Source: a virus
Virus record (IMG/VR): IMGVR_UViG_3300031963_010483
Coordinates: 1-32,499 of that record
DNA length: 32,499 bases
Direction: 5' to 3' (one strand)
The translations under genes and the position numbers were made by a program. Below, one piece after another: positions 1 to 32,499 of the stretch (within the stretch, counting starts at the first letter, position 1; each line of letters starts with the position of its first letter). The notes under the pieces are model-generated. The model was not told the DNA's origin. It did no database searches and was given only the letters and a program-made list of their open reading frames with translations.

Positions 1-191
1 ACATAAAATAATTTATTTGATAAACCTAAAATATTACGAAATATAACTGGGTCTATTATATTATAAATATGTTTATTTTTTGTAGACTGATTAATATTAA
101 AACTTGGTGAATTATATCCATTATCTATATATGGCTGCATATCATCGCCATAAGATACTGTATGTGGATCATTTATATAGTAAATAGCCAT
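1..191 (-). CDS. Hypothetical protein, 3' end outside the window (partial)
   Basis: An ATG at 189-191 opens a frame that stays open to base 1, giving 63 visible residues that begin MAIYYINDPHTVSYGD. An AAGGA ribosome site lies 7-8 bases before the ATG. A GGTGTA-type motif and a TATAAT-like stretch occupy the gap to the previous gene. The visible part is rich in Asn, Tyr and Ile and has no membrane segment or motif I recognise. The position after the small membrane protein genes and behind its own promoter-like motif suggests a late gene. Function is unknown; the frame and ribosome site make the gene itself likely. Confidence 0.6.
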   Translation of the reverse strand, partial: MAIYYINDPHTVSYGDDMQPYIDNGYNSPSFNINQSTKNKHIYNIIDPVIFRNILGLSNKLFY

Positions 192-216
192 AATATATCC
201 TTAATATGAATATATT

Positions 217-226
217 ATATTACACT
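217..226 (-). promoter_or_regulatory. Candidate phage promoter motif (AGTGTAATAT)
   Basis: On the minus strand this gap reads AGTGTAATAT, one base off the GGTGTA motif seen in five other gaps. It starts only a few bases after the stop at 230-232 and ends 26 nt before the ATG at 191. A perfect TATAAT also lies at 214-219, with TTGAAA 15 nt upstream, so a host-type promoter is an alternative reading. Confidence 0.35.
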
Positions 227-229
227 AAA

Positions 230-475
230 CTATTTTTCAAGTAATTTTTTATAAAATACTAAAGAGGCCACTGCTCCGGCAACACCCATAAATAATCCTG
301 CTGGTTGGAGTGGTGTCATTCCTAGTAAATAGGTTATAATTCCACCAGCATATGAGCCAGCCACACCAAGCGCTATTGTTTTCCAGAATCCGAAATTCTC
401 TTCACCTGGAACAATGCTCTTAGCGATTGTACCTACTAATAAACCATAAACACACCACACAATTAAACTAGACAT
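230..475 (-). CDS. GlsB/YeaQ/YmgE-family (transglycosylase-associated) small membrane protein
   Basis: The 81-residue product is almost all hydrophobic, with three predicted membrane segments (about 2-20, 30-50 and 56-75). The pattern GLLVGTIAKSIVPGEENFGFW, then a Gly-rich second helix, matches the transglycosylase-associated family, whose members are normally about 80-85 residues. The biochemical role of that family is poorly established despite its name. The ATG at 473-475 has a strong GGAGG site 6 nt upstream and overlaps the end of the preceding gene by a few bases. Next to a holin-like gene and a peptidase gene, it may act in envelope permeability or lysis; that is inference from context. 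Confidence 0.7.
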   Translation of the reverse strand: MSSLIVWCVYGLLVGTIAKSIVPGEENFGFWKTIALGVAGSYAGGIITYLLGMTPLQPAGLFMGVAGAVASLVFYKKLLEK

Positions 476-869
476 TTGCTGCCTCCACTAGTGTTACGAC
501 TTCATCATCCTTGAGATTTTCTCCTATATTTAGTAAAGCATTTACTAGACTTGTAGAATATGCTGCATAATCATCAGCATTAAGTTCGCGTCTAATAATT
601 TTCTTAATTCTCATCTTTGTAAACCAACCCCTATTTTTGCTAAATGTGCGAATATTTTCACCATAGATAGCAAATCTGTCTTGGGTATTAGATAGTTGTG
701 AGATTTTTGTTTTGTTACATTCTTGAAGCACACGAATAACAGTTAGTATAATACTAATCATCATAAGTATTGCTATTACACTACCAAAGCGTTCATCGTC
801 AGCCAATCCGGCTTCTTTAATAACTTTTTGAGCAATCTCTTTTAATTTTTTGTCATCAGGTTTTGACAT
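468..869 (-). CDS. Hypothetical single-span membrane protein
   Basis: The product has 133 residues. A charged N-terminus (residues 1-25, many Lys and Asp) is followed by a hydrophobic segment at about 28-47 (SVIAILMMISIILTVIRVL) and then a soluble, basic stretch and an acidic C-terminal helix ending near DDEVVTLVEAA. I do not recognise the family. It overlaps the start of the GlsB/YeaQ-like gene by 8 bases and follows the Zn-ribbon gene by 6 bases, so the three are probably translated from one message. A membrane role in the lysis or envelope module is possible but not shown. Confidence 0.55.
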   Translation of the reverse strand: MSKPDDKKLKEIAQKVIKEAGLADDERFGSVIAILMMISIILTVIRVLQECNKTKISQLSNTQDRFAIYGENIRTFSKNRGWFTKMRIKKIIRRELNADDYAAYSTSLVNALLNIGENLKDDEVVTLVEAANV

Positions 870-875
870 GATTGC

Positions 876-1163
876 CTACTTTCTAATAACTTGTGTTTTA
901 CACTTATCTCCGCTACATGTGCTTGGTGGATTTTGTTTATCTGGTTCACAATAGCCACAATCCACCCTTTTAATACCATCGCCACTCATATACCACCCCT
1001 TACCTTTACACACTGGACAGTCTTTACGCTTATATTTTTGTACAACTACTACTGATGAACCCTTAATAATACCACCAACCACAGTCACAACTGCTGTTGA
1101 AGATCCACTATAAGATTGTGATAATATCAATCCACAAAATAAGACTGCTAAAAATTGTTTCAT
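876..1163 (-). CDS. Small exported protein with DnaJ-type Cys pairs
   Basis: The ATG at 1161-1163 is preferred because GGAAGG sits 7 nt upstream and the ATG overlaps the previous stop as ATGA; a GTG at 1176-1178 would lie within that ribosome site. The 95-residue product starts MKQFLAVLFCGLILSQ, a good signal peptide or membrane anchor. It continues with a Val/Gly-rich segment (23-41) and a Cys-rich part: C49xxC52 followed by GKG, then C69xxC72, which resembles the CxxCxGxG zinc repeats of DnaJ, plus C83 and C88. Zinc binding outside the cytoplasm is inferred. No J domain is present, so it is not a DnaJ chaperone. Function is unknown. Confidence 0.6.
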   Translation of the reverse strand: MKQFLAVLFCGLILSQSYSGSSTAVVTVVGGIIKGSSVVVVQKYKRKDCPVCKGKGWYMSGDGIKRVDCGYCEPDKQNPPSTCSGDKCKTQVIRK

Positions 1164-1357
1164 TTTTTTACCTTCCACGGAATTATTCTGTCTATAATAT
1201 TTTTTATAGGTTTAGGATGATTAGGAACTGGAGCTGGTTGTGGCTTTGGTGGAATTATAGTATTCTCTGTCTTATCAAATAGTTCAATAAGTTTACGAAT
1301 AATATTTATCAACTGTGTTAATAGTTTGCTTAATCTTATCTTATCCAAGAGGTTCAT
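1160..1357 (-). CDS. Small Pro-rich hypothetical protein
   Basis: The 65-residue product has an amphipathic, Leu/Ile-rich N-terminal helix (about 1-28), a proline-rich linker (36-50, PPKPQPAPVPNHPKP) and a short basic tail. It overlaps the upstream peptidase gene and the downstream Zn-ribbon gene by 4 bases each (ATGA), a clear sign of translational coupling. No family is recognised. The Pro/Lys-rich linker is of the kind that can cross a periplasmic space, but there is no clear signal peptide, so a spanin-type role is only a guess. Confidence 0.5.
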   Translation of the reverse strand: MNLLDKIRLSKLLTQLINIIRKLIELFDKTENTIIPPKPQPAPVPNHPKPIKNIIDRIIPWKVKK

Positions 1358-2280
1358 AGATATCCTCCAAAACCATAATCTGGTAATTTTTGTAGTGGAA
1401 AACCATCAAAATTACTAAAAGCATAACTGCCGTTTTGGCTTAACATACCAGCAGCAGTATCAGCATGAATTAAAAATGATCCATCTGGAATTGGACCCCA
1501 TTCTGGATGACCTCCATCATTCCATTTTCCCCAACTATTTTGCACTAAGAATAGAGGCTCGCTGCCAGTATCATCACACGCTATCCAAGCCATACAATGA
1601 GCCCAGCTACCACTAACGTTTGCTATACCCCTTTTATCTCTTTTGTTTGAGAATCCATAATTAGAGCATACGGATAAACCATAACCATTAGCAAGAGCAT
1701 CTCGCGCTTCTTCAACTGTGCGTACTAATGATGTGGTCTTGATTTGATGATCATTAGCTAGGTCTAAAACTTTATCTGGTAATCCTCGACCACCCCAGCC
1801 AGCACCAACATTACCATTATATTTAGATAAGTCAATAACACCTTTATAATCTTTACGAACTAATATACCACCAATTCTACTAACAAACTCTGCTGCTCTG
1901 CTGCAACTCATACCCTGGCCAGAAAAACCTCTGGCCCCATAAATAGCCTCAGTGGCGCCTCGTGCTATCCAAGACTCCTTCTCTCCATCCACATCAATTT
2001 CTACTGCTCGACTAACATCACAGGCATTTCGTGTTCCGTGGGAAACACAATCTCCAGTGGTTTGTCTTTCATTATAAGGATTTTTATCAAACTTTAACAC
2101 ACTCTTATATGGTGTTGATAATTTGCCTTTACCACTATTTTTAATTTTTTTGCTAGCATCTCCAAATAGTGGATATTTAAGAGTTTCCATCAAGTATTCA
2201 AAATGGTGCTCTTCCCAAACGCATCCGCTAAATCCTTTACGATAATTATCATAAAGTTCTTTTGGACTAAAACGTGGCAT
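1354..2280 (-). CDS. Papain-like (C1-type) cysteine peptidase
   Basis: The product has 308 residues. The papain-fold catalytic set is visible in order: Q73 as oxyanion residue, C78 in TTGDCVSHG, H228 in SWAHCMAW and N248 in VQNSWGKWNDGG. The last motif is typical of the C1 family. No signal peptide or propeptide is evident; residues 1-70 form a polar lead. It sits between small membrane protein genes and a Pro-rich protein gene to which it is coupled by ATGA. Known C1 enzymes cleave proteins, whereas most phage cell-wall peptidases with this fold are CHAP or NlpC/P60. It could therefore be a virion or lysis-associated protease rather than a classical endolysin. The catalytic residues make an active enzyme likely. 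Confidence 0.8.
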   Translation of the reverse strand: MPRFSPKELYDNYRKGFSGCVWEEHHFEYLMETLKYPLFGDASKKIKNSGKGKLSTPYKSVLKFDKNPYNERQTTGDCVSHGTRNACDVSRAVEIDVDGEKESWIARGATEAIYGARGFSGQGMSCSRAAEFVSRIGGILVRKDYKGVIDLSKYNGNVGAGWGGRGLPDKVLDLANDHQIKTTSLVRTVEEARDALANGYGLSVCSNYGFSNKRDKRGIANVSGSWAHCMAWIACDDTGSEPLFLVQNSWGKWNDGGHPEWGPIPDGSFLIHADTAAGMLSQNGSYAFSNFDGFPLQKLPDYGFGGYL

Positions 2281-2771
2281 TATTTACTTCCTTCGTGGGT
2301 TGCCCAAGATAAGGCTTTAAATCCTTCTGATGCCTTGGCTCTTAGTTCTTTTGTTAATGGAATATTATCATCGCCAATTGCTGTTACTATAACAGCATTA
2401 CAATTCTTAGCCAAGTCTGGATATTTATCCTTAATATTCATTCTCAACATTGGTCCACTCAAAGCATTAGCCTGACGAACATCTTCTGTATTTTTAATTA
2501 CAGCTTGTTCACCATCTAATTCAATTAGTGTTGCAATGTCCGAATATAGACCACACAATCTTTTTCCATCAACAATCCTATCGCTAGATCCTAGTATTAA
2601 ACTCTCCACAACCTTATCGGCTGCTTCTTTTAATTTGGGATCAGATGGGGCGTCAACAACATCAACTACTGGCGGAATTGGATTTGGAACTACATTATTG
2701 AAATTTGGTTTAACCAATCCATAAACAACTAATAGTGCAGCAACGGTCAGAAGTATATTCCTAGTGCTCAT
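2280..2771 (-). CDS. Hypothetical protein with N-terminal membrane anchor
   Basis: The product has 163 residues. Residues 5-20 (NILLTVAALLVVYGLV) form one membrane segment or uncleaved signal, followed by a Pro/Val linker (24-42) and a mainly helical soluble domain of about 115 residues. Two cysteines (in KRLCGLYS and KNCNAVIV) could pair outside the membrane. No family is recognised. The stop overlaps the ATG of the peptidase gene by one base, and its own ATG overlaps the previous stop as ATGA, so the three genes are probably coupled. An inner-membrane-anchored periplasmic protein acting with the peptidase is plausible. Confidence 0.55.
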   Translation of the reverse strand: MSTRNILLTVAALLVVYGLVKPNFNNVVPNPIPPVVDVVDAPSDPKLKEAADKVVESLILGSSDRIVDGKRLCGLYSDIATLIELDGEQAVIKNTEDVRQANALSGPMLRMNIKDKYPDLAKNCNAVIVTAIGDDNIPLTKELRAKASEGFKALSWATHEGSK

Positions 2772-3115
2772 ACTTTTCCTTCCTTACAAACTGTGGGACT
2801 TAAAAATGGAAACATTTGATCAGCAACCTTAACAGCCTCGGCGCATCCGCTCTTTTCGGCTAGATCACGGGTTTGCTTCCACGAAACTACAAGTTGAAAA
2901 AATATATCATCAACTTCTTGCTTTACAACTGCTGGGGTTGTTTTCTTAGAGAACAATCCCGTTACTTTTGATACTAAGGGTTGTAATAGTTTTTGTACTG
3001 GGCTTAACTTATCCTTAAAGAAAACCCATAGTACAATAGCAACACCAGCATATAGAGCAACATCCGTGGTGCTTAAACGACTAGCAAACTGATCAAAACT
3101 TTCTGTGTAATTCAT
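2768..3115 (-). CDS. Hypothetical membrane protein
   Basis: The product has 115 residues with a hydrophobic segment at about 18-34 (DVALYAGVAIVLWVFF) followed by a basic, amphipathic helix (35-57) and a soluble C-terminal part holding two Cys. Its layout (short N-terminus, one span, helical tail) mirrors the next gene at 2280-2771. No family is recognised. The ribosome site is weak (GGG). It lies in the run of small membrane protein genes next to the holin-like gene, so a lysis or envelope role is inferred only from position. Confidence 0.5.
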   Translation of the reverse strand: MNYTESFDQFASRLSTTDVALYAGVAIVLWVFFKDKLSPVQKLLQPLVSKVTGLFSKKTTPAVVKQEVDDIFFQLVVSWKQTRDLAEKSGCAEAVKVADQMFPFLSPTVCKEGKV

Positions 3116-3125
3116 ATATTGCCCT

Positions 3126-3551
3126 TTATTTGTCTGAAACTTTTGGAATGTTATCTAGTGAAGGATCTACTTTGTTTTTAGGATCAATAAAGACGCCCAC
3201 ACTCCTGAATGTTGTGACTAAAGCATCAATACTTGATCCTGCCAAAATCATTAGTAAGGCTTTCACGTTCTTATGTATAATAGGCTCAATGAAGTTGGGA
3301 ACAAAGGGTATATCAACAACTATGAAAACCTTATCATAGAATCCTGATAATAGATCTAGCACAATAGCTTTTTTATCTGGTCCACTAAGCTCATTACCTA
3401 TTTCCTCAATAGCTGTTACTAATTGAGCTAATACTAATTGTAATATTTTCCATGCTTGATCAAGCGCGATTTTACGAGCATCTTTAGTTTGAGCTTTGAC
3501 TTGGTTTACTAGTTTTTCTAGTTCTAGTTTTAACTGGTCTTTTACTGTCAT
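3126..3551 (-). CDS. Hypothetical helical protein of the lysis/envelope block
   Basis: The product has 141 residues. It opens with a charged helical region (1-35) and continues with hydrophobic stretches (about 68-88 and 95-118) that could be amphipathic or membrane-associated. It ends in a short Lys/Asp-rich tail. The ATG at 3549-3551 has GAGG 8 nt upstream and lies inside the preceding gene, overlapping its last 68 bases in another frame. No family is recognised. Confidence 0.5.
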   Translation of the reverse strand: MTVKDQLKLELEKLVNQVKAQTKDARKIALDQAWKILQLVLAQLVTAIEEIGNELSGPDKKAIVLDLLSGFYDKVFIVVDIPFVPNFIEPIIHKNVKALLMILAGSSIDALVTTFRSVGVFIDPKNKVDPSLDNIPKVSDK

Positions 3552-3831
3552 CTTTTTTACCTCGGTTTCTTTTATTTGCTTCTTCTCTTTCTTCTGGACT
3601 TGCTGTATCCCACCAAGTTTTTTTGATTTCTGATCTGCTTTTTACATACTTATATAATACTATTAATTGACCAGCAACTAATATGATTGCTTCTACACCC
3701 CTACTAGTTTCTTGAATAAGATCTTCTTTTTGACCATTATCAGTTATTATACCACTAAGATATAATCCACTGAATATAAAACTAACCAGAGTGAACCAAA
3801 ATTCACTAGTTCTATATCCGGGTTTAATCAT
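3484..3831 (-). CDS. Holin-like small membrane protein
   Basis: The product has 115 residues. The N-terminus reads GYRTSEFWFTLVSFIFSGLY and is followed by a second span at about 46-61, then a long, strongly basic hydrophilic tail (63-115, many Lys, Arg and Ser). Two spans plus a basic C-terminal tail is a common holin layout, and N-termini of the type GYKTSEFW occur in small phage membrane proteins. GAGGTGA before the ATG is a strong ribosome site. Holin function is inferred; a structural role cannot be excluded. The tail-coding region overlaps the next gene by 68 bases. Confidence 0.6.
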   Translation of the reverse strand: MIKPGYRTSEFWFTLVSFIFSGLYLSGIITDNGQKEDLIQETSRGVEAIILVAGQLIVLYKYVKSRSEIKKTWWDTASPEEREEANKRNRGKKDDSKRPVKTRTRKTSKPSQSSN

Positions 3832-3839
3832 GGGTCACC

Positions 3840-4718
3840 TCAAATGGTGCCGTTATCAACACCATCAATAAAAATACCATTATAAAATCTATAACCATAT
3901 TTATCATCAATTTCAGCAATAGTTGGGTATTCTTTAACATAGCGATTATAAGTTATGCCATAACTAAGCGGATTTGTACATGGTGTGAGTGATGCGTCCA
4001 ATATTAAATCAAGAAATGAAAGCCATCCGCCATCTTCTTCTCCATTTGGGGCAGCATCGTACCAATCCCATCCTATTACATATATTTTACCACTTCCATA
4101 TGGTATCATAGTAACTACCGATTCATTCTCTCCGTCTCCCTCATAAATAGTAACTGAATCTGGTGGTAAAGTTGATGTGTCCAATGAGTCTGTGGCACTC
4201 AAGTCTGGAACTGTTGATGGTGCGGTTGGGAATAGAGACAATCCGCTTGATGTTAAATTTATTGGTTCGGTAAGTCCGTTATCACTTATAGTGAAACCAA
4301 AAACATTATTCAATAAATTAAATATTTCATCTGGTGCAAACGTGATTAGTGTTCCTCCATTACTAACAAAACTCTCTATAGCGCTCCTTGCTCCAGCAGT
4401 TAAATCAGGATCTAAATCATTCTCTTCTAATTCTGGTATTACTAATATGCCTCCATTAAAACTCGCAAAAGTCTCTTGACTAATACCTGTGAAAGTATCA
4501 TAAGAATAACCAAGACTATTAATAGAAGCGGTCACAGTTAGTCCTTCAGCACCATCAGGGTTGCCTGGATTAATATCTACATAGTTACCATTCATAAAAA
4601 CATTAATAGTGTCACTAGCATAGCAACCTCTAGAGCGACCATTAACAACCATTGTGCCGTTTTTAACTGGGTTGGCTACGATAACTGCTGCTATATCTGT
4701 GAATGGTCTGGTTGGCAT
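3840..4718 (-). CDS. GATase-like (ThuA/DUF4350-type) domain protein, probably virion-associated
   Basis: The product has 292 residues. Residues 30-62 look beta-rich. The core resembles class I glutamine-amidotransferase-like folds used for binding rather than catalysis: GGILVIPELEEND (89-101), a helix then VSNGGTLITFAPDE (118-131), and YGSGKIYVIGWDWYDAAP (207-224). I see no Cys-His-Glu triad. A 50-residue C-terminal tail is rich in Tyr, Asp and Gly. It follows two fibre or adhesin genes and has its own promoter-like motif upstream, so a tail-tip or surface protein is likely. Confidence in the fold is moderate; exact function is unknown. Confidence 0.55.
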   Translation of the reverse strand: MPTRPFTDIAAVIVANPVKNGTMVVNGRSRGCYASDTINVFMNGNYVDINPGNPDGAEGLTVTASINSLGYSYDTFTGISQETFASFNGGILVIPELEENDLDPDLTAGARSAIESFVSNGGTLITFAPDEIFNLLNNVFGFTISDNGLTEPINLTSSGLSLFPTAPSTVPDLSATDSLDTSTLPPDSVTIYEGDGENESVVTMIPYGSGKIYVIGWDWYDAAPNGEEDGGWLSFLDLILDASLTPCTNPLSYGITYNRYVKEYPTIAEIDDKYGYRFYNGIFIDGVDNGTI

Positions 4719-4747
4719 AATTTACTCCATAAAAAAGGTTATACTAA

Positions 4748-4757
4748 ATATTACACC
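4748..4757 (-). promoter_or_regulatory. Candidate phage promoter motif (GGTGTAATAT)
   Basis: The minus strand reads GGTGTAATAT, 29 nt before the ATG of the gene ending at 4718. The wider block 4742-4768 is almost identical to 26493-26517, differing by one base and a 2-base gap. A -10-like TAATAT directly follows GGTG. No convincing -35 hexamer is seen. Confidence 0.5.
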
Positions 4758-4842
4758 AATTATGAGCCATCTCAAGAACTTTATGATTATTACTTTCATC
4801 GGTATATAATTTAATACTTGGCATAATTTTTTTTACTATTTA

Positions 4843-6240
4843 CTATGCCCATGTTGGATAGTAACTAGCGTTATCAATACCGTTCTGTGTACTTGCACTA
4901 TAGTAGTAAGCGTTCCCATTAACCTCTCCACCACTTTCATTGATTGAGAAGTCATTAAATACAGCATCAGCACTAGAAGCTCCAATAGTTCCATAATTTT
5001 TACTAAAATCATTAAATACAGCATTACCATTAACAGTACAAGAAGCACGATTTTCTGAATAATCATTAAAAATAGCTTTTCCACCAATAGTTGCATCATT
5101 ATAACTACTATCATTAAATTCTACCAAACTGTAACTATCTCCAGCGGTTCCATCATTATAAGATTCATTATTAAATACTATTTTTACCGGGGCCACTCCC
5201 GCACTCAAAGCCCCGCCGCTATTCCAATATGAATTGTTATTAAAAATCATCTTTGCTACACCGGTCAAAGCATTACTTCCATAATAAAAACTATCATTAT
5301 TGAATATTAGATCGCCACAAGTAATAGTATTACCACCACCACCAAATATCCATCCATAAGACGAATAGCTATTGCGGTTATTAATTATTTTAAGTTTATC
5401 ATTACCAGATATGGTGATGTTAGAAGCATAAGTAGAATTATATGTATCTATAATTAGTTCATTATTATCACTAAAAGTGATACTTATATTATTACTAAAA
5501 TAGCTATCATCTTTTAATACTAATCTACTATTATTATAAAAAGTTAAATAACCACCAATATATGAACTTTTATATAGTGTTAAAGTACCTCTATACATAT
5601 AGGTATTTGATGATCCTATACCAATACTTCTCGTAACATCCACATCACCATAATATGATGCTGGGCATGAATTACTACTATTTAAAATAATTTTAGGAGC
5701 ATAAACATTGCCGCCTGAATACGGGTAGGAACTGTCATTAAAAGTAACACTAATTCCAAAATATGCGTTAGTCACTGAACCAGTTATAGTGGAACTACCA
5801 TTAAATATAGCGTGACCGGTTATGACCGGAGTACTTTCACCATTACTACCATAACTTAAGAGAGAAGTATCATAAAAAATAGCATTTCCAGCTATTTGAC
5901 CAGCACCGATATATGTGCTATTAAAGAATTTCACATCACTCTTATAAACACCAGACCCAACATTAAGATAGCCTGAGTCTCTCACTATTATTTCTTTAGC
6001 AATTATTTCACCAGTACTAACACTAGTTAATCCATTTAAAATTATAGCTATATCTTCAACTGTTGGAATTCGTCCAGCAGCTATGGTGTGATCATAGTCT
6101 AGATACCAATTACCAGCTGTATACCAATCTCCATCAGTACTATAAAAATATAGAGTATTATAACCATCTGTAATATCAATAGCACCACTAGTTATTTTAT
6201 TGTCTGTGGTAATACTATGAGAACCATAATTAATAGCCAT
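4843..6240 (-). CDS. Repeat-rich adhesin-like / tail appendage protein
   Basis: The product has 465 residues, low in charge and very rich in Asn, Ser, Tyr and Gly. After a unique N-terminal part (1-85) it is built from short irregular repeats around the core phrase FN(N/D)xSY or IFND(Y/F)S, most regular at residues 333-430 (starts near 333, 355, 374, 391, 409 and 428). Repeats of about 18-22 residues with Gly turns and alternating hydrophobics fit a beta-solenoid fibre. It lies between the main fibre cluster and the GATase-like gene. A receptor-binding or structural appendage role is inferred. The ATG has GGGGAAA about 8 nt upstream. Confidence 0.65.
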   Translation of the reverse strand: MAINYGSHSITTDNKITSGAIDITDGYNTLYFYSTDGDWYTAGNWYLDYDHTIAAGRIPTVEDIAIILNGLTSVSTGEIIAKEIIVRDSGYLNVGSGVYKSDVKFFNSTYIGAGQIAGNAIFYDTSLLSYGSNGESTPVITGHAIFNGSSTITGSVTNAYFGISVTFNDSSYPYSGGNVYAPKIILNSSNSCPASYYGDVDVTRSIGIGSSNTYMYRGTLTLYKSSYIGGYLTFYNNSRLVLKDDSYFSNNISITFSDNNELIIDTYNSTYASNITISGNDKLKIINNRNSYSSYGWIFGGGGNTITCGDLIFNNDSFYYGSNALTGVAKMIFNNNSYWNSGGALSAGVAPVKIVFNNESYNDGTAGDSYSLVEFNDSSYNDATIGGKAIFNDYSENRASCTVNGNAVFNDFSKNYGTIGASSADAVFNDFSINESGGEVNGNAYYYSASTQNGIDNASYYPTWA

Positions 6241-6257
6241 AGCTGAATTTCCCCGTA

Positions 6258-6581
6258 TTAGTTAATTGTGACTGAGCCATCATCGTTCATTGTGAAATTA
6301 CCAACAACAGCAGAACCCTCGCTAATTGCTTCTGGTTTAACACTAGCTATTAGCGCGCCTAGTTTACCATGAAGCTCAAAAATCTCTTTAGCATCAGAAC
6401 CAAGGGCCGCAGCTATTTCTGCTGGGGTTGCTCTACTATTACTCCAAAATAATTTTGAACCTTTATTAAAAGCATCAGCCATACCCTTAAATGCTGATCT
6501 AGCTTCAGCTTTAATTTGTCTAGCAATTTTTTCTGGAACTGGAATGGTTACAGGAACTTCATTATTATCTAAAACACCCAT
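6258..6581 (-). CDS. Small tail-fibre-associated protein
   Basis: The frame is open to 6629, but the ATG at 6579-6581 has AAGGAG 6-7 nt upstream and avoids running into the fibre gene, so this start is preferred (107 residues). The phrase FWSNSRATPAEIAAALGSDA, followed by EIFELHGKLGALIASVKP, is a pattern I recognise from small phage proteins encoded beside tail fibres. The C-terminus has a short beta hairpin-like end (VGNFTMNDDGSVTIN). It could be a fibre assembly helper or a small structural protein. Family recognition is moderate and function is not established. Confidence 0.6.
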   Translation of the reverse strand: MGVLDNNEVPVTIPVPEKIARQIKAEARSAFKGMADAFNKGSKLFWSNSRATPAEIAAALGSDAKEIFELHGKLGALIASVKPEAISEGSAVVGNFTMNDDGSVTIN

Positions 6582-6594
6582 CGTATTCTCCTTA

Positions 6595-9500
6595 TTATAG
6601 TATTGATTGTGTGATGTTAACAGCGGCAACCCAGCGTATATTTGTACTACTAAGACCAGTAACTCTAAGTTCTAATGCTTCATTAGTATCATCAGCAACA
6701 ACACTAGCGATTGTTGAACTCATATCTCCCTCGCTCCAATTTTCTGAAATTACAGATTCTATTAATGATGTTGCATTGGAATTATTTCGTCTTAAACATC
6801 CTCTAAAAACCCACGATGCGGCAGTATGATCAGTATCATTATGAGCCACTAATTGAATAATAAAATTCCATGTTGTGCTAGCAGGAATAACTAATCTATT
6901 GCCACCACCAGCGGCACCACCGTTTGTTGTTAATACAACATTAGCAGTATTATCTGTGGTATTCTTTTTAAGAATTTTAGTAATAGTATTAGCATTGCTA
7001 GATCCAATATATAGTCCGTTTGTGGCAGTATGAATGGCATCAATTGTACGAGCATTGTCTATATGCACATATTGAGAATGATCATCATCACCAAGACCGA
7101 ATAACAATCCATGATCGTTCTGAGTTACTCCGTTAACTGTTGATAATATACTCCCTCTAAGATCTAATATACTTTGCAAACTACTTTTTGGAGTATTGGT
7201 AAAAGTATTATTAGTTACGAATATTAGTCTATATAATGGTTTAATTTCATTAGCTGGAATATTAGCTAAATTGAGATCAGTCCAGTTATTAAGATTCTCA
7301 GCAGATCCTAAACTACTGTCTTCTCTTTGTCCAACAATTGCTAGTATAGGATCAATCATATCATTGGTTGCTACAATCCACATAGCAAAATATCTATTGT
7401 TGGTAACATTTGGAGTTGTCCAAGTTGAGCCAGACAACAAATTGTATTGCGCTCTTGTGCCATTATATTTTAATGGATAAGCTGTCGCTATGTCTCTTAC
7501 CCATTGACCAGTACTTCCGCTATGATAGTATGTGGGAATATAAGCGATAGGATCTAATTGTTGAGTAAATTCAACTCCATTGTCTCCATCAGCAATACTA
7601 ATAACTATATCTTCTTGATAAAGAGTACCATTACTAATACTAATTTGAGCATGGCTATTTGAGGTACCATCTCCTGATAATACATAATTACCAATACTCA
7701 ACCCATCAATATATTGAATACCAAAAGTATCATGGATCCATTTATGAGTAACGCTATCCATTCGGATACCATGACGCTCTTCTCCAAAAAATGTGCTTTG
7801 GTTAATATCAGCATTCCAATGAATATACGCAATCGGAACATCAGTATCAAAATTAAATGGTGTTGTTTTATTCTCTAATAATCCAGTATCAGTATTAAAA
7901 TGTAAATAGTTGAGTGCTGTTCCACTACCAATAACAACTGTTTCTGTAGCTGTTTTAGTAACCTTAACGCCCTCTATATAAATATCGTAACTAGAACCAG
8001 CGGGAGCAATTGTAAAAGTTCTGTCAAGATCATTAAAACTAATAATACTATCAAGACGATTAACAAATCCTTGGGGTTCTTGACTTAGTACATTAATCTC
8101 TGTATGAAGATTGTTTATTGTGAGTGTGTTATCTCCAGAATCATAATCCAAAAACACCCCGGTACCAGCAATTAAATTAGTATTGAAAGCATCATAAATA
8201 AGATCGTTTATTACATCAGTATCAATACCACCACTCAAATCAATATTCAGATAATATGTTTCATTATCATTAAATCTGAAACCATCTGCCCTAGCTAAGA
8301 TTTGATCTATAGAAAAAATATAATTAAAGCTTATAATAGTATTAAATGATAAAACTTCTCCACCAGTATCCACACTAGTAATTTCCATATAAATATCTTC
8401 ATCTGGAGATCTACCATTTGGACTAGATAAATTATTTCCTCTTAAAACTATAATATCCCCACTTTGATAGTCTTCACCAGCATTACTAATAGATATATCA
8501 TATTCTCTGGTATCTTGATTAACTGTAACAGAAAATTGTAAATTAGAACCACTACCATCTTCAGCATTAATAAGATTAGGATCACCTTCGTTTGTGCCAG
8601 TAAAAAATTCAAAATTATCATACCAGAAAGATGAATCTACAGATGAATATACACTATCAATAGTACTATAAAAATTAGTCTCGATATTATTAATATTTGT
8701 TGCACCAGTTAACACATTATCAATAAAACTTTCGAATAGTAATTGTATATCAGATAAACTTGAGGGATTAGTCGTATCTGCTGCATAAAATACAACCATA
8801 GCAATAGTATCAGAATTTAATCCGCTAGCTACAAATAAATCATCATTAGTATCATTACTAGGATCAGTAGAATATGTTGGAACGGTACCAACTTTGCTAA
8901 TAATTAATTTTGTATATGTTGGGTCATCTCCCCATAATCTGCAATATCCTGCTTGATAGCCATTATAATTTGATAATGATCCAATATCCTTATCTCCATC
9001 ACCGTCTGCGCCAGCATTACCAGCATAGTATACAGTATTTGGCATAGTAGTAGCATTACCTTTAGCTACCATAGCAAATATATTCTTCTTATATAGAGTC
9101 ACATAATCATTACTATTCCAATATTGACTATTCAAAGAAACTCTGCCAGAATTATAAGGAATAGAGGTGCTTCTCAATACTGAGGAAGATGGTGATGAAG
9201 TTGGTATAGAAGATGTGGTTATATTATTATTGATAAAGTTTGCTGAATCATATTGATCGTCTCCACCATCAATAATCCATTGTATAGATGACGATGGCCA
9301 AAATGCGGCAATTGATCCTGTATTAAGCTGTTTTGTAGGCGCTCCACCGGCAGCAATGAAAAAATTATCAGAATTATTTTTGGATGTTAATTTTAAAGAT
9401 ACCGTATTATTATTATCTATAATATAATTATAAAAATTACTATAATCAATATAATTTGATCTACTATCAAAAGTTAGTAGTGATGGTGTGATATTATCAT

Positions 9501-9717
9501 CAGAACTCATATCTATATCATAAATATATTCTAGTGGACCATTATCTCCACCAAAACCACCAGTAATATAAGGTAAATCATTCCAAGCTAATACGCCATT
9601 ACCAATTTTTAATTTATAGGTATCTATCTCAAATCCTGGCTGACCAGCATCTAGTATTGGATTTTTAGTGGACCAATCAGACGAGGAACCTCTTAACAAT
9701 TGAATTTTCACACCCAT
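6595..9717 (-). CDS. Large tail fibre with Mtd_N-type N-terminus
   Basis: The product has 1040 residues. Residues 3-50 (IQLLRGSSSDW, then LKIGNGVLAWNDLPYI) match the N-terminal domain of the Bordetella phage major tropism determinant and many other fibres, which attaches the fibre to the tail. The long Asn/Asp/Ser-rich middle lacks obvious repeats. The phrase GLGDDDHSQYVHIDNAR (about 874-890) is typical of trimeric fibre shafts. The last 120 residues (NVVLTTNGG to NIRWVAAVNIT) form a beta-sandwich-type tip domain common to phage fibres and probably bind a surface glycan. AAGGTGA precedes the ATG, and a GGTGTATAAT motif lies 38 nt upstream. Confidence 0.85.
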   Translation of the reverse strand: MGVKIQLLRGSSSDWSTKNPILDAGQPGFEIDTYKLKIGNGVLAWNDLPYITGGFGGDNGPLEYIYDIDMSSDDNITPSLLTFDSRSNYIDYSNFYNYIIDNNNTVSLKLTSKNNSDNFFIAAGGAPTKQLNTGSIAAFWPSSSIQWIIDGGDDQYDSANFINNNITTSSIPTSSPSSSVLRSTSIPYNSGRVSLNSQYWNSNDYVTLYKKNIFAMVAKGNATTMPNTVYYAGNAGADGDGDKDIGSLSNYNGYQAGYCRLWGDDPTYTKLIISKVGTVPTYSTDPSNDTNDDLFVASGLNSDTIAMVVFYAADTTNPSSLSDIQLLFESFIDNVLTGATNINNIETNFYSTIDSVYSSVDSSFWYDNFEFFTGTNEGDPNLINAEDGSGSNLQFSVTVNQDTREYDISISNAGEDYQSGDIIVLRGNNLSSPNGRSPDEDIYMEITSVDTGGEVLSFNTIISFNYIFSIDQILARADGFRFNDNETYYLNIDLSGGIDTDVINDLIYDAFNTNLIAGTGVFLDYDSGDNTLTINNLHTEINVLSQEPQGFVNRLDSIISFNDLDRTFTIAPAGSSYDIYIEGVKVTKTATETVVIGSGTALNYLHFNTDTGLLENKTTPFNFDTDVPIAYIHWNADINQSTFFGEERHGIRMDSVTHKWIHDTFGIQYIDGLSIGNYVLSGDGTSNSHAQISISNGTLYQEDIVISIADGDNGVEFTQQLDPIAYIPTYYHSGSTGQWVRDIATAYPLKYNGTRAQYNLLSGSTWTTPNVTNNRYFAMWIVATNDMIDPILAIVGQREDSSLGSAENLNNWTDLNLANIPANEIKPLYRLIFVTNNTFTNTPKSSLQSILDLRGSILSTVNGVTQNDHGLLFGLGDDDHSQYVHIDNARTIDAIHTATNGLYIGSSNANTITKILKKNTTDNTANVVLTTNGGAAGGGNRLVIPASTTWNFIIQLVAHNDTDHTAASWVFRGCLRRNNSNATSLIESVISENWSEGDMSSTIASVVADDTNEALELRVTGLSSTNIRWVAAVNITQSIL

Positions 9718-9755
9718 GATTCACCTTGATTTATAGTTATATCTTTTATATTAGT

Positions 9756-9765
9756 ATTATACACC
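9756..9765 (-). promoter_or_regulatory. Candidate phage promoter motif (GGTGTATAAT), tail fibre
   Basis: This is the best copy of the recurrent motif: GGTG directly followed by a perfect TATAAT on the minus strand. It overlaps the stop codon of the preceding gene (9765-9767) and lies 38 nt before the fibre ATG. The G-T-G has no spacer base before TATAAT, unlike the host extended -10 (TGnTATAAT). Confidence 0.55.
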
Positions 9766-10082
9766 TAGCGTTCAATTCGTTCCTCAAGAGCCTCTAAGGT
9801 TTTTCCTAAAGTGGCTATTTGGATTTTAAGTTCGGTCATTACCTCTGTGTTACGCTGTAATGCACTAGCGAAGGCTGCTTGGGTTTCTTTATTACTTGCT
9901 AATCTTTCCATAATAAATTGACGATCTTGATTATATGGACTTTGAGTTTCTATCATATGAGCAACCTCACTTTTAGTAGCCATATTGCGCCCAATAGCAA
10001 CCCAAAAACCCACCATAGTTACTATTATACCAATACTTGTTGTAGCAATATTTTCCCAAAAATGAATAATAGTATCACTCAT
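9765..10082 (-). CDS. Hypothetical membrane-anchored coiled-coil protein
   Basis: The product has 105 residues: a membrane span at about 14-31 (TTSIGIIVTMVGFWVAIG) followed by a polar region and a helical C-terminus (about 55-105) with a heptad-like Leu/Ile/Ala pattern and many Glu and Arg, suggesting a coiled coil. GAGGAG precedes the ATG. One span plus a coiled coil fits several small phage proteins (holin accessory, antiholin or spanin-like), but the sequence is not diagnostic. It sits between a structural gene and the tail fibre gene, separated from the former by a hairpin. Confidence 0.55.
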   Translation of the reverse strand: MSDTIIHFWENIATTSIGIIVTMVGFWVAIGRNMATKSEVAHMIETQSPYNQDRQFIMERLASNKETQAAFASALQRNTEVMTELKIQIATLGKTLEALEERIER

Positions 10083-10101
10083 AAATTACTCCTCATAATA
10101 A

Positions 10102-10136
10102 GAAAGCCACCCACACCCAAAGTATAGATGGCTTTC
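10102..10136 (-). terminator. Hairpin between structural genes, possible terminator
   Basis: A perfect 8-base inverted repeat (GAAAGCCA at 10102-10109, TGGCTTTC at 10129-10136) encloses a 19-base loop. On the minus strand it is followed by TTATTATG, only weakly U-rich, so it is either a leaky terminator for the 10166-10768 message or an mRNA-stabilising hairpin. It ends just before the GAGGAG site of the next gene. Confidence 0.45.
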
Positions 10137-10165
10137 ATAATGAACTTAAATAATATAAATTAAGA

Positions 10166-10768
10166 TCAGCCAGTTTTTGCTTTATAAGAAGTTGTGTATG
10201 GATTTGGTAGAGCATACTTAAATGTTAAACCACCAGGAACACTTCTTGTTGGAACAGCAGCATTATCAGTATCAAATACATCAGCCGCAACTACTGGATA
10301 ACCAACGTCCCACTGACCAGTAAATCTGTTATAATGATTAGCTCTAATTGCACTTGTGAATCTGCGTGTTCTAACGCCGTGATCACAACCCATGCCACAC
10401 ACTTTCATATAGTGAATACTTTGTACTAAACTTGGTACATCAGCAGCACTTTGTAGAATAGTATTGGATACGCCAGAAATCTGAGTTGTATATCTTGGGG
10501 CGACTGGTTTCTGGTTGTTGTAACTAAAAGTACCAGCACTATATGGCTTACCAGCGTAATCCTTAACTGTTACTGTGTCTTGGATGACTGTTGAGCCAAA
10601 AACACCAGCATCATAACGATCAACACCAACGCCATCAAATTTATTTGTATCTTGAACTCGTGTAGCAGCGCCGCCATTGCCACCAGCACCACTACCAGTA
10701 ACATTTGGTGGAACTGTATTATAATCTAAGCCATTTACTTTGGCCGCATAAACTTGAGATAAAGGCAT
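10166..10768 (-). CDS. Probable structural protein, Gly/Asn/Thr-rich, unknown family
   Basis: The product has 200 residues, no membrane segment, and a Gly/Ala/Asn-rich N-terminal half (GSGAGGNGGAA near 25-36). The second half is more ordered and includes HYMKVCGMGCDHGVRTRRF, with two Cys and two His close together. The composition, the strong GGAG ribosome site, its own promoter-like motif upstream and a hairpin after it fit a highly expressed virion protein, for instance a decoration, neck or tail component. No family is recognised, so the structural call is inference from composition and context. Confidence 0.55.
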   Translation of the reverse strand: MPLSQVYAAKVNGLDYNTVPPNVTGSGAGGNGGAATRVQDTNKFDGVGVDRYDAGVFGSTVIQDTVTVKDYAGKPYSAGTFSYNNQKPVAPRYTTQISGVSNTILQSAADVPSLVQSIHYMKVCGMGCDHGVRTRRFTSAIRANHYNRFTGQWDVGYPVVAADVFDTDNAAVPTRSVPGGLTFKYALPNPYTTSYKAKTG

Positions 10769-10802
10769 TTTAATTCTCCATATGGGGTTAACTAGTTATT
10801 AG

Positions 10803-10812
10803 TACATACACC
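10803..10812 (-). promoter_or_regulatory. Candidate phage promoter motif (GGTGTATGTA)
   Basis: The minus strand reads GGTGTATGTA, 34 nt before the ATG at 10768 and about 20 nt after the preceding stop at 10832. The hexamer after GGTG (TATGTA) is the weakest match to TATAAT among the copies, but the GGTGTA core and the position agree with the others. Confidence 0.4.
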
Positions 10813-10831
10813 CACTACGAAAAAACCTAAA

Positions 10832-11467
10832 TTATTTAAGCATACGAAAATTGGGAATACTATTCGAACTAAAACCATAAGGATCAAATTTGACCAAATT
10901 ATCTAATTGATCCTTATTCCAAGCATTACCATTCACAATAGTTTTGATACCAGTTTTTTCGTTCAGATAAGCACAGGCTATAAGGTTATCGTGCAGATTA
11001 TCAATAAAAAAACCTGTTGATGGATAAATTATCTCCACACCCTCTTTGATTAGAATATCACAAACTTTGCATAATAATGAGTGATCAAACTTTCTATATT
11101 CTAGCATATATCTTAATTCAATAGTAGCTTCTTGACATATTGCTAGATTTTTCTTAATATCATCTCTAAATTTATCGTATTTTCTATTGATAATAGTAAA
11201 GAATGGAATTGGTATATTTATAAAATCAATATGTGCTACTTTGATAGCGTCTAAAATTAGATCTTGTCTTCTATTGATATCACAATATGCTAATGGATAA
11301 TCAACAAAACAGCCACATTTTAATGTTTCAAAATTTTTTTTTATAAATCTAATTTGACCCAGTGGGGCGGAGACTGCTGATATATTATATGGAAGGATAG
11401 TATCAATATTATTTTTAATATCGATCTCTTTATCGTCAATATTATTTGTATAATATTCAATATACAT
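10832..11467 (-). CDS. DeoC-like TIM-barrel protein lacking the catalytic lysines
   Basis: The product has 211 residues, close to the roughly 220-260 of deoxyribose-phosphate aldolases. Strand phrases line up with DeoC: VDYPLAYCD (55-63) with vgFPlG, IDFINIPI (80-88) with the ADEVDVV strand, ELRYMLEY (117-124) with LKVILE, and IIYPSTGF (146-153) with FVKTSTGF. At the Schiff-base lysine position the phage has Y148, at the second lysine R119, and the catalytic Asp appears to be Asn or Ile. Classical aldolase chemistry is therefore unlikely. It starts within the stop of the ClpP-like gene and has no clear ribosome site, so it may be translated by coupling. Fold is an inference from motif order; function is unknown. 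Confidence 0.55.
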   Translation of the reverse strand: MYIEYYTNNIDDKEIDIKNNIDTILPYNISAVSAPLGQIRFIKKNFETLKCGCFVDYPLAYCDINRRQDLILDAIKVAHIDFINIPIPFFTIINRKYDKFRDDIKKNLAICQEATIELRYMLEYRKFDHSLLCKVCDILIKEGVEIIYPSTGFFIDNLHDNLIACAYLNEKTGIKTIVNGNAWNKDQLDNLVKFDPYGFSSNSIPNFRMLK

Positions 11468-12135
11468 TATTTTTTTAATCTTCGTTTTAGATGATCAATT
11501 GTTGCATATGGAGATACACCTAAAATGCCATCAGCGAACCCATAATAAACAGCCTCCTCTGCTGTTAAAATCCAGTCAGATTTACTCGATAATTGAGATG
11601 TTATATGTTTTTTAACGGCTGATTTTTTCCAATCTTTTTCTTTAGCCATTGGGGATTCGGTGGCCCTGTCAGTAAAAATATCAATCATTTTTTTAGCTTC
11701 TTTTTCATTCCATTGAATATTACTCATCGCTGCTTTATGTTCTCCGTCTAAACTTAATGAGCCATAATGAATTAACACATAAGCATTTGGCATTAGTATT
11801 CTCAAATCCGCCGCCTGAAAAACCACACCACTAGCAGACTCTGCTTTGGAATAAGCTAAAATACCAACAGGAGATTGAGAATGTAAAATAGCATCATAAA
11901 TTCCAAGACAATCAGACCAATCTCCACCGGGCATGTGCATATGAATAAAGATTGGATCATTTGACATTAGATTCAAATATCTTAAATTTTTCTCAAATGT
12001 TACAGCATTTCTGTAGTCAACACCACTCTCATCATCCCCCTCGTTGATATAAGAATGCAAATATAATTCTCTATTTTCAACATCAATACCATAATGATGG
12101 AGATTAGTTAATTTCTGCTCAAATGATAAGCTCAT
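11467..12135 (-). CDS. ClpP/crotonase-fold serine protease-like protein
   Basis: The product has 222 residues. It shows the ClpP-fold signature: IFIHMHMPGGDWSDCLGIYD (62-81) with the oxyanion Gly-Gly, a nucleophile elbow SASG (S100 and S102 are the candidates), and PNAYVLIHYG with H123. The spacing from Ser to His is shorter than in E. coli ClpP by about 2-4 residues, as in several phage ClpP-like proteins. The acidic third residue cannot be fixed by eye. No Clp ATPase is encoded nearby. It could be a head-maturation protease or a stand-alone peptidase; no scaffold gene is obvious next to it. It overlaps both neighbours by a few bases. Confidence 0.7.
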   Translation of the reverse strand: MSLSFEQKLTNLHHYGIDVENRELYLHSYINEGDDESGVDYRNAVTFEKNLRYLNLMSNDPIFIHMHMPGGDWSDCLGIYDAILHSQSPVGILAYSKAESASGVVFQAADLRILMPNAYVLIHYGSLSLDGEHKAAMSNIQWNEKEAKKMIDIFTDRATESPMAKEKDWKKSAVKKHITSQLSSKSDWILTAEEAVYYGFADGILGVSPYATIDHLKRRLKK

Positions 12136-12554
12136 GTTGATGTACCTAGGTGAGAATAAACAGTATTAGAAATAGTATTCATGATTTCTCGATCATTAAA
12201 TGCTTTGCCAAAAGCCACTCTAAATCTATATCTTGTAAAGATATCTAAAGTTTCCACACCATCAATATCTTCTATTATAGTAACTACTTTTGATGTTAAG
12301 TTAAAGTTAGTATGCCCTATCCAAAAATTAAAAATTTTGGTGCAATCGGTGTGTTCGTTATATGGAATAATACCCATACTAGTTGAAATAGCGTGTATTT
12401 TTGTGATTTTTTTCCTTGAAATAGGGTCATCATCTGTGTTATCATTATCTATTTGATCATATCCTGGCCATTCAACACTATCCATATTTTGGCCAAATGG
12501 ATCAACCCATTTTTCCCAAATTATAATTGGATCAGTTTTATTTTGTATTTGCAT
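12132..12554 (-). CDS. Hypothetical protein
   Basis: The product has 140 residues: an acidic N-terminal half (Asp/Asn-rich, DQIDNDNTDDDP at about 33-44) and a beta-rich second half (about 50-125, including IFNFWIGHTNFNLT and LDIFTRYRFRVAFGKAFND). No membrane segment and no motif I recognise. AGGAG precedes the ATG. It overlaps the ClpP-like gene by 4 bases and the previous gene by 17, so it belongs to the same operon as the sigma factor gene. Confidence 0.5.
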   Translation of the reverse strand: MQIQNKTDPIIIWEKWVDPFGQNMDSVEWPGYDQIDNDNTDDDPISRKKITKIHAISTSMGIIPYNEHTDCTKIFNFWIGHTNFNLTSKVVTIIEDIDGVETLDIFTRYRFRVAFGKAFNDREIMNTISNTVYSHLGTST

Positions 12555-12900
12555 TAAATGCTCCTAATGGCTTAACAACAGGCTCATTAGTAATATCGTT
12601 TTCAATAGAACATAAATTGTTCCATTTACTCAAAACTGTTTTTATAAAAACTATTTGTTGATCGTCAGTAGCAGAATCATTCAATGTGCTGATAATTTTC
12701 TCAAATAGTAAGCCTTTATTTAAGCAATATAATAGACTAGCCAAAATATCTGATGATGACTCTGACGAATCATTCCACTCTAATTTCAGATTAATATGAT
12801 TGTCTTCAGAAATATAAAATAGTAATTGAATTTTATCAATTTCTTTAGGTGTATTTTTTTGACCAAATAATTTATTATATAGAGCCTTCAACTGTAGCAC
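12538..12900 (-). CDS. Hypothetical protein, start uncertain
   Basis: The product has up to 120 residues from a GTG at 12898-12900. A TTG three codons later (12889-12891) is at least as likely, because AGGTG lies 6 nt before it. The protein is acidic and probably alpha/beta (LLFYISEDNHINLKLEWNDS near 27-46, then helices with ASLLYCLNKGLLFEKIIS). No recognised motif. It overlaps both neighbours in other frames (26 bases upstream, 17 downstream), typical of this stretch. Confidence 0.45.
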   Translation of the reverse strand: MLQLKALYNKLFGQKNTPKEIDKIQLLFYISEDNHINLKLEWNDSSESSSDILASLLYCLNKGLLFEKIISTLNDSATDDQQIVFIKTVLSKWNNLCSIENDITNEPVVKPLGAFNANTK

Positions 12901-13276
12901 CTATTATGGCAAGTTCATTTGGGATCGCTGTATCTGTAAAATTAAATTTTGTCCAATAAATATTATCTTTTAATTTAGCATTTGGTAAAGTCAATCCAAA
13001 TAATAAATATAAACAATTAGTTGTATCAAATAAATTACTAAGATAGATATCATTGAGACTTAAGAAACGCAATTGATCTAAATGCTGTTCAATGAATTTA
13101 GGATCAATGAAATATTCTTTAATCTTATCTTTTATTTTAGAATTTATGATCGATAAATTTTCTAATTCAAAAGATGGAAAAATAATTTTATTATCATTTT
13201 CAGATAATATATACATTTCTTCTTTATAGAAGTCTACACTAAGTACACAAATCACAATTTTAAGATCGTACTTCAT
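12875..13276 (-). CDS. Hypothetical protein
   Basis: The product has 133 residues, Ile/Leu/Asn-rich, with alternating strand-like and helix-like stretches (KIVICVLSVDFYKEEMYILS at 6-25, DNCLYLL-type core near 85-95). No motif or membrane segment is recognised. The ATG lies inside the 3' end of the sigma factor gene (17-base overlap), so it is probably translated from the same message. Together with the two downstream unknown genes it links the sigma factor and ClpP-like genes. Confidence 0.45.
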   Translation of the reverse strand: MKYDLKIVICVLSVDFYKEEMYILSENDNKIIFPSFELENLSIINSKIKDKIKEYFIDPKFIEQHLDQLRFLSLNDIYLSNLFDTTNCLYLLFGLTLPNAKLKDNIYWTKFNFTDTAIPNELAIIGATVEGSI

Positions 13277-13919
13277 GATCTAGTTCTCTAATTTTTTCAA
13301 GAGCTTTTTTAATGCCTTGTCTAACCGCTTCTCTAGTTATATTAAATCTTTTCCCTATTTCAGCAAATGTTAGATCTTCAAAAAAATATAGTTTAATATA
13401 TTCAGATTGACGCTCTGTTAAAATATTAATATCGGTAGATAGTATCATGTTTAGATATTGTTTAATACTACTATCGCTTTCATGCTTAAGAATAATGTCA
13501 AGAGGATCATCATTATCATTATGAGCAATATCCAATAAAGACATTTCTTTATCCCCATCTAAAGAAGATAAATAAGCATCAACATTTTTATATTTCTTAT
13601 TTTTCTTGCGGGTTAGATAACTTTTAATTGCCCAAATAGCACATTGATTACGATAAGAGTATTTGGTCTTTTGTTGACCAGATAAGCCCTTCCTATCCTT
13701 ATCCCATCTCCAGTCAGCCATCATTAATGAATTAGCAACATTAGCAATAGCGTCCTCACTCTTTAGCATTTCTTTGCTTACACTAGATGAAAAATTACTC
13801 CCAAATTTAGCAATAGCCTTTTGGGCTAATGTCAAATAAAACGAAAGAGACTCAAATTGTATATCATTATGATCTTTATATTCAACTTTTTGATTACCAA
13901 CAGACACAATATCTATCAT
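13260..13919 (-). CDS. Phage-encoded sigma-70-family factor
   Basis: The product has 219 residues. Region 4 is clear: LTERQSEYIKLYFFEDLTFA, then EIGKRFNITREAVRQGIKKALEKIREL (about 167-213), a helix-turn-helix that in sigma factors contacts promoter or activator. A region-2-like helix set lies at about 30-105 (DWRWDKDRKG and SYRNQCAIWAIKSYLTRK resemble the core-binding and -10-recognition helices). An acidic linker separates them. The size fits ECF-type or T4 gp55-type factors. AAAGGA precedes the ATG. It probably redirects host RNA polymerase to phage promoters, for which the GGTGTA motifs in this window are candidates; that pairing is inference. Confidence 0.8.
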   Translation of the reverse strand: MIDIVSVGNQKVEYKDHNDIQFESLSFYLTLAQKAIAKFGSNFSSSVSKEMLKSEDAIANVANSLMMADWRWDKDRKGLSGQQKTKYSYRNQCAIWAIKSYLTRKKNKKYKNVDAYLSSLDGDKEMSLLDIAHNDNDDPLDIILKHESDSSIKQYLNMILSTDINILTERQSEYIKLYFFEDLTFAEIGKRFNITREAVRQGIKKALEKIRELDHEVRS

Positions 13920-13967
13920 CTTTTTCCTTTGTAAAAGTCCTAAATCAATTCTAAGTAATCTACAAGA

Positions 13968-14801
13968 TTATTTAGTTAATTTTTTCCAAGTTTCTGGATC
14001 TGGTCTATCTTTATCTCCTGGTTTTGCTGCGCGATATTTATTTCCTTCTCTTTCTCTTTTTTCTCTGATATTATTCCATAGTCCTGGTTTATCGCCAGAC
14101 ATAGTTAAATTATCCATAGCGGGATCCTGATATTCTTCAATAGGAGCGCTTGGTAACATACTATAGTGATATTTGGGTAGATCTTTAATATTAATTTTTT
14201 TCTTTTTCTTATAATCTTCAGGATCAACCAAATCATAGGTTGATTCCTGTTCTACAGGAGTATCGGCTTCTGTCTCGGCAAACATGACAAAATCATGAAT
14301 ACTTCTTAAATGATCCTCTGCAACAGAGATCATACCCTGTAGATGAGGGGCTGTCAAGTTTTCTTTTACGGTAGGGTTGTCTAAATTATTTAATATATTG
14401 TTAGCGTGATTAACTATAGCTTTCAATGAACCAATACTCATTCCATAAAAATCATTTTTATACTCTTCCAACTCCATTTCTGGAGTCTCGTGTTCTTTAG
14501 CTTTTGCTAACTGAATTTCAGTCTTCTTTAATTTATCTCCAGCCTTCCAAGTTAAACCATTATTGGTTGTGGTATAAACCACAATATCACCCATATTATC
14601 TGGTAATGATTCTATACTATCGACTACGCCTTCACTGCCGTAGTGCATACATGATGTATTTATATTTTTTACTTTATCTCCGGGCTGTAAAGTTAAATTA
14701 GCTTTTGTGTTTTTAATTCCTAGTTTTTCTTTACTAGCTTTCTGTGCTGCATCAACAACAGAGTCATTAATACTATTAAGTATATCTTTAAAGCGTTCCA
14801 T
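13968..14801 (-). CDS. Hypothetical protein with KOW-like and GLWxNIxxKR motifs
   Basis: The product has 277 residues. Residues about 35-95 (LQPGDKVKN, HYGSEGVVDSIESLP, WKAGDKL) look like a small SH3/KOW-type beta domain. A helical region at 105-165 includes SIGSLKAIVNHANNILNNL. The C-terminus contains KPGLWNNIREKREREGNKYRA and then PDPETWKK, a tail motif (GLWdNIraKR) I know from many phage proteins of unclear role. AAAGG precedes the ATG. It sits between the sigma factor gene and a Cys-rich phage protein gene. A structural or DNA-associated role is possible. Confidence 0.55.
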   Translation of the reverse strand: MERFKDILNSINDSVVDAAQKASKEKLGIKNTKANLTLQPGDKVKNINTSCMHYGSEGVVDSIESLPDNMGDIVVYTTTNNGLTWKAGDKLKKTEIQLAKAKEHETPEMELEEYKNDFYGMSIGSLKAIVNHANNILNNLDNPTVKENLTAPHLQGMISVAEDHLRSIHDFVMFAETEADTPVEQESTYDLVDPEDYKKKKKINIKDLPKYHYSMLPSAPIEEYQDPAMDNLTMSGDKPGLWNNIREKREREGNKYRAAKPGDKDRPDPETWKKLTK

Positions 14802-14804
14802 ATT

Positions 14805-15260
14805 TTAACCTTTATCAGTTAGGGGGCCGTTTGTTAACCACGCATCACAAGTGCGACTACCAGCACACTTAAAATCAAATAACTCACAATAACCAAGATT
14901 GGCAAGACTAGCAATTTTTGCTGCTTCATTCATATCTTCTTCACAAATACCTTTTTCAATACACTTCATCATCTTATCTTTGATAATGAAGGCAGCACAA
15001 TTAGAACATCTCATAGTCTTGGCTTCGTCAATAGTAGTTTTAAACAAATCGGCTTTTTGTTGCCAAAATTCTGGATTATTTAATTCTGGATTAGCAGGAC
15101 CATAATTAGCCTTATTTACACAAACCTGACGATTGGCTAAATTGATACTAATATCTTGTGTTGCTGGAGGACACTCTGTATTAGATTCTGGTGTTTCTTG
15201 GGCCACAAGATGAGTTGAATATTCTGATAATAGTTGATCTATACTTTTCTTATCTGACAT
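14805..15260 (-). CDS. Cys-rich small phage protein (possible metal or Fe-S binding)
   Basis: The ATG at 15258-15260 is chosen over a TTG four codons upstream because GGAG lies 6 nt before it. The product has 151 residues. The second half carries an ordered Cys set: C85SNC88, C100, C106, then GYC125ELFDFKC132AGSRTC138DAW. This pattern (SNC...GYCxxFxFxCxxxxxCDAW) recurs in tailed-phage proteins and is reminiscent of small high-potential iron-sulfur domains. Metal binding is inferred from the Cys spacing. It lies two genes upstream of the sigma factor gene and directly after another head-type small protein gene. Confidence 0.6.
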   Translation of the reverse strand: MSDKKSIDQLLSEYSTHLVAQETPESNTECPPATQDISINLANRQVCVNKANYGPANPELNNPEFWQQKADLFKTTIDEAKTMRCSNCAAFIIKDKMMKCIEKGICEEDMNEAAKIASLANLGYCELFDFKCAGSRTCDAWLTNGPLTDKG

Positions 15261-15272
15261 AGTTTTCTCCAA

Positions 15273-15809
15273 TCAGGTTAGATCTGATACGTTGGTTTTT
15301 GACCACATTTTACAAGACCAGTAGTTTGCCTTCCATTTTGGGCCAGGATTATCGCAATTATGTCTGGCTCTATATGATCTACGTCTTTCTGGATCGTCTC
15401 TTTTGATTTCCATATTAGGATCACCAAAGTTAACTTTTACAACATTACCTTTATCATTTTTTACATAAACACTGAATTTTTTAGGGCCACTTGGTGTTCT
15501 AAATGGCTTATTGAGACTAACATTCTTCTTTTTTTCGGCAGCGATTAATTTATCATCCTCATCATAAATTTCGTTAGCCTCAATATCCCATACAAACTCA
15601 TCCCATTCATCATCCCAACTACAATTACTAGCAAATAATTGATCATGTATCTCTTCAACAAGATCTGATTTTGTATGTCTGGATTCTGAGAGACATATGG
15701 CTACTCGCTGTTTAATATCTGTATAGTCTTTCTTCATTGTTGGGTTGCCCATACAACGAGAAACATATTTTTGTTTATCTTCACCAGATTTTCTTTTTGG
15801 AATAGGCAT
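15273..15809 (-). CDS. Phage protein with MPIPKxxSGE N-terminal and FSVYVKNDKGN domains
   Basis: The product has 178 residues and two recognisable pieces. The N-terminus MPIPKRKSGEDKQKYVSRCM through KQRVAICLSE (1-42) is a short domain often found at the end of phage head-morphogenesis proteins. The C-terminal part FSVYVKNDKGNVVKVNFGDP, then RRSYRARHNCDNPGPKWKANYW (about 112-170), is a compact domain common in phage genomes, with conserved Cys, Trp and Arg. An acidic linker joins them. A role in head assembly is suggested by family context, not proven. AAGGAG precedes the ATG, with a GGTGTATTAT motif 20 nt upstream. Confidence 0.6.
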   Translation of the reverse strand: MPIPKRKSGEDKQKYVSRCMGNPTMKKDYTDIKQRVAICLSESRHTKSDLVEEIHDQLFASNCSWDDEWDEFVWDIEANEIYDEDDKLIAAEKKKNVSLNKPFRTPSGPKKFSVYVKNDKGNVVKVNFGDPNMEIKRDDPERRRSYRARHNCDNPGPKWKANYWSCKMWSKTNVSDLT

Positions 15810-15828
15810 ATAGTATCTCCTTATAAAA

Positions 15829-15838
15829 ATAATACACC
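15829..15838 (-). promoter_or_regulatory. Candidate phage promoter motif (GGTGTATTAT)
   Basis: The minus strand reads ATT-GGTGTATTAT just after the stop of the GT4-like gene (15844-15846) and 20 nt before the ATG at 15809. TATTAT matches TATAAT at five of six bases. Position and core are the same as in the other copies. Confidence 0.5.
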
Positions 15839-15843
15839 AATGA

Positions 15844-16905
15844 CTATTTCATATAATCATAAATAATGTTGGCCGTTTTAGACCAATTATGATAAGAAGC
15901 CGTTTGTAAACCAGCGGGATTACTGTCTATACGATTTTTATAAACAAATCTCATGTGTTCAACTGCTTGTTCAATTTGTTTAGCGTCTAATTTAGCCCAA
16001 TTACCATCACCATTAAACCATAAATTATCTATAGCGGGTTCAGTTTGATCTATATCAATAAGATAAGAATTATCATTATTACAATATTGAGTGTGTGCTG
16101 AGTAGTTAGTTATTATGATTGGTTTATTCATAGCCATCATTTCAATAGCCTCATTATTCCACCCTTCTGCTCTTGATGGAAATATTCCACAATCAGCATA
16201 TGACATAATTTTACTAACTTCACTTTGTGTTGATACTCTAGGGAAAAATTTGATTTTATTATTGAGTTTACTGTCAGCATACATTTTAACCCAACTATCT
16301 TGTATATTTTTACTTAAAAATGGATTATGATTCATCATCCATAATTCGACGTTATCATCATCATTAAATGCGGAATTAAAGATTTGAACCAATACATCAT
16401 GACCTTTACGAATTTCCCATTTTCCGATATTAATAAATATATATTTATCTTTTGGTTTATCTTCTGGTTTATTATCAAAAAATATATTAGTATCAACTCC
16501 TTGTGGACAAACTATGATTGGTGTTTTAATACCATTGTTTTCCAATACTTGTTTAGCCCATAATGATGGCACAAATAAAACGTCACATAAATTATATCCA
16601 GCTTTTTCTTTATCAAACACAAAATCAATTTCAAAAAATGATAAAGAGCCATATTTTGAAGATCCTGCTGTTCTAGTAAATAGATCACTCGGTGTCCAAA
16701 GTTTAAAACAATTATCTTGTGAATTAAACGAACTTTGTCTATCTATAGCATTTTTAATTTTATTAACATCCCAATCCTTTTCGATATTTGGATTAGCAGC
16801 AAAAAATAATGTTAGATTATCATCTAGATTATATAAATTATTAAATATATTATAGCCAGTGATACCGTAACCAGTAAATCTATCTAATGGTGTTATAAAA
16901 TTCAT
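15844..16905 (-). CDS. GT4-family-like glycosyltransferase (GT-B fold)
   Basis: The product has 353 residues. The N-terminal Rossmann half contains TGYGITGYNIFNNL (11-24) and a helix with VFVPSLWAKQVLENNGI (about 110-126). The C-terminal half contains IFINIGKWEIRKGHDVL (156-172) and the diagnostic CGIFPSRAEGWNNEAIEMMA (239-258), with E247 and E255 forming the EX7E nucleotide-sugar motif of family GT4. It probably transfers a sugar from a nucleotide donor to a glycan or protein. The ATG overlaps the GMP reductase stop (ATGA) and has a weak ribosome site. With four other transferase genes and an epimerase gene it forms a glycan block. Confidence 0.8.
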   Translation of the reverse strand: MNFITPLDRFTGYGITGYNIFNNLYNLDDNLTLFFAANPNIEKDWDVNKIKNAIDRQSSFNSQDNCFKLWTPSDLFTRTAGSSKYGSLSFFEIDFVFDKEKAGYNLCDVLFVPSLWAKQVLENNGIKTPIIVCPQGVDTNIFFDNKPEDKPKDKYIFINIGKWEIRKGHDVLVQIFNSAFNDDDNVELWMMNHNPFLSKNIQDSWVKMYADSKLNNKIKFFPRVSTQSEVSKIMSYADCGIFPSRAEGWNNEAIEMMAMNKPIIITNYSAHTQYCNNDNSYLIDIDQTEPAIDNLWFNGDGNWAKLDAKQIEQAVEHMRFVYKNRIDSNPAGLQTASYHNWSKTANIIYDYMK

Positions 16906-18026
16906 GTTTCATAAATCCTATTATGTGTGTTATTCACTTGTATAAATGTGGTTTTTTTACCAAAATCCTTAATTTTAGTAGCACCAATATAAGTACATGC
17001 ACTCCTTAAGCCACCAAAAATATCTTGTAAAGTATCTTCCACTCTACCCTTATATGACACTCTAACAGCTTTACCTTCTGCTGTTCTATATTTTGCCACA
17101 CCATTGTGGTGTTTATCCATAGCGTCTTTACTACTCATACCATAATATTTTAATGTAATTTTTCTTCTCTGTGTCTCATATCCTGGTGGTGTTGGTTGCC
17201 AAAATTCACCAGCAGTACCAGACTTTGCTGCTAAATATTCATACTCCCATTCTCCTTCACATTCATCGCATCCAGCAAACATACTGCCCAACATAACAAA
17301 ATCTGCGTTGCCACCAAATGCTTTACACACATCTCCAACCACTTTGCAGCCACCATCAGAACAAATATGACCACCAAGACCATGAGCAGCATCCGCACAC
17401 TCCATTACGGCGCTCAATTGAGGATAGCCAACACCTGTTTTTAAACGTGTTGTACAAACACTGCCTGATCCTATACCAACTTTGACTATATCAACTTTAC
17501 CATGAAAAATGAGTTCTTCTACCATTTCTGGTGTTACAACATTTCCTGCCATAATAATAATATCAGGATATAATTTTCTAATATGACTAACTGTTTTTAC
17601 AAACTTTTCAGTATATCCATTAGCAATATCCACACAGATATTTGGTAACTGGACCCCAAAATTAGCCAGACTATTAAAAATTTCAGTTAATTTTTCTATA
17701 TCTTTATGTCCAGTTCCTAAAGAATAAAACACTAATTCAGTATTTAATTTACTATTTTTATAGAAATCAATATAATCTATTGTTTTATAATGTTTATGTA
17801 AGCATGTGATAGAATTATAATTACATAATGATGTCGCCATCGCAAAAGTTCCGACAGTATCCATATTGGCTACCATGACGGGAACACAACTTAATTGTCT
17901 AGGCGAGTGAGCGAATGAGAATTGTCTCTCTAAATTTACCTCGGATCTACTATTTAATACCGACCTCTTAGGTCTGATTAACACATCATCAAAATCTAAT
18001 TTGATTTCATTAATTATTTTTTGCAT
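16902..18026 (-). CDS. guaC: GMP reductase
   Basis: The product has 374 residues, against about 346 for E. coli GuaC, and aligns with it along its whole length: FDDVLIRPKRS (12-22), NMDTVGTFAMA (54-64), KVGIGSGSVCTTRLKTGVGY (182-201), SDGGC (223-227), and YRTAEGKAV (313-321). Catalytic Cys191, the following Thr pair and Glu317 are present. GMP reductase converts GMP to IMP with NADPH; the sequence after CTTR favours it over IMP dehydrogenase. The extra length is an insertion at about 259-292 (EWEYEYLAAKSG to RRKITL) just before the YGMSS flap. AAGGATT precedes the ATG. It neighbours a deoxyribosyltransferase-like gene, suggesting purine remodelling. Confidence 0.9.
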   Translation of the reverse strand: MQKIINEIKLDFDDVLIRPKRSVLNSRSEVNLERQFSFAHSPRQLSCVPVMVANMDTVGTFAMATSLCNYNSITCLHKHYKTIDYIDFYKNSKLNTELVFYSLGTGHKDIEKLTEIFNSLANFGVQLPNICVDIANGYTEKFVKTVSHIRKLYPDIIIMAGNVVTPEMVEELIFHGKVDIVKVGIGSGSVCTTRLKTGVGYPQLSAVMECADAAHGLGGHICSDGGCKVVGDVCKAFGGNADFVMLGSMFAGCDECEGEWEYEYLAAKSGTAGEFWQPTPPGYETQRRKITLKYYGMSSKDAMDKHHNGVAKYRTAEGKAVRVSYKGRVEDTLQDIFGGLRSACTYIGATKIKDFGKKTTFIQVNNTHNRIYET

Positions 18027-18033
18027 ATAATCC

Positions 18034-18564
18034 TTATACGTTAAAGAAGTACCATCGTTTATGAGAATCTATATTTTCTGACGAATGAATATGACTTAGA
18101 TAACTCTTAATTTCATCCCATGTTGAGAAAATCATTTGGTGAGGTATTGTTCCAAATAACCAGTCTGGCGTTTGATTCTTTCCTTGAACCATATGTATAA
18201 TAATAGGCTTCTTCTGTCGATTAGCCCAAAAAATTTCTTCTAGTGTTCCACAAGGATGAACATTGATATCTAGATTAACAATCATAAAATCACTAATATC
18301 TACTAATCTAAGATCAACTGATCTTATATTTTTCATCATTAAAGATAATTCATCATACTGGCATTTTTGTTTTAGTTTAGTTTTAATATTATGGGCATCT
18401 TGATCTTCTAGACCTGTCTCAGACGGTTTACTAATTGGATTAAATACCACCACGCCCAAACCCTCTAAATATGGAGTAATATTATCTCGCCAAGTTGCAC
18501 CACGATCAGCAACCCTATCCATAGCACCAGCCAAATATACTCTTTGATTTTTTAATCTATTCAT
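18034..18564 (-). CDS. Nucleoside 2-deoxyribosyltransferase-like protein
   Basis: The product has 176 residues. The N-terminus VYLAGAMDRVADRGATWRDN (9-28) and the phrases RSVDLRLVDISDFMIVNLD (81-99) and HPCGTLEEIFWA (103-114) match the nucleoside 2-deoxyribosyltransferase fold. E110 in GTLEE corresponds to the usual nucleophilic glutamate. Family members move deoxyribose between bases or hydrolyse nucleotide N-glycosidic bonds. The C-terminus (about 140-176) is extra and ends in an aromatic stretch (KRWYFFNV). It lies between GMP reductase and the large glycosyltransferase genes, so base salvage or modification is plausible; the true substrate cannot be read from sequence. Confidence 0.7.
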   Translation of the reverse strand: MNRLKNQRVYLAGAMDRVADRGATWRDNITPYLEGLGVVVFNPISKPSETGLEDQDAHNIKTKLKQKCQYDELSLMMKNIRSVDLRLVDISDFMIVNLDINVHPCGTLEEIFWANRQKKPIIIHMVQGKNQTPDWLFGTIPHQMIFSTWDEIKSYLSHIHSSENIDSHKRWYFFNV

Positions 18565-20462
18565 TATTTAATACCTTTTATAAAAACCATATCCATGTCC
18601 GGATTCATATAACTGACCGCCAGTGATATATTAGAGACTGTATGAACAAACCACCTACATTGTAGAATACAATTTACTTCCGTTAATAGATCTATGGTTG
18701 GTTTTTTTGTATCTAAATTATTACTTAGAATTTGATGATGCAATTCCGGCCCCTCGCCATCTATCATGCCAACTATATCTATAGTTTCTTTTTCCATAAG
18801 TTTATATCCCCAATCTAAAAAATTATCCAAAGTTAATCTAGTGATATTTGGTATGTATTTTACTTTACTTCCATATTTGTTAATAAATGCCAGAATTCCA
18901 AATTCATTGTCTGTTGCTAAGAAAATTGCAGCATCTGGATTATTTGCGATGATACTATCTATCTTATCAAAATATTGTTGTAGATAAACTTTACCAGACT
19001 CGCAAACATGATTTGGATGCCTATAGTGTACAGCAATAATATTCTTGGTGGCAAAATTATTTTTAATAAAAGAATTAGCTTTATCTACAATATGTGACTT
19101 AAATTTAATATATTGTTTATAAAATGAGTGAGTATATTTTCTCCACATATCAAATAATTCTTTATTACTCATCAATAAATCAAACGCGGGAGGGTGTGTG
19201 AATTGTAGAGGTGTATTAAATTCCGATGCTATTGGTAATTTTAGAATATTGTCTGTAAAATGAGTATCATCATTATGATAAAAACTCACAGGCTCAAAAT
19301 AATCAAACCAACAGTTATCATTTTCTGTCCAATATGCAAAGTGTTTATTTTTATTCCCATTTACCTGTAAAAAAACTTGTTTATTATAAAATGGATAACT
19401 ACGAGATCCGTGTGTTAATGATCCAAGATAAAAATTAAATACAGAGAAAAAACCAGCATCACGGGGAATAAAAATTTTTGCTTTTGAAAACAGTTGATTT
19501 TCAATTGAAGAAGATGTATTGTGGTTCAAATCGCCATAAATAAATTTACTATTTTTTAACTTATTACATAACGCTATATGTTCACAAGTACCTTCTGGTA
19601 AATTACTAATATCGAATAAATTATGATATTGAGACATTAGATCTAATATTTCTGGCATCTTAAAAATACCAATACCTCCAAAAGCAGATTTAACCTCAAC
19701 TAAATTATTAAATATATATAGTTTATTCAACCAAGCGGGACTAAGGCCGTAGTATTTTTTAAAATCAGGATATAAATCTATAATATTATCTGATTCCCCC
19801 AATTGTCTCAGAGCCAGGGCGTCGTAATGAAAATATGATTTTTTAAATGTCATATTTCCAAATATGGCACTCCATTCTTTGTCTATACATATCGCTTTTA
19901 TAAGACTATTCGTATCAATATCTTCTATCAGGTCGGTATCAAAAATAATTAAATAATCAAAATCATTACCAAATCTTTGAATACTAGATTTTAGACACCT
20001 ATCTCTGCAATTAGCAAGAAATTCTATTCTATTATCTATCGTTATATTCTGCGAATCTGGATCAAATAAGCCATCAATATTTGGATTATTATCTATCCAC
20101 TCTTTTAAAATAATTTCTGTTCTATCAATATTATTATTTGTAAGAAAAAATAATTTAGTATTATCAAAATGACTTGATAGACTGTCAAAGAATTTTTTGA
20201 TATAATCTATATGTGTTGAGCAGTTTTTAATCAAGCATGATATTAGAACTTTTTTATTTTTTAAATCTATATTTTGATATCTTGGCTGTTCGCCATCTAT
20301 AATTGATATAGAATTAATAAATTGATTTATATAATGATATAATAGTTTATCTTTTATAAGATTAATATCATCTAATTCCGTATATTGATCAACTATTGGT
20401 AGATAATTTTTATTTAAATGATTAACAATAAAATCTATCAGATCTTGTTTATTTAGATTCAT
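18564..20462 (-). CDS. Two-domain glycosyltransferase: GT-A plus fucosyltransferase-like
   Basis: The product has 632 residues. Residues 70-300 form a GT-A-type domain: VLISCLIKN (72-80), RIEFLANCRDRCLKSS (145-160) and FDYLIIFDTDLIED (168-181), with the metal-binding DTD at 175-177. The C-terminal part, from about 468, resembles alpha-1,6 or NodZ-type fucosyltransferases: IIAVHYRHPNHVCESG, AAIFLATDNEFG, GPELHHQILSNN and TVSNISLAVSYMNPD. Such enzymes use GDP-fucose, which fits the GDP-sugar epimerase gene directly upstream. The middle (about 300-460) is unassigned. It overlaps the epimerase gene by 14 bases. The combination suggests sequential addition of two sugars. Confidence 0.7.
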   Translation of the reverse strand: MNLNKQDLIDFIVNHLNKNYLPIVDQYTELDDINLIKDKLLYHYINQFINSISIIDGEQPRYQNIDLKNKKVLISCLIKNCSTHIDYIKKFFDSLSSHFDNTKLFFLTNNNIDRTEIILKEWIDNNPNIDGLFDPDSQNITIDNRIEFLANCRDRCLKSSIQRFGNDFDYLIIFDTDLIEDIDTNSLIKAICIDKEWSAIFGNMTFKKSYFHYDALALRQLGESDNIIDLYPDFKKYYGLSPAWLNKLYIFNNLVEVKSAFGGIGIFKMPEILDLMSQYHNLFDISNLPEGTCEHIALCNKLKNSKFIYGDLNHNTSSSIENQLFSKAKIFIPRDAGFFSVFNFYLGSLTHGSRSYPFYNKQVFLQVNGNKNKHFAYWTENDNCWFDYFEPVSFYHNDDTHFTDNILKLPIASEFNTPLQFTHPPAFDLLMSNKELFDMWRKYTHSFYKQYIKFKSHIVDKANSFIKNNFATKNIIAVHYRHPNHVCESGKVYLQQYFDKIDSIIANNPDAAIFLATDNEFGILAFINKYGSKVKYIPNITRLTLDNFLDWGYKLMEKETIDIVGMIDGEGPELHHQILSNNLDTKKPTIDLLTEVNCILQCRWFVHTVSNISLAVSYMNPDMDMVFIKGIK

Positions 20463-21447
20463 ATCTAGACAGTATCCAGTTATACGTTGCTTTTACTCCA
20501 TCAATAAGTTTATTTGATGGTTTCCAATTTAATTTTTCAGATATTAGCCTATTATCGGAATTTCTGCCGTTGACACCAACAGGCCCATCAATATTTTTGA
20601 TAGTTAAATTTTTACCAGAAATATTAATAATCATTTTTGTAAAATCATTAATGCTAATCATTTCTTCTGAACCAATATTAATTGGCTCATGAATATCTGA
20701 TCTCATCAGTTTAAGCGTACCTTCTATACATTCATCAATATATAGGAAAGATCTAGTTTGATTACCAGTCCCCCAAATCTCAATACTATCGCCATCTTTC
20801 GCATTAATGACTTTACGACAAATTGCCGCTGGTGCTTTTTCTCGACCACCTTCATAAGTACCCTCTGGTCCAAATATATTATGGTATCGAGCAATTTTAA
20901 TATTAAGATTATAATTTCTATAAAATGATAGAAACATTCTTTCACTAAATAATTTTTCCCAGCCATATTCACTATCTGGATTAGCAGGATAAGCACTATC
21001 TTCGCTACATTTAGGATTTAATGGATCGTTTTGATTATGTGATGGATAAATACAAGCGCTACTACTATAGAATATATTTTTAATACCATATAGAGTAGCA
21101 TATTCTGCTATATTTAAATTTATAGTGGCAGAGTTGTGCATAACCACGGCGTCATTTTCGCCAGTAAAAAGATAACCAGCACCACCCATATCTGCCGCTA
21201 ACTGATAAACCTCATCAAAACTATCCTCTTTATTTTTAGAGATTTTTTGTTTGGGAGACAGCATGATATTATATACTAATCTGGGATCTCTAAGATCACC
21301 TACAATATAGTTGTCAGCAGTAGATCTGGAGAACTTTGGATGCTTTAAATCTACAGCCCTGACCCAAAATCCTTCATCTTTTAACTTTTTAACAAGATGT
21401 GACCCTATGAATCCGCCACCACCTAATACTAGCGCTGTTTTTTGCAT
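20449..21447 (-). CDS. NAD-dependent sugar epimerase, GDP-mannose 3,5-epimerase-like
   Basis: The product has 332 residues. The Rossmann motif is GGGGFIGSHLVKKL (9-22). The phrases AADMGGAGYL (85-93), SSSACIYPS (128-136) with C132, YGWEK (161-165) with the catalytic Tyr-Lys pair, and EGGREKAPAAICRK and TRSFLYIDECIEG are characteristic of GDP-mannose 3,5-epimerase, which makes GDP-L-galactose or GDP-L-gulose. In that family the Cys and a Lys act as acid and base. The gene lies directly before the fucosyltransferase-like gene, pointing to synthesis of an unusual GDP-L-sugar. An AGGAT ribosome site and a TATAAATA sequence lie upstream. The substrate is inferred from motif similarity. Confidence 0.85.
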   Translation of the reverse strand: MQKTALVLGGGGFIGSHLVKKLKDEGFWVRAVDLKHPKFSRSTADNYIVGDLRDPRLVYNIMLSPKQKISKNKEDSFDEVYQLAADMGGAGYLFTGENDAVVMHNSATINLNIAEYATLYGIKNIFYSSSACIYPSHNQNDPLNPKCSEDSAYPANPDSEYGWEKLFSERMFLSFYRNYNLNIKIARYHNIFGPEGTYEGGREKAPAAICRKVINAKDGDSIEIWGTGNQTRSFLYIDECIEGTLKLMRSDIHEPINIGSEEMISINDFTKMIINISGKNLTIKNIDGPVGVNGRNSDNRLISEKLNWKPSNKLIDGVKATYNWILSRYESK

Positions 21448-21459
21448 ATTTTATCCTAA

Positions 21460-21600
21460 TTATTTATATATATCAGTTATATAAGACCATAAATCCCGTT
21501 GTCCACTAATAACTTTACCAGTTTTCATTTTTTCTTGAGCGTCCATATAGCCTAAAAATAAAGCAAGAATTATGAGCACACCAATTATTATAGATTCCAT
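21460..21600 (-). CDS. Small single-span membrane protein (46 residues)
   Basis: An ATG at 21598-21600 opens a 46-codon frame ending in TAA at 21460-21462. The product begins MESIIIGVLIILALFLGYMD, a membrane span, followed by a short polar tail ending in SYITDIYK. It starts one base after the macro-domain stop codon and ends 12 bases before the epimerase ATG, filling an otherwise empty gap. There is no good ribosome site, so it would depend on coupling to the macro-domain gene. It is plausible as a real small gene, but the evidence is only frame, fit and composition. Confidence 0.45.
   Translation of the reverse strand: MESIIIGVLIILALFLGYMDAQEKMKTGKVISGQRDLWSYITDIYK
21461..21468 (-). promoter_or_regulatory. 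TATAAATA sequence before the epimerase gene (T4-late-like)
   Basis: The minus strand reads TATAAATA, identical to the T4 late promoter consensus, 13 nt before the epimerase ATG. This is too close for a standard leader plus ribosome site, and in such AT-rich DNA one match is expected by chance. It is recorded as weak. Confidence 0.15.
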
Positions 21601-21601
21601 T

Positions 21602-22168
21602 TTATTTATTATTAAATTGATAGATAAAAACAGGCATATCTGACCAAATATCCTCTATTAGATCAGAGATAAAATTCCAATTACCACCCGCTATACCTGA
21701 ACCAAATTTTGGGGCATGAATTTCTATATTATGAATATCGTCTTTGGCTTGTGATTTAAGATCTAGTATATATTTTTTAACTTTATACATACTACTTACT
21801 AGACCGCCGTAATGTAAAGCTCTTTGTTTACTATTGGATGGAAATCCATCTTGACAAATCATATTACAAGCTATTATTTTTGAGCGTAATGGTAATGATA
21901 AATTAATATCTATAAACTGACAATATCCAAAATTATTTTTTAAAAAGTTTTTACCAAGCAAATGATAATTTTCTTTAACTTCTGGAAATTTATCGCCAAT
22001 ACACTTAGCAAAACCTCCGCCAAAAATATCTAAATTATTACAAACATGCGGGATTAGTATGGTTGTTCTATTAGAACACGATCTGACTCTATCTAAACAA
22101 CTACCAAATATCTCAGAGTTGGATACTAAAGAATAATGATACTTATTTTTGTTTAAAAGTTTTCTCAT
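21602..22168 (-). CDS. Macro-domain (ADP-ribose-binding) protein
   Basis: The product has 188 residues. Macro-domain ligand loops are visible: PHVCNNLDIFGGGFAKCIGD (40-59, Gly-rich loop near the distal ribose), GKFPE-like contacts (KFPEVKENY, 60-68), and HAPKFGSGIAGGNWNFISDL (151-170, phosphate loop). The layout resembles Poa1p/ALC1-like macro domains, many of which remove ADP-ribose from proteins or ADP-ribose phosphate. Such activity could reverse host ADP-ribosylation aimed at the phage; that is inference. The gene has the best sigma70-type promoter in the window directly upstream, and AGAGG before the ATG, so it may be expressed early and strongly. Confidence 0.8.
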   Translation of the reverse strand: MRKLLNKNKYHYSLVSNSEIFGSCLDRVRSCSNRTTILIPHVCNNLDIFGGGFAKCIGDKFPEVKENYHLLGKNFLKNNFGYCQFIDINLSLPLRSKIIACNMICQDGFPSNSKQRALHYGGLVSSMYKVKKYILDLKSQAKDDIHNIEIHAPKFGSGIAGGNWNFISDLIEDIWSDMPVFIYQFNNK

Positions 22169-22184
22169 AATGAGCCTCTATTAT

Positions 22185-22213
22185 ATTATAGCAGAGGTGG
22201 TGGTCATGGTCAA
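22185..22213 (-). promoter_or_regulatory. Strong sigma70-type promoter for the macro-domain gene
   Basis: On the minus strand TTGACC (22208-22213) is followed by a 17-base spacer and a perfect TATAAT (22185-22190), with TG one base before the -10 (extended -10). Expected start is near 22178, giving a leader of about 10 nt with the AGAGG site inside it. It overlaps the end of the upstream Zn-ribbon gene. Confidence 0.7.
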
Positions 22214-22461
22214 ACTTTGATTTTTGACCATTTTTTAAGAGGACACTCTTGATCAGCCCACGCTAACTTATTAAGAAATATTTTTTTATTATTTATGTTA
22301 CATCCACAGACTCCACACTGAGCCTGACTAATATCAAATTTATCGCATGACAAACAGATATTATATCTTTCTAGTATTTGTTTTTTGCTACATTTGGGTA
22401 GTCCAGCATAGATATGAAACCATAGAGATTTTAAAAATATCTTAATTCGTAACCAATTCAT
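22210..22461 (-). CDS. Small Cys-rich (zinc-ribbon-like) protein
   Basis: The product has 83 residues. A hydrophobic, basic N-terminus (1-20) precedes seven Cys: C24, then C36LSC39 and a C49GVCGC54 cluster, and a terminal WADQEC73PLKKW. The pattern CxxC...CxxCGC...CPxxKW recurs in small phage and bacterial proteins with a likely zinc site. Function is unknown. AGAGGA precedes the ATG, and the gene overlaps the preceding one by 20 bases. It lies next to the GT32-like gene, in the glycan block. Confidence 0.6.
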   Translation of the reverse strand: MNWLRIKIFLKSLWFHIYAGLPKCSKKQILERYNICLSCDKFDISQAQCGVCGCNINNKKIFLNKLAWADQECPLKKWSKIKV

Positions 22462-22678
22462 AATTATTATCCTCTTTTAGTGGTGTAAAATTATTATTTT
22501 TATCTATAGTATATAATGCAACAATTTCAACTTCTGTTGATTCATCAATCCATTGAGAAGAACCATTTTTTAAATTAATACAATTTCTTTGATCTCGTCG
22601 GTTGCGATCTTGTGTTAGTAAGAATATATTTTCATTTAATGAAAATGTACTACCAAATAGTAATTTTGAAATAGTCAT
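22442..22678 (-). CDS. Hypothetical small protein
   Basis: The product has 78 residues with no membrane segment and no Cys-rich motif. It reads as mostly beta: FGSTFSLNENIFLLTQDRNR at 8-27, SSQWIDESTEVEIVALYTID near 40-59, and ends in acidic residues. AAAGGAT before the ATG is a good ribosome site. It lies between the GT32-like and Zn-ribbon genes with a 20-base overlap at its end. No family is recognised. Confidence 0.45.
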   Translation of the reverse strand: MTISKLLFGSTFSLNENIFLLTQDRNRRDQRNCINLKNGSSQWIDESTEVEIVALYTIDKNNNFTPLKEDNNYELVTN

Positions 22679-22680
22679 AA

Positions 22681-23238
22681 TTATCCTTTAGTTATTGGGT
22701 ATCTACGAATCAAACAATGCTTAGTCATTTCTCGTGGATTTGATGGAAATTTTTGAGTATCAATGATGGGATGAATTGCGTTTCGTGGAAGTGATGAGAA
22801 AAGTAAATGTCCAAAAGTTACTTGAGTCAATTTATTTGTATTAAAATTTATAATATAATTATCTATTAAATGCCAATATGGCCAATCTATTGGACAATAA
22901 ATTATATCACCCATATAGAATAAAGTATTACCTAATGTTGGTAATGTTAATGTATTCCAATCTTTGATAATATTTTTTATTGGAGTAAATATGGAGCAGT
23001 CGAAGTCTATGTATAGGCCACCAAATTTTCTCAACGAAGATAGTCTCAATAAATCACTCTTCATCTGGTATGAAATAGCAAATTTTTTATAGGTTTCTCT
23101 CCATGATGGATGTAAGATACTATCATCTAGCCATAATTTTACTTTACAATCTGGATCTATTTTATTAATATCATCTATATTTTTTTGATTGTGCTGACTA
23201 CCTAACCACACAAGATGTAAATTTATTCTACTTTCCAT
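22681..23238 (-). CDS. GT32-like glycosyltransferase (DXD sugar-binding)
   Basis: The product has 185 residues. The family hallmark is clear: SYQMKSDLLRLSSLRKFGGL followed by YIDFD (57-80). D78-F-D80 is the metal-binding DXD, and the preceding SDLLRxxxLxxxGG helix is typical of the OCH1/GT32 sugar-transferase group. The N-terminus (LHLVWLGSQHNQKN) matches the start of this fold. It probably transfers a hexose from a nucleotide sugar; acceptor unknown. It overlaps the Cys-rich gene upstream by 16 bases and has a weak ribosome site. At 185 residues it is short for the family and may be a minimal catalytic domain. Confidence 0.75.
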   Translation of the reverse strand: MESRINLHLVWLGSQHNQKNIDDINKIDPDCKVKLWLDDSILHPSWRETYKKFAISYQMKSDLLRLSSLRKFGGLYIDFDCSIFTPIKNIIKDWNTLTLPTLGNTLFYMGDIIYCPIDWPYWHLIDNYIINFNTNKLTQVTFGHLLFSSLPRNAIHPIIDTQKFPSNPREMTKHCLIRRYPITKG

Positions 23239-23747
23239 AAAGACACTGTGGGCGTTGTTCCGTTAGAGCACTCAAATACCGCATTAAAACTATGACCACA
23301 AGGACCACCTGTTAAAATCGTATTACCATATAAAAAATATCTTGTATCTGAATTACATGTTGATAAACCAACCTCTGCATAATTATCTGTTGAACTTAAA
23401 TTAAAAGCTTCATAAAATCCCTGATCATCTTTAAAATTAGGACAATATAAAACTAATGTCATGTAAGTAATATTACCATTAGAAATGGTAGCAAATAGAT
23501 AGTAGAATGATGCTACGCTCAAAAATTCTGGATAAGGACATGATGTGTCGGTAAAATCATATTGAATGGTTCCTGTACCATTAATACCGAATATTCCCTG
23601 AAGAAGACTTCCAGATAAAATAGTTGGATTATTCTGCCCACCAGTACCAAACTTACCACAGCAATATTCACAACAGCAACACTCTAAGAGTTTACCATCT
23701 CTAGATGTTAATCCACCTTTAGCGTTATCAAAATAAAGTGGAGTCAT
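23223..23747 (-). CDS. Hypothetical protein with an N-terminal Cys cluster
   Basis: The product has 174 residues. Near the N-terminus it carries LLECCCCEYCCGKFG (about 20-34), six Cys in nine residues, followed by a beta-rich, Gly/Ser/Thr-rich body with further paired Cys (SCPYPEF, LYCPNF, STCNSD, GGPCGHS, FECSNG). There is no signal peptide. Clustered Cys suggests metal binding or lipid modification. No family is recognised. Its ATG overlaps the preceding stop as TAATG. The beta-rich body looks like a structural or adhesin-type domain, but position among glycosyltransferase genes does not settle this. Confidence 0.5.
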   Translation of the reverse strand: MTPLYFDNAKGGLTSRDGKLLECCCCEYCCGKFGTGGQNNPTILSGSLLQGIFGINGTGTIQYDFTDTSCPYPEFLSVASFYYLFATISNGNITYMTLVLYCPNFKDDQGFYEAFNLSSTDNYAEVGLSTCNSDTRYFLYGNTILTGGPCGHSFNAVFECSNGTTPTVSLWKVE

Positions 23748-23929
23748 TATTTATAATCTTCCCAATTCTCCCAGTCTTCATTCTCATCAAGCATTTGCTT
23801 TTTTTGCTTAAATTCTTTGCTTGCTTTTTTCTGATACGAGAATTCATCATCATAAAAATCTTTATTATGACTTTTATTTTTGATATGGTTTCTTTTGCTG
23901 CTTTTTTTGTTTTCGTCGAAATTTTTCAT
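23747..23929 (-). CDS. Small charged hypothetical protein
   Basis: The frame is open from a TTG at 23945-23947. The ATG at 23927-23929 is preferred as start (60 residues), since the TTG would begin within a few bases of the predicted transcript start. The product is extremely hydrophilic, rich in Lys, Asp, Glu and Asn, with SYQKKASKEFKQKKQMLDEN and an acidic Trp-containing end (EDWENWEDYK). No fold is recognised. It is the first gene after the largest non-coding gap and is coupled to the Cys-cluster gene. Confidence 0.45.
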   Translation of the reverse strand: MKNFDENKKSSKRNHIKNKSHNKDFYDDEFSYQKKASKEFKQKKQMLDENEDWENWEDYK

Positions 23930-23947
23930 AATTGTGTCAAAGTTCAA

Positions 23948-24075
23948 TTAGCCTATATTGTAGTAAATGGTTCGTAGAGTTTGTCAAGGTTCTAAAATTA
24001 TTTTTTAAAATTTTGAGCATTTGACAACAATCTCTTTTGAGATTATTAGTTATACAGGCCGGGTGATATTATATA
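23948..24075 (-). promoter_or_regulatory. Intergenic region with hairpin and a putative promoter
   Basis: This 128-base gap is the longest protein-free stretch in the window. On the minus strand it holds a 6-bp hairpin with AAAA loop (24029-24044, AATCTC/GAGATT), an A/T-only stretch, then TTGACA (23982-23987) and TACAAT (23957-23962) spaced by 19 bases. The spacing is long for sigma70 but both hexamers are good. It probably separates two transcription units; the hairpin lacks a U tract. Confidence 0.4.
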
Positions 24076-24792
24076 CTATCCATACATAAACTTATAGGCC
24101 GTTAAGTCTTCAATATCATTGAAATTATGCTCATCAAACTCTTCTGTCGGTCTGGTAAAATAGACATCAGCACGACCCCTATTTATTTTTGATATAAATT
24201 CTTCTTTAGTTTTGACAAAATAATGATTTAATTGTGCAATATTATCACTACCATTATAATTATATGGACCACGAATAATAGTTTTTTCGGCGCTCATTGA
24301 ATATAGATTTGTGTGGTGTGGATTTATGAATTTATGTAAATAATTTAAATTAATTATGGTTTTAATATGTCTATTAATATTAATTTGTCTCTTAGTAAAT
24401 CTTTTTATTAAACTATATTCATTATTATGAATATTTGTTAAATGGTTATCGCCAAATAATACCCAATTAATACCCACAGCTGGATAAGATTTATAGTCAC
24501 TAATAAATTCTTTAATATTTTTATGTTGTTTTAATACTAAAAATTCATCAATATCAAAAAATGCTGCCCATTGGTATTTATTTCTAAAATGATTTATAAA
24601 ATGATTATATGCTGATAATTGTCTAATATTTCCATCAAATGGAATTTTAATTACATTAGATTCATTTATCTTACATCTCCAATTGTTTTCATAAATATAA
24701 ATATTGTCAAAACCAATTTTTTTATGATAATCTATCCATTCTTTGATATAATTATCTTCATTCTTAGCAATACATACTAGAGCTATTTTCAT
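24076..24792 (-). CDS. Glycosyltransferase, GT92/GT2-like
   Basis: The product has 238 residues. The N-terminus KIALVCIAKNEDNYIKEWID (2-21) is the usual start of this GT-A group, followed by HKKIGFDNIYIYENN and the metal motif WAAFFDIDEFLV (75-86) with D80-I-D82. The region around GINWVLFGDNH and the C-terminal AQLNHYFVKTKEEFISKINRG also match the family. It probably adds a sugar to a surface or virion glycan. It begins directly at the subtilase stop with a weak ribosome site, so coupling is likely. Confidence 0.75.
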   Translation of the reverse strand: MKIALVCIAKNEDNYIKEWIDYHKKIGFDNIYIYENNWRCKINESNVIKIPFDGNIRQLSAYNHFINHFRNKYQWAAFFDIDEFLVLKQHKNIKEFISDYKSYPAVGINWVLFGDNHLTNIHNNEYSLIKRFTKRQININRHIKTIINLNYLHKFINPHHTNLYSMSAEKTIIRGPYNYNGSDNIAQLNHYFVKTKEEFISKINRGRADVYFTRPTEEFDEHNFNDIEDLTAYKFMYG

Positions 24793-25704
24793 TTACAACA
24801 CTGGGTAAAGTATACCGTATCCCTCATATGTTTTTTGATGTGCATATTTTTTATTGACTAAAGACTTAGCATTAGTTTTGAATATATTAATATAATCTTG
24901 TGCTGTTTTAGGAACAACTAAATTATTTTTTCTACGATAAGATAATAATAATGATGCACAACCTATAGCAAAAGGTGTGGACATACTAGTACCACTCATA
25001 CTAGCATAATTATTTTTAGGTACACAACTGACTATATCCTTACCAGGACATAGAAAATCTAATTGTTCACCAGTACATGTAAAATTTGTTCTATTAAGAT
25101 TTCTATCTATTGCACCAATACTTATTGTGTTTTCATTTCCAGCAGGAAATAATAGACTATGTTTTTCTCCACTATTACCGGCAGCACAAAATATTACTAC
25201 GCTTTTTTGAGTGGCATATTCGATAGCTTTTTTAATATCTGGTGGTTCATTTTCACATCCAAGTGACATTCCAATGAAATCACACCCATAATCTACAGCC
25301 CAAACTATACCTTTTGCTATATCATAATTATTTCCACTACCATCATCATGCAGAGCTTTTATTGGTATAATTTTTGTTTTTGGTGCAACACCAACCATAC
25401 CTTTTGAATTATTTTCAGCAGCAATTGTTCCGCTAACATGGGTGCCATGACCATTACCATCTATTGGGTCTTTTTTATTATTTACTAAGTTAATTCCTTG
25501 TAATAAATTATTTTTTAAATCATCATGATTAATATCACATCCAGTATCTATTATTGCTACTCTAACACCATCTCCTGTAGAAGATTTCCATAATTGTTGT
25601 ATATTGAATTTACTAATTTCCCATCCATAAAATTGTTCTGTATTTTTATTTAAACCATATAAATCTTCTCTAATGAATGGTAATAATGCACAATCATTTT
25701 TCAT
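24793..25704 (-). CDS. Subtilisin-like serine protease of the intracellular type
   Basis: The product has 303 residues. The triad is complete: D53 in AIIDTGCD, H86 in GNGHGTHVSG, S240 in SGTSMSTP, with oxyanion N177 in AAGNSG. There is no signal peptide or long propeptide. The N-terminal ALLPFIRED (6-14) resembles the LIPY extension that keeps Bacillus intracellular subtilisins inactive until cleaved, and total length fits that family (about 320). GGAGGA gives a strong ribosome site, and the gene overlaps the trypsin-like protease gene by 11 bases. The paired genes suggest a proteolytic cascade or two-compartment protease system; substrates are unknown. Confidence 0.85.
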   Translation of the reverse strand: MKNDCALLPFIREDLYGLNKNTEQFYGWEISKFNIQQLWKSSTGDGVRVAIIDTGCDINHDDLKNNLLQGINLVNNKKDPIDGNGHGTHVSGTIAAENNSKGMVGVAPKTKIIPIKALHDDGSGNNYDIAKGIVWAVDYGCDFIGMSLGCENEPPDIKKAIEYATQKSVVIFCAAGNSGEKHSLLFPAGNENTISIGAIDRNLNRTNFTCTGEQLDFLCPGKDIVSCVPKNNYASMSGTSMSTPFAIGCASLLLSYRRKNNLVVPKTAQDYINIFKTNAKSLVNKKYAHQKTYEGYGILYPVL

Positions 25705-26455
25705 TTAATTCCTCCTTAACTGTTTTATTAATCCAATCTATAAATTGGCTAACTCTTGTGTGTCCACTCTCTGTTTGATAAGTTGATTTCAAAGTGATTG
25801 CTTTACCCTCAGAAATCACGCAGGAGTTGATACCAGCGAGTTTACCGTCAATAAATAAACCGCCGCCACTGTCACCACTAGCAATTAAAAACTCAAGACT
25901 GGTGCGGCCAGAACCTTTGGTAGCAGAACACATTAATAAATGTCGATCAATATAATCTATTTTATTAGATCCGGCCCTTTGTTTACCATCACCAATTTCA
26001 GCACCAGTAATAAAATTACCACTGATACCGAATCCAGAGATACAACAAATTTTACCCTTCTCATCAGAGTCTGTATATAAATCAGGATAAAAATCTAGAT
26101 CAATATCCTTTTCTGTAAAACCTATTGCGATATCATTGTATCCAAATTTATTATCATCAAATCCAGTATGATAAACTACTTTATAGATACAGATTTCTTT
26201 TTTATTAATTTGAATTTGACAAGATAGTGTGTCTTTAACAACATGTGCTGCTGTTAAGATAACTCTTGGTCTAATGGCAACACCAGATCCACAATAATTT
26301 AGATCATTTTTGGTTTTACCACAGACTTTACCAACATAAGTAAATTTGGTAGCATATTCGAGATATTTAGAGTCTGGTGTATTTGGATCAATTGTACCAG
26401 ATAATGCTATCGTAGATATGGTAGCAAATAAAATAGATAGTAATATTTTAAGCAA
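25694..26455 (-). CDS. Exported trypsin-like (S1) serine protease
   Basis: The start is a TTG at 26453-26455 with AGAGGTG 4 nt upstream; no better start exists. The 253-residue product begins with a signal peptide (LKILLSILFATISTIALSG, 2-20). The catalytic residues are visible: H71 in ILTAAHVV, D108 in GYNDIAIG, S196 in ASGDSGGGLF. Cys pairs (C45/C55, C79/C89, C137/C138, C176, C212) are consistent with disulfides outside the cytoplasm. The protein would be secreted to the periplasm or medium. A hairpin overlaps the ribosome site, and a GGTGTAATTT motif lies upstream. Confidence 0.85.
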   Translation of the reverse strand: MLKILLSILFATISTIALSGTIDPNTPDSKYLEYATKFTYVGKVCGKTKNDLNYCGSGVAIRPRVILTAAHVVKDTLSCQIQINKKEICIYKVVYHTGFDDNKFGYNDIAIGFTEKDIDLDFYPDLYTDSDEKGKICCISGFGISGNFITGAEIGDGKQRAGSNKIDYIDRHLLMCSATKGSGRTSLEFLIASGDSGGGLFIDGKLAGINSCVISEGKAITLKSTYQTESGHTRVSQFIDWINKTVKEELNEK

Positions 26456-26461
26456 GGTTCA

Positions 26462-26491
26462 CCTCTTTTCTTTAGAGGGTTATTTTTAACC
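26462..26491 (-). promoter_or_regulatory. Leader hairpins over the ribosome site of the exported protease
   Basis: On the minus strand a 5-bp stem GGTTA/TAACC (26478-26482 with 26487-26491) is followed by a stem CCTCT/AGAGG (26462-26466 with 26474-26478). The two stems share base 26478, so they are mutually exclusive. The second pairs the AGAGG of the Shine-Dalgarno site, which could limit translation of the TTG start. Confidence 0.3.
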
Positions 26492-26496
26492 TTACT

Positions 26497-26506
26497 AAAT
26501 TACACC
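26497..26506 (-). promoter_or_regulatory. Candidate phage promoter motif (GGTGTAATTT), exported protease
   Basis: The minus strand reads AATT-GGTGTAATTT right after the AlkB-like stop (26512-26514) and 41 nt before the TTG start. The block 26493-26517 is near-identical to 4742-4768, linking the protease gene to the same control as a virion-type gene. Confidence 0.5.
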
Positions 26507-26511
26507 AATTA

Positions 26512-27018
26512 TTAGCCCAATCTAAATACTATAGAGTATCTAGTATCCTTAACTGGTGGAACAGAATGTTTCCAGTCGTACCTAATCTCCCCCCTCATTT
26601 GTACCAGACTACGGATAGGTAATTTGATTGAAAATGTTTCGTTCTCTTTAGTAAAAACCATTGTGGCATCAGATAATAAACTTAAAATACTAATTACTTC
26701 TCCACTAGTTTTAGTATCAATATGGGGCGCTATAGAATTGCCTTTTAAGTATTCATTGATAGAAACAGAGTTTGGTTTTATTTCTAAATAACCACATTCT
26801 ACTATTTTTTGAGAAATTTTATCTAAGTAGTTTGGTATAATATCAGATACCATATTGGTTTCATATGGTAATGAGGATCCGTATCTCTTAATACTATTTC
26901 TTAGTAAGTTACTTTTTGTGGTTTTTCTAGGTGGTGCTAGATTTGATAATATTACTTTCTCTTCCTCTTCTGATATAAAATCAGTAATTAATTTTAATCC
27001 TAGGGCTTCGATATCCAT
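26512..27018 (-). CDS. AlkB-like 2-oxoglutarate/Fe(II) dioxygenase
   Basis: The product has 168 residues. The iron ligands are H99 and D101 (APHID) and H151 (DWKHSVPP), and the 2-oxoglutarate-binding arginines fit R160 and R166 (DTRYSIVFR). The phrases ISILSLLSDATMVF and LVQMRGEIRYDWKH are typical of AlkB homologues. It is shorter than E. coli AlkB (216), mostly at the N-terminus. It probably removes alkyl groups from DNA or RNA bases. GGAAT before the ATG is a moderate ribosome site. It overlaps the thioredoxin-like gene by 19 bases and follows RuvB, giving a repair-type neighbourhood. Confidence 0.85.
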   Translation of the reverse strand: MDIEALGLKLITDFISEEEEKVILSNLAPPRKTTKSNLLRNSIKRYGSSLPYETNMVSDIIPNYLDKISQKIVECGYLEIKPNSVSINEYLKGNSIAPHIDTKTSGEVISILSLLSDATMVFTKENETFSIKLPIRSLVQMRGEIRYDWKHSVPPVKDTRYSIVFRLG

Positions 27019-27368
27019 TTGATAAATTCCTTACTATTATTATAGCCAACTTTACGTTTAATCTCCACTCGATTATGGAGAACAATAAAATCTGGTATAG
27101 TAGATACTCTATACTCCTTAATAATATCTTTATTCGTATCAAAGTCTATATAACATACAATTTTATCTTTTAAAATATCATCTCCTGTCATTTCACTCTT
27201 AAATTTATTGCAATACTTGCACCAGTCTGCCGTAAATACTATTAGAATATCTTTTTTTGATGATTCTGACAGGGCCACAGCATCAACCAGACTATCTAAA
27301 TATATGGTATCATCGCACAGAGCGTTTAATGGAAATAAGAACACTAGTATTAGATATAAAATTTTCAT
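27000..27368 (-). CDS. Exported thioredoxin-like protein
   Basis: The product has 122 residues. Residues 1-18 (MKILYLILVFLFPLNALC) form a signal peptide or lipoprotein-type signal (Cys at 18). The thioredoxin fold follows with VFTADWCKYCNKF: the active-site pair is C50xxC53, with cis-proline P92 in STIPDFIV. Such exported proteins reduce or form disulfides in the periplasm. Phage relevance could be folding or activation of the Cys-rich exported protease encoded two genes downstream; that is inference. Its ATG overlaps the RuvB stop as ATGA. Confidence 0.8.
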   Translation of the reverse strand: MKILYLILVFLFPLNALCDDTIYLDSLVDAVALSESSKKDILIVFTADWCKYCNKFKSEMTGDDILKDKIVCYIDFDTNKDIIKEYRVSTIPDFIVLHNRVEIKRKVGYNNSKEFIKWISKP

Positions 27369-28255
27369 TTCTTAGCACCTATAACTCTACCTTTAGGAGT
27401 GCGACAAGCAAAACCTTCTCTAAGTAGAAATGGCTCAATACTATTCTCAATAGTTTCAATAGCAATACCAGACAACGACGAAATACTTTTCAAGCCTAGT
27501 GGATTACCTCTTGCTTTAGTCAAAACTTCTAAATAAAGTCTATCATAAATATCTAAACCATCTTTATCAATACCCTGACTACTAAAAACTTCATCAACTG
27601 ATAAGATTTTATCCTTATAAAAGGATACATAATTTTTATACCACTGCAATCTAGCATTTAAAATTCGTGGAGTACCTTTACTACGTCTAGCAATTTCAAT
27701 CAGATCATCTTCTTCTATCATTAGTCCGAGTTTATCAGCGTTCAATCCTGCTAGTTTTGCTAACTCATCCACGGTATAAAAAGACAAATGTTCTTTCATT
27801 TGAAAACGATCATAAAATGGTTGACTTAAACAACCACCACTTGTCGTAGCACCAACTAATGTAAATGCTGGAATATCAATAGTCTCTACGGTATTTTCAA
27901 CAGTGATTGTAATCTTAAAATCTTCCATTACTGGATATAAGAATTCTTCTACAATCTTTGGCAAGCGATGAATCTCATCAATAAATAATACTGATCTTGG
28001 AGCAAGACCCATAATATATGGAAGAATATTTTTAATACTGCGAATAGATGCTGCGTTCACAGTGTAGAGATTCACGGTCAGTTCTGTTGCTATAGCACTC
28101 GCTATGGTCGTTTTACCAAGGCCAGGAGGCCCATCAATTAAAACATGGGGTAGCACACCACCATTGTTAAGACAGCCATGCACCAGAATACGAAGTCTAT
28201 CAACAACCGCCGACTGACCAATAATATCATCAAATTTAGATGGACGAATTGACAT
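27365..28255 (-). CDS. ruvB: RuvB-like Holliday-junction branch-migration ATPase
   Basis: The product has 296 residues (E. coli RuvB 336). AAA+ motifs are present: Walker A GPPGLGKTT (42-50), Walker B LFIDEIHRL (90-98), sensor 1 GATTSGG (135-141), arginine finger R150 (PFYDRF), and sensor 2 GTPRILN (194-200). The C-terminal winged helix includes GLKSISSLSG and the RTPKGRVI motif near the end. The N-terminus starts at RPSKFDDIIGQ, so the short lead of bacterial RuvB is missing. No RuvA or RuvC gene is in the window. It could process recombination-driven replication intermediates. GGAGA precedes the ATG. Confidence 0.9.
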   Translation of the reverse strand: MSIRPSKFDDIIGQSAVVDRLRILVHGCLNNGGVLPHVLIDGPPGLGKTTIASAIATELTVNLYTVNAASIRSIKNILPYIMGLAPRSVLFIDEIHRLPKIVEEFLYPVMEDFKITITVENTVETIDIPAFTLVGATTSGGCLSQPFYDRFQMKEHLSFYTVDELAKLAGLNADKLGLMIEEDDLIEIARRSKGTPRILNARLQWYKNYVSFYKDKILSVDEVFSSQGIDKDGLDIYDRLYLEVLTKARGNPLGLKSISSLSGIAIETIENSIEPFLLREGFACRTPKGRVIGAKK

Positions 28256-28266
28256 AGGTTCTCCAA

Positions 28267-28680
28267 TTATTTATTGTTATCTTGATCTACTACCCAAAAT
28301 ATAAAATCGTTTTTTTCACTATCAAAAGCACTATCTATCAAGCCATCATTAACTAATTTAGCAAGTATGTTGCTAACCATTCTGCTATTGAACGATTCTA
28401 AAATTTCACTAAGAATCATATCATTAACAAAATAACTTTCCTGTTTGGTTTTTTTACTAACTTTAATCCTAATATGATTTTTTGCAATCACCACACACTC
28501 ATCATAAGTTAAGATTCTATCCAATTCGTCTTTATCTTTTGGTGCTAATTCAGACAAAGTATGAGTTAGATCATCATCTGCTGTTTCATTAATTTCTCCA
28601 AAAGACTTGAATACAAGTTCTCTAGCATGATTGATAAATCCAACCAGATCTTTTATTTGATACCAACTTTTTTCATTCAT
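28267..28680 (-). CDS. Hypothetical protein, possible winged-helix C-terminus
   Basis: The product has 137 residues, acidic and mainly helical. The final 50 residues (DMILSEILESFNSRMVSNIL, AKLVNDGLIDSAFD, then FIFWVVD) resemble a winged helix with a short beta wing, a common DNA-binding layout. The N-terminal part (WYQIKDLVGFINHARELVFK) is helical too. No precise family is recognised. AGGT precedes the ATG. It lies directly upstream of ruvB with an 11-base gap, so it may belong to DNA metabolism. Confidence 0.5.
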   Translation of the reverse strand: MNEKSWYQIKDLVGFINHARELVFKSFGEINETADDDLTHTLSELAPKDKDELDRILTYDECVVIAKNHIRIKVSKKTKQESYFVNDMILSEILESFNSRMVSNILAKLVNDGLIDSAFDSEKNDFIFWVVDQDNNK

Positions 28681-28688
28681 CGTAATAC

Positions 28689-29069
28689 CTAATTAAGAAT
28701 ATCATATAATCCTCTATAGTAAGATGGCTGACTAATAAAATGAATAGCATGATTCTCTAAATGTTTGATATAACTCATTTGAATTGGATTATAAACAAAA
28801 TATTTCATCTTCCATACGCCCTCATTAAAATGATTGTTCCCCAAATACAGGGGAGGGTTTAAGCCACCCGCTGTATTGGGGATCAAATCATTCACAGGAA
28901 ACGAAACACTAACAGGAAGATTGTCTATTTGACTAATTACATCTTTGATCCATTCGCTAAATCCCCAAAAGTTATTTAGATTGCCCACATCAATCTTGAA
29001 GTAGTGCTTTTTAATATGCTCTCCTTCAATATCTTCTGGCTCATCGGAATCGTTTGGAAATTTATTCAT
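28689..29069 (-). CDS. Hypothetical protein starting just after the tRNA gene
   Basis: The product has 126 residues, no membrane segment, with an acidic start (DSDEPEDIEGEH) and a body rich in aromatic residues (NNFWGFSEWIKD, VWKMKYFVYNP). No family is recognised. The ATG lies 6 nt after the predicted 3' end of the tRNA, and no Shine-Dalgarno sequence precedes it. Cleavage of the tRNA from the transcript would leave a nearly leaderless message. Confidence 0.5.
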   Translation of the reverse strand: MNKFPNDSDEPEDIEGEHIKKHYFKIDVGNLNNFWGFSEWIKDVISQIDNLPVSVSFPVNDLIPNTAGGLNPPLYLGNNHFNEGVWKMKYFVYNPIQMSYIKHLENHAIHFISQPSYYRGLYDILN

Positions 29070-29074
29070 AATAA

Positions 29075-29162
29075 AAGATGGCGAGGGAATCGAACCCCCT
29101 CACATAGCGTATGAATCTAAAGATACCAGAGGCTATGATCTTAGTCACCAGACTACCATACT
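29075..29162 (-). tRNA. tRNA or tRNA-like gene with enlarged anticodon arm, anticodon unassigned
   Basis: The minus strand has a clear T arm (GGGGG-TTCGATT-CCCTC), an acceptor 3' strand CCATCT that pairs with ATGG and AG around one extra U on the 5' side, TA at positions 8-9, a D arm (GTCT/AGAT with loop GGTGACTA), and a 6-bp anticodon-type stem CATAGC/GCTATG. The length is 88 nt. The loop closed by that stem has 23 nt instead of 7. A canonical anticodon cannot be chosen: candidates are CAT in TTCATAC at its 3' side, CTG in CTCTGGT at its 5' side, or TAG in an inner hairpin. G19 in the D loop is lost and no CCA is encoded. It may be divergent, degenerate or spliced. Confidence 0.6.
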
Positions 29163-29168
29163 TAAAGA

Positions 29169-30047
29169 TCAACTATAGAAACCGTAACCGTCAGTATCCT
29201 CGTCCTCATCATCTTCATAGTAAGCAGCGTCTACATCTTCCTCATCATCATTCCAGTTCCAATCATAATCGTTGGAATAATCCTCATCCTCATCCGTATA
29301 ATCATCCTCAGCAAAATTGGCAGAATAAAGAGGCTTTAGAAGTTCGCCTTGATATTCACCAACTACAAGATATTCGCATGTGCGAAGTTTCTCACAATTA
29401 CAATCAGTTGGTACACTCACAACATCCTTGGGATTAATCTTAACTATAATAATCTTATCGCCAGCCTCAAGACTACCATAACTAGCAACATAATTTAATG
29501 CACCAGCGTGAAGTCCATCAGAACAACCACGACTACGATTATCATCAACCTTTGCCCTGGTCATCTTACAAACATTACCAACGCTATTGTCAAATACTCC
29601 ACGATACTTATCCTTGTAGTCACTCCTGACTGCCTTATAAGCAAGGAAGTAACCATCCTCAGTGATAGGCAGATGCTCATGCTCAAGGAAATCATAAAGT
29701 TCCTTTTGACTCTGCATACTAGGATTCTCCATAAGATTATGAAGAAAGTTAACAAGAGGATAGAACGGTAGACCCTTGCTCATAAACTCAAGAATACGCT
29801 TGCTGATACTACCATGAACTTCCTCGCTCTCATACAAAACCTTACCATTCTTGATCTCCACAAGACCATCACTGAAAGTAGAGACAGCCTTTTCAATATC
29901 CACAATCTCCAACAGTTCATCTGCTGTTGCTGTTGGCAACGCTTCCAGAATCATCTTATAATTAATATGATCCGGCAAAACCTGATAGGTTCTATTATTA
30001 AGAACCAGTGTCAGATTACCATCAACCCACATAAACGGAACGCTCAT
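29169..30047 (-). CDS. rIIB-like lysis-inhibition/phage-fitness protein
   Basis: The product has 292 residues. Phrases such as MILEALPTATADELLEIVDI (31-50), VSTFSDGLVEIKNGKVLYES, FMSKGLPFYPLVNFLHNLME and EHEHLPITEDGYFLAYKAVR match the rIIB-type family. The segment after it, with DNRSRGCSDGLHAG and VVSVPTDCNCEKLRTCEYLV, is also typical. The C-terminal 50 residues are extremely acidic (Asp, Glu, Tyr). In T4, rIIA and rIIB are made together and their loss causes rapid lysis and failure on lambda lysogens; the biochemical role is not settled. AGGAG precedes the ATG, and rIIA-like lies directly upstream. Confidence 0.85.
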   Translation of the reverse strand: MSVPFMWVDGNLTLVLNNRTYQVLPDHINYKMILEALPTATADELLEIVDIEKAVSTFSDGLVEIKNGKVLYESEEVHGSISKRILEFMSKGLPFYPLVNFLHNLMENPSMQSQKELYDFLEHEHLPITEDGYFLAYKAVRSDYKDKYRGVFDNSVGNVCKMTRAKVDDNRSRGCSDGLHAGALNYVASYGSLEAGDKIIIVKINPKDVVSVPTDCNCEKLRTCEYLVVGEYQGELLKPLYSANFAEDDYTDEDEDYSNDYDWNWNDDEEDVDAAYYEDDEDEDTDGYGFYS

Positions 30048-30073
30048 TGTTTAATCTCCTGTGAAAAATTAAA

Positions 30074-32499
30074 TTACTTAATCAAACTACTCAATTGCTT
30101 CTTGAATGACTCCACATCATTCAACTGATTATACCAATCGCCACTTTTGCCACCATAATAACCACGACGATCATCAATCTGCAAAAGAGGATTAGTATCC
30201 TTCTTTAGTTCTCTCAGATTGCCTGTTACTTGGGTGCTACCAACAATATACTTCAACATCGGGTTGCTGTCAACTGCTTCTTTAAGAGTTTTTCTAAGAT
30301 TGTCAATTGAAGGCAGACTAATACTATTGCTAGTTGATGTTTTAATATATTTTGTATATTTATTATCAACACCGTACAAATTGGTCAACATTTGAACCAG
30401 ACTATTATATAGTACATTAGTCTCTCTGACCAACTGACTATTAACACCATTGATGCCAAGATCATTTAGCAGTTTACTCATATGACCAAAATAATCGTTA
30501 GCCTTAAATCGTTCAATATCAAAAGTTGATCTATGAACAGTATCACTAAAGAACTCCATAATCATGCAGTGGTCGATAGCCTTAACCAGCGTAGCATTAT
30601 TAATTTGACTACCATAATCAAGACCAAAGATATTTAGAATATGGAAAAGAATCTGACGATCAACATAACCATGATGAAAATATTTATATTGATTAGGCTG
30701 ATCGTCTTTACCATATTCTTTCCGACAATATTCAACAAGACCATTAAATTGTGATACAGTATCAAACTTCTTGGTCTTAATTTTCTTTAGACGATCCACC
30801 ATGAAATCATTAAACGGTACAAGATTATAGCCTTCCTTGGTTAATTTTTCCACAAAGTTATGCTTAATTGCATAGATATTTGTATTACCAATAAGTTGCT
30901 TTGCATTATCATCTGAAAGGTAGTAAAATATTGCACTAACTTCTGGAATATCTTGATTCTGCACGGTCTTATATCTAAGAATTGGCACATAAACAATAGA
31001 ATCTTCCTCAAGCATATCATCAAGACGAGATTCACTCATCTCTCTCATGTGTGAGGTATCATTATAGCCAATACTAAGAGCAGTAGTATCCTTATGATTT
31101 CCAATGATTAGGAAAGCATCCTGACTACTAACACTACCCTGACTACTTCTAGTGCTATTCTTGCGTGGATTATTGTTCTTGATCAAATCCTTATAGTCAG
31201 AAACCATGAGGATATTTTCTGATCCAACATCATTAATCAGATCATCAAAACCCTCATCACTCTTGGTGTAGTCCTTAGTATCAATCATCAGATAAGCAAA
31301 GCAATCGTTCTGGTTACAATAACGAGTAACAATCTTCTTTGCTGTTTCTTCTGTCTTAATATCACACTGGAAGAAAGCCATCTTGCCATTCTTCTTCTGA
31401 CTATTCCAATACTGATAGCCTTTACCAGTCAGAGTTTCGTGATGAATCTTATCTGTCTGATAAACTAAACGACGAGAACGATAGCCAGTGCTTCTGTAGT
31501 TAAAAACGTACAGACTCTTTCCGGCCTTGATCTTATATTCCAAGTCCTCACCACTGTTGATATTGTGGGTCTTATTATTAGAGTCTGTCCATGTTGCACC
31601 CACTCCCCAACCACCAGCAAGATCATTCATTGTATAATATGTAGCAATTGCTTCTACCTTAGTTTTAGCAGCAGCAATCTTCTTGCTGAACATTTCCTTC
31701 ATTTCGAGGAAAATATCCTGAGTCTTATCACGCAGAGTTTTAACTACTGCTTTGGTATACTGCAATCCTTCACGGCTAACATCCATCTCCAAATCACCAA
31801 TACCAAAGTCAAGTTCAAGATAAAGACCCTGACCAATGATTTCTCCCACAAAAGCCTTCCATGAAGCAATATCTGCCTTATTGAAAGCACGATTCCACTT
31901 GGCAATATGATCTGGAGTTTCTTGCTTATCTTCACCAATAAGATGAGAGGTAACTACCGGATAAGCAATATTACCCATGATAGCAACAACACCACTATCA
32001 ATACGATGATATTGGGTGGGAAACAGATTGTTATTAACTCTGCAAACTCTCCAGCCATCACCGTCAATCACAATATTACGATTGCTATATTCCTTGGAGA
32101 AATCTGTACCAATTCCACCAGAAATAATAGGCTTATTCTTAAAGTAGTGGAAAATACGAATAGCCTTCTGACTAAACTCATGAAAATCGTGTTGCTTAAC
32201 AGCAAAACTAATTTCCAGACCATTAGGTTCATCAGTATCAATAGTATGGAGCAAATTAAGGGTTGGCACACCACTATCATCCATAGCAGCAATATAAGTA
32301 TACTGCTTACCATTATAATAAGAGGTTGTGGTAAAACTCTTGGTATAAGCAAACGGACTCTTAGACCCTAGACCAAGACAGCCCACAAAATCATTACTAT
32401 CATTCTTATTGCTTGCACCATAAGTGGTATAAAGATTCTCCATATCGGTCTGACTAAGACCAGTACCAAAATCTCTCACACTAAAATTAGGATCACCAG
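30074..32499 (-). CDS. rIIA-like GHKL-type ATPase protein, N-terminus outside window (partial)
   Basis: At least 807 residues are visible and the frame is open to the window edge; the GTG at 32477-32479 is an internal Val (reads GDPNFSVRDFGTGLS). DFGTGLS is the second ATP-binding motif of GHKL ATPases (DxGxG), followed by the GLGSKSPFAYT motif (G2 box). The first motif (N box) must lie beyond the edge. This arrangement is that of rIIA-like proteins, usually about 725-850 residues. The rest of the chain is a long helical and beta mixture without further motifs I recognise. It probably acts with the rIIB-like protein downstream. Confidence 0.85.
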   Translation of the reverse strand, partial: GDPNFSVRDFGTGLSQTDMENLYTTYGASNKNDSNDFVGCLGLGSKSPFAYTKSFTTTSYYNGKQYTYIAAMDDSGVPTLNLLHTIDTDEPNGLEISFAVKQHDFHEFSQKAIRIFHYFKNKPIISGGIGTDFSKEYSNRNIVIDGDGWRVCRVNNNLFPTQYHRIDSGVVAIMGNIAYPVVTSHLIGEDKQETPDHIAKWNRAFNKADIASWKAFVGEIIGQGLYLELDFGIGDLEMDVSREGLQYTKAVVKTLRDKTQDIFLEMKEMFSKKIAAAKTKVEAIATYYTMNDLAGGWGVGATWTDSNNKTHNINSGEDLEYKIKAGKSLYVFNYRSTGYRSRRLVYQTDKIHHETLTGKGYQYWNSQKKNGKMAFFQCDIKTEETAKKIVTRYCNQNDCFAYLMIDTKDYTKSDEGFDDLINDVGSENILMVSDYKDLIKNNNPRKNSTRSSQGSVSSQDAFLIIGNHKDTTALSIGYNDTSHMREMSESRLDDMLEEDSIVYVPILRYKTVQNQDIPEVSAIFYYLSDDNAKQLIGNTNIYAIKHNFVEKLTKEGYNLVPFNDFMVDRLKKIKTKKFDTVSQFNGLVEYCRKEYGKDDQPNQYKYFHHGYVDRQILFHILNIFGLDYGSQINNATLVKAIDHCMIMEFFSDTVHRSTFDIERFKANDYFGHMSKLLNDLGINGVNSQLVRETNVLYNSLVQMLTNLYGVDNKYTKYIKTSTSNSISLPSIDNLRKTLKEAVDSNPMLKYIVGSTQVTGNLRELKKDTNPLLQIDDRRGYYGGKSGDWYNQLNDVESFKKQLSSLIK

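Follow-up and report, generated by a model that had tools for sequence, protein, structure and literature searches.

The window analyzed here, a 32,499-base IMG/VR virus record, encodes homologues of rIIA and rIIB, a ClpP-type head protease, a sigma factor, and a tail fibre, and we therefore regard it as a fragment of a T4-like phage. On its minus strand, two protease genes lie back to back. The upstream gene (positions 25694 to 26455), which opens with TTG, encodes an exported S1 (chymotrypsin-fold) serine protease of 253 amino acids with the triad H71, D108, and S196, a signal peptide at residues 1 to 19, and a predicted mature N terminus G20-T21-I22-D23-P24. The downstream gene (24793 to 25704) encodes a subtilisin (S8) of 303 amino acids without a signal peptide, with the triad D53, H86, and S240, the oxyanion residue N177, and an inhibitory-type N-terminal motif, L7-L8-P9-F10. 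The reading frames overlap by 11 bases (25694 to 25704), and in most relatives by 4 to 17 bases, an arrangement that suggests translational coupling. A strong Shine-Dalgarno sequence, AGAGGTG (26460 to 26466, minus strand), lies ahead of the TTG start and is predicted to pair in a hairpin with positions 26474 to 26479; that of the subtilisin, AAGGAGGA (25710 to 25717, minus strand), contains GGAGG and falls within the coding end of the S1 gene. Finally, a promoter-like motif, GGTGTAATTTAG, is found at positions 26495 to 26506 of the same strand, at a distance of 51 nt from the TTG that opens the S1 gene.

A first-pass annotation of the sequence had described this locus as two overlapping genes for proteases of unrelated clans, one exported and one intracellular. 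An open reading frame check confirmed the coordinates, the strand, and the 11-base overlap, and Pfam placed the two proteins in different families, both above the cutoff: PF00089 (Trypsin) with 49.5 bits for the S1 protease (cutoff, 20.6) and PF00082 (Peptidase_S8) with 177 bits for the subtilisin (cutoff, 21.8). Both triads can be read directly from the window translations and are invariant in the relatives, so that, judging by these residues, both enzymes are almost surely catalytically active, as had been proposed. Around the S1 TTG start (window positions 26440 to 26511, minus strand), the RNA is predicted to form a fold that pairs both the Shine-Dalgarno sequence and the start codon (z, -3.3), and a fold of the same kind was seen at the S1 start of a second lineage (L031, positions 4660 to 4731; z, -2.7). 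Translational control of the S1 mRNA by such folding is possible.

Separate searches seeded with each of the two proteases yielded 26 nonredundant viral groups and three phage-like contigs from genome collections. Conserved pairing, which the first-pass annotation had suggested looking for, was found: the S1 protease was present in the same record in 24 of the 25 subtilisin-bearing groups. In 18 of these 24 groups, the genes were adjacent in the window order, mostly overlapping by 4 to 17 bases; two groups (L017 and L038) had an adjacent pair in reverse order, three (L012, L025, and L048) had the genes separated by 1.0 to 1.6 kb, and one (L022/L023) had them about 30 kb apart. Neighboring S1 and subtilisin genes that both keep a complete triad thus recur in 20 nonredundant phage groups, far more than expected by chance. 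Identity to the window proteins was 43 to 65% across relatives (49 to 65% for the subtilisins), and the triads were invariant in 24 S1 and 21 to 23 S8 relatives, the S8 gaps being contigs that end early.

Solitary genes were also found. Two lineages (the L031-L035 group and L054) have the S1 protease but no subtilisin at the syntenic site, so the two proteases need not act together, and L040/L041 carry the S1 gene alone at another place. The sole subtilisin group without this S1 protease, L002, keeps the LLPF motif and encodes a different, diverged exported Trypsin_2 protease (positions 1028 to 1813, minus strand) 6 kb from the subtilisin. The linkage is strong but not obligatory. Hence, relatives carrying either gene alone, which had been named as evidence against the pair, do exist, whereas the lack of any link that was to accompany them is contradicted by the 24 of 25 groups that carry both. 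Nor is the pairing an oddity of this one phage: it is conserved as a shared character of a lineage of large, uncultivated aquatic phages that carry rIIAB.

Part of this linkage is explained by descent, since the pair sits in a conserved gene block whose order is rIIA, rIIB, small genes, clamp loader, small membrane protein, volactin-like actin, HNH gene, S1 protease, subtilisin, small genes, and macro-domain protein. The evolutionary distances of the two proteases were correlated (r, 0.42), and the partial correlation given the clamp loader was 0.19. Coevolution of the two enzymes beyond the genomic backbone was thus unsupported.

Several neighbors of the pair deserve mention in their own right. 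The actin homologue is of the volactin type (PF25216, 215 bits; L001, positions 5897 to 6895), with similar genes in 22 to 23 relatives, and is nearly always preceded by the small membrane-protein gene (L001, 5550 to 5894); the actin gene adjoins the pair in most relatives and is absent from the window. An HNH gene stands ahead of the pair in about 20 relatives. The window has none, although its intergenic sequence at 26456 to 26506 (minus strand) resembles the 3'-terminal part of the L031 HNH gene, as if the gene had been replaced by the 2OG-Fe(II) oxygenase encoded at 26512 to 27018. Two genes upstream of the S1 gene (27000 to 27368, minus strand), there is a thioredoxin-fold protein with a signal peptide and a CxxC motif, which has relatives in six loci.

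All 24 aligned S1 proteins start with a hydrophobic signal peptide and satisfy the -3/-1 rule for signal-peptidase cleavage, while the subtilisins have none, in agreement with the proposed split between an exported and a cytoplasmic enzyme. A conserved GT[IVR].P segment (GTIDP in the window) directly follows the predicted cleavage site, T21 being invariant and G20 nearly so. The AlphaFold2 model of the S1 protease (mean pLDDT, 87.8; pTM, 0.85) matched S1A (chymotrypsin-type) structures with Z scores of about 25 over 198 to 202 aligned residues (for 7h6g_A, Z of 25.8 and root mean square deviation [rmsd] of 2.0 over 200 residues). This fold, together with a His-Asp-Ser triad in 24 of 24 proteins, is that of Peptidase S1A. 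In the chymotrypsin family, residue 16 is the N terminus that activates the enzyme, inserting next to Asp194. In the model alignment, residue 20 of the phage protein coincides with residue 16 of chymotrypsin-type enzymes, the residue being Gly and not Ile or Val. Since GTIDP both follows the signal-peptidase site and sits at the position of the activating N terminus, removal of the signal peptide may itself switch the enzyme on.

The label "trypsin-like" of the first-pass annotation holds for the fold but not for the specificity. Residue 190, which an ungapped count back from S196 aligns with Asp189 of trypsin, is Leu, Ile, Met, or Ser in the 24 relatives, and trypsin specificity is for this reason not expected. 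The window S1 protein had no match among 50,697 phage records. Bacterial exported S1A proteases (from Phycisphaerae, other Planctomycetota, Verrucomicrobia, and Gammaproteobacteria), which carry G[TV]IRHD after the signal peptide, share with it the fold, the triad, a C-terminal helix, and the GT right after the signal peptide. However, they are at most 36% identical, have GTIRHD instead of GTIDP, and have frames of 324 to 397 amino acids in most cases, while the phage protein has about 250 and no C-terminal extension.

When a profile of 23 phage subtilisins was compared with PDB, the best solved relatives were intracellular subtilisins (ISPs) (7y6m, E value of 2e-76; 7xr8). The model of the window subtilisin (pLDDT, 93.6) matched the Bacillus clausii precursor 2x8j_D with a Z score of 41.0 and an rmsd of 2.0 over 287 residues, its residues 2 to 303 aligning with residues 1 to 307 of 2x8j_D; 2wwt was aligned from model residue 4. 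The LIPY segment of ISPs blocks the active site, and mutating it relieves inhibition (PMC6220982). The phage LLPY is in register with LIPY in the profile alignment, as it is in the structural one, so the likening of LLPF to this self-inhibiting extension was well founded. Within the phage motif, L7 and P9 never vary, and L or F occupies position 8 and Y, H, or F position 10, with [LF]P[YFH] in 23 of 23 proteins and LLPF in the window. No signal peptide was found in the subtilisins of the window or its relatives.

In the B. clausii ISP, a regulatory Ca2+ loop near S1 comprises D186, R188, T191, and E193 (PMC6220982). This loop is four residues shorter in all phage relatives covering the region. 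Therefore, the phage subtilisin looks locked in the manner of ISPs and, with the loop of ISP activation shortened, would have to be unlocked differently. Like the ISPs compared (7y6m, 7xr8, 2x8j, 2wwt, and 6f9m), it has no signal peptide, a LIPY/F-type extension, and the S8 triad; in contrast, its Ca2+ loop is shortened, it ends soon after the S8 core, and it is paired with an exported S1 protease. Given the loop, the sequence is best classed as ISP-like and not as an ISP. The subtilisins of isolated phages (PHROG 3677; Bacillus phages Goe3 and FADO and Moorella phage MTATph1) are also S8 enzymes without a signal peptide from large tailed phages, but they are at most 44% identical to that of the window. 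The Goe3 enzyme has VIPH at the LIPY position and keeps the ISP Ca2+ loop (GDGDPNTEE), and in the three isolate records inspected, no S1 protease was annotated within 2.5 kb of the subtilisin.

The motif in front of the pair provides a clue to the timing of its expression. In five phage records, with the pair genes excluded, GGTGTA[AT] was seen 36 times at 22 to 58 nt before same-strand gene starts, against 4.4 expected. The genes behind it include the tail-fibre gene of the window and neighbors of it in the structural part (10169 to 10768 and 3843 to 4718), as well as genes for one tail protein, for one virion protein, and for small membrane proteins that bear a TSEFW motif. The last are only weakly holin-like, since one of their genes (L111, 307 to 783) matches helix-hairpin-helix domains instead. 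Further copies at window positions 4757, 9765, 10812, and 15838 (minus strand) lie 29 to 48 nt before virion or late-type genes. In these phages, GGTGTA[AT] probably serves as the late promoter. The T4-type late promoter TATAAATA was also tried and showed no enrichment before genes (5 occurrences versus 4 on the reverse strand).

Clean intergenic copies of the motif precede the S1 gene in the window, L012, L048, L053, and L054, and in L038, where the order is reversed, a clean copy precedes the subtilisin, which is the first gene there. The copies in many other relatives overlap the last codons of the HNH gene and may be coding, so they are not confidently promoters, and several relatives lack the motif. 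Late transcription of the pair is suggested, with moderate confidence, by the promoter-like motif that it shares with virion genes. In T4, rIIAB and the clamp loader are usually early or middle genes, and such neighbors count against a late operon.

We also looked for the genes that would normally serve lysis and head maturation. Capsid maturation is otherwise provided for in the window, which has its own ClpP-type head protease (11467 to 12135); the pair matches no known prohead protease family and lies outside the structural module. Only S1 and S8 domains were found in the two proteins, with no peptidoglycan-hydrolase domain, and no recognized holin or endolysin is adjacent to them. Seven endolysin Pfam families gave no match above the cutoff in ten large relatives. 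For PF00959, PF01510, PF13539, PF01464, PF08291, and PF01551, there was no match in the ten records while control genomes matched; PF05838 gave one subthreshold match with internal stops, and PF00182 gave none, no control genome matching either family. The L001 record also contains a putative lysis cluster (L084, 13906 to 17682), which matched no known lysis family. Since the records may be incomplete and the search covered several common families, the lack of matches fits, but does not prove, a role of the proteases in lysis.

As for the host, no close cultured relative was found among isolates. The L022 record (L105, 11665 to 15952; G002) encodes a PSCyt1-PSCyt2-PSD1 protein (790 amino acids) and a DUF1501 protein (431 amino acids) with a sulfotransferase between them. 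PSCyt1/PSCyt2/PSD1 and DUF1501 are "Planctomycete-specific" genes also carried by Verrucomicrobia (PMC5615132). In L055, a contig that could be chimeric, phage genes lie directly next to a fragment of a DUF1501 gene, and the nearest cellular relatives of the S1 protease are mostly from Planctomycetota. These sequences hint at a host among the Planctomycetota or Verrucomicrobiota (PVC superphylum). Three S1-bearing contigs (L054, L055, and L056) had been binned into genomes of Chitinophagia, Alphaproteobacteria, and Flavobacteriales; because the labels disagree and all three have the gene block of these phages, we treated them as misbinned phage DNA and rejected the host labels. L054 also looks chimeric in its clamp-loader gene.

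Together, these data lead us to a tentative interpretation, plausible if short of probable, in which a lineage of large T4-like phages with rIIAB expresses the pair late, as a protease operon that acts on host proteins in two compartments and helps to dismantle the host for lysis and release. The S1 enzyme would be exported, signal-peptidase cleavage leaving GTIDP where active chymotrypsin-type enzymes have their N terminus, and so would be active only outside the cytoplasm. The subtilisin would remain a cytoplasmic zymogen, its active site blocked by its own LLP[YFH] segment; this block would last until the segment was removed, either late or when the membrane breaks down. Both enzymes together would help to break down the envelope and proteins of the cell. 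What carries this reading is the presence of both genes with their intact triads, the signal peptide, the LLPY motif, and their conservation and linkage, in particular the S1 protease in 24 of 25 subtilisin groups, found from either seed. The attack in two compartments envisaged in the first-pass annotation is thus borne out by sequence as regards the predicted location of the enzymes, while their targets we infer, as we do export-coupled activation, the zymogen state, late timing, and any role in lysis.

Other explanations have to be weighed against the late two-compartment operon. General turnover of host proteins, with the subtilisin degrading cytoplasmic proteins for recycling or host shutoff and the S1 enzyme acting separately in the periplasm, appears unlikely, although it finds parallels in the ISPs that recycle protein in stationary phase (PMC6220982) and in the isolated Bacillus phages whose intracellular-type subtilisins have no adjoining S1 partner. 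The rIIAB and clamp-loader neighbors would also suit it, but it leaves the near-constant retention of the exported enzyme unexplained, and the late-type promoter-like motif speaks against it. Quite unlikely is a processing cascade, also raised in the first-pass annotation, in which the exported S1 enzyme cuts the LLPF segment off the subtilisin zymogen at membrane breach to give a burst of activity. The genes are adjacent and coupled in most relatives, the N terminus of the subtilisin is zymogen-like, loss of the Bacillus ISP Ca2+ switch loop leaves room for another trigger, and the one group outside the 24 of 25 has another exported S1-type protease 6 kb away. Yet the distances of the two proteases correlate no more than with backbone genes (partial r, 0.19), L002 keeps LLPF although it lacks this S1 enzyme, the two compartments do not mix before lysis, and a putative cleavage site was not identified. 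A more specific scenario joins the cascade to the hinted host: where hosts of the PVC superphylum have protein-rich envelopes, the S1 protease of their phages, exported late, would take on tasks that normally fall to murein endolysins or spanins and, at membrane breach, would meet and activate a cytoplasmic subtilisin zymogen devoid of the Ca2+ switch. We regard such protease-based lysis as distinctly unlikely.

Lower in probability, we place a role at the cell surface or in defense, with the S1 enzyme shaving receptors or envelope defense proteins (superinfection exclusion or antidefense) and the subtilisin countering intracellular defense proteins. The pair does lie in a zone of accessory genes with glycosyltransferases, a macro-domain protein, a thioredoxin, and a 2OG oxygenase, but we found no specific link to any defense system, and the late-type motif is again at odds with it. 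The least probable explanation is that one or both proteases process virion precursors or are packaged. The motif before the pair is common to virion genes; nevertheless, a ClpP-type head maturation protease is already present, the pair is outside the structural module, and an exported enzyme cannot meet cytoplasmic procapsids, which makes a role in capsid maturation unlikely.

Phage subtilisins were already known from isolates. In the phage records and literature searched, we found no conserved operon that joins a subtilisin to an exported S1 protease, and a search of publications for subtilisin/trypsin pairs in phages, or for phages that infect Planctomycetes, yielded nothing on this pair. 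If the late two-compartment reading holds, the pair would be a clean test case of protease activity gated by compartment and would offer a handle on how hosts like Planctomycetota or Verrucomicrobiota, for which few phages have been cultured, are broken open by their phages.
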